Under the pieces are notes generated by a model. The model did not search any database. It saw nothing but the letters and a program-made list of their open reading frames with translations, and was not told where the DNA came from. Below, piece by piece: positions 1 through 64,000 of a stretch of 64,000 nucleotides of DNA. Origin of the DNA: Archaeoglobus sp. (lineage in GTDB: Archaea > Halobacteriota > Archaeoglobi > Archaeoglobales > Archaeoglobaceae). The DNA is taken from the NCBI GenBank assembly GCA_017656505.1, contig JACDNU010000002.1, positions 1 through 64,000 on the forward strand. The letters are read 5' to 3'. Position 1 is the first letter of the stretch. Every line of letters starts with the position of its first letter. A program made the position numbers and the translations under genes.

Positions 1-19
1 GGTTAAGAAGTTTTTGGAT

Positions 20-37
20 ATTGGTTAAATTGGTTAT
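20..37. repeat. Tandem 9-bp repeat upstream of the MNT gene
   Basis: Two adjacent near-identical copies of ATTGGTTA(A/T) lie at 20-28 and 29-37, about 55 nt before the first gene. The same element, read as ATAACCAA on the other strand, recurs at 1246-1253 and as a perfect palindrome at 2124-2141. It may be a regulator site; this is inference from recurrence only. Confidence 0.5.
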
Positions 38-92
38 GTCAGATACTATAATTTCATCAGAGGTTCTAAAAGCTAGTTAATCTTTAAATATT

Positions 93-134
93 ATGACATC
101 AAAATTGGATAATATGACATCAAAATTAGATAAA
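93..134 (+). repeat. 21-bp tandem duplication at the start of the MNT gene
   Basis: Positions 93-113 and 114-134 are near-identical 21-bp copies, each beginning with ATGACATCAAAATT. The reading frame is kept, so two in-frame ATG codons are available. This looks like a recent slippage duplication. Confidence 0.85.
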
Positions 135-710
135 CTGTTTGGTTCAAAAACAAGAGTGGCTTTACTAACCAAGCTCATGCTCAACCCCGATAGACAGTTT
201 CACATCCGTGAACTCTCAAAAACTTTAAACATTCCCTACGGGATGGTTTACCGGGAGATAAAGAATCTTGCATCACTCGAGATAATAAACGAAAATAGGG
301 TGGGAAAAATCACCCTGATCTCTCCAAACAAGTCTCTTCCCTACTTTGATGACTTAAAAAACTTAATAATCAAAACCACAGGAATTGCAGAACCGATCAG
401 GGAAGCACTTTCAAAAATAAAAGGTATAAAGTACGCGTTAATTTTCGGTTCCTTCGCGAAAGGAGAGGAAAGCGAAGCGAGCGATATCGACGTTCTGATA
501 ATAGGTAACGTGAACGAGGAAAAAATCCTGAAAGAGTTAAACAAGGCAGAGGAAAAAACAGGTAGGGAGATCAACCACATCCTCTGGAACGAAAAGGAAT
601 TTCTGAAAAAGGCCAGAAGCAGACATCATCTTTTAACAGATATAGCTGGGAATCCCGTAATAATGCTTGTAGGTGAAGAGGATGAGTTTAGAAGAGCTAT
701 TAAGAGATAG
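93..710 (+). CDS. Nucleotidyltransferase-domain protein with N-terminal winged helix (MNT, antitoxin-like)
   Basis: A 205-residue protein. Residues about 15-80 resemble a winged helix-turn-helix (RQFHIRELSKTL then an IPYGMVYREI helix). Residues 119-133 carry the minimal nucleotidyltransferase signature: GSFAKG at 119-124 and SDIDV with D131 and D133 as likely metal ligands. Proteins of this type pair with HEPN proteins in MNT-HEPN toxin-antitoxin modules, in which the MNT enzyme modifies (AMPylates) or neutralises the HEPN RNase. The next gene is a HEPN protein overlapping the 3' end, which supports that role. The start is uncertain: the first 14 codons are an imperfect tandem repeat (MTSKLDN/MTSKLDK), so translation could begin at 93 or 114. 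The added DNA-binding domain suggests the protein may also repress its own operon, which is inference. Confidence 0.85.
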   Translation: MTSKLDNMTSKLDKLFGSKTRVALLTKLMLNPDRQFHIRELSKTLNIPYGMVYREIKNLASLEIINENRVGKITLISPNKSLPYFDDLKNLIIKTTGIAEPIREALSKIKGIKYALIFGSFAKGEESEASDIDVLIIGNVNEEKILKELNKAEEKTGREINHILWNEKEFLKKARSRHHLLTDIAGNPVIMLVGEEDEFRRAIKR

Positions 711-1107
711 AATCATAAGAAAGATAAAACCGGATCGAAAATTGGCATTGAAATCGCTGGAGCATGCTAAGAGAGATATAGAAACTGCCAAGATTTTAAT
801 TGATAACGAAAGATTTGACTGGGCGCTTGCAGTTGCGTACAATGCCATGCTTCAGGCCGGAAGGACTCTGATGTTCAGCAGGGGATTTCGTCCTTCAAGC
901 ACGGAAGGTCACGTTGCAGTAGTCAAGTTCCTTCAAGCAACACTGGGAAAAGAAGTTGGTGAGAAAGCGATAATAGTAATGAATGGTACGAGAAAGAAGA
1001 GGCACAGAGTCATCTACGAAGAAATTGATATTGTATCCGAGAGCGAGGCTGAACAGGCGGTTGCTTGGGCTGAAGAGTTAGTAGGAAGGATTGAGGAGCT
1101 GATATAG
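682..1107 (+). CDS. HEPN-domain protein (toxin-like partner of MNT)
   Basis: About 141 residues, all-helical in appearance, with the HEPN layout: an N-terminal helix (HAKRDIETAKILI), a central FDWALAVAYNAMLQAGRTLM helix, and the conserved C-terminal block TRKKRHRVIYE. That block holds the Arg...His pair which in HEPN RNases forms the active site (R-x3-H here). It overlaps the MNT gene by about 29 bp, a typical coupled arrangement. A GTG at 673 is a possible alternative start; ATG at 682 is preferred because homologous domains begin near MSLEELL. The likely role is an RNA-cleaving toxin silenced by the MNT partner. Such pairs are common in hyperthermophilic archaea, often in many copies. Confidence 0.85.
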   Translation: MSLEELLRDRIIRKIKPDRKLALKSLEHAKRDIETAKILIDNERFDWALAVAYNAMLQAGRTLMFSRGFRPSSTEGHVAVVKFLQATLGKEVGEKAIIVMNGTRKKRHRVIYEEIDIVSESEAEQAVAWAEELVGRIEELI

Positions 1108-1279
1108 AGAACAATCAGCAATCAGAAATTAAATATCTTAAAAAAACTCCAAATACCCAGTAAGCTCATCAGATTGCTATTACGATCTCGTTGTACTTCA
1201 GTGAGGTTTTATGAGAATAACAAAAAATAAAATATACAAAATTTAATAACCAAGATAAAAGAGAAAAGGGTTGCTCAAA

Positions 1280-2113
1280 ATGGAAGAGAAAATTCCCGGT
1301 TACGAAGAACAAAAAGTTCTGGGAGATCGCGATACAACTTCAGAATACGTCGAGGCTGCAAGAGCAGAGTTCAGAGACTGCGTGAAAGCAACTTTCCTGG
1401 AAATCGCCAAAAAAGCGTTTTATGGAGATGGAAACATTGCAGAATCGGTAATGGACAAAGCGACTAGTTGCTGGAGAAAGTATTTCCAGTCGATGAAGGG
1501 AGGAATAAACATCACCGAGGAGGACATCAAAAAGGCGATCAGAGGAGAAGAGGAGAGGCAACGGCGATTATACGATGCTCTTGCAACATTAACTGTAAAA
1601 TTCAGGGAGAAAGGATTTCAAGCGGAGATCCTACCACCCGATAAACACCAGAGAGATTCTGGATGGGATCTAGGACTAACGGCAGAGTGTAACTTGAAAG
1701 TTGATAACATCCTCTTCTGCGCCTTTCCATTGATCCCAGCAAAAACAAAAACAGGGAATTTTGAGAATCTAAGGTCGAAACTCGCCAGTGTTGTGTTTAT
1801 CAACGAAGATTGTGTACTGCTACTGATACAACCGCGTGATAAGATGTCGGAAGGAATATCAGAGGCATCAGAAAATTTCTGGAAGGCAAACAAGGAGTTC
1901 TTCCATGAAAAAGACGTGAAACACGATTTTCCGGATGCTGATATAGCCGTTCTGAAAAACAACTTTCTCCTTCTAATCTCTTCAAAAACTTTCACCAACG
2001 CGGAGTTAGAGGAAATTAGAAGAAGGTACGGTGTAGTTACCATAGTGAAAGGGGATTCGAGCGGCCAGGGTTTTATCTACACCGGAAAAGAAGGGGATTT
2101 TCTGCGGGTTTGA
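1280..2113 (+). CDS. Hypothetical protein, two-part architecture
   Basis: Roughly 277 residues that I do not recognise. The N-terminal 100 residues are helical and charged (EYVEAARAEFRDCVK, EEDIKKAIRGEEERQRRLY). The remainder looks alpha/beta, with strands such as NILFCAFPLIPAK, SVVFINEDCVLLLI and NFLLLISSKTF. No signal peptide or membrane segment is visible. ATG at 1280 is preferred over an in-frame TTG at 1271. The ATAACCAA element lies just upstream (1246-1253), and a palindromic form follows the gene, so it may share control with the MNT-HEPN pair. No enzyme motif can be named. Confidence 0.7.
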   Translation: MEEKIPGYEEQKVLGDRDTTSEYVEAARAEFRDCVKATFLEIAKKAFYGDGNIAESVMDKATSCWRKYFQSMKGGINITEEDIKKAIRGEEERQRRLYDALATLTVKFREKGFQAEILPPDKHQRDSGWDLGLTAECNLKVDNILFCAFPLIPAKTKTGNFENLRSKLASVVFINEDCVLLLIQPRDKMSEGISEASENFWKANKEFFHEKDVKHDFPDADIAVLKNNFLLLISSKTFTNAELEEIRRRYGVVTIVKGDSSGQGFIYTGKEGDFLRV

Positions 2114-2123
2114 TTGTACGGTA

Positions 2124-2141
2124 ATAACCAAATTTGGTTAT
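2124..2141. promoter_or_regulatory. 18-bp perfect palindrome
   Basis: ATAACCAAATTTGGTTAT is a perfect palindrome located 11 nt after the stop of the 1280-2113 gene. Half-sites recur at 20-37 and 1246-1253. It could be an operator or part of a short terminator hairpin with AT-rich flanks. Only the symmetry and recurrence are seen in the sequence. Confidence 0.55.
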
Positions 2142-2282
2142 GTTGCTGGTTTAGTTGGTGGTGCTGGTCGTGATAATTGTACTGGTTGTGCTTCTGACCT
2201 CAACCTTTTACGTTTAATAAAAAGAGGGTTTGTCAGGGTTTGATATAAGTATAGGATACTTACCACTTAACCGTCCCATCCA

Positions 2283-4454
2283 TCACCCTAACAACCCCAC
2301 AATTGAATTGTACAACCCCATCAGCGACTTCATGATGTTTATCTTTAGAATTTTAACGAGACTTACGCCCTCATAATTTACATCTCCGCTATTTATCGCG
2401 TCCATCGCCGCGTTAACGATGTCATTTGATCCTATAATTTCTCTCACAACTTTCTCGGTCGTCCATGCCCTGATTGTTGGATTTGAGATTCCGCCTTCAG
2501 TAAATTCTGCAACGTAAGCATCTCTGGTTACCGCTCCAACAACTAAGGTCGTGCCATCCTCGCGAGCTATCTCGATGTTTATCCGCTCGTTGCCAATTAT
2601 GCTCTTTATCATTCCCGGCACCGCATTAACGTTCTCATTGTACTCGTCCTTCTTCTCTACGAGCAATTCATACAAGGTTGGTTCTTCACTTACCTCGGAT
2701 TCATTCAAATCCGCAATGGACTCCGTAATACCACCTGTACTTATCTGGAGCGCAAGCACCTCGTATTCCCTGAATTCCTCAGCACTTCCTCCCCAGCCGA
2801 CTTCGATGAGGTTATCCGATTTCAGAAGTCTTTCATCCGTTGGATACACGAGTTCGTATCCGTCAAGGTCAGGATTATCATCGTACGCAACAATCGGCTC
2901 GATCAGCTCAAGAGAGAGTTCCTCTCCGTTGAGGTATAGTTCCACGTTCTCTAGGAAGCTAATCTTCGCTTCATCCATCGATTCATCCAGAGGTTCAACG
3001 ATGATGCTGACATACGGCTCGTTTTCTGGATCCCTTGCCATAGCTTTCAGAAAATCACTGTTAAGATCCCATGTAAGCTTCCCGGCTTTGGCTGTTTTCT
3101 TAGGAGGTATAGGCTCCTTAACCGGATCCCTTATCGCTTTGTTTAAAGCATACTCATAACGCTCCCAGTTCCCGTGATCCGTAACCCAGAAAATAAACTG
3201 TTCATTCTTGTTCATCTTCTTGCTCACGTTCTGAATCGCCTCATACAGAGCTTTCTTTGTTCCGGGTCCATCTACATATGCTGGAGCATCCGAGCCATCG
3301 GATCGCTTTTTACCATCTCCTGCAAGCACAACTATTCCCTCGTCGGTAAAGCCCTGCTTTCTCAATGCTTTGTACATTCTGTCTATGTTGTTCCAGTGGC
3401 GCAGGGCATTTGCATCGCCAGCGAAAAGAATTGCATGCTTACTTGCAACATCTGAGCCATCAGTTTTCTTCCCAATCCTAATGTCGTCTCCTTTGCCTAC
3501 GGAAATATACTGAGAGTGTTCGACATGTCTCTCGTAAATTCCGTAAGGTCCAGTTGCATCTTCCTTTTCTGCCATTCTGGCAATCTCCTTAATAGTTGGC
3601 TTCTCTGATTTTTCGAGTTCTTCGCCTACCTCCTTTGGGTATAAACCCTCAGCTTTTGTAAAACCACGTTTCTTTAACTTCAAAAAAGAATCGGGATTAT
3701 ACGAATCTCTCAATCCAAACGCCGGTTCATCATGCTTTGAAGCGCTGAGGAAAGCTGCATCGCCCGTTCCGTTCAGCTTATCCTTCAGATCGTCGATCAT
3801 GCCCCCTCCGAAGCACTGGTTGAAGATGAAAATCAGGTTTGCATAGCCTTTATCAGCTATCCACATTTTCATCATGTTTGCGAGCTGCCAGTCGTATATG
3901 TAGCCACCAGAATGCGTTACGATGCTACTCGCATATTCAGGAGGTTGATCGTAGAACCATGAGCATTTTTCTGAAGCGGCAGCTATGGGGACTACCTCAA
4001 CTTCAACGAAAACATTCGCCTTCCCAGCGTTTACGAACGCCTTTCCAGAATGATTAAGTGTTACTGCATTTTCCCCTATCGCTTTATCTGAAAATACACC
4101 TGTTTCCCTCAAATTCAGCTTTAGCGTTATCCCTTCCATCGGCCAGCATTCCCTCTGGCTGTAGACGAGTATCTTTTGTGTCAGGGGCATAAATTCAGCT
4201 CCATACTTGTCCCAGTCGTAGTATACCTCCTTGGAGCCTCTGCTTACTTCCTGGTTTCTCTGGATCACCCTGTAATCTATTTTTATGTCCGCAGCACCGT
4301 TGTAGCCGTCGTCCATGTTCTCATTAAGCGAAATTTCCTCTATGTACACCCTAACCTCAATTGCCGGCGGTCCTGGTGGGTCGTAGTATGCTTGGGCTAT
4401 GGAGGGGAGGAAAAGCACTACAAATAATGTCAAAAGGAATACCTTCCCAAACAC
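2283..4454 (-). CDS. Secreted clan-CD-like (C13/caspase-like) cysteine peptidase
   Basis: A 723-residue exported protein starting with GTG at 4454. Residues 1-22 form a classic signal peptide (hydrophobic core, then SIAQA before YYDPP). Residues about 178-245 contain THSGG (H181) and NQCFGGG (C214); the 33-residue His-Cys spacing fits clan CD peptidases such as gingipains. Residues about 339-428 look like another part of the same fold: HAILFAGDANALRHWNNID, then IVVLAGDG, then FIFWVTDHGN (H427), but no cysteine follows. The order of the two halves is therefore unusual. The C-terminal 290 residues appear as beta-rich accessory domains, ending in a short hydrophobic stretch. It is likely a cell-surface or secreted protease or an inactive relative. 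The gene is monocistronic. Confidence 0.75.
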   Translation of the reverse strand: MFGKVFLLTLFVVLFLPSIAQAYYDPPGPPAIEVRVYIEEISLNENMDDGYNGAADIKIDYRVIQRNQEVSRGSKEVYYDWDKYGAEFMPLTQKILVYSQRECWPMEGITLKLNLRETGVFSDKAIGENAVTLNHSGKAFVNAGKANVFVEVEVVPIAAASEKCSWFYDQPPEYASSIVTHSGGYIYDWQLANMMKMWIADKGYANLIFIFNQCFGGGMIDDLKDKLNGTGDAAFLSASKHDEPAFGLRDSYNPDSFLKLKKRGFTKAEGLYPKEVGEELEKSEKPTIKEIARMAEKEDATGPYGIYERHVEHSQYISVGKGDDIRIGKKTDGSDVASKHAILFAGDANALRHWNNIDRMYKALRKQGFTDEGIVVLAGDGKKRSDGSDAPAYVDGPGTKKALYEAIQNVSKKMNKNEQFIFWVTDHGNWERYEYALNKAIRDPVKEPIPPKKTAKAGKLTWDLNSDFLKAMARDPENEPYVSIIVEPLDESMDEAKISFLENVELYLNGEELSLELIEPIVAYDDNPDLDGYELVYPTDERLLKSDNLIEVGWGGSAEEFREYEVLALQISTGGITESIADLNESEVSEEPTLYELLVEKKDEYNENVNAVPGMIKSIIGNERINIEIAREDGTTLVVGAVTRDAYVAEFTEGGISNPTIRAWTTEKVVREIIGSNDIVNAAMDAINSGDVNYEGVSLVKILKINIMKSLMGLYNSIVGLLG

Positions 4455-4602
4455 CTCAACAACCCCTATTTTATTCGGCGTTATTGTTTAGGTATTATAA
4501 ATATTTAACCTACATTAATACCAAATTAATACTTACTTCTGGATAGAATAAATACATGAAGTATTTCAATCAGCCTATCAGCCATAAACCTAAGCTTTCT
4601 CG

Positions 4603-4624
4603 AGAACCTGCTTAGAACCTGCTT
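4603..4624. repeat. 11-bp perfect tandem duplication
   Basis: AGAACCTGCTT occurs at 4603-4613 and again at 4614-4624. The second copy runs into the left arm of the inverted repeat at 4622. It is one of several such short duplications between genes in this window. Confidence 0.9.
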
Positions 4625-4674
4625 AATCCAAATCGGTAACTATTTTACGAGATGGTAGAAAAAATTGGATTAAG
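4622..4674 (+). promoter_or_regulatory. 10-bp inverted repeat overlapping the ribosome site of the next gene
   Basis: CTTAATCCAA at 4622-4631 is a perfect reverse complement of TTGGATTAAG at 4665-4674, with a 33-nt loop. The right arm overlaps the AAGGTG (4672-4677) that serves as ribosome site for the ATG at 4683. If transcribed, the stem would occlude that site. The loop begins with AATCGGTAAC. This could be an RNA switch or a DNA operator; no known riboswitch class is recognised. Confidence 0.55.
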
Positions 4675-4682
4675 GTGTATTT

Positions 4683-5081
4683 ATGATTTCAGAAGAAGTT
4701 ATAATCGAACTGATTCGCAAGGAACTTGAAAAAGGTGAGAATGAGTTTATGGAACTTCTTGGAAAAATTCAGGAAGGAGAAATAACCCAAGAAGAGTTTA
4801 GAGAAAGATGCGCTTTGCTGCAAGGCTTCGGCAAATGGTGGGGTTCAGAGTCAAGATACTCCCTCGGGAAGGTTGAGATAGATTCCGTAATGGAATCTGT
4901 AACAGAAGTTGAAAAGCATTATGAAATCTCGGCGATTTGCGAGATGCACTACGAGAGCAGCCATACATACTGGGAGGACGACGGAAGTTTTAGCTATGCA
5001 AGTGAGCCAAAAAAAGCGATCGTGAAGCTTAAGGTTAGCGATACGTTCGAAGTTGAAAATTTTGAGTTTGAGTGGGTCTGA
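4683..5081 (+). CDS. Small hypothetical protein
   Basis: A 132-residue acidic soluble protein that I do not recognise. The first half is a charged helical region (IIELIRKELEKGENEFMELL, EEFRERC), followed by WW (KWWGSESRYS) and a beta-rich second half (YEISAICEMHYESSHTYW, AIVKLKVSDTFEVENFEFEWV). No signal peptide, membrane span or metal motif beyond two isolated cysteines is visible. The ribosome site AAGGTG sits 5 nt before the ATG inside an inverted repeat, which suggests regulated expression. It stands alone between a divergent peptidase gene and the downstream decarboxylase. Confidence 0.7.
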   Translation: MISEEVIIELIRKELEKGENEFMELLGKIQEGEITQEEFRERCALLQGFGKWWGSESRYSLGKVEIDSVMESVTEVEKHYEISAICEMHYESSHTYWEDDGSFSYASEPKKAIVKLKVSDTFEVENFEFEWV

Positions 5082-5153
5082 GATCGGCTATTTTTTGACT
5101 CCAAACTTTTTAATACCAAAAAATTTATTTCATCCAATTCTTAAAATCATTCA

Positions 5154-6515
5154 ATGATAATTGACGATATTAAAAAAGATTTGGAGGAGATTGAAAAGCT
5201 CGATATCGATCCACATACCGGAAGACTTTTCGCCTACGTTTACGAGACTGGAGAAGAGGAGCTGAAAGAGGTAGCAAGGGAGGCTTTGCTCCGTTTCTCG
5301 GAGAAGAACATTCTCGACTTTACCGTCTTTAAGAGCGCGATTCATTTCGAAAAGGAGGTCATCAACTTCGGAAAAAAGCTGATGCATGCAGATGAAAACG
5401 TGGTCGGATCTTTCACATTCGGGGGGACAGAGAGCATTTTTCTAGCCGTAAAAGCTGCGAGGGATTACTACAAAAGCCGGAAAACTGGTACTCCGGAGAT
5501 TATAGCACCAATCACCATCCATCCTTCCTTCTATAAAGCCGCCCACTACATGGGCTTGAATGTGAAAAGGATCCCTATCGACGATAAGAAAAAAGCAAAC
5601 TTAGAGGCTTTAAAGGAGGCATTATCCGATAAAACGGCTTTGATTGCTCTATCTGCTCCAAACTGGCCGTATGGAACAATTGATCCAATAAAGGATGCCG
5701 CAGAAATAGCATTGGATAAGAAAATCCCTCTACACGTTGATGCATGCCTTGGGGGCTTTATTCTTCCCTTCTTCGAAAAGCTTGGTGAAAAGGTTCTACC
5801 TTTTGATTTCAAGGTTGATGGCGTAACATCAATCTCTCTCGATGCCCACAAATATGGCTACACGGCTAAAGGAGCTTCGATGGTGCTCTTCAGAACTGCT
5901 GAAATGAAAAAGCACTCGATGTATGTTGATCTATCATCGCCCGGCTACGTTTTTGTGAATCAGGCTGTGCTCTCATCGCGCTCAGTCGGGCCGCTAGCCG
6001 CTGCCTATGCTGTCATACGCTATTTGGGCGAGGACGGATACCTCAAGCTCGCCAGGAAAGTTCTAACAGCGAGGAACAAAATTTATGATGGTCTAAGAAA
6101 GCTTGGTTTTGAGAGTGTTGCTCCCGTTGAAAGCAGCGTTCTTTCGATGTTCAGCGATGATATCGACCTCCTCGCCTTCGTAGGGGGCATGAGGGAAAAA
6201 GGATGGCACCTCCACCTGCAAAAGGGCCTGAAAGAATTCGACATTCCCAACAACATACATCTCACCATAAGCCCCATACACGAGAGCGTTGCGGAGGAAT
6301 TCATAAGGGATGCGGCTGAAGTTTTAAAACATCCTCCAGCCATCGATACCAAGGCAGTGTTTGAATCCATTCAAAAGGGAAACTTCCAGAAGGTTCTTGA
6401 AGACTTAAATGCCGGCAGGCTTGATTCCAGCATAATCCCTCTCCTGCTTGAGGCGATTCCTGAAGAGATCGCAACAGAACTCGTTAAAGAAATCGTGATC
6501 CAGTGGTACAGATGA
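5154..6515 (+). CDS. PLP-dependent group II decarboxylase / sphingosine-phosphate-lyase-like protein
   Basis: A 453-residue fold-type I PLP enzyme. Landmarks in order: FGGTES at about 89-94 (phosphate-binding loop), HVDACLGG beginning at H194 with D196 as the pyridine-nitrogen aspartate, and DAHKYG at 230-235 with K233 as the PLP lysine. HVDACLGGF and HKYGY are typical of the sphingosine-1-phosphate lyase/archaeal amino acid decarboxylase branch, unlike the shorter MfnA tyrosine decarboxylase. The substrate cannot be told from sequence. It overlaps the next gene, an MFS transporter, by 4 bp (ATGA), so a decarboxylase with a substrate or product transporter is a reasonable inference. The C-terminal 70 residues appear as an extra helical tail. 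Confidence 0.85.
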   Translation: MIIDDIKKDLEEIEKLDIDPHTGRLFAYVYETGEEELKEVAREALLRFSEKNILDFTVFKSAIHFEKEVINFGKKLMHADENVVGSFTFGGTESIFLAVKAARDYYKSRKTGTPEIIAPITIHPSFYKAAHYMGLNVKRIPIDDKKKANLEALKEALSDKTALIALSAPNWPYGTIDPIKDAAEIALDKKIPLHVDACLGGFILPFFEKLGEKVLPFDFKVDGVTSISLDAHKYGYTAKGASMVLFRTAEMKKHSMYVDLSSPGYVFVNQAVLSSRSVGPLAAAYAVIRYLGEDGYLKLARKVLTARNKIYDGLRKLGFESVAPVESSVLSMFSDDIDLLAFVGGMREKGWHLHLQKGLKEFDIPNNIHLTISPIHESVAEEFIRDAAEVLKHPPAIDTKAVFESIQKGNFQKVLEDLNAGRLDSSIIPLLLEAIPEEIATELVKEIVIQWYR

Positions 6516-7699
6516 AGGAGGAAATTAAAAAGCCAATCAGGATTTTAAGTCTGATAGGCTTCGTCCTCATAGTATTCGCATCGCAGGCGGTTTGGGTTAC
6601 TTTTTCACCCATCGTAACCTATGCAGCGAAAGATTTAGGGGTTGCTGTTGAGCAAGTGGGATTGCTTGCGGTAACCTATCCAATCTTTTTCCTTCTTCTT
6701 ACAATTCCCAGTGGAGTCCTGCTCGACAGAAATTTCAAAAGATGGTTTTTGTTCGGAGCGATAGCAACCTTCTTCGCCGCTTTCGGCAGAATTGCCAGCT
6801 TTAACTACTGGTGGCTGTTTGCTTGCCAGCTTTCCGGAGCTTTAGGACAGCCATTCCTGCTTAACGCTTTCGTGCCGTATGCTTCTCAGATTTACTCTGA
6901 GAGAAGGCCGCTCGTTATCTCTGTGCTCAGCCTTTCGATGTATCTCGGGACGGTGTATGCTTTGGCATCGGGAACCAAACTCTATTCCATCGGAGGAATA
7001 GAAGCGGTTATCCTACCAATTGCTCTAATCTCAGTCTTAGGATTCATTTTGGCTGTGGTAGGAATTAAGCCCGTAACATTCGTATCCTCCAAAGAGAAAT
7101 CCATGGAGAGGCTTGGAACGGTTGTGAAAAGGAAAGATCTCTGGATTTTGGGCGCGATTCTTGGATTTGGAGTTGCGACCTTCGATAACCTGGCAACATG
7201 GCTTCAGCCGGCTTTGGCGAGCGTTAATCTCGAGCAGTTAGCGGGAGATGCTGTTGCAGTTTCCATAGTCCTGGGCTTAATCGGCGTCGCGGTTGTGCCG
7301 GGCAAGGTTGCAAGCAGGAACATCAGAACGATTTACATAAGAACCATTGTGCCCGTAATCGCTTTATTTTTCGCAATTTTGGCGATAGCCGTGAACAAAA
7401 CACTTCTATTCGTTTTTCTTGGTGCGAGCGGTTTCCTAATGCTCCCAGCCTATGCGATAATCATGGACTGGATCGGCAAATTCTGCGGCAAGGATGTTCA
7501 CGGAAGCGCTACCGGGTTTGTTGGCCTAACGAGTAGGGGCATTTCTGTTGCTTTAACACTTGCAGCCATGTACTTCATTGGAAGTGCAGCAACCTACTTC
7601 ACTTTCTTAACGATCCCGGTTTTCATAGCTTTCCTTCTTGCCATGCTCCTGCCAAAAGATTCGGCCATGAATGCGGGCAGCGTAAACAGTGCTAACTGA
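6512..7699 (+). CDS. MFS transporter
   Basis: About 395 residues with some 12 predicted membrane segments (for example LSLIGFVLIVFASQAVWV and VISVLSLSMYLGTVYALA). The loop after segment 2 (PSGVLLDRNFKRW) is a recognisable MFS motif-A position. ATG at 6512 overlaps the decarboxylase stop as ATGA; a GTG at 6503 is an alternative. Translational coupling suggests that it moves the substrate or product of the upstream decarboxylase, or a metal-cofactor-like compound as in the FLVCR branch that it loosely resembles. Substrate assignment is not possible from sequence alone. Confidence 0.85.
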   Translation: MKEEIKKPIRILSLIGFVLIVFASQAVWVTFSPIVTYAAKDLGVAVEQVGLLAVTYPIFFLLLTIPSGVLLDRNFKRWFLFGAIATFFAAFGRIASFNYWWLFACQLSGALGQPFLLNAFVPYASQIYSERRPLVISVLSLSMYLGTVYALASGTKLYSIGGIEAVILPIALISVLGFILAVVGIKPVTFVSSKEKSMERLGTVVKRKDLWILGAILGFGVATFDNLATWLQPALASVNLEQLAGDAVAVSIVLGLIGVAVVPGKVASRNIRTIYIRTIVPVIALFFAILAIAVNKTLLFVFLGASGFLMLPAYAIIMDWIGKFCGKDVHGSATGFVGLTSRGISVALTLAAMYFIGSAATYFTFLTIPVFIAFLLAMLLPKDSAMNAGSVNSAN

Positions 7700-7727
7700 A
7701 GGTGACTAACAACTAATTAGCAATTAA

Positions 7728-7802
7728 CTAGCTACTAACTAGCGACGTGACCCAAACTTTTGTGTCAAGCTAGCTAGTAAGACCAAGCAACTAGATAGCT
7801 AG
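7728..7802. repeat. CTAG-rich segment with imperfect hairpin
   Basis: Six CTAG tetranucleotides occur within 75 bp (starting at 7728, 7739, 7770, 7774, 7791 and 7799). ACTAACTAGC (7734-7743) can pair with GCTAGCTAGT (7769-7778) with one mismatch around a 25-nt loop. It follows the MFS stop and may act as an operon terminator structure. CTAG is usually rare in prokaryotic DNA, so the density is notable. Confidence 0.7.
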
Positions 7803-7837
7803 ACAAATTGTTACAGTCTGTCACAAAAATTTCTTAA

Positions 7838-7847
7838 GCTTATAAAA
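7838..7847 (+). promoter_or_regulatory. TATA-like box of the PanE-like gene
   Basis: The sequence CTTATAAAAT lies about 20 nt before the ATG at 7861, and no ribosome site is present between them. This is the spacing expected for a leaderless archaeal transcript. Confidence 0.6.
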
Positions 7848-7860
7848 TTAATAATTGATT

Positions 7861-8793
7861 ATGAGGATAGCAATAGTGGGAGCTGGCGTGGTTGGGACGA
7901 TATTTGCCCACATCTTTGGGAAGGTTCACGACGTGACACTGATAGAGGTCATAAAAGAGAAGGTCGATCTTTACAGAAAGGAGGGCTACACGGTTATAAT
8001 GCCGGATGGTTCGGAGGAGCACGAGTCAGATGTCAAGATAACATCAAATCCCGAGGAAGTTGGAGAAGTGGACCTCGTTCAGATTTCTGTTAAAGGATAC
8101 GCAACCGAGCCGGCGACAAAAGCTGCCATGCCAATGATAGGCGATAACACAATGGTTTTGTCGGTACAGAATGGACTTATTCATGACATAATCGCTTCAG
8201 TCGTTGGAAAGGAGAAGGTCATCGCCGGAATCACAGCCCACAGCGGAATGCCGGTAAAGCCGAACGTGATAAGATACGTTGGAGGATATGGCCCTCTGCT
8301 TGTGATAGGAAAATACGATAAAAAACCAAACGATCGATTTTGGGAGATTGTCGAAGAGTTAAAGAAAACAGGAGAGCAGATTGAGGTTGCTGAAGATATA
8401 GAACCGATAATATGGAAGAAGCTTGTCGCAAACGTTGCATGCAATCCCGTGGCTGCGATAACAGGAATGACGAGTGTTGAGGCTTTAGCTTGCAAGGAAA
8501 CGAAAGAGCTGATAAAGATGCTCGCAGAAGAGGTTGTGGAAGTTGCAAGGGCGAAAAACATCTACTTCCCAGAAATGGATAACATCGCAGAGTTCGTTTA
8601 TGAAGCGTTCGCTGGCACAAAGGATAACAAGGTTTCAATGCTTCAGGATGTCGAAGCAGGGAGAAAAACTGAGATCGACACGCTTAACGGAGCGATTGTA
8701 AAGGAAGGTGAAAAATTCGGGATTGATACGAAAGCCAATAAAGTGGTAACCCTTATAGTGAAATCCCTCGGATATCCCAACATCAAATATTAA
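7861..8793 (+). CDS. 2-dehydropantoate 2-reductase (ApbA/PanE) family protein
   Basis: About 310 residues. The N-terminus MRIAIVGAGVVGTIFA is a Rossmann dinucleotide-binding loop (GxGxxG), followed by SVKGYATEPA and SVQNGL, which match the ApbA/PanE layout. In the C-terminal domain, WKKLVANVACNPVAAITG carries the conserved Lys and Asn that bind ketopantoate in PanE, and SMLQDVEAGRKTEIDTLNG matches the conserved terminal signature. The likely reaction is NAD(P)H reduction of 2-dehydropantoate to pantoate for coenzyme A synthesis, though paralogues act on other 2-oxo acids. ATG at 7861 is chosen over TTG at 7855. It appears leaderless and monocistronic. Confidence 0.85.
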   Translation: MRIAIVGAGVVGTIFAHIFGKVHDVTLIEVIKEKVDLYRKEGYTVIMPDGSEEHESDVKITSNPEEVGEVDLVQISVKGYATEPATKAAMPMIGDNTMVLSVQNGLIHDIIASVVGKEKVIAGITAHSGMPVKPNVIRYVGGYGPLLVIGKYDKKPNDRFWEIVEELKKTGEQIEVAEDIEPIIWKKLVANVACNPVAAITGMTSVEALACKETKELIKMLAEEVVEVARAKNIYFPEMDNIAEFVYEAFAGTKDNKVSMLQDVEAGRKTEIDTLNGAIVKEGEKFGIDTKANKVVTLIVKSLGYPNIKY

Positions 8794-8932
8794 TTTTTCT
8801 TTGAAGTTTAATCGGAGACTGTCAGGTCTCTATAAAGTAGACTCTTATAATAACGTCTTCAGTCCATTGTGAGGGTAGCTGTAGGCCTCTAGGAGGATTC
8901 CGTCTTTAGTCAAGATCGTCTCTATTAAACAT

Positions 8933-10357
8933 TTACTCCTTTATCCCCGTAAGATACTTGGCTATTTTCTTTTTCTCTTCGAAGTCATAGCTCCGCCATA
9001 TCGCTATATCCTCCATAACAGGAGATCCGCCGCCATGAACGCCGGCAACAGCTAAAACTCCACCGAAAGACGAGCAGAGTATGTTGGATATGCCATAGAG
9101 ACATCTATACACGCTTTCCGGTGGAACGTCCGCTCTTCTCTTTATATACTTCTCTACATACGGCCTAGTTTCAGGATTCAAGAAGTCTTCAGCGAAGGGT
9201 AGAGCTGCGGGAAGGCCGCCAGCAACTTCTGCAAGCAACTCAAGCTCGTGGTAGTAATTCAGTCCTGCATGCCTTCTGCCGATGTTCGCGTAGATCTCGT
9301 TTGGCAAGAAAGTGCCAGCAGGGGTTTTCGTTCCGTTTATCGCAGAAGCTATTCCGGCTGCGAAAACAAGTTCGGCCACGGCTGCGAGATCTACCAGCTT
9401 ATCCCTTATGTTAGATTTGTTGTAAACTCCGTTGTAGTCCGCTATTAAAGCGGCAAACCCCATAACAACATCCGTTGTTGCTGGCTTACATCCCGTATAG
9501 CTGTGCCTGTGGAACAGAGCGAAAAGATGAGCCGCAAGCGTGGCATACATGTTCTCACCGCAAAGAAAAACCCTATCCCACGGCACAAATACATCGTCGA
9601 AAACGATGAATCCCTCATCATCTCCTATCTCTGCCTGGGGCATATCCAAATCTTTTGGAGCTCTAAGTGAGGATGCTCTTGAAATTATCTTCACCCCATC
9701 CGTATCGGCTGGAATCGAGAAGGCTACGCTGTAATCCACATCGTTGGGAGTCATGGCCCTCGTTGGTATGACTATTATCTCGTCTGCAATTGCTGACATA
9801 GTTATGCAGTTTTTTGCTCCTCTAACGATGATCCCATCGCTCCTCTTCTCCACAACTCTTACGTACATGTCAGGATCTTTCTGTTCATGCGGTCTTTTGC
9901 TTCTATCCCCTTTCACGTCCGTCTGGGCGCAGGCAGCCGTAAGATCTCTTTTCTGGAATTCTTTAAGATACTCCAAGAAGCGCTTGTTGTAATCGCTCCC
10001 GTTTTCCATGTCTGCAGCGAATGTTGCTATTGAAAGGGCATTTATCGCATCACACCCCATGCACCGCTGAATGCACCCACCAACAACACGACAGAGTTTC
10101 CTGGTCATTAGTTGTTTCGCCATTAGATCATCGGCCGATTGATTTATGTGGGTGAAGCGGTTGATCTTCTTTCCCGAAAGGTGAGATCTCGTTGTCAGCT
10201 CTTTGAAATCGGGATGTTCCGCAAGCTCAAAGGTCTTTGAAATTACGTTTATTCCGCCACTCAGCCTCGGATCATCTCTCTTTACTTTCCTCCCACCAAT
10301 ATAGATGTTTGCTTTCAGCTTTAAAAGATCATTCCTGTATTCTTCAGCAGTTCTCAT
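8933..10357 (-). CDS. 4-hydroxybutyryl-CoA dehydratase / HpaB-family flavoprotein
   Basis: A 474-residue protein. All four [4Fe-4S] ligands known from clostridial 4-hydroxybutyryl-CoA dehydratase (C99, C103, H292, C299) have counterparts here with identical spacing: C95 and C99 in GGCIQRC, and H283 and C290 in HRHSYTGC. This argues for a true radical-type dehydratase/vinylacetyl-CoA isomerase, not a monooxygenase of the wider HpaB family. ATG at 10357 is preferred because AAAGGTG lies 7 nt upstream; a TTG two codons earlier is possible. It is the last gene of an operon with an MBL-fold hydrolase and an acyl-CoA ligase, suggesting activation and dehydration of a hydroxy acid. The exact substrate is unknown; Archaeoglobales carry several paralogues. 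Confidence 0.88.
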   Translation of the reverse strand: MRTAEEYRNDLLKLKANIYIGGRKVKRDDPRLSGGINVISKTFELAEHPDFKELTTRSHLSGKKINRFTHINQSADDLMAKQLMTRKLCRVVGGCIQRCMGCDAINALSIATFAADMENGSDYNKRFLEYLKEFQKRDLTAACAQTDVKGDRSKRPHEQKDPDMYVRVVEKRSDGIIVRGAKNCITMSAIADEIIVIPTRAMTPNDVDYSVAFSIPADTDGVKIISRASSLRAPKDLDMPQAEIGDDEGFIVFDDVFVPWDRVFLCGENMYATLAAHLFALFHRHSYTGCKPATTDVVMGFAALIADYNGVYNKSNIRDKLVDLAAVAELVFAAGIASAINGTKTPAGTFLPNEIYANIGRRHAGLNYYHELELLAEVAGGLPAALPFAEDFLNPETRPYVEKYIKRRADVPPESVYRCLYGISNILCSSFGGVLAVAGVHGGGSPVMEDIAIWRSYDFEEKKKIAKYLTGIKE

Positions 10358-10407
10358 TTTCAAGCACCTTTTACAACTTAAAACTAAATTAAACTAAAAA
10401 TAAAAAA

Positions 10408-11196
10408 TTAAGGAAATTGTTTTCCCACTAAAGATGGCTCATGACCGGGGAGGATGTTTTTACGGCTAGTCACACTCAGAGCCTTGAAACAGCTGTCAAA
10501 CCATTCACTCAGATCGACGTGCAATCCTGGGGGCAAGAATGGTATGGGGCTGGGCTGAATCTCTATCTTGTTTCCCTGAAGATCTTCGATCTTCACTGGC
10601 TCCTTTGGTGGATTCAAATTAAGGAACGAGTAGAAGTGATCCCCAGCAATAAGATACTTTCCTCCCTCTGTCTGAACGGCCACGCCCTGCAATCCCTTTG
10701 TATGACCGGGAAGCAGTATAAGTTCAATGCCATCTGCAACACATGCGTCTCCATCAACCAGACACAGATCCATGCCTTCGAGGCACTGGAATAGATTAGC
10801 ATCATAGGTGGCTCTGTAATGCATCGGAGGATTAAATGCCGATTCCCATTCCTTCTTCTGAACGTATACCCGCGCGTTATGAAAGAGATTCGTTGTTGCT
10901 ACGTGGTCAAAATGCAAGTGAGTAAGAATCAAGGTATCAATATCCTCTGGCTTCATATTTTCACTTTCCAAGGCTTTTCTAAGTCCCTCTTCACCCCCTC
11001 CTGACACGGGGAACCCGTGGACGAAACCGTCTACAGGCTCTTCAATTCCAGCATCGACTATTATTTTCCTGTTTTCTCCTTCAATAAGCCATACATAAAT
11101 CGGCGCCACGATGAGCGTGCTCATATCTCCAAGAATTTGTAAAACGCCCATCGGAGCCATAATTTCTCCCTGCTTAAGGGGCTTTATTCTATACAT
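10408..11196 (-). CDS. Metallo-beta-lactamase-fold hydrolase (lactonase-like)
   Basis: About 262 residues with the binuclear metal site of the MBL superfamily: THLHFDH (HxHxDH), LPGHTKG, AGDHF and a terminal LPGHEP. The overall order resembles N-acyl homoserine lactonases and related hydrolases. The start is set by GAGGTGGT directly before a double ATG, so 11196 (or 11199) is preferred to the ATG at 11223. It sits between the acyl-CoA ligase (64 nt gap) and the dehydratase (50 nt gap). In that context it might open a lactone or cleave a thioester of the same pathway; this is inference. Confidence 0.85.
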   Translation of the reverse strand: MYRIKPLKQGEIMAPMGVLQILGDMSTLIVAPIYVWLIEGENRKIIVDAGIEEPVDGFVHGFPVSGGGEEGLRKALESENMKPEDIDTLILTHLHFDHVATTNLFHNARVYVQKKEWESAFNPPMHYRATYDANLFQCLEGMDLCLVDGDACVADGIELILLPGHTKGLQGVAVQTEGGKYLIAGDHFYSFLNLNPPKEPVKIEDLQGNKIEIQPSPIPFLPPGLHVDLSEWFDSCFKALSVTSRKNILPGHEPSLVGKQFP

Positions 11197-11259
11197 CATA
11201 CCACCTCTCAATTTTACTAGCATTCACAATACGAATTTCAATCCACTATCAAAGCTGAT

Positions 11260-12942
11260 TCAACCACTTTTTTCAACTCCCTTTTTCTCCCTTTCCTGCA
11301 AAACCCTCCATAAAATTTTGCCAGCTCCACTTTTCGGAAGATCATCGACAAAAACGATTTTTCTGGGATACTTGTATGCAGCCATCTGCGTCTTTGCCCA
11401 GACCATTATATCTTCCTCCTTTACTTTCCCCTTGAATTCAGGTTTTAGAACCACGAACGCCTTCACTTCCTCGATCACCCTTTCATCGGGCACACCGATC
11501 ACACACACCTCCTTGATCGCCGGGTGTTTATATAGAATCGACTCAACTTCCGCTGGCCAAACTTTAAACCCAGATCTGTTTATCATCCTCTTGATCCTGT
11601 CCACGATGAAGAAATAACCCTCCTCATCCATGTAACATAGATCTCCGGTTCTAAAGTATCTCTCTCCGTCGATCTCGATAAAAGCTTTTTCGGTCTCCTC
11701 TGGTTTATTCCAGTATCCCTTAAAGATTTCCGGTCCCTTCACCACGAGTTCACCCTGCTCGCCTGGACCGAGAACTTTTCCGCTTTCAACATCTATTATG
11801 AGAGCATCCACCCCAAAATCGGGGATTCCAAGGCACTGCAGTTTCGGCCTTTCTGGGGGATTGAAATGTGTTTGGGATATCGTTTCGGTAAGCCCATACC
11901 CCTCCATGAATTTTATTCCAAAAAGCTCTTCCAACTTTTCCGCCACCGCCTTTGGCATAGGAGCTCCTCCCCCTCCTACTATAATCAACGAACTAAGATC
12001 TCTCTTTGCGATGTTCGGATCGGAAAGGACATCAACAACCATCGTGGTGATGTTAATCCAATGGGTACATCCATACTTCTCGATAGCTTGAATCGCCGTC
12101 TCTCTATCCCACCTCGTCAGCAAAGCTATCTTCGCTCCCGCGTAAATTGGGGCAAGCATGGAATGGACCATTCCCGTTACATGGAAGAAGGGGAGCACTG
12201 CAAGATGAACTGCCGCAGGAGTTAGATTCATCCAGTACGCTGAGCTGAGAACGTTTGCAATTATCGTGGAGTGAGTGTGCATACAGCCTTTGGGCATACC
12301 GGTTGTTCCCGCCGTATACGGAATTAAAGCGAGATCCTCTTCTGTCACAAGAATCTCAGGAGGGTCTCTCTCAGCAAGAGCATCTTTCCAACCAATACAA
12401 CCAACGGTATCTTCAACTTCTGTCTTTACTTTCATAAATTCTGGAACATTCAGTTCGGGGTCCTCTGGAAGATAATCAGAGAGATTACCGCAAACGATAT
12501 CCATTCCAAGTTTTTTTGCTACACCCGAGACCCGTTGAAGAAGCTCTTTGGTAGTTACAACCATCTTACACCCAGAATCGTTTAGTATGTATTCCAATTC
12601 ACCTTCCGTCAGCATAGGATTCAGCGGCACTACCACTGCGTTGGCTCTCATTATCCCAAAGTAGGAAATCACAAAGTGTGGTGAGTTCTGAAGGTACAAA
12701 GCGACTCTATCACCCTTCTGGATTCCCCTACCAGCCAAAAAGGTTGCAAACCTTTCAATCGAGTCCAATAGCCCAGAGTAAGTTATGCTCTTTCCGTAAT
12801 ACAGAATCGCAGTTTTATCTGGATACCTCCGTGTCGAAGTTTCCACAAATTCAAAGAGAGGGACTGAAGGGTAGTCTAGTGTTTTTGTCACTGTTTTAGG
12901 CCAGAATTTAAACCAAGGACGGTCATACACCTCTTTGCTCAT
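11260..12942 (-). CDS. AMP-forming acyl-CoA synthetase
   Basis: A 560-residue adenylate-forming enzyme. The AMP-binding motif YTAGTTGMPKG, the GYGLTET motif and the RTGDLCYMDEEGY hinge are in the right order, and the C-terminal KSGAGKI provides the catalytic lysine. It would convert a carboxylic acid, ATP and CoA to acyl-CoA, AMP and PPi. Sequence style is that of medium/long-chain or aryl-acid ligases; the substrate is not certain. It is the first gene of an operon leading to the MBL hydrolase and the dehydratase. No ribosome site precedes the ATG, and a TATA-like TTATAAAT about 25-30 nt upstream indicates a leaderless start. Confidence 0.9.
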   Translation of the reverse strand: MSKEVYDRPWFKFWPKTVTKTLDYPSVPLFEFVETSTRRYPDKTAILYYGKSITYSGLLDSIERFATFLAGRGIQKGDRVALYLQNSPHFVISYFGIMRANAVVVPLNPMLTEGELEYILNDSGCKMVVTTKELLQRVSGVAKKLGMDIVCGNLSDYLPEDPELNVPEFMKVKTEVEDTVGCIGWKDALAERDPPEILVTEEDLALIPYTAGTTGMPKGCMHTHSTIIANVLSSAYWMNLTPAAVHLAVLPFFHVTGMVHSMLAPIYAGAKIALLTRWDRETAIQAIEKYGCTHWINITTMVVDVLSDPNIAKRDLSSLIIVGGGGAPMPKAVAEKLEELFGIKFMEGYGLTETISQTHFNPPERPKLQCLGIPDFGVDALIIDVESGKVLGPGEQGELVVKGPEIFKGYWNKPEETEKAFIEIDGERYFRTGDLCYMDEEGYFFIVDRIKRMINRSGFKVWPAEVESILYKHPAIKEVCVIGVPDERVIEEVKAFVVLKPEFKGKVKEEDIMVWAKTQMAAYKYPRKIVFVDDLPKSGAGKILWRVLQEREKKGVEKSG

Positions 12943-12959
12943 GATTCAGTCTGAGATTG

Positions 12960-12977
12960 AACATTATTATAAATGTT
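12960..12977 (-). promoter_or_regulatory. Inverted repeat over the promoter of the acyl-CoA ligase operon
   Basis: AACATT (12960-12965) and AATGTT (12972-12977) are perfect inverted arms around ATTATA. The element overlaps the TATA-like box expected for the ligase start at 12942. A bound regulator would compete with TBP, so repression is plausible. Which protein binds is not known. Confidence 0.45.
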
Positions 12978-13044
12978 ATTTACAATCCATGTTCAGGGGT
13001 TCCACATATCTGGGGAGAGTATGTAGACAAGAGATAGACAAGAA

Positions 13045-13614
13045 CTAGAGCGTCAGTATTCTGATGAGATAACCTTGAGTTCTCAGCTTGTAATCCACAT
13101 TCACACCGTAATTGCTCTCCAAAAGCAGCTTTATCTGTTTGCAAAAACTTTCATCCAGCAATTTGCTTTTAATTTTGGAATGGAAGAAGAGAATTTTCCC
13201 CTCATCAGTATCCCTAACTTCAACTCTCCTCACAATATTGGAGGATATCCATATCTTCTTTATTGCCTCAATAGCCTCTTCTAAGGAAATCTTCTCCATC
13301 GGTTTACCATATATCCATTCAATCATGAACTCGTTTGCATTCGTCTTGATCGTCTCCTTAATCCTACCCTCAGCAATGAGCTCAAGCTGTTCCCTGCTGA
13401 TTAGGCAGATGTCTAATTCTCTGAGAGCCTTTATCGCAAACTTCTCTATTTCATTCAGAGGGTAAACTTCCCCCTCGTCTTCCAGTACTTCCTCTTCTCC
13501 CAGCAAGCTCTCGATTACTGAACTCATCGTTCCTCCACTTTTTTCTTTCAATTCCATAAGTTTGTCATAGGCCCGAGAGCTTATGGTGGTGTGAAGGTGG
13601 CGCCTTCCATTCAT
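13045..13614 (-). CDS. Ribbon-helix-helix-type regulator with unknown C-terminal domain
   Basis: About 189 residues. The N-terminus (RRHLHTTISSRAYDKLMELKEKSGGTMSSVIESLL) has the beta-strand plus two-helix pattern of ribbon-helix-helix DNA-binding proteins. The C-terminal 120 residues (ISLEEAIEAIKKIW, VEVRDTDEGKILFFHS, LLESNYGVNVDYKL) are of unknown fold and may sense a ligand. ATG at 13614 is chosen over the upstream TTG at 13632. A 21-bp palindrome at 13624-13644 lies immediately before the start and overlaps the expected transcription start, which suggests self-repression. It lies just upstream of, and in the same direction as, the ligase operon. Confidence 0.72.
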   Translation of the reverse strand: MNGRRHLHTTISSRAYDKLMELKEKSGGTMSSVIESLLGEEEVLEDEGEVYPLNEIEKFAIKALRELDICLISREQLELIAEGRIKETIKTNANEFMIEWIYGKPMEKISLEEAIEAIKKIWISSNIVRRVEVRDTDEGKILFFHSKIKSKLLDESFCKQIKLLLESNYGVNVDYKLRTQGYLIRILTL

Positions 13615-13623
13615 GATTATCAC

Positions 13624-13644
13624 TATGTTCAAAATGTGAACATA
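13624..13644 (-). promoter_or_regulatory. Candidate operator palindrome (8-5-8)
   Basis: Arms TATGTTCA (13624-13631) and TGAACATA (13637-13644) are exact reverse complements around a 5-nt spacer. On the minus strand a TATAAAA box lies at 13661-13667, placing the palindrome over the predicted transcription start and 10 nt before the ATG at 13614. This is the expected place for autoregulation by the ribbon-helix-helix protein. Confidence 0.7.
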
Positions 13645-13718
13645 TGTTATTAATATTTCGTTTTATATTCTGGGATAAGTTTGAAAAAAGTTAAAACTAG
13701 AGTTGCAATGGGGCGTTC

Positions 13719-16700
13719 TCAACTAATCGACTTGATCTCTTCGTAGAGTTCGTTCAATGCTTCCATGTAGTCAAGTTCACCCTTTGCAATTTTGTCCATT
13801 TTCTCCTCGAGCATCATTGTTCTTTTCTCTGAAACCAAGTTCGAATAATTTTTGGAAAGGAAGCTGAAAACTGAGAATCCTCTCTTAGTTCCCCTGATCT
13901 TGCCATTCTTCTCAAAAACGTATCCCCTTTCGAAGAGCCTTTCAATGATCGTCGCATAGGTCGAAGGTCTGCCTATCCCTCTGTCCTTCATGAGCTGGAT
14001 TACCTCAGCCTCTGAATATAATGGGGCTTTTGGGATCTCTTTTATCTTTGCTTTCACAACCATTTTACCAAGAGGTAGCTCTTTCCTCACAGCAACGCTC
14101 TTGTAGAGTTCATAGGCCTTTCCTTCTACGGAAAGAATCCTGTTTTCTTCCAAAACTTTGCCATCGTATTTTACCTTATACCTACCGATTCTAACTTTCA
14201 AGTTCCTGCATTGGCTCGCCATGAATCTCCTGAATATAAGCTCATAGAGAGAAAGATGATCCTTCTCAAGCGACTCAGCCTTTATCAATCCTTCATAGAT
14301 CAATCTTTGAAGGGTCATCCTGTCTAAAGCTCTCGTAGGCCTTATACACTCGTGAGCACCTTCGGCATACCACTCTCTCGGGAAGAAGTCATTTCCGAGG
14401 TAATCTCTTGCAACCCTCAAGCCGGCATCGCTTACTCTTGTCGAATCCGTTCGATGATAGGTTATCAACCCATTCTCGAAAAGGTCTTGGGCTATTTTCA
14501 TCGCTTGGGTTGCACTGAGCTTTAGAATCCTGTTTGCATCTCTCAGGAGTGTATCCGTGGTATATGGAGGTAAGGGACTTTTATCAACCACCCTATCATC
14601 TCTCAGCTCAATTTCTAGTTCAATCTCCGATTCACCAGATTCTCCAGATCCCTCAGATTCCTCAGATTCTCCAAATTTTCCAGGTCTTTCAAAATCTTTT
14701 CCCAATTCATCCCCAACACCGAAATCAAGTATCAAATCCAGATCTTCAATCAATGCAACGATTTTCTTTTTCTTGCTTTCCTTTGTCCTTTCGAGTATCC
14801 AGCCAAGCACCGGAGTTTGAGCTCTTCCGGCGGAAAGATTCTTTTCCTTAAAGACCTCCTGAAGCTTTAGACTTAAAACGAAACCTATCCACCGATCCTC
14901 AACTCTCCTCACAATCTGGGCTTTCACCAAAGACTCATCGATTTCCCTCAGATTTGAAAGAGCATCGCTAACAGCTCTCCTCGTAACTTCATGGAATTCA
15001 GCCCTCTTTATCTCACTACATCCAGAAAGAAGATTTCTCAGATCCCAAGCGATTTTTTCTCCTTCACTGTCAGGATCGGTTCCGATTATAACCCTCCCGG
15101 CTTCATATGCCAGCTTCCTCAAAGAATCGATTCTCCTTCTCGAATCGTTAATGTCTTCGCTACCACATCTCGGACATTTTTTACTCTCCAAAGTGAACTG
15201 ATAGCCACAGGAAAGGCATCTCTTAATCGACGAAAAAACCGGAACGAATCTTGAATTTGAACGTGAATCCAGAATTTCCACCCCGTGAAATCCCCGATTT
15301 GTGATCAAATCAGTTACATGACCGAGAGATGCGGTGATTTGCAGAATGTATTCTGACGTTGGAACTTCGTAAACAATCAAATTTTCAAGAACTCTCACAC
15401 TCGGCTTTCCAAAGAACCTCGAGATGTGTCTGGCTTTTACAGGACTTTCGACTATGAACAAAGCCGGTTTAATCAGATCCAGCTCTTCGCGTTTGCTAAA
15501 TTTCTCCCTGCTTTCATCAACCTCCCTTCTGAGTCTTGCAAAATCTATCTCATTAATATCCCTAACAGAGATATCTATGTCGAAGTATTGGGCTCGAGTT
15601 TTGAAAGCATAAAATAGCTGTTGATCCTCTTCGAGAATGAAAGAGACACCCTTTGTAATCCCTCCGGAGTGGAGTCTGGAAGTCCTTCCCGAAGCTTGGA
15701 TATACGTGCGAACATCAGGAATTATTAGCTCCTTTTTCCTCAAAACCACATCCGCTGCTTGAAAATCTGATTCCTCCAGCACTTTTTTCAGAAATTTTCG
15801 TAGCTCCATCATCTTTTCTGCATATCTCCTGTCGATCTTTTTTTCTGCCTGAATCACAACCCTTTCAAGGCCTTTAGTTTTCAGAAATTCCTTCAGAAAT
15901 TCTTTTACCTCATCTTTATCCCTCAAAAACAGGAGAAGAATCCTTATAACTCGATCGCTAACTCTTGTAGGATCTTCAATGTCCTCAAACCTTATTCTGA
16001 AGGCCGGGACTCCAACAAAAACGGCATACCTAATTTTTTCCGGCAAATCTAGCCCCCTAACCAGCGATCCATAGTAGTGAGAGGTGCCGACAAGAAAATC
16101 CAGTTCACAATTCTTGAACTTCTCGAAATCGGTTTGAAGACCAACTTTAAATCTTGGAGTCAGAAAATCATGGATTCTCTGCATTTCTTCGGAATTTCTG
16201 GCAAAGATTAACCCTCCAGAACCCATTTTTTCTAAAATTGTAATTAGATCGTTTAGGCCTTTTAAAGATTTTAAGGCAATATCCTCTATGTTTCTCACGG
16301 TAAAGGTGGAAGATCCGATGTCGAAGTTCAGCAACCTTCGAAATAAATCCGCCTTTCTTCCCTTTTTGGCTGTAGCCGTTGAAACCATCAAACAGCCCAC
16401 TTTTTTACCCTTCCAGTCATTCTCGTATCTGTCGTATCTGAAGCCCAGCAGATTCAGTATCCTTTCAACGTTTTTAGATGCTTTCAAGATTGCATCTACA
16501 TCATCGACAAAAATGAAGTCGAATGTTAGATCTTTAATTTCGCTGAAATGCCTCGAGAGAAATTGAGTGGTTGTAACCAAAATGTCAGCCTCTTTTATAC
16601 TCCTGAAGAAACCTTCTTTCTCCTCCTTCTTTAATCTGCCGTGATAATAAGCAACCCTTATCCGTCCGTTTTGACCATTGAAACTAGATGTTATTCCAAG

Positions 16701-17066
16701 GCTCTCAGCATATTTTCGGATATTCGAAACGACCTGTTCCAGCAAAAGGGTTGTGGGCAGAATTATGTAGCTTTTCCTCCCCTCAGTTGCAAGGAAAAGT
16801 GAAATTGCTATGCCAAACGAGGTCTTTCCGATCCCTGTTGGTGCTATCGCAGCAAAGCTTTCCCCGCTTAGAATCCTTTTCGCCCATGTTTTTTGAATTG
16901 CCCTCGGTTCACCGATCGCTTTTCTGAAAAACCGAATGAAGTTCTCGCACCTCTCATTCTCTACACATAGAGGTGTGTTCTTTTTCTTGCACGTTCTCAC
17001 CTCAACCTCATCGTAAGCAAGATCACCTCCACACACAGGACAGAGGGATGAATATATCACCTTCAT
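13719..17066 (-). CDS. rgy: Reverse gyrase
   Basis: A 1115-residue fusion of an SF2 helicase-like module and a type IA topoisomerase, which introduces positive supercoils; its presence marks a hyperthermophile. Visible parts in order: N-terminal zinc finger starting CPVCGG (C9, C12), Walker A APTGIGKT (75-82), a DDVD box (VDDVDAIL), Toprim start IVESPVKARH (about 535-545), a second zinc finger CLSCGY...CPRCGS, the Toprim acidic motif DPDSEGE, and the catalytic Tyr near residue 870 in ITYHRTDSTR. A Glu/Ser-rich insertion (SEESEGSGESGESE) within the topoisomerase part is unusual. TATA-like TTATTTAAA lies about 27 nt upstream and no ribosome site is seen, so the mRNA is probably leaderless. Confidence 0.97.
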   Translation of the reverse strand: MKVIYSSLCPVCGGDLAYDEVEVRTCKKKNTPLCVENERCENFIRFFRKAIGEPRAIQKTWAKRILSGESFAAIAPTGIGKTSFGIAISLFLATEGRKSYIILPTTLLLEQVVSNIRKYAESLGITSSFNGQNGRIRVAYYHGRLKKEEKEGFFRSIKEADILVTTTQFLSRHFSEIKDLTFDFIFVDDVDAILKASKNVERILNLLGFRYDRYENDWKGKKVGCLMVSTATAKKGRKADLFRRLLNFDIGSSTFTVRNIEDIALKSLKGLNDLITILEKMGSGGLIFARNSEEMQRIHDFLTPRFKVGLQTDFEKFKNCELDFLVGTSHYYGSLVRGLDLPEKIRYAVFVGVPAFRIRFEDIEDPTRVSDRVIRILLLFLRDKDEVKEFLKEFLKTKGLERVVIQAEKKIDRRYAEKMMELRKFLKKVLEESDFQAADVVLRKKELIIPDVRTYIQASGRTSRLHSGGITKGVSFILEEDQQLFYAFKTRAQYFDIDISVRDINEIDFARLRREVDESREKFSKREELDLIKPALFIVESPVKARHISRFFGKPSVRVLENLIVYEVPTSEYILQITASLGHVTDLITNRGFHGVEILDSRSNSRFVPVFSSIKRCLSCGYQFTLESKKCPRCGSEDINDSRRRIDSLRKLAYEAGRVIIGTDPDSEGEKIAWDLRNLLSGCSEIKRAEFHEVTRRAVSDALSNLREIDESLVKAQIVRRVEDRWIGFVLSLKLQEVFKEKNLSAGRAQTPVLGWILERTKESKKKKIVALIEDLDLILDFGVGDELGKDFERPGKFGESEESEGSGESGESEIELEIELRDDRVVDKSPLPPYTTDTLLRDANRILKLSATQAMKIAQDLFENGLITYHRTDSTRVSDAGLRVARDYLGNDFFPREWYAEGAHECIRPTRALDRMTLQRLIYEGLIKAESLEKDHLSLYELIFRRFMASQCRNLKVRIGRYKVKYDGKVLEENRILSVEGKAYELYKSVAVRKELPLGKMVVKAKIKEIPKAPLYSEAEVIQLMKDRGIGRPSTYATIIERLFERGYVFEKNGKIRGTKRGFSVFSFLSKNYSNLVSEKRTMMLEEKMDKIAKGELDYMEALNELYEEIKSIS

Positions 17067-17175
17067 TTCTTAATAAGAAAGTGTGGAGGTTTAAATAACT
17101 TCTTATAAATTAACCAGTTATATTTTTTCTAACTAATTAAAAACGTATATATCTAAAATCGATCTATTTACCCTC

Positions 17176-19122
17176 ATGAAAAAGATATGGATGATCTCGG
17201 CCTTAATCGTTGTAACTTTAATACTAGCTCTACTACTAGCGGGCTGCACCCAACCAACTGAAACTCCCCATGCTACACCAACCCCTACTCCCTCCCAACC
17301 CGGAACGAGCGAAAGCCAAGCCCAGTTTAAGCCCTTTGAATCTGAAAAAGAGCTAAGAGAGTACGTGCAGTATGTGCAAAGTTCAAGCTATGGGTTTGGC
17401 TTTGGATTTGGTATAGCCCCAACGATTCTAAGAGGCGAGGTAGCAGTGGATTATGCTGAAAAGGGAGCAACGGTAGTTACACCTCCAGCAGCCATTCCTC
17501 ACCCAACTCCTGCTCCACTTCCATCTCCCACCCCCGTGCCCACACCCGGGAGATATTCAGAAACGAACGTTCAGGTTTTGGGAATTGACGAGCCAGATAT
17601 TGTAAAGACCGACGGAATCAACATTTACCTCTCCAACTATTGGATCTATCCAATTAGATTCGTGCCTGAAATAGGAAGAGAAACGAAAATAATCACTGCT
17701 TTTCCTCCAGAAAATCTTGATAAGAAGTATGAAATCGATGAATCGGGCAATCTCCTCCTTTATGGTAACATTCTGATAATCCTTACCCACGATCACATCT
17801 CAGCCTACAATGTATCCGAGAAGCCTGAGAAGCTATGGAAAATTGATCTAGATAGCCAGCTTGTTTCTGCGAGGCTCTATAACGGGAGCATTTTCCTGAT
17901 AACTAGGAAGATGATAGACTACTACGCCCCCTGCCCGATAAAACCTCTGGAGATTAATGGAAAGCCGCTAGTCGTTGAGTGCAGAGACATCTATCACCCT
18001 ATTCCGCCAGTGTATGCTGACACGACTTACACGGTTCTGAAGGTAAGTCCAGAAACGGGTGAAGTTGAGAACTCCATTTCTTTTGTCGGCTCCCTAAGCC
18101 AGTCGGTTGTTTATATGTCACCGAACGCGATCTATGTAACCTACTACAAAACTCCTGATCAGGTTAAGCTCATGTACGATTTCCTGAAAGAGAACAGGGA
18201 TCTCGTAAGCGATGAAGTGATCAAGAGGGTTGAGAAACTTCTTAATTATGACATAAGCAACAGAGCGAAATCCGTTGAGATTCAGGTGATAATCGAGCAG
18301 TACGCATCTTCTCTCAGCAAGGATGAGAGAAAGAAGTTCGAGAACGAATTCTGGAATAGGTTGAGCGAGTACAGGAAAGAACACAAGAGAGAGCTTGAGA
18401 AAACCCAAATCGTAAAGATTTCACTGAATCTGGAAGTGAAAGCGATGGGAGAGGTGCCTGGAAGACTACTGAACCAGTTCTCTCTCGATGAATACGACGG
18501 ATATTTGAGGGTCGCCACCTCACTTGGTGATACGAACGATCTCTATGTTCTGGACAAGAAGCTCAAGATCACTGGTTCGCTCCTAGATTATGGGGAAAAC
18601 GAAAGGATTTACGCAGTCAGATTCATAGGAGAGAGGGGATACGTCGTTACCTTCCGCCAGACTGACCCGTTCTTCGTGATCGATCTCTCAGACCCAAAGA
18701 ATCCAGAGATGAAGGGTAAGCTAAAGATACCAGGATACTCATCGTATCTCCATCCACTGAAAAAAGATCTGATCCTGGGAATAGGTAAGGAAGGGGGTAA
18801 TGTTAAAATCTCAATCTTTGATGTCTCGAACCCCGAGGAGCCCAAAGAGGTCTCCAAGTACACACTAAAGGAGTACTGGTCAGCCATACTTCAAACCCAT
18901 CATGCCTTCCTGCTCGACCCGAAGCATGAAATTTTCTTCCTTCCCGCATCAACAGGAGGTTACATTTTCTCATACAAGGAGAAATTAGAGCTTGTTAAGG
19001 CAATTGATATGCCAGCTATAAGGGCCCTGTACATAGATGACTATCTGTACATAATCGGACAAAAAATCGTAGTTTTCAATGAAACAACTTGGGAAAAAGT
19101 GAACGAGCTTGAGATAACTTAG
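17176..19122 (+). CDS. Lipoprotein with C-terminal beta-propeller domain
   Basis: A 648-residue secreted lipoprotein. A hydrophobic signal peptide ends in the lipobox LLAGC with C24 as lipid attachment site, followed by a Thr/Pro-rich linker (TPTPTPSQP) and a second Pro-rich segment (HPTPAPLPSPTPVPTPG). The rest matches the archaeal beta-propeller family distantly related to WD40 (Pfam Beta_propel): repeated blocks such as NVQVLGIDEPDIVKTDG, DGYLRVATSLGD, RGYVVTF and PFFVIDLSDPKNPE. A helical insertion lies around residues 335-415. It is likely a surface-anchored binding or scaffold protein; no enzymatic residues can be named. It is monocistronic, with TATA-like GTATATATC about 27 nt before ATG. 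Confidence 0.85.
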   Translation: MKKIWMISALIVVTLILALLLAGCTQPTETPHATPTPTPSQPGTSESQAQFKPFESEKELREYVQYVQSSSYGFGFGFGIAPTILRGEVAVDYAEKGATVVTPPAAIPHPTPAPLPSPTPVPTPGRYSETNVQVLGIDEPDIVKTDGINIYLSNYWIYPIRFVPEIGRETKIITAFPPENLDKKYEIDESGNLLLYGNILIILTHDHISAYNVSEKPEKLWKIDLDSQLVSARLYNGSIFLITRKMIDYYAPCPIKPLEINGKPLVVECRDIYHPIPPVYADTTYTVLKVSPETGEVENSISFVGSLSQSVVYMSPNAIYVTYYKTPDQVKLMYDFLKENRDLVSDEVIKRVEKLLNYDISNRAKSVEIQVIIEQYASSLSKDERKKFENEFWNRLSEYRKEHKRELEKTQIVKISLNLEVKAMGEVPGRLLNQFSLDEYDGYLRVATSLGDTNDLYVLDKKLKITGSLLDYGENERIYAVRFIGERGYVVTFRQTDPFFVIDLSDPKNPEMKGKLKIPGYSSYLHPLKKDLILGIGKEGGNVKISIFDVSNPEEPKEVSKYTLKEYWSAILQTHHAFLLDPKHEIFFLPASTGGYIFSYKEKLELVKAIDMPAIRALYIDDYLYIIGQKIVVFNETTWEKVNELEIT

Positions 19123-19183
19123 ATAAATAACTTAGATAACCTAGACAACCTAAAAGCTAAAACTAAAAAATCTTTTATTTTTT

Positions 19184-19555
19184 TCATTTTGTGGCGGCTT
19201 TTGGCATCTCAAGAAAACGTTGAACGATCTCGTTAAGTCTCCTTCTCGTTATCGGCTTTGATATTATGTCGATTGCGCCTGCGTCGAGCATTTCTTTCCC
19301 TCTGATCGGTGCAAAAGCGGTAATTGCGAGAATCTTAGCATCTGGATTCTCTTTTAAAATTTCCTTTGTTGCTGCAACACCATCCATGACAGGCATCATA
19401 ATGTCCATCAACACCAGATCAGGTTTATGGAGCTTGTAGAGCTCCACCGCCTCTTTTCCATTTCCCGCTTCGATGATCGTGTAGGAGGAAAGCATAGAAG
19501 CCAAAATACCCCTCAGAAGCTCATCATCATCAACCAAAAGAATCTTTGCCTTCAT
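19184..19555 (-). CDS. Stand-alone response-regulator receiver protein
   Basis: About 123 residues, a single CheY-like receiver domain. The acidic pocket VDDDE is at 8-12, the phospho-acceptor is D51 in LVLMDIMMP, and the conserved Thr (AITAF) and Lys (ISKPI) follow in order. There is no output domain; the tail is a short helix. GGTGA 5 nt before ATG at 19555 fixes the start; the GTG at 19564 is inside that ribosome site. It directly follows the 19565-19855 hypothetical gene, so the two are co-transcribed. No histidine kinase is encoded nearby. Confidence 0.9.
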   Translation of the reverse strand: MKAKILLVDDDELLRGILASMLSSYTIIEAGNGKEAVELYKLHKPDLVLMDIMMPVMDGVAATKEILKENPDAKILAITAFAPIRGKEMLDAGAIDIISKPITRRRLNEIVQRFLEMPKAATK

Positions 19556-19564
19556 TTTTTTCAC

Positions 19565-19855
19565 CTACTTTATCTTGATCTTAACCAGACCGATGTTCAG
19601 TCTTCTTCGTTCTCTCGGAATTGGGAAAAACCTTGAATTTTCTTCTTCTAGCTCCACTTCGCTGAGCTCCCTTATCTCCTTTATTTTTACGCAGGCCAAT
19701 TCGTTCGCAAATCCATTCTCTTTACCGTTTTTACACATACATTCCCTCAATTTAATTATAAGATCATCAACAGTCATTCCTCTCTCTTCTGCAATCATTT
19801 TGAGCTGCTCATAGCCATGAATCACCATTTCAAGAACCTCTTCGTTGGAAAGCAT
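19565..19855 (-). CDS. Small hypothetical protein upstream of a receiver gene
   Basis: 96 residues, unrecognised. It begins with helices (NEEVLEMVIHGYEQLKMIAEERG), has three cysteines (ECMCKNGKENGFANELAC) and ends basic (RRRLNIGLVKIKIK). Its stop codon TAG abuts the ribosome site of the CheY-like gene, so the two are translated from one mRNA and may act together. ATG at 19855 is chosen; TATA-like TTATAAAC about 25 nt upstream suggests a leaderless mRNA. It could be a signalling partner; no known domain is claimed. Confidence 0.65.
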   Translation of the reverse strand: MLSNEEVLEMVIHGYEQLKMIAEERGMTVDDLIIKLRECMCKNGKENGFANELACVKIKEIRELSEVELEEENSRFFPIPRERRRLNIGLVKIKIK

Positions 19856-19951
19856 CAACAGAACTTTTAAAAAGGTAGTTTATAATACTTCTCATAACAC
19901 CTCATCATGATAATAAAATAGGTAAAAATTTCTTCTTCCAAAGCATTGGGA

Positions 19952-20509
19952 CTATGCTTTCAGATGCTTCTCAAAAACCGATAAGATCTCGTCGGGAGTT
20001 TCAACTATGTAAACTCCATCAGTCTTCCTCAGCTTCTCGACATGCGCGACATCTTCTTCTCTTATCCTAATTGTAAGCATTCTTCCGTCTGGAAGCTTTG
20101 TTTGAACATCTCCGATTTTGTAATCTGTTGGAAGAATGTAAACTGGAACATATGCCTTCAACGCCATGAGGGCAGAATTCGTAAGCAAAGTGTCGGCAAT
20201 CCCCTGAGAGATCTTTGCAGTTGTATTGGCTGTTGAGGGTGCTATTATCAGAAAGTCGAATTTCCCGCTCTGTATCTGCCCAGCAAGAAATGGAGAATTA
20301 GCATTTTTTTCAACGTAAATCCTCTCAAAACTTTCCTTTAACTTATTGTAAAGCCTATAAAATTTAACCACTTGCTCTCCAGCTTTTGAGAGATAAACAT
20401 AAATTTCAACATTTTCATTCTCGTTAAGCTTCCTCATCGTTTCAAAAATCTCCTCGATCTTATCTCCGGCTCCCGTTATCCCCCAAGCAACACGCAACTT
20501 TTTTGCCAT
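19952..20509 (-). CDS. afpA: Archaeoflavoprotein AfpA / DmrB-like FMN protein
   Basis: A 185-residue flavoprotein of the HFCD-like superfamily. The start LRVAWGITGAGDKIEE, the ANSPFLAG segment, APSTANTTAKISQGIADTLLTNS and a VPVYILPTD strand match Archaeoglobus AfpA closely, by memory of that protein. AfpA homologues bind FMN and take electrons from ferredoxin; related DmrB proteins reduce dihydromethanopterin. It lies 62 nt downstream of a Mer-like gene on the same strand, which fits a role in C1-pterin or flavin redox. The cofactor is likely FMN; the electron partner is unknown. Confidence 0.85.
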   Translation of the reverse strand: MAKKLRVAWGITGAGDKIEEIFETMRKLNENENVEIYVYLSKAGEQVVKFYRLYNKLKESFERIYVEKNANSPFLAGQIQSGKFDFLIIAPSTANTTAKISQGIADTLLTNSALMALKAYVPVYILPTDYKIGDVQTKLPDGRMLTIRIREEDVAHVEKLRKTDGVYIVETPDEILSVFEKHLKA

Positions 20510-20571
20510 AATCTAATATTTGACTTGTCATTTAAAAATTTATCACGGGACATTCTAACTTTTTCAAATTT

Positions 20572-21549
20572 TCAGCCATTTTCAACTATTTTAACAACAT
20601 CCCCCAAAAAGCTCATCGAGTAGTCATCGCGGAAAAAGGGATCGCTCAGAATAACATGTTCACATTCTTTTAGCAATTCCTCAATTCTCCCAGCAACCAC
20701 CTCCACTTTCCCGCTAATTGTGAAGTTTTCCAGCAGAAAATCTGAATGTTTTTGCAAAATTCCATATTCAGGCAGATGTTTGATCGTGCCAATCGAGTGT
20801 TTAATTTCAATCAGCCTATCAAAATCTATTTTTTTGATTTCATCGATTAAGCCCTGAAGTTCGAATCTTTCCACAAATTTTTTTTCTGGGATTACGATGC
20901 TGGAGGCAATCAGCAAACTTTCGTAAAATTCACTCTCCTCTCGTTTTTCAGGCAAAACCAAACTCGGGCCATATGCAGCGGTAAAGATTTCTTTTCCCAT
21001 GAATCCTTTAATCCATCTGATATACTCTGCCTTTACATAATTGAAGAGTATTCCATCGGCAACTTCCGAGGATTTCTTTGTTATGAGTGGTGAAGAACAG
21101 CCTGCTATAACCGGAGCCTCAAGATGCTTTTTTAGGTATTTCATGCAGCTAACTGTCACATCCACTGCCATTCTTGCATTTAAAAACTTTCCTGGGGCGA
21201 TTCCCACTATAATCTTGTCCTTGATCCTACGAAAATTCCTCAAGGTTTTAAGAATCTCTTCACAATCCCTTTTTAGTGGGGAAAGAATACCAAACCCGAT
21301 CACGTCGATAAAGTCAGAAATCAGTTCGGCAACGTAAAACGGGTCTTTAAATCCTTCAAACTCCCCAATCCAAATCACGTTAATTCCGCTTTTCTTAACG
21401 ATCTTGGCCCTTTTCACCAATTCCTCGTCGTCCAGATTGCCATTGAAATTGATTCCAAGCTTGGTTATCCCTTTAGCTAGACCTCTGGAATCGTTTTCCA
21501 TCGAGTTTATGAAGTCAAGTGACTTTTTCAATGTTTTCTTTTTATCCAA
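20572..21549 (-). CDS. Divergent luciferase-like / Mer-like F420-dependent oxidoreductase
   Basis: About 325 residues with the layout of the bacterial luciferase-like family that includes methylenetetrahydromethanopterin reductase (Mer). Features: KLGINFNGNLDDEELVKRAKIVKKSGINVIWIGEFEGFKDPF near the N-terminus (the family's helix then acidic strand), IVGIAPGKF as the pterin/F420 loop, and later EVADGILFNYV. It is shorter in the C-terminal half than usual and divergent, so it is a paralogue, not the main Mer. It forms a pair with AfpA. The start is uncertain: TTG at 21549 or ATG at 21501. The substrate is not known. Confidence 0.7.
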   Translation of the reverse strand: MDKKKTLKKSLDFINSMENDSRGLAKGITKLGINFNGNLDDEELVKRAKIVKKSGINVIWIGEFEGFKDPFYVAELISDFIDVIGFGILSPLKRDCEEILKTLRNFRRIKDKIIVGIAPGKFLNARMAVDVTVSCMKYLKKHLEAPVIAGCSSPLITKKSSEVADGILFNYVKAEYIRWIKGFMGKEIFTAAYGPSLVLPEKREESEFYESLLIASSIVIPEKKFVERFELQGLIDEIKKIDFDRLIEIKHSIGTIKHLPEYGILQKHSDFLLENFTISGKVEVVAGRIEELLKECEHVILSDPFFRDDYSMSFLGDVVKIVENG

Positions 21550-21633
21550 TTTTTCACGCTATTCCCATGAACAACCGAAAAATTTATAAATGATGATAAT
21601 GATGTAATGATTACCGTAATAATGGTGATGAGA

Positions 21634-21876
21634 ATGGAGAGGTATGTGATAGTTCAGACCCAGTTGTCGGATGAAACGTTGAAAAAATTGAAGGAAGTTA
21701 CGGGAGAGAACACCGTTAAGGAAGCACTTTCTAAGGCAATAATGCACTACATAAACTGTGAGCATGCAAAGCACCACACTGGAGAGGTTAAAAAAACCAG
21801 AAAGAGAGGTGGCGGGAGATATCCGATCTATCTCGCTAACCTTATAGCTATGGCAAAATCCAGTGAAAAGCTTTAG
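21634..21876 (+). CDS. DUF5371-like small protein
   Basis: 80 residues, basic C-terminus. A short beta-strand start (ERYVIVQTQLSDETLKKLKEVTGENTVKEALSKAIMHYI) resembles a ribbon-helix-helix-like fold, followed by CEHAKHHTGEVKKTRKRGGG and a terminal helix. It resembles small archaeal proteins grouped as DUF5371. GGTGAT at 21624-21629 sets the start at ATG 21634 in place of an upstream in-frame ATG. DNA binding is possible but unproven. Confidence 0.65.
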   Translation: MERYVIVQTQLSDETLKKLKEVTGENTVKEALSKAIMHYINCEHAKHHTGEVKKTRKRGGGRYPIYLANLIAMAKSSEKL

Positions 21877-21935
21877 CTGCAAACGACTAGCCGCTAACGA
21901 AAATGTTTTATTAAAGACTTAGCAGATAAGACCAG

Positions 21936-22571
21936 ATGAAAAAAAATTCACTGCTGCTAATATCTGAAAGGGGAGCTGAAGGTTCGTCAATACTCATCGA
22001 TCTCGCCTCATCAATCTCCGATATGGTTATATGGGTTGCCTCCGAACCTCCAGACCTCATTTCATCAATCTTGGACCTCTACGGAATAAACGACCGCGTA
22101 AGTGTACTTTCATTAGTCCAAAGCTCAAGATACAGGCACGTCAACGTTAACAACCTAAGCGAGGTTGGGATCCTAATATCGAAGCTCAGCGAAGGAATGG
22201 AGGATTTCGTGGTTGTTCTTAGTGCGATCCCTGAGCTTTTACTTATTCACGGGCTTGAAAAAACCTTCATCTTCCTCATGAACGTTATCGGAAAAACCAC
22301 TTCCCAGAACAGAAAGTTCTTTGGATCGTTGATAAAAGGAGCCCAGAGCGAGAGAGAAGAGATCATGATTTCAAGACTTTTTTCAATCATACTCCGTTAC
22401 TCAAAGGTTTTGAAAGAGGGAAAATGGGAGAGAAAATTAATCTTCGAAACCCCTGTTGAGGGGCTTGAAAAGGATGAGGTTCCAATCACGATTAATGGAT
22501 TGAGAATGAACATTCCAATAGACACAAAAGAAATAATTCTTAGGGAATTGAAAAATCAAAACTTTGAGTGA
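21936..22571 (+). CDS. RecA/KaiC-like protein without a P-loop (putative)
   Basis: A 211-residue protein. The strand-loop start LLLISERGAEGSSILIDLA sits where a Walker A motif would be in a RecA/KaiC-type ATPase, but GxxGxGKT is missing. Later parts (VNNLSEVGILISKL, DFVVVLSAIPELLLIHGLEKTFIFLMNVI) resemble the KaiC-like/DUF835-type pattern with a hydrophobic Walker-B-like strand ending in LSAI. It may be a non-catalytic relative in signalling. This family assignment is tentative. No operon partner is obvious; the next gene is convergent. Confidence 0.5.
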   Translation: MKKNSLLLISERGAEGSSILIDLASSISDMVIWVASEPPDLISSILDLYGINDRVSVLSLVQSSRYRHVNVNNLSEVGILISKLSEGMEDFVVVLSAIPELLLIHGLEKTFIFLMNVIGKTTSQNRKFFGSLIKGAQSEREEIMISRLFSIILRYSKVLKEGKWERKLIFETPVEGLEKDEVPITINGLRMNIPIDTKEIILRELKNQNFE

Positions 22572-22611
22572 TTTTTTCGGGATTAAAGATCTAAGATTAA
22601 AGAATTAAAGA

Positions 22612-23388
22612 TTACCTCGTTTTTCTGAATTCCGCCTTTCTCTTTTCTACAAAGGCCGTCATGCCTTCCCTTGCATCCTCCGAGGAGAAAGACAGGGCGA
22701 AAAGATCTCTCTCATATGCGATTCCATCCTTCAGGCCCATTTTGAAGCCTCTGTTAACAGCCTGCTTCACGAGCATAACAGCATAGGGTGATTTCTCGGC
22801 TATTTTCTTTGCAAGATTTCTTACCTCGTTTTCAAGTTCTTCATCCTTAACAACCTTATTTACCAGTCCGAGTCTCTCAGCCTCACCCGCGGAAATTCTG
22901 TCTCCTGTCAAACACAATTCCATCGCTCGTTTCCACCCAATAAGCCTTGCAAGCCTCTGTGTTCCTCCAGCTCCCGGTATAATTCCTATGTTTATCTCTG
23001 GCTGGCCGAAGGATGCCTTTTCACTGGCAATTACTATATCGCAGGCCATGGCCATCTCACACCCTCCTCCAAGAGCAAATCCGTTGATTGCAGCAATTAC
23101 TGGAACATCGAGATCTTCAAAGGCTTCAAGTGCCTTACCCAGCCTCTCTATAATTTCCCTAGCCGCAAACGTGTCCGATCGGAGGAACATCTTTATGTCT
23201 GCACCAGCACAAAATGCCTTACCAGTTCCGATTATTACAACTACGCGTATGTCCTTTTCCTCCCTAACCTTAGCAACGAGTTTTTCCAATCCCTCTACAA
23301 CCTCCTCATTTATTGCATTGAGTGCTTCGGGACGATTTAACCTAGCCCATAGTATCCCATCTTCTTTCTCAAAAACGATAGCTCCCAT
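22612..23388 (-). CDS. Enoyl-CoA hydratase
   Basis: A 258-residue crotonase-family protein. The oxyanion-hole segments FCAGADIKMF and NGFALGGGCEMAMACDI are present, the second ending in the first catalytic glutamate region; the other glutamate lies in GQPEINIGIIPGAGGTQRL. The reaction is hydration of trans-2-enoyl-CoA in beta-oxidation or crotonyl-CoA metabolism. GGTGGT lies 3 nt before the ATG. It is a single gene, without neighbouring beta-oxidation genes, but it could serve the acyl-CoA/4-hydroxybutyryl-CoA steps encoded elsewhere in the window. Confidence 0.92.
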   Translation of the reverse strand: MGAIVFEKEDGILWARLNRPEALNAINEEVVEGLEKLVAKVREEKDIRVVVIIGTGKAFCAGADIKMFLRSDTFAAREIIERLGKALEAFEDLDVPVIAAINGFALGGGCEMAMACDIVIASEKASFGQPEINIGIIPGAGGTQRLARLIGWKRAMELCLTGDRISAGEAERLGLVNKVVKDEELENEVRNLAKKIAEKSPYAVMLVKQAVNRGFKMGLKDGIAYERDLFALSFSSEDAREGMTAFVEKRKAEFRKTR

Positions 23389-23471
23389 AGAACCACCAAT
23401 TTCAGTCTTCTATTTTCAATTATAAATTTTCTGCTTTTAATGGGCCGTTATAGGCTACAAGGATTTTCAGG

Positions 23472-23819
23472 TTACAAAAGCTCGTTAACAGCTTCGAGAA
23501 CTTTTCCCCTTCGCAAAGGTTTCTCCAAAATCGCCGTCGCTCCTGCCTCTTTCAGTTCCTGAGTTTTTCCAGCAGCATATGCAGAGAGCACGATAATCTT
23601 CGCATCCGGAAAACGATCCTTAATCTTTTTAATAGCCTCAACCCCGTTCATCCTCGGCATTCTGATGTCCATTATAACCAAATCAGGTCTTTCCTTCTCA
23701 TAAAGTTCAATAGCCTCTACTCCATCTCTTGCGTCGATAAACTGGTACCTAACACCGAGAAAAAGCTTGATTATGTCTCTTATTGCAGATTCATCGTCGA
23801 CTATCATAATTTTGGTCAA
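23472..23819 (-). CDS. Stand-alone response-regulator receiver protein
   Basis: 115 residues, a single receiver domain. VDDES holds the acidic pair D8 and D9, D51 in LVIMDIRMP is the phospho-acceptor, and LSAY and LEKPL supply the Ser and Lys. A TTG start at 23819 is supported by GGGTGGT 3 nt upstream; the first ATG would lie four codons later. It is a second CheY-like protein in this window. No kinase is seen nearby and it is monocistronic. Confidence 0.9.
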   Translation of the reverse strand: MTKIMIVDDESAIRDIIKLFLGVRYQFIDARDGVEAIELYEKERPDLVIMDIRMPRMNGVEAIKKIKDRFPDAKIIVLSAYAAGKTQELKEAGATAILEKPLRRGKVLEAVNELL

Positions 23820-23937
23820 TTTACCACCCTAGTATCGGTTGCTTCTGAGTCAACCTTAAGCTTTTGAATCAGTTAGAATTTACCCAGCACCTTTAAAATG
23901 CTTTCGAATTAGGATTCTGGATTAAATAGGGATTACG

Positions 23938-23963
23938 GATTAATACCTCTGATTAATACCTCT
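23938..23963. repeat. 13-bp perfect tandem duplication
   Basis: GATTAATACCTCT occurs at 23938-23950 and 23951-23963, in the gap between a receiver gene and cbf5. It is one of the short tandem repeats common at gene boundaries here. Confidence 0.9.
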
Positions 23964-23974
23964 ATCCCAGCCAG

Positions 23975-24982
23975 TCAAGATTTCCACGCCTTCGGGTAAA
24001 TTCCCCTTTCCATTATAACCCTGTCCGTCTCCACCATGATGCCACTTCTAGCCTTCAGAATCTCTGTAGCAGATGCTAAAGATCTCCCCAGAGCAACTAT
24101 CTCATTCTTCAAGGTGAAAATCGCAACAATATCTCCCTTCTCAATGTCCTTCTGGATGAAGCATATGCCCCTTGCCGATAGATCCGCACCGTGGCAAATA
24201 GCATCAACGGCAGTATCCTTTATTATGATCTTCTTGAGGTTTCTCACAGCGATTTCCATAGGCTGGATTATTTCCCTTACAAACGTCTCATCCCTTGTCT
24301 CCTGAAAAATTCTGAATGCATCGAGCAATTCGTGAAGGGTGAAAGCATCGTCTTCTTTAAAAACTCCAGTTTTGGTTCTTCTCAGCTCCTGCATGTGTGC
24401 CCCAGTTCCAATGATCTCCCCTAAATCGCTACACAGCTTCCTTATGTAGGTTCCAGCTTCGCATCTGACTTTGAAAAGAACGTCTCTTCCCTCTATCTCA
24501 AGAATTTCGATTTCATGTATCTCTCTTATCCTTATTCTCTTCTTTACAGCAGACTTGAGAGGTGGTCTTTGATAGATTTTCCCTTTGAAGAGTTCGAATG
24601 CTTTTTTTATCGATTTCTCGCTCGCATCGGAGTGGAGTCTCATGAGTGCGACGTACTCCTTGTCTGAGGTTTGGAGGAACTTCACAAGCTTTGTGGCATT
24701 CTCTATAAGAATGGGCAATACTCCGGTCACTTTTGGATCGAGGGTTCCTGCATGGCCGGTTTTACTAACTTCAAGAATTTTCCTCACCCATACAACAACC
24801 TCGTGACTCGTTGGCCCGGAAGGTTTGTCTATGCAAACAACTCCATTCCTGATGTATTCAGCAATCGGCCGGTTGAAGGGGTAGTATCCATAAGCCTCAT
24901 CGGTGGATGACTCCTCCTTAACCAGAAAAAGCTCTTCTAGAGCTCCTGTAAGATTTTTCTCTTTCTCCTTTTTTTTCCTCAT
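23975..24982 (-). CDS. cbf5: tRNA/rRNA pseudouridine synthase Cbf5 (TruB family)
   Basis: A 335-residue protein, the catalytic subunit of the archaeal H/ACA RNP. The motif GHAGTLDPKVTGVLPI contains the catalytic aspartate, CIDKPSGPTSHEV starts the TruB domain, and a PUA domain is at the C-terminus (VDAICHGADLSARGI, GDIVAIFTLKNEIVALG). It makes pseudouridine in rRNA and in tRNA position 55. It overlaps the cytidylate kinase gene by 4 bp and is the last gene of the secY/ribosomal transcription unit. Confidence 0.95.
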   Translation of the reverse strand: MRKKKEKEKNLTGALEELFLVKEESSTDEAYGYYPFNRPIAEYIRNGVVCIDKPSGPTSHEVVVWVRKILEVSKTGHAGTLDPKVTGVLPILIENATKLVKFLQTSDKEYVALMRLHSDASEKSIKKAFELFKGKIYQRPPLKSAVKKRIRIREIHEIEILEIEGRDVLFKVRCEAGTYIRKLCSDLGEIIGTGAHMQELRRTKTGVFKEDDAFTLHELLDAFRIFQETRDETFVREIIQPMEIAVRNLKKIIIKDTAVDAICHGADLSARGICFIQKDIEKGDIVAIFTLKNEIVALGRSLASATEILKARSGIMVETDRVIMERGIYPKAWKS

Positions 24983-25539
24983 TTTATCCTGAACTCCAAA
25001 GCTTTGAGAATTACCTCCACAACCTCATCAGCAGCGAAGGATGTAGAGTTTATTATCAAATCGTAAATCCCCCAGTTGTCAATCTCGATGCCGTAGTACT
25101 TTTTGTATCTTTCCCTCTCGATGTTCTCCCTTGCCAAAGTCTCCCGTTTCGCAATCTCAACTGGTTTTTTCTCCCGTTTTGCTATCCTCTCAAACCTCAC
25201 CCTGTCTTCAGCAAAAATTAGAACCTTAAGGCTTGCGTTATCAACCATCCATCCCGAAAGCCTACCTTCAACAACACAGGCATCAAGCGAGGCTGCCTCC
25301 TCCTTCTGGGTTTTGTCTATGAGCATGTCAATATCGGGGTTCGATTCCGCATACCTCCCGAACTCCTCAACCGTCATTCCCCGCTCCCTCGCCAACTTCC
25401 TAAAAAGATCTCCAGCTGAGATGAGTGGAATTCTAAGCTTTTCAGAAATTTTCTTTGCGATTGTTGTCGTTCCACTACCGGGAGGACCTGATATTGTGAT
25501 CTTGACCTTATTAACCTTCTTAACCTTATTTCCGGCCAT
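24979..25539 (-). CDS. cmk: Cytidylate kinase, archaeal type
   Basis: A 186-residue P-loop kinase (CMP to CDP, nucleotide salvage). Walker A SGPPGSGTTTIAKK is near the N-terminus; SAGDLFRKLARERG and the arginine-rich lid RIAKREKKPVEIAKRE follow. Archaeal CMP kinases have this short form. The gene lies between DUF106 and cbf5 in the conserved archaeal order, with a 4-bp overlap into cbf5. An acidic stretch EEAASLDACVVEGRLSGWMV fits the substrate-binding part. Confidence 0.93.
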   Translation of the reverse strand: MAGNKVKKVNKVKITISGPPGSGTTTIAKKISEKLRIPLISAGDLFRKLARERGMTVEEFGRYAESNPDIDMLIDKTQKEEAASLDACVVEGRLSGWMVDNASLKVLIFAEDRVRFERIAKREKKPVEIAKRETLARENIERERYKKYYGIEIDNWGIYDLIINSTSFAADEVVEVILKALEFRIK

Positions 25540-25644
25540 GCAGATTTCTTCCAGAATAGATTGATAAAATTTTTTAAAATTTGGGCTTGATTTTAATTTT
25601 GATTAAACCTTGATTGACTTTTGATTTTAACCCTTAAACAAAAA

Positions 25645-26223
25645 CTACATCCTCAGTGCTTTCCTTATTACTTGATTTATGGCAATGGAGCAGAGGAAGT
25701 ACCAGAAAAGCCACCATGGAACGATCAAAACTGGATCTGCTATGTGAATCATCCCTGAGAAGGGAACAACTACCGATGCATTTTCTTTTGTTTTCGTTAG
25801 TAGCCACATGAAGATTGGAAGCGTGACGACCATTGAGTAAAACATCGGTTTGAACTGCATGCTCATCATTTCGCTTTGCAACTGCTGAATTTCCTGTTTC
25901 TCCTCTTCCATCTGTTTAAGCTTGTACTTGTTATCCTGTTTCGTTGCCTCCATCAATTCTTTCTGGTATTTCGTCACTCTCTTCTGGATAGCCTTTAACC
26001 TTCTTGTGTCAACCGTTAGTTTTTGGATGAGAGATGTGTAAAACCCCGTGATGGCCGCAAGTATTATTATGACCATGTATATCGGCAAGCTAGCTGCAAC
26101 AGGATCGAGGAACGGGGCTACCAGCTCTGCGAGCTGCAGTCGGAAGTCTTGACTGATCATGATACCTATGAAAAAAACGATTCCGAGACTCATGAAAAAC
26201 CGGGAAATAAATTTTTTCGGCAT
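25645..26223 (-). CDS. DUF106 / EMC3-like membrane insertase (YidC-like)
   Basis: A 192-residue membrane protein with about four membrane spans: an N-terminal hairpin (FMSLGIVFFIGIMISQ), IYMVIIILAAITGFY, then a charged coiled coil (DTRRLKAIQKRVTKYQKELMEATKQDNKYKLKQ), then two C-terminal spans (MVVTLPIFMWLLT, WWLFWYFLCSIAI). This is the archaeal YidC/Oxa1/EMC3-like pattern. It probably helps insert membrane proteins with SecY. AAGGTGG lies 4 nt before the ATG. No adenylate kinase gene lies between it and secY. Confidence 0.85.
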   Translation of the reverse strand: MPKKFISRFFMSLGIVFFIGIMISQDFRLQLAELVAPFLDPVAASLPIYMVIIILAAITGFYTSLIQKLTVDTRRLKAIQKRVTKYQKELMEATKQDNKYKLKQMEEEKQEIQQLQSEMMSMQFKPMFYSMVVTLPIFMWLLTKTKENASVVVPFSGMIHIADPVLIVPWWLFWYFLCSIAINQVIRKALRM

Positions 26224-26232
26224 CTTTCCACC

Positions 26233-27708
26233 TTATTCCTCCCCAAGGAACTTCCTCAACATGGGATGCATTTCCGTCATCTGTTCCTTTGCGAGATCTT
26301 CGTAAAGCTTGTAAGCGATGCTCACTGCTAGCAGCAAACCTGTTCCACTCACATTTCCAACTGTTCCAAGCATATTGGCTATAAGCGTGAGCAAACCTAT
26401 TGCTGCCCCTCCAAGCACGGTTACCTTAGGAATATACCTGCTAAGCACCCTTACGAGTGTTTGAGGACTCTTCCTGAATCCTGGAACCTGCATGCCGCTC
26501 CTCGCTATCTGGCTTGCAACCGTTTTGGCATCCATTCCACTCGTTTGCACCCAGAAAATGGCAAAGAGTATGCCGCCTACTATCAAAATCGTGGCATCGA
26601 TTACAAGGTGAAGACCTATCATCCAAGTCGGGAGGTCAGCATAGTATGGATTTTGCTTAACCAAAGATGGAATCCAGCTGTGTGGGCTTCTTATAGGGGA
26701 TATCAGGTACATTAAACCGTTTATTGGAGTATTCCCCACATACTCTCCAAAAATGGTTATACCCCTGTTATAGAGGAGCCAACCAATAATTTGTACGTTC
26801 GCTTGTAGCGCTCTAACGAAGATCATCGGGAGAACGCTTGCATAGATGAGCTTTATAGGGAATTTACCCCTTGCCCCCCTGACGAGGGAGTGTGCCAAAG
26901 GGATCTCAACCCTCGTTCCTTCTGCAAATACGACCAAGAATATGATTATGACTGTCGTAATCAAAGCGAGTATGCCTCCGTTAAGCAGAAGATACGAAAT
27001 CCCTGATGCTGTTAAAAGCTGTTCGACAGGGATGTTTTGTGCAATCCAGATCCATCTTGGGATTATCCCGGGTGGCATTTCTCCTGTTGGGGATATCCAG
27101 TTGAAAAGGCCGATTATTATTGCTTCGGAAATACCTGCCAAAATGAAGAGGGAAACACCGCTCCCTATCCCCCACTTTGACACAACTTCATCCATATAAA
27201 CGATAAGCACACCACCAATGAAGAGCTGAAGGAATATCAAGCCCGACAAGAATGAAGGTGAAACCCCAAGCGAGGCGGCTATTTCGAGATTGGGTTTCAA
27301 AAGTCCACCCAAAATCTGAGGTAGAGCTTCCACAGCAATCATAACAAAGACCAAAAACCTCTGGAAATCCTGATAAGCAGCCCTGTCCTCAGGATTCGTT
27401 AAATCAAGTCTGATTATTCCTGCACCAACTAGGAGCTGAAGGATGATGGAAGCCGTTACAATCGGCCCAATACCGAGCGAAAGTATCGAACCGCTCTTAC
27501 CGGCAAAAAATGCTCTATACTGCTCAAAAAGATCAATTGAGTCGGGAGAGAGACCAAAAACAGGAACGCTTGCAAGAGCAAAATACAAAAGCAGAATGCC
27601 GAGAGTCCATGAAAACTTTGATCGGAAAGAGACGTGTCCTATTGGCCTCTCAACACTGGGTATCTTCTCGAAATACGGCTGTAAGGCTCTTAACACCTGG
27701 TCTACCAT
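26233..27708 (-). CDS. secY: Preprotein translocase subunit SecY
   Basis: A 491-residue protein with about ten membrane spans; it is the channel of the Sec translocon. The start FSWTLGILLLYFALASVPVFGL and plug region precede segments such as GGVLIVYMDEVVSKWGIGSGVSLFI (a SecY signature). The C-terminus (AYKLYEDLAKEQMTEMHPML) is the usual archaeal tail. AAAAGGTGA lies 5 nt before the ATG. It follows L15 in the ribosomal cluster and is followed 9 nt later by the DUF106 gene. Confidence 0.97.
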   Translation of the reverse strand: MVDQVLRALQPYFEKIPSVERPIGHVSFRSKFSWTLGILLLYFALASVPVFGLSPDSIDLFEQYRAFFAGKSGSILSLGIGPIVTASIILQLLVGAGIIRLDLTNPEDRAAYQDFQRFLVFVMIAVEALPQILGGLLKPNLEIAASLGVSPSFLSGLIFLQLFIGGVLIVYMDEVVSKWGIGSGVSLFILAGISEAIIIGLFNWISPTGEMPPGIIPRWIWIAQNIPVEQLLTASGISYLLLNGGILALITTVIIIFLVVFAEGTRVEIPLAHSLVRGARGKFPIKLIYASVLPMIFVRALQANVQIIGWLLYNRGITIFGEYVGNTPINGLMYLISPIRSPHSWIPSLVKQNPYYADLPTWMIGLHLVIDATILIVGGILFAIFWVQTSGMDAKTVASQIARSGMQVPGFRKSPQTLVRVLSRYIPKVTVLGGAAIGLLTLIANMLGTVGNVSGTGLLLAVSIAYKLYEDLAKEQMTEMHPMLRKFLGEE

Positions 27709-27888
27709 TTTTTCACCTTTTGGTTAGTCTGAATTGCCGGATTGCCTTTCTGTGATTTTTTAAAGGAGGGTGGAAGAATTGGTATAAAAACCATTCCATA
27801 CGTTGCGAGTTTTTCTTCGATCCTTATCTTCGTCTTTTCACTTTACTCTACTTTGTTTTCTCTTACCCTGGCTCCGCTTTACTCTACT

Positions 27889-28413
27889 TCACTCCACTTC
27901 TACCTCTACCTTTCCACCCACTGCTTCGATTTTCTCCTTCGCAACTTCGGTTGCGAATCCCACTTTTACCTCGATCTTCTTTGTAACACTTCCCCTTCCA
28001 AGGAGCTTATAATATCCAAGGTTTTCAAGATCGACTCTGAACACTCCACCCTCTGCTTCAGCCAAACCGAGATCTGCAAGCCTGTCAACTATCTCATCTA
28101 GATCTCCAACATTAAGTTCAGGTCTCGATTTGAGAAATCTGTAAGTGTAGTCATCAAGCTTTCCTTGCGCCTTCAGCTCCTTAAGCGTCTCAAAAAGATC
28201 TTTCTTCAGTCTGTACTCAGTTCTAATCGATTCTGGTCTCGTAAAGCCATGTTTTCCTATCTCAACACCTTCAATTATAGTCTTGATGTACTTGTGCTTT
28301 CTCGAACCAGCGTTTCCTGCCCCTCCTCTGTTCCCTCTGCCTCTCCTGTTCTTATGCGATCCTCCTCCGCATGTCCTGCTTCCTCTGATCTTCTTTATCC
28401 TTTTCTTTGGCAA
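27889..28413 (-). CDS. rpl15: Ribosomal protein L15 (uL15)
   Basis: 174 residues, large subunit. The glycine/arginine-rich N-terminus (GSRTCGGGSHKNRRGRGNRGGAG) and the YYKLLGRGSVTKKIEVKVG core are typical of uL15. The start is a TTG at 28413, supported by GGGGTGAT just upstream, because no ATG precedes PKKRIKKIRG. The Val/Glu C-terminus ends at 27889; a CT-rich gap of about 180 nt then leads to secY. Confidence 0.95.
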   Translation of the reverse strand: MPKKRIKKIRGSRTCGGGSHKNRRGRGNRGGAGNAGSRKHKYIKTIIEGVEIGKHGFTRPESIRTEYRLKKDLFETLKELKAQGKLDDYTYRFLKSRPELNVGDLDEIVDRLADLGLAEAEGGVFRVDLENLGYYKLLGRGSVTKKIEVKVGFATEVAKEKIEAVGGKVEVEVE

Positions 28414-28440
28414 GCTATCACCCCTTCAAAACTCTAATCA

Positions 28441-28475
28441 GGTACCATCCATTACCATCCGTTACCATTCGTTAT
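28441..28475. repeat. Imperfect tandem repeat between L15 and L30
   Basis: Three approximate 11-bp units of the form CCATyCGTTAC run head to tail between rpl15 and rpl30. It is a small slippage-type repeat; no function is evident. Confidence 0.7.
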
Positions 28476-28482
28476 CAAACAC

Positions 28483-28947
28483 CTATCTCATCTTGTAGAG
28501 AAGCTTGTTTATGTTCTCACCCTGATACCCAAGCTCTCCACCGGCAGCAAAATGCCATTTAATGTTTCTCAAACCTCCCCTTGGCGGGTGAAGTCTGAAG
28601 ACAGGTTTTATTTCAAGATCGGAGAGCTTTGCTTTTCCTTCGAGCACAGCCTTTGCAAACTCCTCGATCGATTCATACCCGGTTTTTTCTTTCACATACT
28701 CATCGCTAATTCTTCTGTTTCCTGGCAGTCTGCCCCTGTTTCTTATCAGCTCTGCAAGCATCTCAGCATTTATCTCCCCGTAAGCCACGTAGTCCTTTAC
28801 CTTCTGGAGCATTCCCAAGTATGATTCGCTCTCGGGCACGAGGACACAGTGATATCGTTTGTGTAGTCTTAGCATCTTTAGCGTGTCTCTGATTCTTCTG
28901 TGAACATCGTGCTGTCCCCTCAACCTTACCACTGCATAGTATTTCAT
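28483..28947 (-). CDS. rpl30: Ribosomal protein L30 (uL30)
   Basis: 154 residues, the long archaeal/eukaryotic form of uL30 with an extra C-terminal domain. The start [35 protein letters not shown] is the uL30 core; [27 protein letters not shown] is the conserved archaeal tail. GGGGTGAGC precedes ATG. Confidence 0.95.
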
Positions 28948-28975
28948 CTGCTCACCCCCTTGCGCACTCCTTTGC

Positions 28976-29578
28976 TCACCTCTTTACATACATCGTTTGC
29001 TTCAAAGCGTTGAACGTTGCCCTTGCGAAATTTATGGTTGTGCGGGTGTTGCCTCTCGTGAAGGTCCAGACATCGCTAACACCGGCAAGTTCCAGAACTT
29101 TTCTTGCCACATCTCCGGCAACGATACCCAATCCTTTCGGGCCGGGAATGAGAGTTACTCTAACACTCCCCGAACTTCCAGTAACTTTGAATGGAATCGA
29201 ATGTGTTCCTCCACATCCACATTCCCAAGATCCGCATCCTCTGTTGACTTTAAAGATGTTCAACTTCGCGTTTGTGATGGCTTTCTGGATTGAAGGTGCC
29301 ACCTGCGATGCCTTTCCCACACCTATTCCAACGTATCCATCGCGATTTCCGACTATCGCAGTAACTCTGAAGTTAGTCCTTCTGCCACTATCAGTCATTC
29401 TCTGCACAAGAGTGATCTCGAGGACCTCATCTTCGAGATTTGGGAGTAGGATGTCAACTATCTCAGGTTCTTTAAGTGGCAGACCACTTGCTATAGCTTC
29501 ATCTATTGTCCTAATTTTCTCTTCTGCAACGAGCTTTCCCAGCCTAGTTCTTGGAACCCACTCCTGAACCGCGTTCAT
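28976..29578 (-). CDS. rps5: Ribosomal protein S5 (uS5)
   Basis: 200 residues, small subunit, decoding-fidelity protein. The N-terminal extension is archaeal, the dsRBD-like domain follows ([40 protein letters not shown]), and the C-terminal [38 protein letters not shown] is the uS5 signature. A short [10 protein letters not shown] cysteine stretch in the middle is typical of archaeal forms. Confidence 0.96.
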
Positions 29579-29660
29579 CTGATCATCCCCACTTGCTGTG
29601 ATCTGCTCAGGCTATCCAAACTATTCATCCTGATTTTAGCCATAAATCTAATATCAGCAA

Positions 29661-30227
29661 TCATTCTTCAACACCTTCCAGAATCTTCTGCTTGATTTCA
29701 TCAGTATGAGCCGGAAGATCCGATGGCTTTAGCCCCCGCTCCTCATACTTTGAAAAGCCTCCGACTTTTTCATAGTATTCTGCAATGTGCTCTCCCCTGA
29801 TCCTCCCATCATCAGGAAAAACTTCTGGAGAGTGCGGAACCTCCAAACCGCTCTCTATTACTCCCTTCAAAACCGCAAAGACCCTAGATCCTTTTGTTGG
29901 AGTTTTGAGGCCGATGTCTAAGACTGCTTCCTTCACACCAGCATCAAGCGCTTTTTTGCCAATCAGCAATCCTGTGAGGTAAGCAGCCGGGGTATTGTTA
30001 GCATCGCCTTTCCAGCCATATTTTGTGAGCATGGATGAATCAGCAGAAACAACTATTCTATCCCCCTGAGGTGTGTATTCTGCAATCTGGGCTATTATCC
30101 GCTGGTTCGTAACCCTAACGATAAGCCTTGGCTTTCTTGAGACCAGCAGCTTTAACCTCTTTCTGTAATTCGTTTTACCTTCTCTTCTTCTCCTGTACGG
30201 AACTCTGTACCTTGGCCCTTTTGCCAT
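29661..30227 (-). CDS. rpl18: Ribosomal protein L18 (uL18)
   Basis: 188 residues, 5S rRNA-binding large-subunit protein. The basic start [24 protein letters not shown] and the strands [19 protein letters not shown] are typical; the archaeal C-terminal extension [28 protein letters not shown] is present. The 82-nt gap before S5 is longer than most in the cluster and holds no gene. Confidence 0.96.
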
Positions 30228-30285
30228 CTGATCACCCCGTAAGCTTTTTGATTAAACCTATCATCTTTTCCACCGTCCTACTATT

Positions 30286-30750
30286 CTACCCTTCAACCTT
30301 CTCGCCCTCCAAAAGTCTGTGAGATTCGATGTACGTTTCCAGATGCGACACACTTCTGAATTCCCCACCTTTAGCCTTTCTGTAGAGCATCCTATAGGTT
30401 CGGGTGTCGATCTTACCTGAGTTTTTCAACTCTTTCAGCCTCTTTCTTAGAGCCCTAATTCTTATTATCCACTTTCTTTTCCTCGGCATTCTTGCTGTTT
30501 TTCTCCCTTTCCTTCTGCCATGACCTCTTCTTCTGCCTTTAGCCCTCTGGATCGCTCTTATTCTTGCTCTTGCTCTGCTTGTTCCCCTAACGGGCTTTCT
30601 CTTTATCAGTCCGTCGGCTATAAGCCCTCGGACATCTTCCTTCGTAACAGCCTCAGCTATCGTTTCAAGCTCATCTGGATCCATCCAAACCCGATTCTCA
30701 CCACACTTCAATATTTCAGCAGCAAGCCTTCTCTGAAGTTTGAGGTTCAT
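30286..30750 (-). CDS. rpl19e: Ribosomal protein L19e (eL19)
   Basis: 154 residues, present only in archaea and eukaryotes. [26 protein letters not shown] is the signature N-terminus, and the very basic helix [29 protein letters not shown] follows. It directly abuts the L32e stop codon (30751), so the two are tightly coupled. Confidence 0.96.
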
Positions 30751-31485
30751 CTAACTCACCTTTAGAGGATTTAGAATCTTGATACCCAATTCCTTTGCCT
30801 TATCTTCAATAACAAGTCTCTTTTTCAGGCCGACCGATGATGCAACCCTGATCGCTTCCCTCTCTGCATCAATCCTTTCAAGTTCAGCTGGATTGCTAAC
30901 GAGAACTTCCCGGTATCCACTTGGATGAAGGTTTCTCACGGCTGCTGGAGTTCCAAAACCAACGCTAACGGGCTTTTTGCCAGCAATCCTCTTCCTCATC
31001 TTGTTATCCATACCCCTCGGTCTTCTCCAGCTTTTATCTCTCAACCTAAGTTTTTTATGAGATTCATATCTCTTAAATTCCGGTTTTCTTGATTTTTGCC
31101 TGATTCTAACCTTCATCAACCTCTTCAGCTCTGGATCGAGCTTCAGCGTAGGCTTTACTTCCTCAGTCTCCGCCTCTGCTTCAACCTCTGCTTCAATTGC
31201 TTCAATTGCTTCAACTTCCGCTTTTTCCTCTTTAGCTTCCTGAGCTTTTTCCTCTACTTCTTCGCCTTTTGTTTCAGCTTCTTCAGCTTCTTTAGTTTTT
31301 TTAGGCTCTTTGGCTTCCCCAACTTCCTTAGCTTCCCTTTTTTCTTTTTTCTTTTTAGCCTTAGGTGCTTTTTCGGTTTTGGTCTCGGCTTTCTCAGTCA
31401 CTTCAGACTTCTCGACTTTCTCGGACTTTTCAGTTTCAGTTTTCTTCTTTCTGCTCCTTGTTTTTCTGCCCTTCTTTTCGGCCAT
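30751..31485 (-). CDS. rpl32e: Ribosomal protein L32e (eL32) with long low-complexity N-terminus
   Basis: 244 residues, about 110 more than a compact archaeal L32e. The true eL32 fold begins near residue 115 (DPELKRLMKVRIRQKSRKPEFKRYESHKKLRLRDKSWRRPRG). Before it is a Lys/Glu/Ala-rich segment built of repeated KAE, EAE and EVE units. Such an extension may reach out from the ribosome surface or be a slippage product; similar tails are seen on S3 in the same operon. GAGGTG precedes the ATG. Confidence 0.93.
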   Translation of the reverse strand: MAEKKGRKTRSRKKKTETEKSEKVEKSEVTEKAETKTEKAPKAKKKKEKREAKEVGEAKEPKKTKEAEEAETKGEEVEEKAQEAKEEKAEVEAIEAIEAEVEAEAETEEVKPTLKLDPELKRLMKVRIRQKSRKPEFKRYESHKKLRLRDKSWRRPRGMDNKMRKRIAGKKPVSVGFGTPAAVRNLHPSGYREVLVSNPAELERIDAEREAIRVASSVGLKKRLVIEDKAKELGIKILNPLKVS

Positions 31486-31494
31486 ACCAACACC

Positions 31495-32046
31495 TCAGGG
31501 TTTTTCTACGATGTAGATTCCGTCTTGGAAAACTCTCTCATCGAGATTCTTGATCTTTGTCGTCTGCTCCAGATTTGCAGCAGTCTGACCGCATTCTTCC
31601 TTATCTATCCCTGTGACTATTATTTCGTTCCCCTGAACCTTTACCTGAGCCCTTCCAACGATCTTAGACCTTCTCGGATGTTTTTCTCCCAGAAAGTTCT
31701 CGATGATTACTTCATCACCTTCAACTCTAACCTTAACAGGAAAGTGAGCGTAAACAACCTTTAGCTTATACTTAAATCCCTCTGAAACACCTTTTATTAG
31801 ATTTCTTATATGGGAGGCAAAGGTTCCAACTATGGCCCTAGTCTTAGTCTTCTTTTCTTTCGTGTAAACTCTGATTTTGGAATCCTGCTTTTCTATGAGT
31901 ACTCCTCTATACCTAAGCTTTCTCACGTTCTCCCCTTTCGGTCCCTTCGCTTTCAGAGTGTATCCTAGGACGTCATCGCCTTCTATGCTAACCTCAACGT
32001 TTTCAGGAATTTCCACAACTCTCTCAGTTATCTCAACCGCTATCAT
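31495..32046 (-). CDS. rpl6: Ribosomal protein L6 (uL6)
   Basis: 183 residues. The strand-rich N-terminus [23 protein letters not shown] and the internal [22 protein letters not shown] and [39 protein letters not shown] repeats define uL6, with the archaeal C-terminal form. GAGGTGA precedes ATG. It lies 9 nt downstream of S8. Confidence 0.96.
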
Positions 32047-32055
32047 GATTTCACC

Positions 32056-32448
32056 TCAATACACGTAGGCTAAGAGAATCCCACCTAGGCCTTTTTCCAT
32101 TGCCTCTTTCTGTGACATCACGCCTTTCACTGTTGACACCACAAGAATCCCGAAATCCTTGCCGGGCAGGAATCTTGCCTCATACTTTTCGTATTCCGTC
32201 TTCTTAACGCTCATTCTTGGCCTAATAGCTCCACAGTCGTTTATCCGCCTTAAGAGAGATATCCTGAATTTTCCTCCTTTATTATCATCGATGTACTCGA
32301 ATTCCTTGATGTAACCATGATCTTTAAGGACTTTCAAAACGTTTCCCACCAGCTTTGAGGCTGGTTTCACCTCGCAAACTGGATATCCAGCGAACTCAGC
32401 GTTCTTTATCGCGATCATGGTGTTCGAAAGGGTATCGCTAAGACTCAT
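32056..32448 (-). CDS. rps8: Ribosomal protein S8 (uS8)
   Basis: 130 residues, 16S rRNA-binding. SLSDTLSNTMIAIKNAEFAGYP starts the fold; GDFGILVVST-like KDFGILVVSTVKGVMSQKEAMEKGLGGILLAYVY ends it. The start is ATG at 32448: GGTGG, 5 nt before it, is the ribosome site and contains the out-competing GTG at 32457. Confidence 0.96.
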   Translation of the reverse strand: MSLSDTLSNTMIAIKNAEFAGYPVCEVKPASKLVGNVLKVLKDHGYIKEFEYIDDNKGGKFRISLLRRINDCGAIRPRMSVKKTEYEKYEARFLPGKDFGILVVSTVKGVMSQKEAMEKGLGGILLAYVY

Positions 32449-32457
32449 CTTTCCCAC

Positions 32458-32607
32458 CTACCAGTACTTTTTAAATCCAAGCTCGGGTGCGATTTCTCTA
32501 AAGCATTGCCTGCAGAGGTAAAGGCCGTACTTTCTAACCAATCCACTTTTTCTTCCACATCTCCTGCACTCATTGGCTCCTCTGCCAAAGATCTTTCTCC
32601 TTTCCAT
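32458..32607 (-). CDS. rps14: Ribosomal protein S14 (uS14, zinc type)
   Basis: A 49-residue protein read directly from the minus strand: [20 protein letters not shown] at the start, then [17 protein letters not shown]. Four cysteines in two CxxC pairs (CRRC and CRQC) bind zinc. The length and Arg-rich make-up match the archaeal type. It starts 1 nt after the L5 stop and ends just before the S8 ribosome site. It is shorter than 60 residues and easily missed. Confidence 0.95.
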
Positions 32608-32608
32608 T

Positions 32609-33124
32609 TCAGACAACCTCCACACCGATATTCTTCAAAAAATCAATCGTTTCATCCTTCGTTATGAGATGATTCTTACCTATTTTCGATTTGGAAATCC
32701 TTCTCCGCTTTACGCGATATCCTCTCCTTCTCAGGCTCACGCAAACGTCCATGCCGAAGATGCCCACATCAGGATCGTAATTAACGCCTGGTAGATCTAT
32801 GTGCTCATGGATGCCAAACGAAAATTCGCCCGCATTGACTTGTCTTCTGTTCAACCTGTTTTCGAGAACTGTGAGAGCATCCTTCAAAAACTTCTCGGCC
32901 TTTGAGCCGCGAAGGGTAACCTTAACGCCTATTGCTTCTCCTTTCCTGATTCCAAAGTTCTTTATGGTTTTTTCAGCAAATGTTGTAGCAGGTTTTTGTC
33001 CTGTAAGCTCCTCTAAAAGCTTCGCTGCCTTCTTCAGCCTCTCTCCGCTCTCCCCGACGCCCATGTTGATTACAACCTTATCAATGAAAACCTCTTTCAT
33101 GCCGTTGCCACTCACGCCACTCAT
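32609..33124 (-). CDS. rpl5: Ribosomal protein L5 (uL5)
   Basis: 171 residues, binds 5S rRNA and contacts the P-site t[66 protein letters not shown] is the uL5 core and [41 protein letters not shown] the conserved second half. An upstream GAGGTG supports the start. Confidence 0.96.
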
Positions 33125-33134
33125 GTCCTACACC

Positions 33135-33830
33135 TCACAAGCCAAGATCGATTACCGGCTTATCTCCTTTCCCACCTACAACGAAGACGTAGTCCTCAAT
33201 TGTTGTAATATCCCTCTCCTCTCCTTCAACCGTTACAAGATTTGGAGCCGAACCTCTCACAATCTTATAGTCCTTTATCCTTCCAATCTCTCCAGCATGA
33301 GTCCCACCGATGATCATCACGAGAACACCTTCCTCAAACTTCAGGTGCTCGATAATCTCCTTCCCGGGGATTTTCAATACGATCGAGTCTTTGGTCGCAA
33401 ATTCATTGGTTGCTAAAATATTTGTTCCATCGAAGAGGTTCAGCTGAACTTTTCCTCCCTTGACAAGCGTTTTTCCGGTTATTTTGTAGATCTTCCTGTC
33501 AGCATCCTCAACTTCTTTGGGTATGTACCTTCCTCGCTCGTCGAAAAGAATTCTGTAGCTCTTCTCAATTTTTGGAATCGTTATGACGTCGAACAGTCCA
33601 ACAGGGAACTTGTAGTCCTTTCTTGGTTTTCCATCAACTAGAACTTCTCCTGCTGAGATTATCTTTCTCGCTTCCCTCGCAGTATCTGCAAGCCCGAGGA
33701 AGTCCCTGACTAAAACCAGCAAAGGAACCGCTCCCTTATCATGCGGGCCGGGAGCTGCTTTTACCGTCCACTTCTTTTCTTTTCTCGCAATTTTCACCGT
33801 TTTCGGTGCTGACAATCTTTTTTGATGCAT
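33135..33830 (-). CDS. rps4e: Ribosomal protein S4e (eS4)
   Basis: 231 residues, archaeal/eukaryotic-specific. The S4-like RNA-binding segment (REARKIISAGEVLVDGKPRKDYKFPVGLFDVI) is followed by the central S4e domain and a C-terminal KOW-type motif (VLVMIIGGTHAGEIGRIKDYKIV). AAGGTGG precedes ATG. Confidence 0.96.
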   Translation of the reverse strand: MHQKRLSAPKTVKIARKEKKWTVKAAPGPHDKGAVPLLVLVRDFLGLADTAREARKIISAGEVLVDGKPRKDYKFPVGLFDVITIPKIEKSYRILFDERGRYIPKEVEDADRKIYKITGKTLVKGGKVQLNLFDGTNILATNEFATKDSIVLKIPGKEIIEHLKFEEGVLVMIIGGTHAGEIGRIKDYKIVRGSAPNLVTVEGEERDITTIEDYVFVVGGKGDKPVIDLGL

Positions 33831-33860
33831 CTTACCACCTTATCACTTTAAGCCTTCCTC

Positions 33861-34226
33861 CTAGGCCTTTCCTTCAAGCTTTCTCTTCCTGACGTTGTCA
33901 ACTTCCCCCAATGAAATTATCATGACATTTGAGGGGTGAATTGGAACGGAAACCTCGGTACCATCCACCTTTGTTGTCGTAACCCCATCAACTTTTATCA
34001 GGGCTCGCTTCATGTCAACCTCCAAAACCTTCCCCTCACTTCCAGCGAATTCTCCCCTCATTATTCTCACTTTATCGCCCTTTCTAACTCTAAGTGTCCT
34101 TCGTCCGTATTTCTTCCTGAGATCTTTGGAGAGTGTTGCATTCAGCAATCTATGCCTCTCATGAAGTTTTGAGGTTTTATACAACCACCTTCTCTGTTTC
34201 CTCGGTTGCTTTGATTTTGGAACCAT
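33861..34226 (-). CDS. rpl24: Ribosomal protein L24 (uL24)
   Basis: 121 residues with a KOW motif (VRKGDKVRIMRGEFAGSEGKVLEVDMKRALIKVDG). The basic start PKSKQPRKQRRWLYKT is typical of archaeal uL24. ATG at 34226 follows AAGGTGATAAAA; the GTG at 34235 lies within that site. Assembly initiator of the large subunit. Confidence 0.96.
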   Translation of the reverse strand: MVPKSKQPRKQRRWLYKTSKLHERHRLLNATLSKDLRKKYGRRTLRVRKGDKVRIMRGEFAGSEGKVLEVDMKRALIKVDGVTTTKVDGTEVSVPIHPSNVMIISLGEVDNVRKRKLEGKA

Positions 34227-34247
34227 TTTTATCACCTTATATTATCC

Positions 34248-34646
34248 TCATATTATCGAGGAAGCCAAAGAGCCTATCTTTGAGAATCTTTCTGCTGCTT
34301 CTCTCGCGACAGCCCCTCTGATCTCGCTCCCCTTCGGATTTCCGTTGGGGTCAGTTATTACAGCTGCGTTATCCTCAAACTTCACTCTCATACCATCCGG
34401 CCTTCGGTATTCCTTCCTCTGCCTCACTATTACCGCATAATGAATCTGCTTTCTTATGTCAGGCGCTCCCTTCTTCACACTAACAACTACTATGTCACCT
34501 ATTCCAGCTGCAGGATACCTTCTCCTCACGCCTTTGTATCCCTTTACCGAGATTATTTCAAGCTCTCTCGCTCCGGTGTTGTCTGTGCAAACGAGTCTTG
34601 CTCCAGTTGGCAGTGGTCTCGGAATTTTGGACTTCCTCGCTTTCAT
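34248..34646 (-). CDS. rpl14: Ribosomal protein L14 (uL14)
   Basis: 132 residues. [25 protein letters not shown] and [67 protein letters not shown] are the uL14 signatures. It starts with an ATG 12 nt after an AAGGATTG ribosome-like site. It lies at the subunit interface. Confidence 0.96.
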
Positions 34647-34684
34647 AATTTCAATCCTCCTTATTCCTCCTCTCTTTCTTTTCT

Positions 34685-35011
34685 CTACTTCATTTCCTCA
34701 ATCTTTTCCACTATCACGAAGGACTTCGTCTTGCTTATCGGCCTGCATTCAATCACCGTTACCATATCGCCCTCACGCGCATCGATGCACTCTGGATTGT
34801 GGGCGTGAAGCTTTGAAATCTTTTTCAGGTACCTCTCGTACTTCGGGACGTATCTCAAGAGTTCCCTCTCTATCACAGCCGATTTTTCGTAGGTTTTCAC
34901 AACTTTCCCCCTGAAAAGCTGTCCTCTTACGGAAAGTTTACCGTGAAACGGACAGTTCTCATCATCACATTCCTTCTCAGGCGGTTTAACATCATAACCA
35001 ATATCCCTCAT
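34685..35011 (-). CDS. rps17: Ribosomal protein S17 (uS17)
   Basis: 108 residues. The archaeal N-terminus [25 protein letters not shown] is followed by the OB-fold ([74 protein letters not shown]). Binds 16S rRNA. AAGGGTGAT precedes the ATG. Confidence 0.96.
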
Positions 35012-35015
35012 CCAA

Positions 35016-35369
35016 TCACCCTTTTGATTTTGTTAATCTGTTTGTTAATTTATTTTTATCACCATAATCTCTCCTACGACCTTTAAATCTCTTAATAAGT
35101 AGGATTCCTCTTTTTATTCTTTCTTCCGGTCTGAATGCGATAATATCTCCACTAACCATATAATTTTCTCCCCTGAATCTTATTCTGAATCTTCTTCCCC
35201 TCTTTTCAATCCTTTTAAGCCCATTCTGAGATTTTATTAGGAGAGTTTTCATCGTCTCATCCACGATTTCTCCCTTTATCCCAACTTCATCCCTGTTGGG
35301 ACTCGAAATGACTTCGCATTCCAGTCCGATAAGTTCATGAGCTATGAGATACTCCCCTCGCATCTTCAT
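35016..35369 (-). CDS. rnp1: Ribonuclease P protein component 1 (Rpp29/Pop4)
   Basis: 117 residues. The Sm-like barrel LIAHELIGLECEVISSPNRDEVGIKGEIVDETMKTLLIKSQNGLKRIEKRGRRFRIRF is the Rpp29 core; the C-terminus is basic. This protein, with Rpp21, helps the RNase P RNA trim tRNA 5' ends. It sits between L29 and S17, its usual place in archaeal ribosomal clusters. Confidence 0.92.
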   Translation of the reverse strand: MKMRGEYLIAHELIGLECEVISSPNRDEVGIKGEIVDETMKTLLIKSQNGLKRIEKRGRRFRIRFRGENYMVSGDIIAFRPEERIKRGILLIKRFKGRRRDYGDKNKLTNRLTKSKG

Positions 35370-35380
35370 CGCATAACACC

Positions 35381-35578
35381 TTACACCTTGTAACCATCTT
35401 CAGCGAGAGCTTGCTTAAGCCTCGCAATGTCTTTACGAATTGCTTTGACCATTCCAGGGTTTTCGATAGCACCGCCCGATCTGACGAGGGTTCTTATCCT
35501 AAGCAGATCGTTTTCAAGCTCGGTAAGCTTTTTTAGCTTCTCTTCCCTGCTCATCTTCCTTATCTCTGCCATCTTCAT
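35381..35578 (-). CDS. rpl29: Ribosomal protein L29 (uL29)
   Basis: 65 residues, two long helices (IRKMSREEKLKKLTELENDLLRIRTLVRSGG then NPGMVKAIRKDIARLKQAL). It overlaps the S3 stop codon as ATGA. It borders the exit tunnel of the ribosome. The SUI1 gene that often follows L29 in euryarchaea is absent here. Confidence 0.94.
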   Translation of the reverse strand: MKMAEIRKMSREEKLKKLTELENDLLRIRTLVRSGGAIENPGMVKAIRKDIARLKQALAEDGYKV

Positions 35579-36465
35579 TCTGCCGCCTCCTCAGCCGAGC
35601 TTTTTTCTTCTGTCTTTGCGTCTACCTTTTCTGCTCTAGTTTCCGCTTTAGCTTCTGCTTTAGCTTCTGTTTTCGTTTCTACATCTTTTTTTGCTTCTGA
35701 CTCCGCTTCTTTTCTTTCTTCAACCTTCTCAACTTTCTCTTCTTCTACTTCTTCTGATTCCTTGATTTCAGGCTTTTCGGTCTTTTCAGTCTTTTCAGGT
35801 TCTTTAGCCTCTTCATCTTCTTTAGCTTCTGTTGGCTCCTTTGCTTCCGTCTCAATCTCGGTTTCTGCCTTCATGGGCTCCTTAACTTCAAATTCATCCG
35901 GCAACTCAGCATCTGGAGGAATTATTCTAACCTTCACTCCCAGAACCCCGAGCTTTTTAATCGCAACGTCGTAACCAACTCTCACAGCGGTGTAAATTGG
36001 CTCACCTGTATGCACCATAGTTCCCGCAACGAATTTCTCAGTCCTCGCTCTCTCGCCCGTAAGCTTTCCGCTTATCTCTATCTCGCAACCTTTTGCTCCG
36101 GCTTCCATGATTCTGTAAAGGAATCTGTAGCCAGCTTTTCTGAAGTACCATCCTCTCTCAAGCGCTCTCGCAAGCAACGAAGCCATGAGCTTCGCGTTGA
36201 ATTCGGGATTCTCTATCTCGTCAACGCTCACCTGTGGATTCTCAATGCCAAACTCCTTGAGCTTCTCTGTGAGCATTCTTATCCTTCTTCCTCCCTTACC
36301 TATAACCAAACCTGGTCTTTCAACGAAAAGCGTGATTTGCGTGCCAAGAGGAGTTCTAGTGATGTCTACTCCTCCAAAGCCGGCATTTCTCACTTCCTGA
36401 GCCATCCATTCCTTAACCCTCAACTTTCTTACCCTGTCTTCAACAAACTTTCTTTCTACAGCCAT
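35575..36465 (-). CDS. rps3: Ribosomal protein S3 (uS3) with long acidic C-terminus
   Basis: 296 residues. The KH domain (RPGLVIGKGGRRIRMLTEKL) and the C-terminal MEAGAKGCEIEISGKLTGERARTEKF with VRVGYDVAIKKLGVLGVKVRIIPPDAELPDEFEV form a normal archaeal uS3 of about 205 residues. The remaining 90 residues are a Glu/Lys/Ala low-complexity tail built of short repeats. S3 lies at the mRNA entry channel, so the tail would project into solvent. Confidence 0.95.
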   Translation of the reverse strand: MAVERKFVEDRVRKLRVKEWMAQEVRNAGFGGVDITRTPLGTQITLFVERPGLVIGKGGRRIRMLTEKLKEFGIENPQVSVDEIENPEFNAKLMASLLARALERGWYFRKAGYRFLYRIMEAGAKGCEIEISGKLTGERARTEKFVAGTMVHTGEPIYTAVRVGYDVAIKKLGVLGVKVRIIPPDAELPDEFEVKEPMKAETEIETEAKEPTEAKEDEEAKEPEKTEKTEKPEIKESEEVEEEKVEKVEERKEAESEAKKDVETKTEAKAEAKAETRAEKVDAKTEEKSSAEEAAE

Positions 36466-36473
36466 CGTACCAC

Positions 36474-36935
36474 CTATCGCACCTCGGCCACGAATTCTAC
36501 AGTTGTTAGCTGCTTAAATCTGGGAGTTGCCCTGCCGAAGGCCCTTGGCATGTATCTCTTAAGCACCCTCCCTTTCTTCGCCTGAGCGTGGGTGATGATT
36601 AACCTCTCCTTCTCAATCCCTTTGTATTCCGCGTTGGCGTCGAGATTCTTCAGTACTTTAAGCAGATGCTTTGCTGCTTTCTGTGGGTATCTGCCAGCAT
36701 ACCATTTCTGAAGTCCTCGCTTGTGAGGAACCTTCTTATCGTGCTTTTTGAAAGGAACGACCCTCTTCAGCTCCGCAACCTCTTCGAGGAATTTCATCGC
36801 CTGATCTATCTTCATTCCTTTTATGGCTGCGCACAACTCAACGGCATGCTTGAAGCTTATGTCCATCTCGTACCCCATGGCTCTCGCAGCCTTCGTCGCA
36901 TCCTCCGGCTCGTAAGCGTATCTTACGCGTGCCAT
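36474..36935 (-). CDS. rpl22: Ribosomal protein L22 (uL22)
   Basis: 153 residues, exit-tunnel protein. The archaeal N-terminus VRYAYEPEDATKAARAMGYEMDISFKHAVELCAAIKGM, the RRGLQKW-like HKRGLQKWYAGRYPQKAAKHLLKVLKNLDANAEYKG block and the terminal arm PRAFGRATPRFKQLTTVEFVAEVR are conserved. AGGTGGG precedes ATG. Confidence 0.96.
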   Translation of the reverse strand: MARVRYAYEPEDATKAARAMGYEMDISFKHAVELCAAIKGMKIDQAMKFLEEVAELKRVVPFKKHDKKVPHKRGLQKWYAGRYPQKAAKHLLKVLKNLDANAEYKGIEKERLIITHAQAKKGRVLKRYMPRAFGRATPRFKQLTTVEFVAEVR

Positions 36936-36943
36936 CTTCCCAC

Positions 36944-37345
36944 CTACTTCAGCGGAACGAATTTGCTACTCCGCGTAGCCCCAACTCCGGGGCCGCTATG
37001 CTTTATAAACGTCCTGGTTTGCGCGAATTCTCCAAGTCTGTGCCCAATCATCTCGGGCTTTATCTCAACCCTAACAAATTCCTTCCCGTTGTGGACGAGT
37101 ATTATCTTTCCAACCATCTCCGGCAGCACAACCATGTCACGGCAGTGGGTCTTTACAACGTCCTTCTTCTTCAGCTTCCTGAGGAGCTTTTCCTCCTGCT
37201 CCGTAAAGCCCCTTAGAACTTTCCTCCTCTCCCTTGATGGAAGAAGCTGAGCGAATTGCTCAAGAGTCATTTTCTGAATCTCTTCAAGAGTATAACCACG
37301 ATACTTGAAATCCCTCGGCCTTACAACCTTACTCTTTAGCGCCAT
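36944..37345 (-). CDS. rps19: Ribosomal protein S19 (uS19)
   Basis: About 133 residues. [32 protein letters not shown] is the archaeal N-terminal extension, and [47 protein letters not shown] is the uS19 core. ATG at 37345 follows GAGGTGATTTG; the preceding TTG is an alternative. Confidence 0.95.
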
Positions 37346-37360
37346 CAAATCACCTCTTCA

Positions 37361-38074
37361 CTACCTCTTAGCTCCCGTTCTTCTCGCAGCTATGCTTCCA
37401 ACTTTCCTTCCGGGCGGAGCGTTCCTGCTAACTGTCTTCGGCTTTCCGGTGTGCTGGTGCTTTCCACCTCCGAACGGATGATCGACAGCATTCATCGCAA
37501 CGCCGCGCACTCTCGGCCACTTTGTCGCCTTGCTTCGATAGCGGTAGAATTTCTTTCCAGCCTTAACAAACGGCTTGTCGGTTCTTCCTCCTCCCGCAAC
37601 TACTCCTATCATGGCCCTACATCTTGGATTAAACCATTTTAGCGTTCCTGAAGGCATTTGCACAAGACTTCTGCCTTCTTCATGGGATACAATCAATGCG
37701 AAAGTCCCACTCGCCCTAACAAACTTCCCTCCATCTCCCGGCACGGATTCGATGTTACATATTGGCGTTCCTTCTGGGATGTTTTGAAGATAGGTTATGT
37801 TTCCGGGCTTAAGGCTAACCTCTCTCCCCGCCTCAATAACATCTCCGGTGCCGATACCTTCGGTTGCGATCACGTACTGTTTGCTGCCATCCGGAAGCAG
37901 AACCTTTGCTATGGGAGCATTCCTTGCAGGATCGTGTTCAACATCTATTACCTTTGCCATTATCGTCTCCTCTCCGAAATTCAAATGCCTCAGATCAGCT
38001 TTATACCTGTGAGACGGAGCTCTGTAAGTGGGAGTTCCTTTCCCTCTGTTTTGGGATATTATTCTTTTACCCAT
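37361..38074 (-). CDS. rpl2: Ribosomal protein L2 (uL2)
   Basis: 237 residues, next to the peptidyl transferase centre. [27 protein letters not shown] begins the protein and [49 protein letters not shown] is the C-terminal loop with the histidine thought to be important for peptide-bond formation. The start codon is ATG at 38074. Confidence 0.97.
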
Positions 38075-38092
38075 CTAACCACCTCACAACGA

Positions 38093-38338
38093 TCAGAAGA
38101 CACCCAGCTTAGATAACACCTCTTCAGCCGAATAGTCCGGCGAGAGCTTAATGTAAGCCTTTTTCTCACCTTTTGGAGTGATCAGGGTGTTAACCTTCTC
38201 AACTTTGACATCAAACCTTTTCTCGATGTCCCTCTTGATGTCAAGCTTGCTCGCTTTCTTATCGACTATAGCCGTTAGAATGTTCTTTTCAACCTCTGCT
38301 GTTGATTTTTCAGTGACAAGGAAGCACTTTATCAGCAT
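38093..38338 (-). CDS. rpl23: Ribosomal protein L23 (uL23)
   Basis: 81 residues. LIKCFLVTEKSTAEVEKNILTAIVDKKASKLDIKRDIEKRFDVKVEKVNTLITPKGEKKAYIKL is the compact archaeal uL23. ATG at 38338 overlaps the L4 stop (38332) by a few bases and uses GGGGTGG as ribosome site; the GTG at 38344 is inside it. SRP docking site at the tunnel exit. Confidence 0.95.
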   Translation of the reverse strand: MLIKCFLVTEKSTAEVEKNILTAIVDKKASKLDIKRDIEKRFDVKVEKVNTLITPKGEKKAYIKLSPDYSAEEVLSKLGVF

Positions 38339-39090
38339 AACCACCCCTCCAAGGCCTCAACAGCTGATTTAGTCCACAAAGTTAACCTGCCTGCCTTTGC
38401 ACCGGGAGCGAGAAGCTCAACATTCAGATTTCTTGCCGAAACGACATCAACTCCAGGCAGATTTCTTGCCGCCTTCACAACATCTGAATTATCGCTTACG
38501 ACAATCAACAAGCTCTTTTTTCCAACGTATCTCCTTCCACGCATCTTTCCTTTGCCCGCCCTATACCTCTTCCTAGCTTTAGCCCTCTCAACATCAGCAT
38601 ACAAGCCAAGAGCCTTCAGAACATCGATAACCTCTTTAGTTTTCTTGAGAGCCTCAAAATCATCGGCAACGATCTTGGGAAGATCACCATCAAAAATGTG
38701 GGGCCTTTCAGAAACGAGCTTGGGATTTGCAGAAGCGGCGATGGCAGAACAGAGAGCTTTTTTCATCTCTTTCTTGTTAATTTTCTCACTCCATACTTTC
38801 TGAACTTTTGGTGGGTGGGCTTGTCTTCCTTTCACCGCTTGAGGTACTATAGCTGCCCTCCTCCCTGTTTTAAGCCTCGGGACTCTGGCATATCCATGCC
38901 CTGGTCCCCAGTTTTCTGCGGAGTAGTTTATACCTGAGAGCGGATTAGGGCCATAAGGCTGCCTTCGATTACTCTGAATCGCATGCACAGCCTTTTTAAT
39001 TATATCCGGCCTGAACTCAGTTTCAAATACAGACGGCAGCTCGATTTCCTCCTTGACATCCCCGCTTAGATCGTAAACCTTCGCTTTCAT
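38332..39090 (-). CDS. rpl4: Ribosomal protein L4 (uL4)
   Basis: 252 residues. The long loop PYGPNPLSGINYSAENWGPGHGYARVPRLKTGRRAAIVPQAVKGRQAHPPKVQKVWSEKINKKEM reaches into the exit tunnel; RYVGKKSLLIVVSD and NLNVELLAPGAKAGRLTLWTKSAVEAL close the fold. Archaeal/eukaryal style (former L1e). The stop overlaps the start of L23. Confidence 0.96.
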   Translation of the reverse strand: MKAKVYDLSGDVKEEIELPSVFETEFRPDIIKKAVHAIQSNRRQPYGPNPLSGINYSAENWGPGHGYARVPRLKTGRRAAIVPQAVKGRQAHPPKVQKVWSEKINKKEMKKALCSAIAASANPKLVSERPHIFDGDLPKIVADDFEALKKTKEVIDVLKALGLYADVERAKARKRYRAGKGKMRGRRYVGKKSLLIVVSDNSDVVKAARNLPGVDVVSARNLNVELLAPGAKAGRLTLWTKSAVEALEGWLC

Positions 39091-39094
39091 CTAA

Positions 39095-40084
39095 TCACCT
39101 TCCCTGCTTTGAAGTTGTGCTTACGTAGACAACATTAACCCCCTCATAGATCGCTGCAGGCGGTCTTATAGCATGCCTGAAGCGAATCAACCGCTTAACC
39201 GGGCCAGGAACGCTTCCTGAGATGAGAACGTAATCACTTCTTACAACTCCGTAATGCACAAATCCACCGTTCGGGGTTATCTCCTCTCCGTTGTCGCCCA
39301 TCTTGATTATCCGCTTGTTGAATTCCGTGCGCTGGTGGAAGCCCATTTGGCCAGCTTGTGGAACGGTATGTCTGACATGATGCGGGTTCCATGGGCCGAG
39401 GTTTCCTATCCTTCGATGCTTGCTGCTCCTTGCATGCTTTGCGTTTAAAGTTATGACTCCCCATCTCTTAACCGGCCCCTGGAAGCCTTTACCTTTCGTT
39501 ATGGATACAACATCAACTATTGAACCCTCTTCGAAGACCTCGAAAACCCTTATTTCCTTTCCAAATTTCTCTTTAACGTATTCAAAAGCTTCTTCAACAC
39601 TTCCACCCACTTTTTGCTCCATAAGCTCAGGGATTTTCTTTGGAACACCCGTCACAAGATACGGCTGGGTGTAGGTGAGCAGCCTAAAGTGGTCGATACC
39701 TTCAAGTTCAATATCATCGAGACTCGCTTCAATGGAGCCGGGTAGGTTTATTCTCCTCCCGAGATTTTCATCTAGCTCTTCAGCCCACACCTCATAGGCT
39801 ATCTCAAAGCCGTAGGGTGTTTTCCTGTAAGCCCTAACGCCTGCAACTTTGAGTGGTGGGGATTCAACCACCGTTACAGGCACAACTATCTCCTCCCCGT
39901 ATGTGGGGGAGTTCTTTCTATCATCTATCATAACAACATGCGTCATGCCAGCCTTGTAGCCGGCAAAGCCAAGTACCTTTGCTTCGCTGAGTTCGGGCCA
40001 AGCCCTTATCCTTGGGACAATTCTCTTTGCCCTCTTCCTTGGCGAGTAAGCCATCGAACCTCTTCTTGGCCTGTGTTCCTTCAT
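39095..40084 (-). CDS. rpl3: Ribosomal protein L3 (uL3)
   Basis: 329 residues. The archaeal N-terminus [27 protein letters not shown] and the core [66 protein letters not shown] are distinctive. AAAAGGTGG lies 6 nt before ATG. It is the first ribosomal gene in the cluster after the SPOUT-like gene. Confidence 0.97.
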
Positions 40085-40162
40085 CTTTTACCACCTTTTA
40101 CCGGATTAGCCTGATTTCCTGATTTTTCGGATTTTTCCCATTTTCCAGATCTCACTTCTGTT

Positions 40163-40927
40163 TCACATCCACATATCACATATTACATTCATTATCGCAA
40201 GGCTGGAGATTATCGCTTCTTCCAGCCTTACTGTTTCAGTTCCCTGTTCAGGGATTGTGTTGATGATCGGGACGCTCTCAGGGATCTCTATCCCCAATCT
40301 TTCCGCGATCTCCATTACCCCTTCAATGGGGCTTCCGAAGAGGAGTACTTTATCGCACAGCCTCTTGTCAGGGGAAATTCTCTCCCCTTTTCTGGAGAGT
40401 ATTACGCTCTTCTCTAGCAGATCTTTCAGCTTGGCTTTCTTTACTTTATATCCCCAGTACTCCTCAGCCTTGCTTTCCTCAACCACCAACGGTTTCTTCG
40501 AACAGACCCTGACGGTAACGCGGGCCCCCACAGGCTTTTCAGCTTTTAGGGCGGCCAGGGCTTTCATTCCAATATCAACCCAACACGTCCCGTCAGGACC
40601 AACCTTTCTTACGACTCCTTCCCTCAACTCACCGATTTTTAAATGTTTCGGGCGATGACTTGGGATAGCAAGAGGAGGTAAAAGACCAGCAAATTTCAGG
40701 GACTTTTTCAGGGGTATCAGATGCTTTCTCAGATACTGAGGGGTTTCCAAGTATTCCAGAATCTCTTTTATGTAATCAGACTCATCCTTCTTTGGATCGC
40801 GGTAAATGTAAATCTTCTCAATTCGATAAATTGCGGCAGCCCTCGCTATCTGCCAGACCTTGTATGCTTTGATTTTCTCATCCGTCTCGTTTATCAGTGC
40901 TGATGAGGGTATGGCTATGGCTTTCAT
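40163..40927 (-). CDS. SPOUT-type RNA methyltransferase-like protein (DUF171 family)
   Basis: About 254 residues. KAIAIPSSALINETDEKIKAYKVWQIARAAAIYRIEKIYIY begins a SPOUT (SpoU-TrmD) fold, a central OB-like insertion follows (REGVVRKVGPDGTCWVDIGMKALAAL), and VLLFGSPIEGVMEIAERLG...NTIPEQGTETVRLEEAIISSLAIMNV is the knotted SAM-binding C-terminus. It is related to the C9orf114/SPOUT1 family and is regularly found upstream of L3 in archaea. ATG at 40927 is chosen over an upstream ATG; a TATA-like TTTAAAAA at 40949-40956 about 22-29 nt away suggests a leaderless mRNA that would also serve the ribosomal cluster. Confidence 0.85.
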   Translation of the reverse strand: MKAIAIPSSALINETDEKIKAYKVWQIARAAAIYRIEKIYIYRDPKKDESDYIKEILEYLETPQYLRKHLIPLKKSLKFAGLLPPLAIPSHRPKHLKIGELREGVVRKVGPDGTCWVDIGMKALAALKAEKPVGARVTVRVCSKKPLVVEESKAEEYWGYKVKKAKLKDLLEKSVILSRKGERISPDKRLCDKVLLFGSPIEGVMEIAERLGIEIPESVPIINTIPEQGTETVRLEEAIISSLAIMNVICDMWM

Positions 40928-40948
40928 TGGAGGAAATAGGACAGGGTG

Positions 40949-40956
40949 TTTAAAAA
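40949..40956. promoter_or_regulatory. TATA-like element between divergent genes
   Basis: TTTAAAAA lies 22-29 nt before the minus-strand SPOUT gene start. It is the most likely promoter element for the head of the ribosomal cluster. Being near-symmetric, it might also be used by the plus-strand methyltransferase gene at 41010. Confidence 0.5.
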
Positions 40957-41009
40957 CGGTTTGCAGTTTTCGGAGTAAACTTGAAAAGACTCGAAGGCCA
41001 AGGCAAAAC

Positions 41010-41561
41010 ATGTTTGAGAAAATCGAGAAAGAAGCAGAAAGATACTCTAGGGAAGCGGAAAGGTTTTCATTCTTTCTTTACAGAACCGCAATAAAAGATC
41101 TGGAAAAATTGAAAATAAAAGGAATTTGGCTCGAGGCAGGAAGTGGCCCCGGGATTCTTGCAGTCAAGCTTTCAAAAAAACTTGGGGTGGAGATCGAAGG
41201 CATAGACAATTCGGCAGAGATGGTGGAGATAGCAAATGAGAGGGCCAGAAAATTCAATGCAAAAGTAAGATTCAGAGTGGCAGATGTGCATGAGAGAATT
41301 GAGGGAAGTTACGATGTCGTTTACTCAACTTTCTCCCTTCACCACTGGAAAAATCCTGAAATCGCCTTGGAAAACCTATGGAATGCTTTAAAGCCCAACG
41401 GGTATCTTTACGTGCTCGATGTCAGGAGAAACTTCATAATTAAACATGGTTTGGATTTTAGAAATTTTGTAAGGTTTTTTGATAGGATAAGAAGCGTTTC
41501 TAAGGAATTTGAGTTGAGAAAATGCTTTCCATTCCTTGTTACTGTTAAGGCTAGAAAATAA
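41010..41561 (+). CDS. Class I SAM-dependent methyltransferase
   Basis: 183 residues. WLEAGSGPGILAVKLSKKL is motif I of class I methyltransferases, EIEGIDNSAEMVEIANE the acidic loop, FRVADVHE motif for the adenine, and YDVVYSTFSLHHWKNPEIAL motif IV. It is a generic small-molecule or protein methyltransferase with no clear target. ATG at 41010 is chosen because upstream codons overlap the divergent SPOUT gene. Single gene. Confidence 0.85.
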   Translation: MFEKIEKEAERYSREAERFSFFLYRTAIKDLEKLKIKGIWLEAGSGPGILAVKLSKKLGVEIEGIDNSAEMVEIANERARKFNAKVRFRVADVHERIEGSYDVVYSTFSLHHWKNPEIALENLWNALKPNGYLYVLDVRRNFIIKHGLDFRNFVRFFDRIRSVSKEFELRKCFPFLVTVKARK

Positions 41562-41604
41562 AATACTTTAATGCTTAGGGCACCTACTCGCTTCCAACTA
41601 AATC

Positions 41605-42540
41605 TCAACCCTTCTTGAATCTTGTTCTCCAGATCCTCTGAAACTCTTCTCTGCAAGCGTCGTAATCCATTCGATCAACCTCTTGGGTTATCCTGAGCTC
41701 TTCAACAAGATGAGGGAACTTATTCTCCCCTTCAGGAAGCATTTCTTCCGGAGTTATTTTAGATATATAAACGAGGCTCCTAGCAGCGAGAGTCCTGAGA
41801 TTTTCGTCGCTAATCCTTTTGTCCTTGATGAAAGCCTCTGTCAACCTTGTGCCGGGGTTGTTGATAAGTTCAGCACCAATGGCTTTGGCTGCTTTCTCCT
41901 TCAAGTTAAAGGCTCTGACATAATCTGTCTCAAGTTTATCCTCGAGGGAGGACGGGAGACTCGAATGGATTGAACCAGCCTCGATCAGAAGCTTAAGGCC
42001 CGGATCATCCTCTTTGCTTTTAATCTCATCTATGAGCTCAACAATTTTTTTGAACCTGAGAGCATCTCTAAATCTGAATCTTTCGGCATCGGCTTTAGAG
42101 AAATCTATTGTTTTTTCAACGAGGATGTCGAAATCACCCTTCATAAAGGCCTCCTGATACTCTATAAAGGCACCAAATGCCTTCTTTTCAATAAGCCTTA
42201 TTTTTTCGATTGCATCGTCTTTGGTTACTTCTGAAAATGTTCCGTCTTCGATAGAGCGCTGGATCCTCTGGATTGTTTCGAGATAGGGCTCAATCTGGAA
42301 TATTTGTTTCCCCATTTGGTAGAGATTTTTCAAAAGATCGGAAAGGAAATATGTGTAAAGGGGAAAGGAAGTGTCCAAACCCCTCACATACTCTTCAGCC
42401 GAGATTTCATTCTTGAAGAATCGATAAAGGTTTTCATTGCTCGGCTCCTCTAATACGATTATATCAGCTGAAAGGGCCTCATCCCTCAGCAGTGGGAGGA
42501 ATTCAACCCTATGGGATGTCAGCACAACTTCAACTTCCAT
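41605..42540 (-). CDS. Hypothetical protein, possibly TraB/ChaN-like
   Basis: About 311 residues. The N-terminal EVVLTSHRVEFLPLLRDEALSADIIVLEEPSNENLYRFF and the later LKLLIEAGSIHSSLPSSLED recall the two His-containing strands of TIKI/TraB-like proteins. The middle is a long helical region (QIEPYLETIQRIQRSIEDGTFSEV). This relation is a weak guess; no catalytic role is claimed. AAGGTAGG, 5 nt upstream, supports ATG at 42540. It lies alone between convergent and divergent neighbours. Confidence 0.55.
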   Translation of the reverse strand: MEVEVVLTSHRVEFLPLLRDEALSADIIVLEEPSNENLYRFFKNEISAEEYVRGLDTSFPLYTYFLSDLLKNLYQMGKQIFQIEPYLETIQRIQRSIEDGTFSEVTKDDAIEKIRLIEKKAFGAFIEYQEAFMKGDFDILVEKTIDFSKADAERFRFRDALRFKKIVELIDEIKSKEDDPGLKLLIEAGSIHSSLPSSLEDKLETDYVRAFNLKEKAAKAIGAELINNPGTRLTEAFIKDKRISDENLRTLAARSLVYISKITPEEMLPEGENKFPHLVEELRITQEVDRMDYDACREEFQRIWRTRFKKG

Positions 42541-42560
42541 TTTTCCTACCTTCAACTTAG

Positions 42561-42580
42561 ATTAATCCAGATTAATCCAG
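42561..42580. repeat. 10-bp perfect tandem duplication
   Basis: ATTAATCCAG occurs at 42561-42570 and 42571-42580, followed by a degenerate third copy (ACTTTTCCAG). It precedes the gene ending at 42540 on the minus strand. Confidence 0.9.
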
Positions 42581-42654
42581 ACTTTTCCAGATTTTTAATT
42601 TTCCTTACCTTGTTTACTTGCTCAACTTTGTTCTTTGCTCAATAGCTCAATTGA

Positions 42655-43746
42655 TCATTCTCCGAACATTGCAAGATGGATGATTTCCATTATATCCATA
42701 ACTTCGATTTCGGCATTAATAGTCTTAACGCCATCCTCAAGCATGTTCAAACATATGGGACATGCAACAGCAAGGATGTCTGCATTCGTTGAAACGGCCT
42801 CTCTCGCCCTTGATACATTACTTCTCGACCTATTTTCCCTCAAAAAGTTACCGCTCCCACCTCCGCAGCAGAAGCTGTTCTCCCTTATCCTCCTCATCTC
42901 CACGAACTCTATGTTGTAAATCGATTTGAGCACTTCCCTTGGTAAATCATACATCCCGTTGTATCTGCCCAAGTAGCAAGGATCGTGATAGGTTACAGAC
43001 GCCTCAACATCGTATTTGAATTCCAGTGTGCCTTTTCTGATTGCATCATACACCAATTCAAGGATTGAAACTACCTCTAAACCTGCAAAATCATAATGAT
43101 TCTTAAAAGTGTTGTAGCAGTGAGGGGATGATACTACCAACTTTTTCACACCGTATTTTTCAAAGATCGACTCGTTTTCCTCCTTCAAAAGCTCGAACAA
43201 CCCCTCCTCCCCCATACTTAAAACATCGTTTCCGCAGCAACCCTCCTCCTTCCCCAGAATAGCGAAGTTCAGTCCGATGCTTTCCAGAATCCTAGCCGTT
43301 TTCCTTGCAACTTCCGCAGTTCTGGGATCGTAAACCATGCAGCCAACCCACCAGAGCCATTCAAATTCGTCTTCTTCAACAACTTTTAAATCGAGATCCT
43401 TCGCCCACTCAACTCTTTTCTGCTTTGATTGGCCGAAAGGATTTTTGAACTTCTGGATCGAAGTTAGATAATCTCTAATCTCAGTAGGCAGCACACCGCT
43501 TTCAACGAATCCCTTTCTTGACTCCACTATGAGATCCGTCAGCGGAATACCTCTGGGACATCTCGACTGGCAGTTGTGACAGGTAGTACAATCCCAAAGG
43601 TTCTGGGACGAGAGAAGATCATTCTTAAGGAAGCTATCAAAAACAAGTCTCCTGAGATTGAAAGATGTTTTCGCCACGCAGCTCGCAGAACATGTACCGC
43701 ACTGCATGCATAAAAGCAAAGCATTCTTATCAGCATTGGCTATCAT
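42655..43746 (-). CDS. HdrD-like (CCG-domain) iron-sulfur oxidoreductase subunit
   Basis: About 363 residues. Two 4Fe-4S ferredoxin motifs come first (CMQCGTCSASC and CTTCHNCQSRCP), then two CCG domains: WVGCMVYDPR...EGCCGNDVL and HDPCYLGRYN...SFCCGGGSGNF, ending with ACPICLNMLEDG. The CCG pairs are intact, as in heterodisulfide reductase HdrD or the GlpC/LutA-type subunits. It likely passes electrons to a quinone or disulfide. No partner flavoprotein lies beside it. ATG at 43746 is chosen over TTG two bases upstream. Confidence 0.88.
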   Translation of the reverse strand: MIANADKNALLLCMQCGTCSASCVAKTSFNLRRLVFDSFLKNDLLSSQNLWDCTTCHNCQSRCPRGIPLTDLIVESRKGFVESGVLPTEIRDYLTSIQKFKNPFGQSKQKRVEWAKDLDLKVVEEDEFEWLWWVGCMVYDPRTAEVARKTARILESIGLNFAILGKEEGCCGNDVLSMGEEGLFELLKEENESIFEKYGVKKLVVSSPHCYNTFKNHYDFAGLEVVSILELVYDAIRKGTLEFKYDVEASVTYHDPCYLGRYNGMYDLPREVLKSIYNIEFVEMRRIRENSFCCGGGSGNFLRENRSRSNVSRAREAVSTNADILAVACPICLNMLEDGVKTINAEIEVMDIMEIIHLAMFGE

Positions 43747-43838
43747 CAAAAGGAATTCTATCTCAAGTTTATTAATCTTGTGAATTTTGACTTAGCTTGC
43801 CTAAAACTAAAATATCAATTGAGCATTGTGATATTGGA

Positions 43839-44843
43839 ATGGTTGGAATGAAAGAAGGGACAGCAAAAAGAAAATGCGCGGTCTGCGGGAAAGAAACTGA
43901 ATTCGAGATCTGCGCAGAATGCTATCTGGAGAGATACAGCATCTACGAATTCCATCCTTACATTGAGCTTAAGCTCTGCCCGAAGTGCGGGAAAGCGTAT
44001 TCGGCTGGATGGAAGGAAAGGGATGAAGCCTTATTCGAGACTATCTCAAAGAACTTCTCCCACGATCCCGAATTCCACATTTCCAGCTTCGAAGTCGAAG
44101 AGCGAAACGAAAATAGCGGGATTATTCTGATTGAAGGAGAATTCAGGGGAGAGAGAATTAGCTACACGCTTCCATTCGAGCTAAGACAGAAATTCGAAAC
44201 CTGTGAGCGGTGTAGCAGGATTGCCGGTGGTTACTTCGAGTCAATAATCCAGCTGAGGGCAGAAAATCGGGATATTGAAAGGGAAGAAATTGAGAGAGCG
44301 AAAAGGCTGATAGATGAGGCAATCGAGAAATCCAATCATTCACTCGCTTTCATCTCTAAAATTGTGGAGAGAAGGGAAGGTGTAGATTACTACATAGGCG
44401 ACAGAAATCTGGCAAAGAAGGTAGCAAGGCGAATCGAGGAAGAGCTTGGAGGGAAGCTAACGGAGAGCAAGAAGCTTTCCGGCAGGAAGGATGGGAGGGA
44501 CATCTACCGCATCACCTATTCCATCCGATTCAAAGAGTATAGAGATGGAGACGTGGTGAAAGATGGTAGCAAGATTCTCCTCGTTACGAATGCCGTGAAG
44601 GGCAAGGGAGTTGATCCCAGCGGAAAGAGCTATAGGCTGAAACATCCAAAGCTGATCGCGAAAAGAGAGGAACTCGAGCGGACATTCATAGTCAACCTCG
44701 ACAAAAGCGTAGTTGAAGTTTTGAACCCAAGAAGTCAGGAAGTCGTGCAGGTGGAGAGAAAGGCAGATTACAACATCGGTGACAGCGTTCTTTATTTTGA
44801 GGATAAAGGTAAGCCCTTCATTTTCCCAGAACTGGAAAAATGA
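43839..44843 (+). CDS. nmd3: NMD3 family protein
   Basis: About 334 residues. Two zinc-binding pairs at the N-terminus (CAVCGKETEFEICAECY and LCPKCGKAY) match the archaeal NMD3 proteins, homologues of the eukaryotic 60S export factor that binds the ribosomal E/P region. GDRNLAKKVARRIEEELGGKL and YSIRFKEYRDGDVVKDG lie in the OB/EIF5A-like parts. ATG at 43839 is preferred to the TTG at 43797; the mRNA looks leaderless. The gene overlaps the Taw2 gene by 4 bp. Confidence 0.85.
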   Translation: MVGMKEGTAKRKCAVCGKETEFEICAECYLERYSIYEFHPYIELKLCPKCGKAYSAGWKERDEALFETISKNFSHDPEFHISSFEVEERNENSGIILIEGEFRGERISYTLPFELRQKFETCERCSRIAGGYFESIIQLRAENRDIEREEIERAKRLIDEAIEKSNHSLAFISKIVERREGVDYYIGDRNLAKKVARRIEEELGGKLTESKKLSGRKDGRDIYRITYSIRFKEYRDGDVVKDGSKILLVTNAVKGKGVDPSGKSYRLKHPKLIAKREELERTFIVNLDKSVVEVLNPRSQEVVQVERKADYNIGDSVLYFEDKGKPFIFPELEK

Positions 44844-45853
44844 CGTTTTTGGCAATAAAAGTTCCGAAAAATAAAGCCGAATCGGTAAGGAAGAGGGCAG
44901 AACAGATCGGAGCCAAGGATAAGGAGAGACTGATTACTGTCGAAGGCAATTACGTTGTGATTCCGATTCTTGAAGAGTTTGCCGAGGAATTCAGTGAATT
45001 CGAAATAATAGAGCAGGAGAATCCCCTCTTTGCGAGGAAGAGGAGATTAGGAGATATTCTAAAAGGTAGAATCCCTCAGGAGCTGTATCGCCACATTCCA
45101 AGGGCTTACAAGATTTTGGGGGATGTTATCCTCGTAAAGCTTTCCGATGAGATCTCAGCCCACGCTAAGGAAATCGGAGAAGCTTTGCTCGAACTCCATC
45201 CCAATTGCAAATCAGTTTGGAGGGATATGGGCAAATCTGGAGCTTTAAGAAAGCCAAAACTCGAATTTCTTGCCGGAGATGTAAATGCAAAGGAAACGAT
45301 TAAGCTGGAAAACGGGTGTTTTTTCAAGTTCGATGTGACGAAGGTTATGTTCGCTTCGGGCAACCAGCACGAGAAGATGAGGGTTGCAAAACTCATCAGG
45401 GAGGGAGAGGTTGTTGTTGACATGTTTGCGGGGATAGGATACTTCTCCATTCCAATTGCAAAACATTCAAAGGCTGAAAAAATCTATGCCATCGAGATAA
45501 ATCCCGATTCATACTTCTACCTCCTTGAAAACATGAAGCTGAATGCCATCGATAACATAATCCCTATTCTGGGAGATTCTAAGTATGTTACGCCTGAAAG
45601 GGTGGCTGATAGAGTCATAATGGGCCACATAAACTGCCATGAGTTCATTGATGTTGCGATAAATGCTTTGAGGGATAAGGGCATAATACATTACCACGAG
45701 GCTGTCCCGCTTGCGGTGAAGAACAGGCCGATTGAAAGGTTGAAAAATGCTGCAAAAAAGTTAGACCGAGAGATTAAAATTTTGGATTACAAGAAGGTGA
45801 AGAACTATTCTCCCGGAGTTGTTCACGTAGTTGTGGATGCATACGTTGTATAG
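44840..45853 (+). CDS. taw2: tRNA wybutosine-synthesis aminocarboxypropyltransferase Taw2-like (Trm5/TYW2 family)
   Basis: 337 residues. DMFAGIGYFSIPIAKHS is the SAM-binding loop and IEINPDSYFYLLENMKLN the next motif; VIMGHINCHEFIDVAINALRDKGIIHYHEAVP replaces the NPPY-type motif of Trm5 and is typical of the archaeal TYW2 branch. It would transfer the aminocarboxypropyl group to the tRNA-Phe wybutosine precursor at position 37. It is coupled to NMD3 by a 4-bp overlap. A Trm5 identity is less likely. Confidence 0.75.
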   Translation: MTFLAIKVPKNKAESVRKRAEQIGAKDKERLITVEGNYVVIPILEEFAEEFSEFEIIEQENPLFARKRRLGDILKGRIPQELYRHIPRAYKILGDVILVKLSDEISAHAKEIGEALLELHPNCKSVWRDMGKSGALRKPKLEFLAGDVNAKETIKLENGCFFKFDVTKVMFASGNQHEKMRVAKLIREGEVVVDMFAGIGYFSIPIAKHSKAEKIYAIEINPDSYFYLLENMKLNAIDNIIPILGDSKYVTPERVADRVIMGHINCHEFIDVAINALRDKGIIHYHEAVPLAVKNRPIERLKNAAKKLDREIKILDYKKVKNYSPGVVHVVVDAYVV

Positions 45854-45902
45854 CTTTGTTACGGTTCTTGTATAGCTTCGTATAGCCTCGTATTGTTTGC
45901 TT

Positions 45903-46556
45903 TTAGTCCTCAACAATATTTCCTTTCATCTCCCTTTGATACTCAAAATAAGAATATACAAAGCTGTAGATTGCTACTGCAAATACGGGAATTAGAATGA
46001 AGTATAAAGCGTAATCCTGAAAAAAGAAACCGGTAAATGAAGCTATCCCTGCAAGCTTGAATAGCTTACCCCCTATCTTATGCGTTTTCTCCCAAACCCT
46101 TCCACTGCTTAAAGTCCAGGGCGTCCTTATTCCCACGAACCAGTTTCTTTTTGCATTCTCAAGAAGAAAACCAATGTAAATAAAAAGAATCCCAAACAAA
46201 AGCGGAAAGGTTGTGTTTGGAGAGACCCTTATCCCAATATTCCACAGGATTAGCTGGATGTGGATGAAAAGCATGTAGCAAAGAAATAAGACTACAAACC
46301 CGTCATAATAGTTTCTGAATTGCTCGATATTCTCCTTAAGGGGATCTATTTTTGGAACAATAAGAAGAAACAAAGCCAAGCCAGAAATTACGAAGGGGAT
46401 CAGAAACAAAGCTGCAAGCTTTGGCATGTATCCATCCACTTCACCCCTAGCATTCCAGTGGGATGCAACCATTTCCGGCATCGTAGGGTAGAAATAAAAG
46501 CTAATGCTGAAAGAAAGAATTACTATTACTAGAATCGCAACCTCTAGTCTTCTCAT
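45903..46556 (-). CDS. SdpI/YhfL-like membrane protein (DUF1648)
   Basis: About 217 residues with five to six membrane spans. The start ILVIVILSFSISFYFYPTMPEMVASHWNARGEVDGYMPK is the DUF1648 signature; NWFVGIRTPWTLSSGRVWEKTHKIGGKLFKLAG is the SdpI-like block. In Bacillus SdpI gives immunity to a secreted toxin; in archaea the role is unknown. ATG at 46556 is preferred to TTG at 46589. It lies after malate dehydrogenase on the same strand, with a 34-nt gap. Confidence 0.82.
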   Translation of the reverse strand: MRRLEVAILVIVILSFSISFYFYPTMPEMVASHWNARGEVDGYMPKLAALFLIPFVISGLALFLLIVPKIDPLKENIEQFRNYYDGFVVLFLCYMLFIHIQLILWNIGIRVSPNTTFPLLFGILFIYIGFLLENAKRNWFVGIRTPWTLSSGRVWEKTHKIGGKLFKLAGIASFTGFFFQDYALYFILIPVFAVAIYSFVYSYFEYQREMKGNIVED

Positions 46557-46590
46557 AGTTAAAAATAAAATTAGAGAGCTATAACCCAAC

Positions 46591-47478
46591 TTAATACCCC
46601 AGCTCCGCCAGCCTCTCCCTAAGAATCTTCGCGGAATTTTTCAATCCTTCCATCTCTTCAGCCGTCAGATCGTACTCGACTATTTTTTCAACTCCATTCT
46701 TGCCAAGCAAAACTGGAACGCCCAGAGCCACATCCTTTATGCCGTACTCTCCATCCAGTACAACGCTCGTCGGAATTTCTTCTTTCGTATCGTTAACCAC
46801 AGCTTTAACCATCTGATATATGCAGACTGCGGGGCCATAAATGGTTGCACCTTTCCTCTTTATTACTTCCGCAGCAATAAAGCGTGTTTCTTCCTCAACC
46901 TTCTTCCAGTCAACCTCATTGTCGAAGTCGGCAAGGCTTTTTGCCGGAAACATGCTATCGCCATGCTCTCCGATGATGTACGCCTTTCTTATATTTCTCG
47001 CTCCATGAGCGTGAAGCCTTTCCTTCAGCCTTGAGGAATCGAGAATATTGCCCATTCCAAAAACTTCATTCCTCGGCTTTCCAGTTTCCTTCCACATGAT
47101 GTAATTCATAACATCCATAGGGTTTGTGACGACGAGAATCTTGCTTTCGGGAGAGTTCGCCATTATATTCTTCGCAATATCCTTGATAATTCCCGCATTC
47201 TTGGTTGCGAGATCTAACCTCGTCATCCCCGGCTTTCTCGCGAGACCAGCGCTGACAACGATTATGTCGCTCCCTTTGAGCAAAGCGTAGTCTGCTCCTC
47301 CTTTTATTTCGGGATACTTATTCAATCCGGCTGCTGCATGCGACAAATCCATTGCTTCGCCGACTGCAAGATCCTCGATTATGTCAACAATTGCAATCTC
47401 ATCCACATCGAGATGCTGCAAGCATGTGAAAGCAGAGGTTGAACCTATCCTTCCTGCTCCAACAAATCCGATTTTCAA
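46591..47478 (-). CDS. mdh: Malate dehydrogenase (LDH/MDH family)
   Basis: 295 residues. KIGFVGAGRIGSTSAF is the NAD-binding loop; the loop SAGLARKPGMTRLDL places Arg where lactate dehydrogenases have Gln, so malate/oxaloacetate is the likely substrate, as in the Archaeoglobus enzyme. The catalytic His is in GEHGDSMFPA. The product is a single-domain soluble enzyme. It lies 76 nt downstream of the LUD/ferredoxin gene, and might be read with it. Confidence 0.93.
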   Translation of the reverse strand: MKIGFVGAGRIGSTSAFTCLQHLDVDEIAIVDIIEDLAVGEAMDLSHAAAGLNKYPEIKGGADYALLKGSDIIVVSAGLARKPGMTRLDLATKNAGIIKDIAKNIMANSPESKILVVTNPMDVMNYIMWKETGKPRNEVFGMGNILDSSRLKERLHAHGARNIRKAYIIGEHGDSMFPAKSLADFDNEVDWKKVEEETRFIAAEVIKRKGATIYGPAVCIYQMVKAVVNDTKEEIPTSVVLDGEYGIKDVALGVPVLLGKNGVEKIVEYDLTAEEMEGLKNSAKILRERLAELGY

Positions 47479-47554
47479 TTTTTCACCCCCAAAGAAATTT
47501 CAAGACTAACAAGGCGATCTGCCATGATTTATTTCTCCTCCGGCAGTTGAGTAA

Positions 47555-48847
47555 TTAAAATTTGTGATTTCCCCTCTTAATACCCCTATCAATACCCAAC
47601 AGTTCCCGGATGAAGGAAGCTCTCAATTCCCTCAGAATTCTTCCCGAATCTATGCCAACTGGGCAAACTTCGGCACATCTCGAGCAGAGAAGGCATGCAA
47701 GAGCATGAGCCTTATAAGCCTCGCCCGAATTGATTATGGCATCCCATGCAACTCCTATCCCACCCATATATGTATCTCCCCACCTTCCTCTCAGCTCTCC
47801 AAAAACAGGACAGGCGAATAGACAAGCTCCACATCTGAGGCATTTCAATGCTTCTCTAAGCAACCCCTTTGCAGCTGTCCTTCCATTGTCAAGCAGAACT
47901 ACAGAAATCCTTTCTGGCCCATGAGCTCCCTTCACAAGCTTCTTTTCAATATCTCCTGTCTTGCTAGGAGAGCTTATTACATCTATGTATGATGGCATCT
48001 CATAGCCGGCATATCTCCAAGTAACCTCTGCAACTTTGTAAGCATCCTGCAACGAGGGAACTATCTTCTCCACTCCAACAACAGCTATGTGGAGCTCTGG
48101 TAAGCTGCTGACAAGCCTTGCGTTTCCCTCATTCTCAATTATAAGCAAGCTTCCCGAGTTTGCTGCTATGGCATTCGCTCCCGTAAAGCCCACCTCAGCC
48201 TTTTCAATCTTTTCCCTCAAAAAATCAGCGATCAGCCTTACAATCGAATTCGCATCACGATTTTTAAGCTCTCCAAATTTTTCCACCAGCTTGGCGATGT
48301 TCTCCTTTGACAGATGAATTGCTGGAGCAGTAAGATGCATCGGTTCATCGTTTGCAAGCTGAACGAGAAAATCTCCCAGATCGGTTTCCCAGACCTCAAA
48401 GCCCTCTTTTTCCAGAAAATATCTTAAACCTATTTCCTTTAGAGTCATACTCTTTGATTTAACGATAGTTCTCTCTTTAACTCCTGAAAGCTCCTCAAGA
48501 ATATACCTCCTTGCATCTAAGGCATCTTTTGCAAAAAAAACGTCTATTCCGTTCCTTTCCAAGTTTTGGGTTGCAACATCGATAAGATACTCCAGATTTT
48601 CCAGCGAATTCTCTTTTATTTTTCTAACCTCTGCTGCAAGCTTGGCCGTGTCTGGAAATCTATCGAAAGCTAACCTTAAACTGCTAAAAAATGATTCTGA
48701 TGCATTTTGAAACGCATTAAAGGAATCCTTATTCTCCAGCTCTTCTCTTATTGCATTCCTGAACTTTTCCACAAGCTCATCGAAACTGAGCTGATTTGAA
48801 TTTCTTGAATCTTTTGACTCTCTAGAATCTCTAGCTTCCCCCGGCAA
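47555..48847 (-). CDS. LUD-domain / 4Fe-4S ferredoxin protein (LutB-like)
   Basis: 430 residues. The LUD domain (about 40-310) includes IVKSKSMTLKEIGLRYFLEKEGFEVWETDLGDFLVQLANDEPMHLTAPAIHLSKENIAKL and FTGANAIAANSGSLLIIENEGNARLVSSLPELHI. Two ferredoxin motifs follow: CLRCGACLFACPVFG and CLLCSRCAEVCPVG. LutB-type proteins take part in lactate oxidation to pyruvate. The TTG start at 48847 is supported by GGGAGGGA and overlaps the CCG gene by 17 bp. The first 16 residues are a low-complexity Arg/Asp/Ser tail. Confidence 0.9.
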   Translation of the reverse strand: MPGEARDSRESKDSRNSNQLSFDELVEKFRNAIREELENKDSFNAFQNASESFFSSLRLAFDRFPDTAKLAAEVRKIKENSLENLEYLIDVATQNLERNGIDVFFAKDALDARRYILEELSGVKERTIVKSKSMTLKEIGLRYFLEKEGFEVWETDLGDFLVQLANDEPMHLTAPAIHLSKENIAKLVEKFGELKNRDANSIVRLIADFLREKIEKAEVGFTGANAIAANSGSLLIIENEGNARLVSSLPELHIAVVGVEKIVPSLQDAYKVAEVTWRYAGYEMPSYIDVISSPSKTGDIEKKLVKGAHGPERISVVLLDNGRTAAKGLLREALKCLRCGACLFACPVFGELRGRWGDTYMGGIGVAWDAIINSGEAYKAHALACLLCSRCAEVCPVGIDSGRILRELRASFIRELLGIDRGIKRGNHKF

Positions 48848-49736
48848 ACTTTCCCTCCCTTACCGAAACCGTGAGGTAATCTTCAACCTCAAACCCGCAT
48901 CTGAGAAAATTCATTAGGCATATTGGGCAAGCTGTGATGAATCCCACAGTGGATTCCGTAATTTTTCCCTTAACATTTCTGATCTCCGCCTCTTCCTCCA
49001 GCTCTTTTGCTCTGTTAATACATATCGCCCTTGAAAGTTCTGGATAAATCAGTTCTACAGGCCCACCACAGCATGAAGTTAACTTTCCACTTCTCTTTGG
49101 CAGGATTGCAAGTTTCTGGAATTTTTCTCGGAATTTTTCAGCAAAATCGGTTTTTCTCGCTAAAATACATGGTTCATGAAGGATGCGGTTGACTCTTGGC
49201 AAATCCACAAGCTCAAGAATGTGTCTCACCTCTATATCCAGATCGTAAACGTTTTTCAGCATGAAATAGGAGTGGGGAGAGATCGTTAAAACCTCCTTGA
49301 CATTATTTTCCTCAAATATCTTCTTTATTCTCGCTTCATTTTCGTCAACCAACCAATCCATTCCAAAGTCGTAGAATAAAGCTCCGTCATACGGCTCCTT
49401 TTCATACAAAAACCCGAAATCGATCCCACTTTGCTTAAGGAGCTTATATGCCGCTCTAAGAGCATTGTAAAAGGAATCAGTCTCCTTTTTTGGAATTAAC
49501 CTTGAAAGACCCAGCTTCGAGAGCTTTCCAAGTATTGAGACGGCCTTTCCCTTTTCCAGTATGTTTAAGGCAGAAATCGTGAACGGCATCAGCTGGTAAG
49601 ACAAACCCGTGAAGAGGATTCTTTTTCCTCCATAATCTATTCCAAGTTCTGCCGCCCATGACGGGCTGATTCTAACGCCTAAAGGGTTCCCGCTCTTGTG
49701 GAAGTTATCCTCCAGCAACTTGAAGATGTCCTTCAT
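48831..49736 (-). CDS. LutA-like CCG-domain protein with degenerate first domain
   Basis: 301 residues. The C-terminal half has an intact CCG domain: LHEPCILARKTD, SCCGGPVEL and ACPICLMNFLRCG. The N-terminal half keeps the fold's pattern but not the cysteines: LFTGLSYQLM stands where xxGC is expected and EPYDGALFYDFG where CCG is expected. It should thus hold at most one of the two metal sites. It lies between Dph6 and the LUD gene (17-bp overlap with the latter). It probably works with LutB-like in lactate or related acid oxidation. Confidence 0.8.
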   Translation of the reverse strand: MKDIFKLLEDNFHKSGNPLGVRISPSWAAELGIDYGGKRILFTGLSYQLMPFTISALNILEKGKAVSILGKLSKLGLSRLIPKKETDSFYNALRAAYKLLKQSGIDFGFLYEKEPYDGALFYDFGMDWLVDENEARIKKIFEENNVKEVLTISPHSYFMLKNVYDLDIEVRHILELVDLPRVNRILHEPCILARKTDFAEKFREKFQKLAILPKRSGKLTSCCGGPVELIYPELSRAICINRAKELEEEAEIRNVKGKITESTVGFITACPICLMNFLRCGFEVEDYLTVSVREGKFAGGS

Positions 49737-49745
49737 GCTTTGCTT

Positions 49746-50483
49746 TCACGCTTCACTTCTTTTCGTTTCATCCTTAGGCTCCTTATTAGCCTTCTCATCT
49801 TTAGCCCTCTCATCTTTAAGCTTCTCTACCAACTCAAAATCATCGATTACCAATGTGGCTGAAAGTGAATTTGAAACAACGTGGCTCTTCTTTATCTCTA
49901 TTCTTCTCCTAAAGAAGGGGGCATCCAACACAAGGGTTTCGAATTCTCCACCTTCCCCGGCCGAATGTATTCTGTGCTTTTCCTTTATCTTTTTCAGATC
50001 TTCAATCGCGTTTTCATCTACCTTCCTTCCAAGCCAAGACTCATCCAGGCCCATGGCGGAGACCTTGACTATTATAAAATCCAGCAGCTTCGATGCAGTT
50101 GTGATAACCCTCTCGTCATCCCACCCCCAAAGGGGGGCGATAAGCTCCATGCCCAAAGCATTGCATATTTTTTCAAATCTCCTCTTCTGATAGTTGGACG
50201 CAATACCTCCTACCACCAGTCCCTCGACATCGAGTAGCTTTAGAGCTCTCTCAAGGTCATCAACCTCCTTCTCTTCCACACCCTCAGTAGGAACCTTGAA
50301 AATTGGCTTTGCAACAGACTGGGCTATCGCATCGACAAGGCCAAGATTGGGTGTGTGATACATGTAGGAATCTGGATTTGCCGGGATAACGGCCACATAG
50401 CAAACTACCTCATAAGATTTTGAAGCTAGGTACGATGCAAGCAGAGAATCCTTACCCCCAGAAATGAGCGCAGCTACCCTCAT
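49746..50483 (-). CDS. dph6: Diphthine-ammonia ligase Dph6-like PP-loop ATPase
   Basis: 245 residues. The PP-loop SGGKDSLLASYLA opens the protein; GLVVGGIASNYQKRRFEKICNALGMELIAPLWGWD and GLDESWLGRKVDENAIEDLKKI are typical of the MJ0570/Dph6 family. GEGGEFETLVLDAPFF supplies the C-terminal signature. It adds ammonia to diphthine on elongation factor 2. The last 25 residues are a Lys/Glu-rich tail. It is packed 9 nt before the CCG gene and 20 nt after AlaDH. Confidence 0.9.
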   Translation of the reverse strand: MRVAALISGGKDSLLASYLASKSYEVVCYVAVIPANPDSYMYHTPNLGLVDAIAQSVAKPIFKVPTEGVEEKEVDDLERALKLLDVEGLVVGGIASNYQKRRFEKICNALGMELIAPLWGWDDERVITTASKLLDFIIVKVSAMGLDESWLGRKVDENAIEDLKKIKEKHRIHSAGEGGEFETLVLDAPFFRRRIEIKKSHVVSNSLSATLVIDDFELVEKLKDERAKDEKANKEPKDETKRSEA

Positions 50484-50503
50484 TTACTCATTTAAACTGC
50501 CCG

Positions 50504-51463
50504 CTAGAAAAACGTGATTTTAGTCCCGACATTCTTTTCGGTTGCCCGCTGGAAGACTATGCTCGCAGTCGCAATGTCCTGAATCGCCAAGCCTGTTGAA
50601 TCGAAAACCGTTATCTCATTCCCCTCTCTTCCCTTTATCTTCCCTGTAATCACCTCACCTATCGTTCCAGCGATGTCTTCTTCCCTTATCACTCCTTTTG
50701 CCAACGGTACGTTAACCTCTCCACTGTGAAAGGCCTGTTCCTTATCATCAACAAAAACCTTAGCAGTTCTGATTATCTCAGGATCCAATTCTTGCTTTCC
50801 CGGAGCGTCTGCACCTATCGCATTGATATGCGTTCCCTCAGAGATCCACTCCCTCCTCACTATGGGTTTCCGGGAAGGTGTGGTTGTTATGAGTATGTCA
50901 CAGTTACACACTTCCTCCAGCTCCAGAACTTCAGCTGGAATACCTTGTGCCTCACAAAATTCGATGAACTTGCTTGAATTCTCCTCTCGGATGTCAAAGC
51001 ATTTAGCCTCCTTTATCTCAAAAACACCTTTGTGAGCGAGGAGCTGAGTGTAAGCTTGAGTCCCGCATCCTACAAATCCTAGAACCTTGCTATTTGGCCT
51101 CGCAAGATACTTTGATGCGATTCCTCCGGCAGCGCCAGTTCTCATATTCGTGATGTGAGTTGCATCCATAACAGCCAGAGGAAAACCAGTTTCGGGATCG
51201 TTGTAGATGAGCAGAGCCATCACCGTTGGCAAACCAACCTCCCTATTACCGGGATGTGAATTGACCCACTTCACTCCAGCCTTACCATCAAGATACGCTG
51301 GCATCGCCCTCAAATCTCCTTTTTGAAATTCCAGATAGATTTTTGCGGGCATCTGAACGGCATTCAGGCCATGCATCTCGAAAGCATGCTCGACAGCATT
51401 TAAAGCATCTTCCATCGTTAGAAGACCTTTAATCTCCTTTTGAGTGAGAATTAGCGTCTCCAT
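50504..51463 (-). CDS. ala: Alanine dehydrogenase (ornithine cyclodeaminase/mu-crystallin family)
   Basis: 319 residues. METLILTQKEIKGLLTMEDALNAVEHAF, FQKGDLRAMPAYLDGKAGVKWVNSHPGN and LPTVMALLIYNDPETGFPLAVMDATHITNMRTGAAGG match the Archaeoglobus alanine dehydrogenase closely as I remember it; GFVGCGTQAYTQLLA is the NAD loop and FDSTGLAIQDIATA the end. It interconverts alanine and pyruvate. First gene in a tight minus-strand set with Dph6, CCG and LUD genes. Confidence 0.92.
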   Translation of the reverse strand: METLILTQKEIKGLLTMEDALNAVEHAFEMHGLNAVQMPAKIYLEFQKGDLRAMPAYLDGKAGVKWVNSHPGNREVGLPTVMALLIYNDPETGFPLAVMDATHITNMRTGAAGGIASKYLARPNSKVLGFVGCGTQAYTQLLAHKGVFEIKEAKCFDIREENSSKFIEFCEAQGIPAEVLELEEVCNCDILITTTPSRKPIVRREWISEGTHINAIGADAPGKQELDPEIIRTAKVFVDDKEQAFHSGEVNVPLAKGVIREEDIAGTIGEVITGKIKGREGNEITVFDSTGLAIQDIATASIVFQRATEKNVGTKITFF

Positions 51464-51540
51464 GCTTATCGTAGAGAGTGCAGTTAAATAAACCTTATCG
51501 ATCGCGTAAAATTTTTAAGATGCTAAAGAGGGTGGTAACC

Positions 51541-52347
51541 ATGAATCCGATTTATGATTTTATAAAAAAATATTATATTGACTCTATCGTCTACAAACAG
51601 GGTTATAATCCTGTAAATACTCTAACATTTGCAGTTATCCTGTTAATAGTCGTTGTATTCCTTTACAGATTCCTAAGGAGATACATTGAATTCGACTTCA
51701 AATTCGTCGCCGGAAACATACCTTTCGTGATTCTTGGCTCCTCTGCCAGAGTAATAGAAGATGCAGGCTTTTTGAAGCCTCCCATATCGTATATTTTCAT
51801 GACCCCTTTCATTTACATTCTAATTTTCGCAATCGCTTTCCCAACTCTAATGCTATCTATCAAGCTCAAAAAAGAAGATTACTGGAAGTATTATGCTGCA
51901 ACTGGAGGTTTACTCTCTTTAATATGTCTTGCGATCCTTTTCGGGAGTCTTGAAATAGTAAATGCTTGGCTCTTCCCGGCTGTGGTCTTCTTCGCGATAA
52001 TTCTTACTTTGACATACCAAGTGGTTTTCAAAACAATCTATCCGGCAATGAATAATCATCTAAGCAAGACCGTCTTCTTCTCGCATATGGTTGATGGTTT
52101 TGCAACCTTTTTGGGAATCCAATTTCTGGGATACTGGGAGCTGCATGTGCTACCGAGATTACTGATCGATATTTTCGGGCCTTGGATTATGGTTGTTGCG
52201 AAATTGGTCGTTTTCGTTCTAGTTCTCTACGTTCTGGATTCTGTAGATGAAGATGAGAATTTCAGGAACTTCATAAAGTTCATTCTCGTTGTCTTGGGTC
52301 TTGCTCCCGGAGTTAGAGATGCTCTGAGGATGACCTTTGCCACGTAA
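51541..52347 (+). CDS. DUF63 family membrane protein
   Basis: 268 residues with six to seven membrane spans (NTLTFAVILLIVVVFLYRF, PFVILGSSARVIEDAG, FIYILIFAIAFPTLML and others). The start NPIYDFIKKYYIDSIVYKQGYNPVNTLTF is characteristic of archaeal DUF63. GGGTGGT before the ATG at 51541 sets the start; the ORF extends upstream. Function is unknown. It is divergent from AlaDH. Confidence 0.88.
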   Translation: MNPIYDFIKKYYIDSIVYKQGYNPVNTLTFAVILLIVVVFLYRFLRRYIEFDFKFVAGNIPFVILGSSARVIEDAGFLKPPISYIFMTPFIYILIFAIAFPTLMLSIKLKKEDYWKYYAATGGLLSLICLAILFGSLEIVNAWLFPAVVFFAIILTLTYQVVFKTIYPAMNNHLSKTVFFSHMVDGFATFLGIQFLGYWELHVLPRLLIDIFGPWIMVVAKLVVFVLVLYVLDSVDEDENFRNFIKFILVVLGLAPGVRDALRMTFAT

Positions 52348-52373
52348 CTGCTTTCGATTGAGCTAAAAACTGA

Positions 52374-53363
52374 TTAGCTAAAAACAGGAGACCTAGCGAT
52401 CTTCTCCGCTGAGATGTAATCCTCCCACCATTCTCTGCAATCACATTCCAGATCAAGCAAACCAGCATCTTGCGTGAGCGAGAATTCCCTTATAGCCTCT
52501 GCAAACACTCCATCGCATTTTCCGCAGTTATGTGGCCCTCTTTTCTTTCCCGCTGCAACGGGATCAGAGATAATAAAGCAGTTCATGCTGCTCATGCGAC
52601 TAACCTTTTTTAGCACGCTAATAGCGCTCCAAAGCCAGGGTGGGCGGTAGAGCTTTCGCTGCCATAACCTTTCGACGTAAGTTCTGGCTTGTACATTCAT
52701 GAGGTTGAGGGAGATTACGTCTGCGAGCTTTTTATCAATCAAAAGTTTTGATGAGTTGATTGCATCTTCAATCGCCTCACCTTCCGAAAGGAAGGGTGGC
52801 TTCAGAAGTAGGTAAGCTTTAACGCCTATACCCTTTTCCTTGAGAAATTCCGACGCTTTCCTGAACTGATCGAAAGTAAAGCCTTTCTGGATAATCTTAT
52901 TTCTTACGAAGTCATCACCAGTCTCTAAGCCTATCCCAACTTCGAGCCGGAAATCCCTTTTCAAAGCCTCCTCAGCAGCCCTTACGAATTCCGGTCTGCT
53001 CTCTACTATAAGCTTACCAGCCCCCAATTCCTCGACAAAAGAATAAACTTCGCTCCTAACTTCTTCTGAAAGCTCGGAAGGGTCAAAGAAGCTTCCAGAG
53101 GTGAAAATTTTGATTATTTTTGGCCTTTTTGATCGAACTTTCTCTTCGACTTTTTCTCTCACATGCCTTATCTGGTTCACCAGATTTTCCTGCGTTATTC
53201 TGCTGTCTGATTCCAAATTGTAGCCGCACATTATGCATCCTACCTTCTTTGCCCAACAACAACCGGTTGTTCTGAGAATTATGGTTAAACAGTTTTCAAT
53301 CTTCTCCTCTTCCCAGAATAGCTCCTTATCCATCCAGAAACTTACCGGCTTATTCAGATCCAT
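52374..53363 (-). CDS. Archaeosine-biosynthesis radical SAM protein RaSEA
   Basis: About 329 residues. TIILRTTGCCWAKKVGCIMCGYNLES holds the radical SAM cluster region (cysteines in C...C..C form); LEVGIGLETGDDFVRNKIIQKGF and VKAYLLLKPPFLSEGEA follow, and the C-terminus has CGKCDGVFAEAI. RaSEA converts the ArcS lysine adduct to archaeosine at tRNA position 15. The start is uncertain: ATG 53363 or GTG 53384; the latter would overlap the rhomboid gene by 13 bp. Confidence 0.87.
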   Translation of the reverse strand: MDLNKPVSFWMDKELFWEEEKIENCLTIILRTTGCCWAKKVGCIMCGYNLESDSRITQENLVNQIRHVREKVEEKVRSKRPKIIKIFTSGSFFDPSELSEEVRSEVYSFVEELGAGKLIVESRPEFVRAAEEALKRDFRLEVGIGLETGDDFVRNKIIQKGFTFDQFRKASEFLKEKGIGVKAYLLLKPPFLSEGEAIEDAINSSKLLIDKKLADVISLNLMNVQARTYVERLWQRKLYRPPWLWSAISVLKKVSRMSSMNCFIISDPVAAGKKRGPHNCGKCDGVFAEAIREFSLTQDAGLLDLECDCREWWEDYISAEKIARSPVFS

Positions 53364-53371
53364 CTTTCTGC

Positions 53372-54196
53372 TCAATAGGGCCACCTTTTTCTGAGAATCT
53401 TAAGTTTCTCACCATAATAGAGCCCAACTACGAGACCTGCAAGATGCGCTGCATGCGCAACGCCTGTTACGCTGCTTAAAGGAAGCATGAACAAATCGTA
53501 AGCAGCGAATATCAAAAGGGCCATTCGAATGCTCATCGGAATGAAGAAGAAGAAAAGAACCCTAATCTCCGGAGCGATTATGGCTAGCGTTCCCATAACC
53601 CCATATATAGCTCCAGAAGCTCCTAGTGCTCCATTTGAGCTGCCTGAAAGTAGAGCGAATGCAAGATAGCCGATATTTCCAGCCAGTCCAGAGAGAAGGA
53701 AGATTTTCAGGTAATTTTTACCTCCAACCCTCCTCTCAAGCTCTCCTCCGAAGAAAAGGAGCACTATTGCATTAACAAGATAATGCCCAAAGTCCATGTG
53801 GAAGAAGATGCTCGTTATAAGCTGCCAAGGCATCAGTAAAAATCTGTCGGGGAAAAGTGCAAAGAGGTAGAAAGCTTGGTGTCTGAAGATTATCCCGATG
53901 AAGAACATCAGAGTTATTATTCCCAAAAATATGTTGTTGTACCCATAGGCTGCAATGCTGTTCAGCTTTACCTTTGGCTTAACAGGCTTATGCCTCTCTT
54001 CCCTGACCGGAATCCTTACTCTCGGCTTCCTTTTTACCTTAACCGGTACGTTCCAGTAGTCACTGTTCTTGATTCCTTCGCAGTTGTGGGCTTCGGGAAG
54101 TCTGTGTTCGGCACAGAATTTCCCCCCACAGTATCTGCATTCGAAGGGCAGATATTCTTCCTTTCCGCAGAAATCACATTTCGTTCCCACTTCCAT
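53372..54196 (-). CDS. Rhomboid intramembrane protease with AN1-type zinc finger
   Basis: 274 residues. The N-terminal 50 residues form an AN1-like zinc finger (CDFCGKEEYLPFECRYCGGKFCAEHRLPEAHNCEG). Six membrane spans follow. The catalytic Ser lies in GALGASGAIYGVMGTL and the His in GVAHAAHLAGLVVGLYYG, the usual rhomboid serine-histidine dyad. Intramembrane proteolysis is likely; the zinc finger may bind ubiquitin-like or other proteins. It precedes RaSEA on the same strand. Confidence 0.9.
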   Translation of the reverse strand: MEVGTKCDFCGKEEYLPFECRYCGGKFCAEHRLPEAHNCEGIKNSDYWNVPVKVKRKPRVRIPVREERHKPVKPKVKLNSIAAYGYNNIFLGIITLMFFIGIIFRHQAFYLFALFPDRFLLMPWQLITSIFFHMDFGHYLVNAIVLLFFGGELERRVGGKNYLKIFLLSGLAGNIGYLAFALLSGSSNGALGASGAIYGVMGTLAIIAPEIRVLFFFFIPMSIRMALLIFAAYDLFMLPLSSVTGVAHAAHLAGLVVGLYYGEKLKILRKRWPY

Positions 54197-54292
54197 CTAG
54201 TAGGATGGAGAGGATATTAATTTTTTTCTGAAATCTCAAATTTTTTGATTTTTGCTTCAGCTTACTTCTGCCTTCTTTTGCCTTACTAATCT

Positions 54293-55015
54293 TTATTTTC
54301 TCAGTGCCGTGATAACCCCGTGACATCTGCATGCAGTGCCCACTATCAGCTCATTTTTTCCATAGGCCCACTTTATCAGCAACTCGAGTTCATTTCCTTT
54401 TAGGGCACCGATCCCAGGTTTTAGCTGGTGACTCTGGAGGATAAAGCCTTTAGGGGCTGCAAATTCCAGCATGCGATACATCGGGGCGGGCTTCAGAATT
54501 CCGGTAACCGGACATCTGTCAGGAGCGCTGCAGTTCGGCTGACATTCATAATCTCTGTTGTAGGTAACGACTATGCTTCCCCTTCCAACACTCACTATAA
54601 CCTTCGCCGGCAGTCCCGGCAAAACGCTATCGATCCCCTCGAACCAAGGATTTAGCTTGAATTTCTCTTGAATTAAGGCGGCAGAAAGATGAATCGGGGC
54701 GGTGGGAAACACATGCTCCGGCTTGAGCTCCTCAATTATCTTCAACGCCTCGAATATTCCACCTTCAACGAAGTATCCTTCCACCTCACCCCTTCTGAGT
54801 TTCAGCTTCTCGACATCTCGAATGGGGACCCGCTGAAGGCTGTAGTTTTTTACAGCCAAGCACTTCGTATCAACATCCACTACGATGAAACTTCTGTTCC
54901 TTGAGAGTAGATATTCTATTGCTTCCACGCCATACTTCCCACCGCCAAACACGAGATCTATGTTCTCTACTTTCTCTACGTTCTCTTCAAATTCGCTTTC
55001 ATTACTTCCAATCAT
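54293..55015 (-). CDS. Conserved-looking hypothetical with Rossmann-like start and cysteine motif
   Basis: 240 residues. DLVFGGGKYGVEAIEYLLSRNRSFIVVDVDTKCLAVK resembles a TrkA-N Rossmann nucleotide-binding loop. A later cysteine cluster CQPNCSAPDRCPVTG and TACRCHGVITAL could bind a metal or iron-sulfur cluster. I do not recognise the family. ATG at 55015 follows GGGGATAGGGATAGT; earlier in-frame starts are less likely. The gene starts 33 nt after the end of the CoA-transferase-like gene and likely shares its mRNA. Confidence 0.7.
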   Translation of the reverse strand: MIGSNESEFEENVEKVENIDLVFGGGKYGVEAIEYLLSRNRSFIVVDVDTKCLAVKNYSLQRVPIRDVEKLKLRRGEVEGYFVEGGIFEALKIIEELKPEHVFPTAPIHLSAALIQEKFKLNPWFEGIDSVLPGLPAKVIVSVGRGSIVVTYNRDYECQPNCSAPDRCPVTGILKPAPMYRMLEFAAPKGFILQSHQLKPGIGALKGNELELLIKWAYGKNELIVGTACRCHGVITALRK

Positions 55016-55048
55016 ACTATCCCTATCCCCTTTCTTCACTTTCAACTA

Positions 55049-56122
55049 TCACTTCAACAGGAAATTCAACAGGTCGTTGTTTTCTCCAAGCTCTGGTGCC
55101 TTTCCATCCCTTCGGAGTCTCGTGCTTTTGTACGCAACGGGAAAAGATGCAATTGTATACTCTTTGCCATAGAAGCTCTTTGCAAGGAATCCTCTTGCTC
55201 TGTAAAGCTCAGCTCCCTTTGAGGTATCGTTAACGATACCGAAGGGCAGGTTCGACTTCCTGAAGAGCTCAAATATCTCATTTAAGGTGTATTCGGCTAT
55301 CGCTTTTTCGATTTCATCTCTTATCTCTTTATATCTCCGAATTCTTTCCTTATAGCTCAGATCAGCATACCTCTCCAGCTTGAGAGCATTGCATAAATTC
55401 CTCCAGAAGTGGGGTTCGTCCAGCATACCGAGTGAGACAAACCCGTCTCTTGTTCTGTAAATATCATAGCCAGGATTCGATATGAAATCATCCAAATCCG
55501 ATCCCCCATTGAGGTATCTAGATGTGTGCAAAGGCACCGCTGCGAAGGAGGAGTCGTACATGCTGACATCGATGTACTCTCCTTCCCCAGTTTTTTCCCT
55601 TTTTATTAACGCCATCAGTATTGCCACTGCAGCAAACATGGCAGATGAGAAGTCAGCAAGCTGAACGTTTGGATCTAAGGGCTTTCCAATTTTCAATCCT
55701 GTAATCCTACATACCCCATTCATCGAAAGAACGTTGATGTCGTGGACCGGAATATCCAAAAACTCAGAATCCTGCCCGAATCCCGAAATGGAGCAATATA
55801 TTATTCTTTCATTTACCCTTTTTACGGCATCATAATCTATCCCCAGCTTTTTCGCAACTCCCGGGCGAAAGCCCTCCACAATTACATCGGAAGTTTTTGC
55901 CAGTCTGAGAAAGGTTTCAACTCCGGATTTTTCCTTTAAATTCAACACAACACTCTTCTTATTTCTGTTTATTGCTGCGAACATCTCGGGATTGAACCTC
56001 ATAGGATCTCCGTTTGGGGGTTCTACTTTGATTACCTCAGCCCCGTGTTCTGCCAGAATCTGCGTGCAGAAGGGTCCCGGATAGAATGGAGCGATCTCAA
56101 TAACCCTCAATCCGCCAAGCAT
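55049..56122 (-). CDS. CoA-transferase family III / alpha-methylacyl-CoA racemase-like
   Basis: 357 residues. The start GGLRVIEIAPFYPGPFCTQILAEHGAEVIKVEPPNGDPMR is the family III signature. In AMACR a His and an Asp act as acid-base catalysts; here VHDINVLSMNG and QLADFSSA carry matching His and Asp residues, so a racemase is as likely as a transferase. The acyl group is unknown. TATA-like TTTAAAAAA lies 25-30 nt before ATG at 56122, suggesting a leaderless mRNA. Confidence 0.85.
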   Translation of the reverse strand: MLGGLRVIEIAPFYPGPFCTQILAEHGAEVIKVEPPNGDPMRFNPEMFAAINRNKKSVVLNLKEKSGVETFLRLAKTSDVIVEGFRPGVAKKLGIDYDAVKRVNERIIYCSISGFGQDSEFLDIPVHDINVLSMNGVCRITGLKIGKPLDPNVQLADFSSAMFAAVAILMALIKREKTGEGEYIDVSMYDSSFAAVPLHTSRYLNGGSDLDDFISNPGYDIYRTRDGFVSLGMLDEPHFWRNLCNALKLERYADLSYKERIRRYKEIRDEIEKAIAEYTLNEIFELFRKSNLPFGIVNDTSKGAELYRARGFLAKSFYGKEYTIASFPVAYKSTRLRRDGKAPELGENNDLLNFLLK

Positions 56123-56174
56123 GACACTGCTTTGATACACCCTATTTTTTAAATTTTGGTTTTTGGTTCTGTTT

Positions 56175-56268
56175 TATGATCTTGTTCAAGTTTAATTCCA
56201 ATTGGTGATTCTATGATCTTGCCATGATCTTGTCGATTATATCTCCTTAATCTTCAGACGTTCAGACG
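56175..56268. repeat. Short direct repeats between divergent genes
   Basis: ATGATCTTG occurs three times and CAGACG twice in a 94-bp AT-rich spacer between the CoA-transferase-like gene and the DapB-like gene. No clear operator is seen. It fits the general pattern of small duplications in spacers. Confidence 0.6.
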
Positions 56269-56318
56269 ATGGGTTCAAAACAGTAAAAACTTAAAAATCG
56301 TTTCAGAATAGCGTTGTA

Positions 56319-57245
56319 ATGGATGCTGTAATTTACGGTTTTGGTCCGATAGGCAGACTTATCGCCGAATGCTGCTTAAAGAAGGGCATAAACGTTGTTG
56401 GAGCTGTGGATGTAAATCCAGAGATTGTCGGAAAAAGATTAAGCGATTTTGGAATTGACTCCGGCGCTTCAGTCAAAGAGACATTGGAGTTCAAAGGTGA
56501 CATCGCATTTCTTTCTACTGGCTCTTTTTTGGATAGAATCTACCCGCAAATCGTTGAATGCCTCGAAAAAGGCTTTAACGTGATAAGCACTTGCGAGACG
56601 TTAAGCTATCCAGAATTCAGATATCCGGAGCTAGCAAAAAAGCTCGACACTTTAGCGAAAGAAAAGGGCAAAACCGTCCTTGGCACCGGAATAAACCCTG
56701 GCTTCCTGCTCGACAGCCTGCCAGTAGTACTTTCCGCCTCTTCAGTTGAGGTGAATGCTATAAAGGCGGTGAGATGCGTAGATACCCTTAAAAGAAGGAA
56801 ATCCTTCCAAAAAAAGGTAGGAATCGGCATGGAGGTAAGTGAGGTCGAGAAAATGCTCAAAGAAGGAAAGATAAGCGGGCATGTGGGCTATGCTGAATCT
56901 GTGGCATTGATATGCGAGGCTTTGAACTTTAAACCAGACGAAATCGCTGAAGGGCAGGAAATAGTCTCCGAAAATGGAAAGGTTTCGGGGATGAAAGGAT
57001 GGGGAATCGCTACAAAAGGTGGAGTAGAGAAGGTAAGAATAGAGTTTCATTCCATTGCCGGAGCAGATGAATACGAGGAAATAGACATACTAGGTGACAA
57101 TGAAGTAAAATGGAGAAGCACCGGCACAAAAGGTGATCTCGGAACTGCTGCCGTCGTCGTTAATCTGGCAGAAACTGTTCTGGAGGCTCAGGCCGGGTTG
57201 ATTAAAATGACCGATCTTATTCCTTTCAGGATGATTTTAAGATAA
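56319..57245 (+). CDS. DapB-like NAD(P)-binding dehydrogenase
   Basis: 308 residues. AVIYGFGPIGRLIAECCLKKGINVVGAVDVNPEIVGK is the dinucleotide loop, ISTCETLSYPE and VLGTGINPGFLLDSLPVVLSA follow the DapB/2,4-diaminopentanoate dehydrogenase layout, and WGIATKGGVEKVRIEFHSIAG closes the C-terminal domain. True dihydrodipicolinate reductases are shorter; this longer class acts on other amino or imine compounds. TATA-like CTTAAAAAT lies about 25 nt before the ATG. Single gene. Confidence 0.82.
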   Translation: MDAVIYGFGPIGRLIAECCLKKGINVVGAVDVNPEIVGKRLSDFGIDSGASVKETLEFKGDIAFLSTGSFLDRIYPQIVECLEKGFNVISTCETLSYPEFRYPELAKKLDTLAKEKGKTVLGTGINPGFLLDSLPVVLSASSVEVNAIKAVRCVDTLKRRKSFQKKVGIGMEVSEVEKMLKEGKISGHVGYAESVALICEALNFKPDEIAEGQEIVSENGKVSGMKGWGIATKGGVEKVRIEFHSIAGADEYEEIDILGDNEVKWRSTGTKGDLGTAAVVVNLAETVLEAQAGLIKMTDLIPFRMILR

Positions 57246-57368
57246 TAGGATTTAGGATTAACAGACTTAACAGACAATGTTTTTATTTTCAATCGATGAT
57301 TATTAATCTGATTGATCTGAAATTTAAACTGAAATTGAATTTTGGGGAAAAGATTTTGGGTGGAAGTT

Positions 57369-58007
57369 ATGTTCAAAGGGATAAGGAAAATTCTGGTTGG
57401 TGGAGAGAAGGAAAAAGAGATCCTAGATCTCATCAGAGAGCACATAGAAAAGCTCAGTGAGGCTGCAGAAACCCTTAAAATTGCCATAGAGAACAATGAC
57501 CCCTCTCTGAACTACGAAATATGTGAGCTTGAAAGAATAGGGGATGTAATAAGGAGAGAGATTGCGCTTCGATTGTACGAGGGTGCTTTTCTTCCCGCTG
57601 TAAGAGCTGAATTTTACCGATTTTCAGAGCTTGTTGATGAGAGCATAGATCTCATTGAGGATACATCCGTGTACTTTAGCATGATGGCGGGAATAAATCC
57701 GGAGATAAGAGACCTCTGCGTTAGAATTGCTGAGCTGAACTGCAAAATGGTCGATTATCTCTATCATGCGTTCGATTCGCTGGAAAAGGAGCTCGATCTC
57801 ACGGATAAGACGATAAAACTCAGGGCTAAGGAGCAGGAAATTGATGGGCTGAAAAGGGAAATTCATTCGAAGATGGTCAAAATAGACATCAAGTCTTTCT
57901 GGGAAGGATACATCCTATCAAACTTCCTTGATAACCTTGTCAACATCAGCGACAAGATAGAGGATGCAGCAGACGTCATTCAGATCCTCAATGTGAGTCT
58001 TAGATAG
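57369..58007 (+). CDS. DUF47 / PhoU-like phosphate transport regulator
   Basis: 212 residues, mostly helices, in the layout of the DUF47 family (LIREHIEKLSEAAETLKIAIENNDPSL, CELERIGDVIRREIALRLYEGAFLPAVRAEFYRF, SFWEGYILSNFLDNLVNISDKIEDAADVIQI). Such proteins accompany Pit phosphate transporters and modulate them. GGGTGGA precedes ATG at 57369. A PiT gene follows 32 nt later on the same strand. Confidence 0.9.
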   Translation: MFKGIRKILVGGEKEKEILDLIREHIEKLSEAAETLKIAIENNDPSLNYEICELERIGDVIRREIALRLYEGAFLPAVRAEFYRFSELVDESIDLIEDTSVYFSMMAGINPEIRDLCVRIAELNCKMVDYLYHAFDSLEKELDLTDKTIKLRAKEQEIDGLKREIHSKMVKIDIKSFWEGYILSNFLDNLVNISDKIEDAADVIQILNVSLR

Positions 58008-58026
58008 CTTAAATTGGGGCTGAAAC

Positions 58027-58042
58027 AGGGGGACGAAGCATT
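58027..58042 (+). promoter_or_regulatory. Ribosome site with an ATT start codon for PiT
   Basis: AGGGGGA at 58027-58033 lies 6 nt before ATT at 58040. The reading frame of the phosphate transporter is open from 58013 with no ATG, GTG or TTG in frame until 58172, and homologous N-terminal residues start right at 58040. The spacing suggests an ATT start. Confidence 0.6.
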
Positions 58043-58975
58043 CTCGAGATAATCACACCGCTTATCGCCGCAGCCTTCATAGCCTTCAGCATAGGCTCAA
58101 ACGATTCCTCAAATTCCTTCGGGATATCTATAGGCTGCGGAGTTGTAAGCTTTAAAAGAGCGATCTACCTCTTGGTATTCCTAGTTTTTCTCGGAATGAT
58201 TATCCAGGGCCAGAATGTTATGAAAACAGTTGGTAAAGATCTAGTATCCCTCAGAATCGAAATAATCAGTATATCTTTGATAATATCTTCCCTTGCAATC
58301 GTTCTTTCGAACTGGAAAAAAGTTCCCGTTTCGAGCCATCAGGCAATAGTTAGCAGTCTTGTAGGCTCGGGATTTGCGTTTGGTGTTTCCGTTGATGTGG
58401 GCATCCTGCTGAAAATAGTTGAGTCCTGGATTGTCTCTCCGATCGGTGCGTTCTTCTTATCCATTCTGGTTTACAGAATTTTGGAGAGGGGATTGGCAAG
58501 GGTCCCACCGCTGAGAGCTGAAAGGTACATCAGATACCTTCTCCTCCTCAGCGGGAGTGTGATAGCCTACAACACCGGAGCCAACGAGCTCGCCACAGCT
58601 TTAGGGCCGGTGGTTTACTTTGGCCTCCTGACACCTCTGCAGGCTGCTTTCATGGGAGCCATACTCCTCTGGGCAGGAGCCTTCATGCTCAGTGGAAGGG
58701 TTGTGGAAACCATAGGTAAAGGGATTACCGCATTAGATCCTTTCTCAGGCTTTGCCGCACAGTTTGGTGCCGGATTGAGCGTGCTCTTTTTTACAACCCT
58801 CGGTATGCCTGTTTCAACGACCTACTGCGTTATAGGAAGCATCCTAGGCGTTGGAATGCTTAAAAGCACTAGGACGGCGAAATCTCCTTTTCTACGAAAA
58901 ATATTTCTCAGCTGGGTTATCACTCCCTTCGTAGCCCTCACTTTGGGTTATATTTTTGCTAGATTGCTTTTCTGA
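58040..58975 (+). CDS. PiT-family inorganic phosphate transporter (probable ATT start)
   Basis: About 311 residues. The N-terminal residues encoded from 58040 (LEIITPLIAAAFIAFSIGSND, then SSNSFGISIG) hold the PiT signature GSND, and the repeat YNTGANELATALGPVVYFG recurs in the second half; about ten membrane spans are visible. It imports phosphate with sodium or protons. No conventional start codon exists upstream of 58172, which would cut off the GSND signature. It follows the DUF47 gene and is probably coupled to it. Confidence 0.85.
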   Translation: MLEIITPLIAAAFIAFSIGSNDSSNSFGISIGCGVVSFKRAIYLLVFLVFLGMIIQGQNVMKTVGKDLVSLRIEIISISLIISSLAIVLSNWKKVPVSSHQAIVSSLVGSGFAFGVSVDVGILLKIVESWIVSPIGAFFLSILVYRILERGLARVPPLRAERYIRYLLLLSGSVIAYNTGANELATALGPVVYFGLLTPLQAAFMGAILLWAGAFMLSGRVVETIGKGITALDPFSGFAAQFGAGLSVLFFTTLGMPVSTTYCVIGSILGVGMLKSTRTAKSPFLRKIFLSWVITPFVALTLGYIFARLLF

Positions 58976-59032
58976 TTTTTCTGACTTTTCTGATTATGGA
59001 AAAGATTTATTACTGCAGAATAAATTTCCTTT

Positions 59033-60343
59033 ATGGTTACGATAAACAAACCAATTCTCCAGGTTGCGTTAGATTTGCTTGAGCTAAAGAGAGCCATTGA
59101 AATTGCCGGAGAAGCTGTTGAGGGCGGAGCGGACTGGCTGGAAGTAGGCACACCTCTGATCAAGAGCGAGGGCATGAATGCTGTCAGAGAAATCAAAAAA
59201 AGGTTCAGAGATCACAAGGTGGTTGCAGACATGAAGACGATTGACACCGGTGCAATAGAGGTTGAGATGGCCGCAAAGAGCGGAGCTGATGTAATAATAA
59301 TACTTGCCGCTAGCGACAATCCGACAATTGAAGAAGCTATCAGAGCAGCAAGGAAATACGGCTCTGAGATAATGGTTGACGTTATAAACGTTCCAGACCC
59401 GGTGGCAAGAGCGAAGGAGCTTGAAGAAATGGGAATAGACTACATAAACTGCCATATCGGAATCGATCAGCAGATGATGGGCATGGATCCTATAGAGCTG
59501 CTCGGAGAGATGGTTAAAGCTGTAAGCATTCCCGTGGCTGGAGCTGGTGGCTTGGATGCTGAGAAAGCTGCCGTCTGCATTTCCAAGGGTGCTAAAATAG
59601 TCATAGTAGGCAGTAATATAGTCAAATCGAGAAATGTGACTGAATCGGCGCTTAAGGTAAGGAAAGCGATAGATGAAGCTTGGCAAAAGGCTGAAATAGC
59701 TGAAAAAGCAAGGAAAAGCCTCGAGGAGGAGACGAGGGAGCTTTTCATAAAGGTCTCAACACCCAACATCAGCGATGCAATGCACAGAGCGAAGGCCATG
59801 GAAGGAATATACCCGATAAACAGAGGAAAGAAGATCGTTGGAAAGGCTGTTACCGTTAGCACGATGGACGGTGACTGGGCCAAGACTGTAGAGGCCATAG
59901 ACGCTGCCGGCAAGGGAGATGTTCTCGTTATAAAGTGCTCGGGAGACACAACGGCAGTTTGGGGTGAGCTGGCGACGAGGAGCTGCCTGAACAAGGGAAT
60001 CGAGGGAGTAATCATAGATGGAGCGGTAAGGGATGTCGATGATATCCGCGAACTGGGCTATCCGCTTTTTGCAAGGAGGGAGGTACCCAATGCTGGTGAG
60101 CCAAAGGGTTTTGGCGAGATAAACGTTAGGATTTACTGCGGGGGAGTGGAGGTTAACCCGGGAGACTGGATCGTCGCGGATGACAACGGTGTTATGGTTA
60201 TACCGAAAAGGAGAGCTTACGAGATTGCAAGAAGGGCGATGGAAGTTAAGAAGCATGAGGAAAGGATAAGGGCTGAGATAGAGGAAAAAGGCAGAACCCT
60301 CGCTGACATAGTCGAGCTTTATAAGTGGGAGAAAGTACAGTAG
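59033..60343 (+). CDS. hps: 3-hexulose-6-phosphate synthase / RraA-like bifunctional protein
   Basis: 436 residues. Domain 1 (1-215) is an orotidine-decarboxylase-fold aldolase: LQVALDLLELKRAIEIAGEAVEGGADWLEVGTPLIKSEGMNAV and VVADMKTIDTGAIEVEMAAKSGADVI carry the active-site Asp/Lys. Domain 2 (about 235-430) is RraA-like (VSTPNISDAMHRAKAMEGIYPINRGKKIVGKAVTVSTMDGDW, WGELATRSCLNKGIEGVIIDGAVRDVDDIRELGYPLFAR). In archaea lacking transketolase, HPS makes ribulose 5-phosphate by running the RuMP pathway backwards. TATA-like TTATTA lies about 25 nt upstream; leaderless. Confidence 0.92.
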   Translation: MVTINKPILQVALDLLELKRAIEIAGEAVEGGADWLEVGTPLIKSEGMNAVREIKKRFRDHKVVADMKTIDTGAIEVEMAAKSGADVIIILAASDNPTIEEAIRAARKYGSEIMVDVINVPDPVARAKELEEMGIDYINCHIGIDQQMMGMDPIELLGEMVKAVSIPVAGAGGLDAEKAAVCISKGAKIVIVGSNIVKSRNVTESALKVRKAIDEAWQKAEIAEKARKSLEEETRELFIKVSTPNISDAMHRAKAMEGIYPINRGKKIVGKAVTVSTMDGDWAKTVEAIDAAGKGDVLVIKCSGDTTAVWGELATRSCLNKGIEGVIIDGAVRDVDDIRELGYPLFARREVPNAGEPKGFGEINVRIYCGGVEVNPGDWIVADDNGVMVIPKRRAYEIARRAMEVKKHEERIRAEIEEKGRTLADIVELYKWEKVQ

Positions 60344-60373
60344 AATGAAGAACTATCTGAATTGCTTTGCAAA

Positions 60374-60709
60374 ATGAGGGAAGAGATTATAGAGAAAATC
60401 ATCAGGCTTCTAGAAATTGCCAAAAACAAAGAATGGACGCCCTGGGAATTGCAAACAGAACTCAGAAAATTTGAGAAAAATGTTGTATCCGTGGGAGATG
60501 ACCTTTCGTTCACTTTAAAACTTAATGGTAAGCTAGCAGTCGATGAGGAAGCATTGACGAGGTTGGGAGCTCAAAAAACAAAGATATATCCCTTCAAAAG
60601 GGCATACAGATTTGAGCATGGATTTATAGCGGTCGAAGACAAATTTATAAGAATAAGCCGAAATCTAAAACCGGAAGAACTTTCTGAGATACTCCTCTGC
60701 ATTGACTGA
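60374..60709 (+). CDS. Small hypothetical protein
   Basis: 111 residues, not recognised. Charged helix at the start (REEIIEKIIRLLEIAKNKEWTPWELQTELRKFEKN), then strands (LSFTLKLNGKLAVDEEALTRLG, FIRISRNLKPEELSEILLCID). ATG at 60374 is chosen; there is no strong ribosome site. Its stop codon lies in the first copy of a perfect 13-bp tandem repeat. Confidence 0.6.
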   Translation: MREEIIEKIIRLLEIAKNKEWTPWELQTELRKFEKNVVSVGDDLSFTLKLNGKLAVDEEALTRLGAQKTKIYPFKRAYRFEHGFIAVEDKFIRISRNLKPEELSEILLCID

Positions 60710-60724
60710 AAGCATTGACTGAAA
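60699..60724. repeat. 13-bp perfect tandem duplication spanning a stop codon
   Basis: GCATTGACTGAAA occurs at 60699-60711 and 60712-60724. The first copy contains the TGA stop (60707-60709) of the upstream gene. The promoter of the FecCD gene (TATA-like TTTTATATT, 60727-60735) follows directly. Confidence 0.92.
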
Positions 60725-60783
60725 GTTTTATATTTCCTTCAATTTCTCTTACCAGAAGTAAAGAAAATTTTACTGGTGATTGG

Positions 60784-61746
60784 GTGAGGCTAACCTCCTT
60801 TCAGCTGTTCACAATCCTCCTAGTGGCAGATGCAATTGCACTCATAGCTGGGATAGGAATAGGCTCTTCCGGAGTTAATTTCAACTTTCTGGAGAGTCCC
60901 CTCAGTGAAAAAATAATCTTGGATTACAGACTTCCAAGAACTTTGCTCTCGATGATAGTTGGAGCTGGCTTGGCTGCAGCAGGCTGCTCACTCCAAGCCT
61001 TATTCAGAAATCCTCTCGCAGATCCGTATATACTTGGTGTATCAAGCGGAGCTAGCGTTGGGGCAGCTTTTGTCATTCTCTTCGGGATAGCTTCGACGAT
61101 AAACATAATGCTCTCAGCATTTTTCTTTGCGATCGTAACTTGCTGGGTCGTTTACAGAATAGGAAAAACCGAGACCGGGATTCCCGTTTACACTCTTCTG
61201 CTAGCAGGAGTTGCAATGGCAGCGTTTCTTTCTGGAGTGACTTCTCTCCTGATCTATATCTCAGCTCTAGATATATACAAGGTCGTTTTCTGGATTATGG
61301 GGGGCTTTTGGACAGCTAACTGGCTTAAAGTCCAAGCGGTTAGCATCCCGATTTTGGCATCCTCCCTCTATCTCATCCTCTCCTCTTGGAATTTGAATGC
61401 CATTCTAATTGGAGAGGAACATGCAATGAGCGTTGGAATCGATGTAGAGGCTTTCAAAAAGAGGGTAATAGCTGCCACAGCTCTGCTGACTTCAGCAGCC
61501 GTCTCTGTGAGCGGAGTTATAGGATTCGTTGGACTCATCACCCCGCACTCGATGAGGCTCATAGCAGGAGAAAACAACCGCATTCTGCTTCCAGCCTCTC
61601 TGCTTGCCGGAGCTGCATTTATGCCGTTCGTTGACCTAATTTCTAGAACAGCCACAACCGGAGAAATTCCGGTTGGAATCATCACAGCCATGCTTGGAGC
61701 ACCGTTCTTCCTATACCTACTAAGGAGGAGTAAGGTTGCTGCTTGA
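60784..61746 (+). CDS. FecCD-type ABC transporter permease
   Basis: 320 residues, about ten membrane spans, in the BtuC/FecCD family (LPRTLLSMIVGAGLAAAGCSLQALFRNPLADPYILGVSSGASVGAAF is the signature). It would import iron-siderophore, heme or cobalamin-like compounds. GTG at 60784 with GGTGAT 3 nt upstream is preferred to the TTG at 60715, because the intervening region holds the promoter. It overlaps the ATPase gene by 11 bp. No binding-protein gene lies beside it in the window. Confidence 0.88.
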   Translation: MRLTSFQLFTILLVADAIALIAGIGIGSSGVNFNFLESPLSEKIILDYRLPRTLLSMIVGAGLAAAGCSLQALFRNPLADPYILGVSSGASVGAAFVILFGIASTINIMLSAFFFAIVTCWVVYRIGKTETGIPVYTLLLAGVAMAAFLSGVTSLLIYISALDIYKVVFWIMGGFWTANWLKVQAVSIPILASSLYLILSSWNLNAILIGEEHAMSVGIDVEAFKKRVIAATALLTSAAVSVSGVIGFVGLITPHSMRLIAGENNRILLPASLLAGAAFMPFVDLISRTATTGEIPVGIITAMLGAPFFLYLLRRSKVAA

Positions 61747-62965
61747 AGTTAAAGGTTTGAGAGTTTCGCTAGGAAGCTCCGAGATCTTAAAGAACGTTAG
61801 TTTCAAGGTGGAGAAGGGAGAGGTCGTTGGATTGCTGGGGCCGAACGGGAGCGGCAAGTCCACTTTGCTTCGAACGATTTTTGGAGTCCTAAAACCCTTG
61901 GGAGGAGTCGTTTACTTCAATGGGAAAAATTTGGCCGAACTGGAGAGGAAGGATGTTGCCAAACTACTTGGATACCTCCCACAGGAAGCTTCAGATACTG
62001 GACTTAAAGTTAAAGAGGTTGTAATGCTCGGAAGAACACCCTACATCCACGGAATCTCTTTTAAAGAAGGTGACCTAACAGCAGTTAGAGAGGCTTTAAG
62101 ACTGGTTGGACTCTCCGATTTTGAGGAAAGAAGGTTCTTTGAGCTTAGCGGTGGTGAGAAACAGAAGGTAATGCTCGCGAGGGTTTTCGCCCAGCATACT
62201 GATGTTTTGCTGCTGGATGAGCCAACCGCCCACCTCGACATCTCATCCCAGCTGGAGATAATGGGCTTGATAAGAAGTAGAGTAAGAGAGGGATGCTCGG
62301 CTTTACTAGCTATTCACGACATAAATTTGGCCTCAGCCTACTGCGATAGGCTGCTTCTTATAAAAAGGGGTGAAATTTTCGCTGCCGGCAAACCGGAGGA
62401 GGTTATAACAAGGGAGAATATTAGAGAGGTTTACGGAGCAGACGTTGAAGTAAGAAGGATCGGAGGAAACATACTCGTTATACCTTCCAGAAAGAGAGAA
62501 TCCGAGAAGGAGAAATGGGTACACGTGATTTGCGGTGGTGGAAGCGGAACAGAGCTTATCAGGGAGCTCTGGCTTCATGGGTACAAAGTGTCTGCCGGCG
62601 TCCTTAATGCTCTTGATTCAGACTGGTTTGCTGCGAGCGAGATTGGAGAAGTTATTGATGAGCAACCTTTCTCGGAGATAAGTGACGATGCTTTTGTAAA
62701 AAACCTAGAATTCATTGAAAAGGCTGACATCGTTATCCTCTCAAATCTCACCGTTGGAAAGGGAAATCTGAGAAATCTGGAAGCTGCTTTATATGCCGCC
62801 AAACTTGGGAAGCTCCTTGTTGTTGAGGAAGAGGAGTTTGAAAAAAGGAATTTTGCTGGATCTGAGGCAGCAGAAATTTATAACGAAATTTCTTCCTCGG
62901 TTCCTCAATCAAAGGTATTTAAAAAAAGTCATGAGCTCATAAAGTCCCTGAGAACCTCTAGCTAA
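61736..62965 (+). CDS. ABC transporter ATP-binding protein with C-terminal extension
   Basis: 409 residues. Walker A GPNGSGKSTLL, signature LSGGEKQKVMLARVF and Walker B VLLLDEPTAHLD are intact in the first 250 residues, typical of the FecE/BtuD group. The last 150 residues form an extra alpha/beta domain beginning VHVICGGGSGTELIRELWLHGYKVSAGVLNALDSDW, a nucleotide-loop-like glycine motif. The TTG start at 61736 is supported by GGAGG 7 nt upstream. It works with the FecCD permease; the extra domain may sense a ligand. Confidence 0.9.
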   Translation: MLLEVKGLRVSLGSSEILKNVSFKVEKGEVVGLLGPNGSGKSTLLRTIFGVLKPLGGVVYFNGKNLAELERKDVAKLLGYLPQEASDTGLKVKEVVMLGRTPYIHGISFKEGDLTAVREALRLVGLSDFEERRFFELSGGEKQKVMLARVFAQHTDVLLLDEPTAHLDISSQLEIMGLIRSRVREGCSALLAIHDINLASAYCDRLLLIKRGEIFAAGKPEEVITRENIREVYGADVEVRRIGGNILVIPSRKRESEKEKWVHVICGGGSGTELIRELWLHGYKVSAGVLNALDSDWFAASEIGEVIDEQPFSEISDDAFVKNLEFIEKADIVILSNLTVGKGNLRNLEAALYAAKLGKLLVVEEEEFEKRNFAGSEAAEIYNEISSSVPQSKVFKKSHELIKSLRTSS

Positions 62966-63092
62966 CGACTTCTCCTCCTTTCTTCTATTTTGGATTGTAA
63001 AATATTAGAAAAAACGATAAATTTTTAACTCCAGTTTTCAATAACTTAAGAGGGAATCAATAGAGAAAAATCAATAATCCCGGAACAACAAG

Positions 63093-63132
63093 AAGGGCTG
63101 GACAACATCTCGTTATCTTTGGATCAGCCCTT
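63093..63132. other. 8-bp stem hairpin upstream of ClC gene
   Basis: AAGGGCTG (63093-63100) pairs with CAGCCCTT (63125-63132) around a 24-nt loop. It lies in a 231-bp gene-free gap, about 65 nt before the ClC start. It could be the terminator of the ABC operon or an RNA element controlling the ClC gene; it does not match the fluoride riboswitch consensus as I recall it. Confidence 0.55.
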
Positions 63133-63196
63133 TATCCGAAAATAGTAGGCAGCTGGAGCATAACGGGGACATAATGGAACATGATGGAGGCATACA

Positions 63197-64000
63197 ATGG
63201 AGGCCGCCATACGTAAAGATCTCCGAGTGGGATCAATGGCCGATGTTGTGAAGTTCAATTTACTGGCCATAGTTACCGGAGTAACATGCGGTTTCATTGC
63301 CATTGGATTTAGATACCTCATCTTCGGATTTAACGATCTCTTTTTCAATGGCCTGGGATCGCTTTTAAGTTTTATTTCACCATACTACCTCGTTCTCATC
63401 CCTGCAATTGGTGGAATCTTTGTAGGAATCCTAACCTATTACTTCGCGCCAGAGGCCAAGGGACACGGCGTTCCGGAGGTTATGAATGCTGTTGCCTTAC
63501 AAGGTGGTAGAATAAGACCGAGAGTTGTGGCTGTGAAGGCCCTAGCTTCGTCCATCTGCATAGGTTCTGGGGGTTCGGCGGGAAGAGAAGGGCCGATCGT
63601 TCAGATGGGTTCAGCTACCGGCTCGACCATAGCTCAGCTTTTGAGGCTGACACCCTATCAAACAAAGATTCTTGTAGCCTGTGGGGCGGCGGGAGGTATT
63701 GCCGGCACCTTCAATACTCCTATTGCCGGTGTGCTTTTTTCCCTCGAGCTCATAATCAGGGAGCTGAAAATACGGTCTTTTGCACCCATTGTTATATCCT
63801 CAGTTTTTGCAACGATTGTCTCCAGAATTCTCCTAAGACTTCTTGGAGTGAAAACAGCATTCGTTTTTGAAGTCCCCCCATATACTTTAAATACTCCATA
63901 CGAGATTTTTTTCTATCTGTTCCTGGGTATACTCGCCGGAATCGTTGCTTTAACCTACACAAAGACCCTATACCGTATTGAAGACTTCTTCGAGGCGATA
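63197..64000 (+). CDS. ClC-family chloride channel/antiporter (partial)
   Basis: At least 268 residues, cut by the window end. GSGGSAGREGPIVQMG matches the ClC selectivity-filter motif GxxGxEGP with its gating glutamate, and FNTPIAGVLFSLE follows. Membrane spans begin at FNLLAIVTGVTCGFIAIGF. ATG at 63197 has GGAGG 6 nt upstream. The protein would exchange chloride (or fluoride) across the membrane. The 3' end lies outside. Confidence 0.93.
   Translation, partial: MEAAIRKDLRVGSMADVVKFNLLAIVTGVTCGFIAIGFRYLIFGFNDLFFNGLGSLLSFISPYYLVLIPAIGGIFVGILTYYFAPEAKGHGVPEVMNAVALQGGRIRPRVVAVKALASSICIGSGGSAGREGPIVQMGSATGSTIAQLLRLTPYQTKILVACGAAGGIAGTFNTPIAGVLFSLELIIRELKIRSFAPIVISSVFATIVSRILLRLLGVKTAFVFEVPPYTLNTPYEIFFYLFLGILAGIVALTYTKTLYRIEDFFEAI

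Follow-up and report, generated by a model that had tools for sequence, protein, structure and literature searches.

Where does translation begin in a gene whose reading frame has no ATG, GTG or TTG ahead of its conserved signature? This question is raised by a gene for a PHO4/PiT-family anion permease from Archaeoglobus sp., located in the window, which is the whole stretch of 64,000 nucleotides that was analysed. An earlier note on this DNA had described the PiT frame as opening at 58013, with AGGGGGA 6 nt ahead of an ATT codon and with the GSND signature encoded upstream of the first standard start. All of these positions were found to be exact. The features of the gene pair to which the permease gene belongs are as follows:

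57369..58007, + strand: DUF47/PhoU-like gene (PhoU_div, TIGR00153), first of the pair; 129 bits to Pfam PF01865 and 144 bits to NCBIfam TIGR00153 (cut-off 104 bits)
58010..58012, + strand: in-frame stop codon TAA, closing the PiT frame upstream
58014..58052, + strand: out-of-frame mini-ORF starting with TTG, absent from relatives
58027..58033, + strand: Shine-Dalgarno sequence AGGGGGA, whose AGGGGG can pair with UCCUCC at the 3' end of 16S
58040..58042, + strand: inferred start codon ATT (AUU), six bases behind AGGGGGA; five species have GGGGG-N7-AT[TC], sister genera have ATG at the corresponding position
58040..58975, + strand: anion permease of the PHO4/PiT family, 311 codons and a stop (PF01384; PDB 6l85)
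58094..58105, + strand: GSND signature, 18 codons after ATT
58172..58174, + strand: TTG, the first in-frame standard start, within the conserved protein; rejected as start

In the ORF listing, the frame of the DUF47 gene opens with TTG 57342, and its start is probably ATG 57369. For the permease gene, TTG 58172 lies 44 codons past ATT and 26 codons past the G of GSND. From the comparison of related sequences, the start of the PiT gene is almost certainly the ATT.

The permease and its homologues outside the genus

The open frame was assigned to the PHO4 family (PF01384) with 202.2 bits against a cut-off of 33.7, the match beginning at residue 27. The best NCBIfam model is that of the sulfate permease CysP, which at 150 bits is far below its cut-off of 400, so that phosphate is here a putative substrate. 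A match was also obtained to the solved phosphate transporter PDB 6l85 (E=1.3e-29), in which residue 10 corresponds to residue 10 when counted from ATT. The two permeases thus share the family and the signature, with their N-termini in register, although the signature reads GSND[ST]SN here and GANDVAN in 6l85. It is GANDAAN in L002, a classical PiT paralogue with an ordinary ATG that is also present in the window's genome. The upstream DUF47 gene is common to the pair in the window and to known PiT/PHO4 systems, whereas the start codon differs. At G023:C73:9601-10474, another copy of this type of PiT gene was identified, the second one; its pieces lie in two different frames, each of them containing a stop, and it is probably decaying.

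Beyond the genus, about 20 loci of archaea and 16 of bacteria were examined, including those of sister genera, Nitrospirota, Thermodesulfovibrionales and deltaproteobacterial relatives, and all of these homologues have ATG at the place where AUU or AUC (AUY) stands here. The earlier note had placed the ATT at the N-terminus of homologues. The ATG precedes GSND by 17 codons in nearly all cases and by 14 in some, and one inserted codon puts the ATT of the window at 18 codons. In the protein tree, the five AUY genes form one clade with a support of 97/94, so that a single change from AUG to AUY suffices.

Conservation of the start region within the genus

The gene is present in five genomes of the genus, namely those of the window, G003, G001, G005 and G002, with 72-87% identity to the gene of the window. 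The start regions of Archaeoglobus sp. JdFR-27, UBA234 and JdFR-32 are those of G003, G001 and G002. For the sixth genus member, G004 (80% complete), the paralogue was identified and the gene itself was not found. In all five, the C-terminus of DUF47 (..LNVS[LM]R*) is encoded upstream, with a spacer of 11-41 nt that varies in length and sequence. An ungapped alignment of the start regions shows GGGGG, a spacing of exactly 7 nt, and then ATT in three members (window, L003, L004) or ATC in two (L005, L006). The pattern GGGGG-N7-ATY alone occurs twice in the window, with 4.2 occurrences expected by chance; that all five genus members have it at the same point, the start of the gene, goes beyond chance. 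The comparison with relatives, which the earlier note had suggested as a check, therefore favours the rare ATT start that it had considered, since an AUY codon and the Shine-Dalgarno spacing are kept in each of the five members that carry the gene, all from separate assemblies. Because related species share ATT or ATC and the same Shine-Dalgarno sequence at the same distance, this trait is old and maintained, and not a sequencing error.

In four of the five (window, L003, L004, L005), no ATG, GTG or TTG precedes the conserved N-terminus. Their first standard starts lie +26, +34, +34 and +42 codons after GSND, respectively, at places that are not homologous. The fifth, G002 (L006/L034), contains GGGGG-N7-ATC and, four codons further on, an additional ATG that occupies the usual position. 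This ATG has no Shine-Dalgarno sequence in range, with a duplex of -0.1 kcal/mol compared to -10.3 for the ATC. We lean towards ATC as the start in G002; it might instead be the ATG, hence four species are certain and one is ambiguous.

Runs of G are prone to errors, and according to the second explanation offered in the earlier note the G-run has undergone a frameshift or was wrongly sequenced, so that a normal upstream start, TTG 58014, is concealed. This TTG exists, and its frame, which is different from the PiT frame, crosses the start site and extends over 12 codons to TAA 58050-58052. However, the TTG is not shared by relatives, and the mini-ORF was judged to be irrelevant. The same run of five Gs with the same spacing is present in five species, and in L003 an in-frame TAG ends 3 nt before the ATT, with no standard start between them. 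When the other two frames were listed for each species, no standard-start frame overlapping the site from upstream was identified in L003 and L004. The genome of L005 is complete in one contig of 2,076,931 bases, so that draft assembly errors are no explanation for its ATC. A start hidden by an error or by a real frameshift is thus highly improbable. Short frames near the start were also noted in relatives. In L003, L004 and L005, an out-of-frame TTG is located at +4 from AUY (+1 frame), with a stop two codons on, so that it overlaps the start; the window and L006 are without it. The spacer of L004 contains a short tandem repeat (CTTAGGTAAAAAGGG twice), giving a four-codon mini-ORF, ATG AGT CTT AGG TAA, which is preceded by AAAGGGTGA and directly followed by the GGGGG-N7-ATT start.

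For the N-terminal 42 codons, located before the first standard start of the window, 22-35 third-position changes were counted per species pair, against 4-9 at first and 1-6 at second positions. With pN of 0.07-0.15 and pS at or near saturation, the protein encoded here is, by its substitution pattern, under strong purifying selection. This bears on the view that a shorter protein is made from an internal standard codon, TTG 58172 in the window, to which gene finders restricted to ATG, GTG and TTG are forced. An internal start would drop GSND and the first helix, both of which are under purifying selection and belong to an N-terminus present in all outside homologues, and the position of the first standard start changes from one species to the next, making such a product very unlikely. 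A DUF47-PiT fusion by programmed frameshifting or readthrough, for which the two genes are close enough in all five species, is hardly credible, since the spacer holds no common slippery site and varies in length and sequence, in L003 and L004 neither of the other frames is open, and the PiT gene of sister genera starts at its own ATG.

Shine-Dalgarno strength and the search for similar genes

The 16S tail of the genus mate G005 is GGATCACCTCCT. The Shine-Dalgarno duplex of the window has an energy of -9.1 kcal/mol, which is within the strongest 18% of starts. For the AUY codons of the five species, values of -9.0 to -10.3 kcal/mol were obtained, which places them among the strongest 11-19% when compared with 422 conserved starts, whose median is -3.9 kcal/mol. 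A GGGGG at 5-9 nt is found at 1.9% of ordinary starts in G000 and likewise in G005, where 7 nt is its commonest spacing. Several of the ATG homologues outside the genus have weak Shine-Dalgarno sequences (0.6 to -1.9), and others are at about -7. For the weak starts GUG and UUG, compensation by a strong Shine-Dalgarno sequence has been reported (PMC5622118), and the strong sequence next to a presumably weak AUY start would fit this pattern.

To place the gene among others, 756 kb of the window's 2.52 Mb genome were compared with the whole of G005, giving 557 non-overlapping orthologue pairs. In only one of them, the PiT gene, a long and well conserved part precedes any standard start in both species, with 37 of 47 residues identical. 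The other entries flagged in this screen were rejected as short or antisense-like ORFs, or as an occasional chance match ahead of a normal start. A coding-signal scan of the whole of G005 resulted in 129 weak candidates; among those inspected no case was shown to be conserved, and they appear to be fragments, frameshifted genes or cases in a single genome. Two loci on the minus strand of G005:C1 were noted. At about 506416-506800, a nucleotidyltransferase-like gene (..EEIKKKIKKILAEKDEVIFAYLHGSF..) has no ATG, GTG or TTG before its coding signal. The end of the upstream gene holds GAGGAGGTGA, with an ACG 6 nt behind it; among the loci compared, no relative of the nucleotidyltransferase-like gene was found. 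At about 494746-495610, the N-terminal part of a histone-deacetylase/AcuC-like gene continues in another frame, an apparent frameshift.

Probable initiation at AUU and its possible role

Shine-Dalgarno-led initiation by Met-tRNAi at AUU 58040 is very probable, AUU or AUC having replaced AUG once at the base of the genus and having been kept since; the use of AUY is inferred from the comparison of the related genes. AGGGGG would pair with the 16S tail and thereby hold the 30S subunit, and the seven bases after the G-run would place AUU in the P site. Met-tRNAi would pair with AUU through two of the three bases, the mismatch at the third position being tolerated, and Met would be inserted. A special initiator tRNA reading AUY was considered and rejected, since G005 contains the expected three CAU tRNAs and one GAU tRNA-Ile. 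In archaea, codons other than AUG are discriminated against at initiation (PMC6237735), and aIF1 destabilises initiation complexes formed on them (PMC6237735, PMC8211752). Because of this property of aIF1, the AUU start should be weak and aIF1-sensitive, and the weak start would lower or regulate the output of the transporter relative to the upstream DUF47 gene. An odd start of aIF1 itself was likewise discounted, the aIF1 gene of a genus mate having ATG.

Whether such a start serves regulation is a separate matter. There is an even chance that AUY arose by drift as a start with mildly harmful effects, for which the strong Shine-Dalgarno sequence makes up, and that it has no regulatory use; this would rival regulation, not initiation at AUY. 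It is consistent with the compensation seen for weak starts (PMC5622118). Moreover, no conserved RNA structure was identified at the start in five folds (z-scores of -0.01 to 1.23), and no other regulatory element was found there. Against it, AUG is one base change away, yet four or five lineages, saturated at synonymous sites, have kept AUY, and this retention speaks mildly for a use in control. Tentatively, and with a lower probability than drift, AUU/AUC might be a maintained control device, in which a start that is weak against aIF1 proofreading and dependent on the strong Shine-Dalgarno sequence sets or senses the level of the anion transporter relative to its DUF47/PhoU-like partner.

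Such a device would be an archaeal counterpart of the control of infC and sigR. In bacteria, infC, coding for IF3, has ATT in E. coli and ATC in Streptomyces, and IF3 controls both infC (AUU) and sigR (GTC) (PMC5472188). Like the PiT gene, infC has kept AUU/AUC across species, with a near-cognate mismatch at the third base (PMC5472188). However, the infC product is the very factor that rejects AUU, hence its autoregulation, whereas the product here is a permease and not a discriminating initiation factor, and in archaea the proofreading is performed by aIF1. Streptomyces sigR is closer in that it lies outside the translation machinery and has a noncanonical start, which is read through initiation-factor fidelity (PMC5472188). 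It differs in codon and domain of life, and its regulation was demonstrated experimentally, while that of the PiT gene is a hypothesis.

No natural archaeal AUU or AUC start was found in the literature searched, subscription journals being mostly outside its reach. As far as this literature shows, a lineage-conserved AUU/AUC start in an archaeal transporter is new in domain and in gene type. Gene finders limited to the three standard start codons truncate the PiT gene or miss it. The question is raised why AUG, one base change away, was not regained, and the genus-wide AUU/AUC start would lend itself, as a natural substrate, to tests of how aIF1 proofreads start codons.
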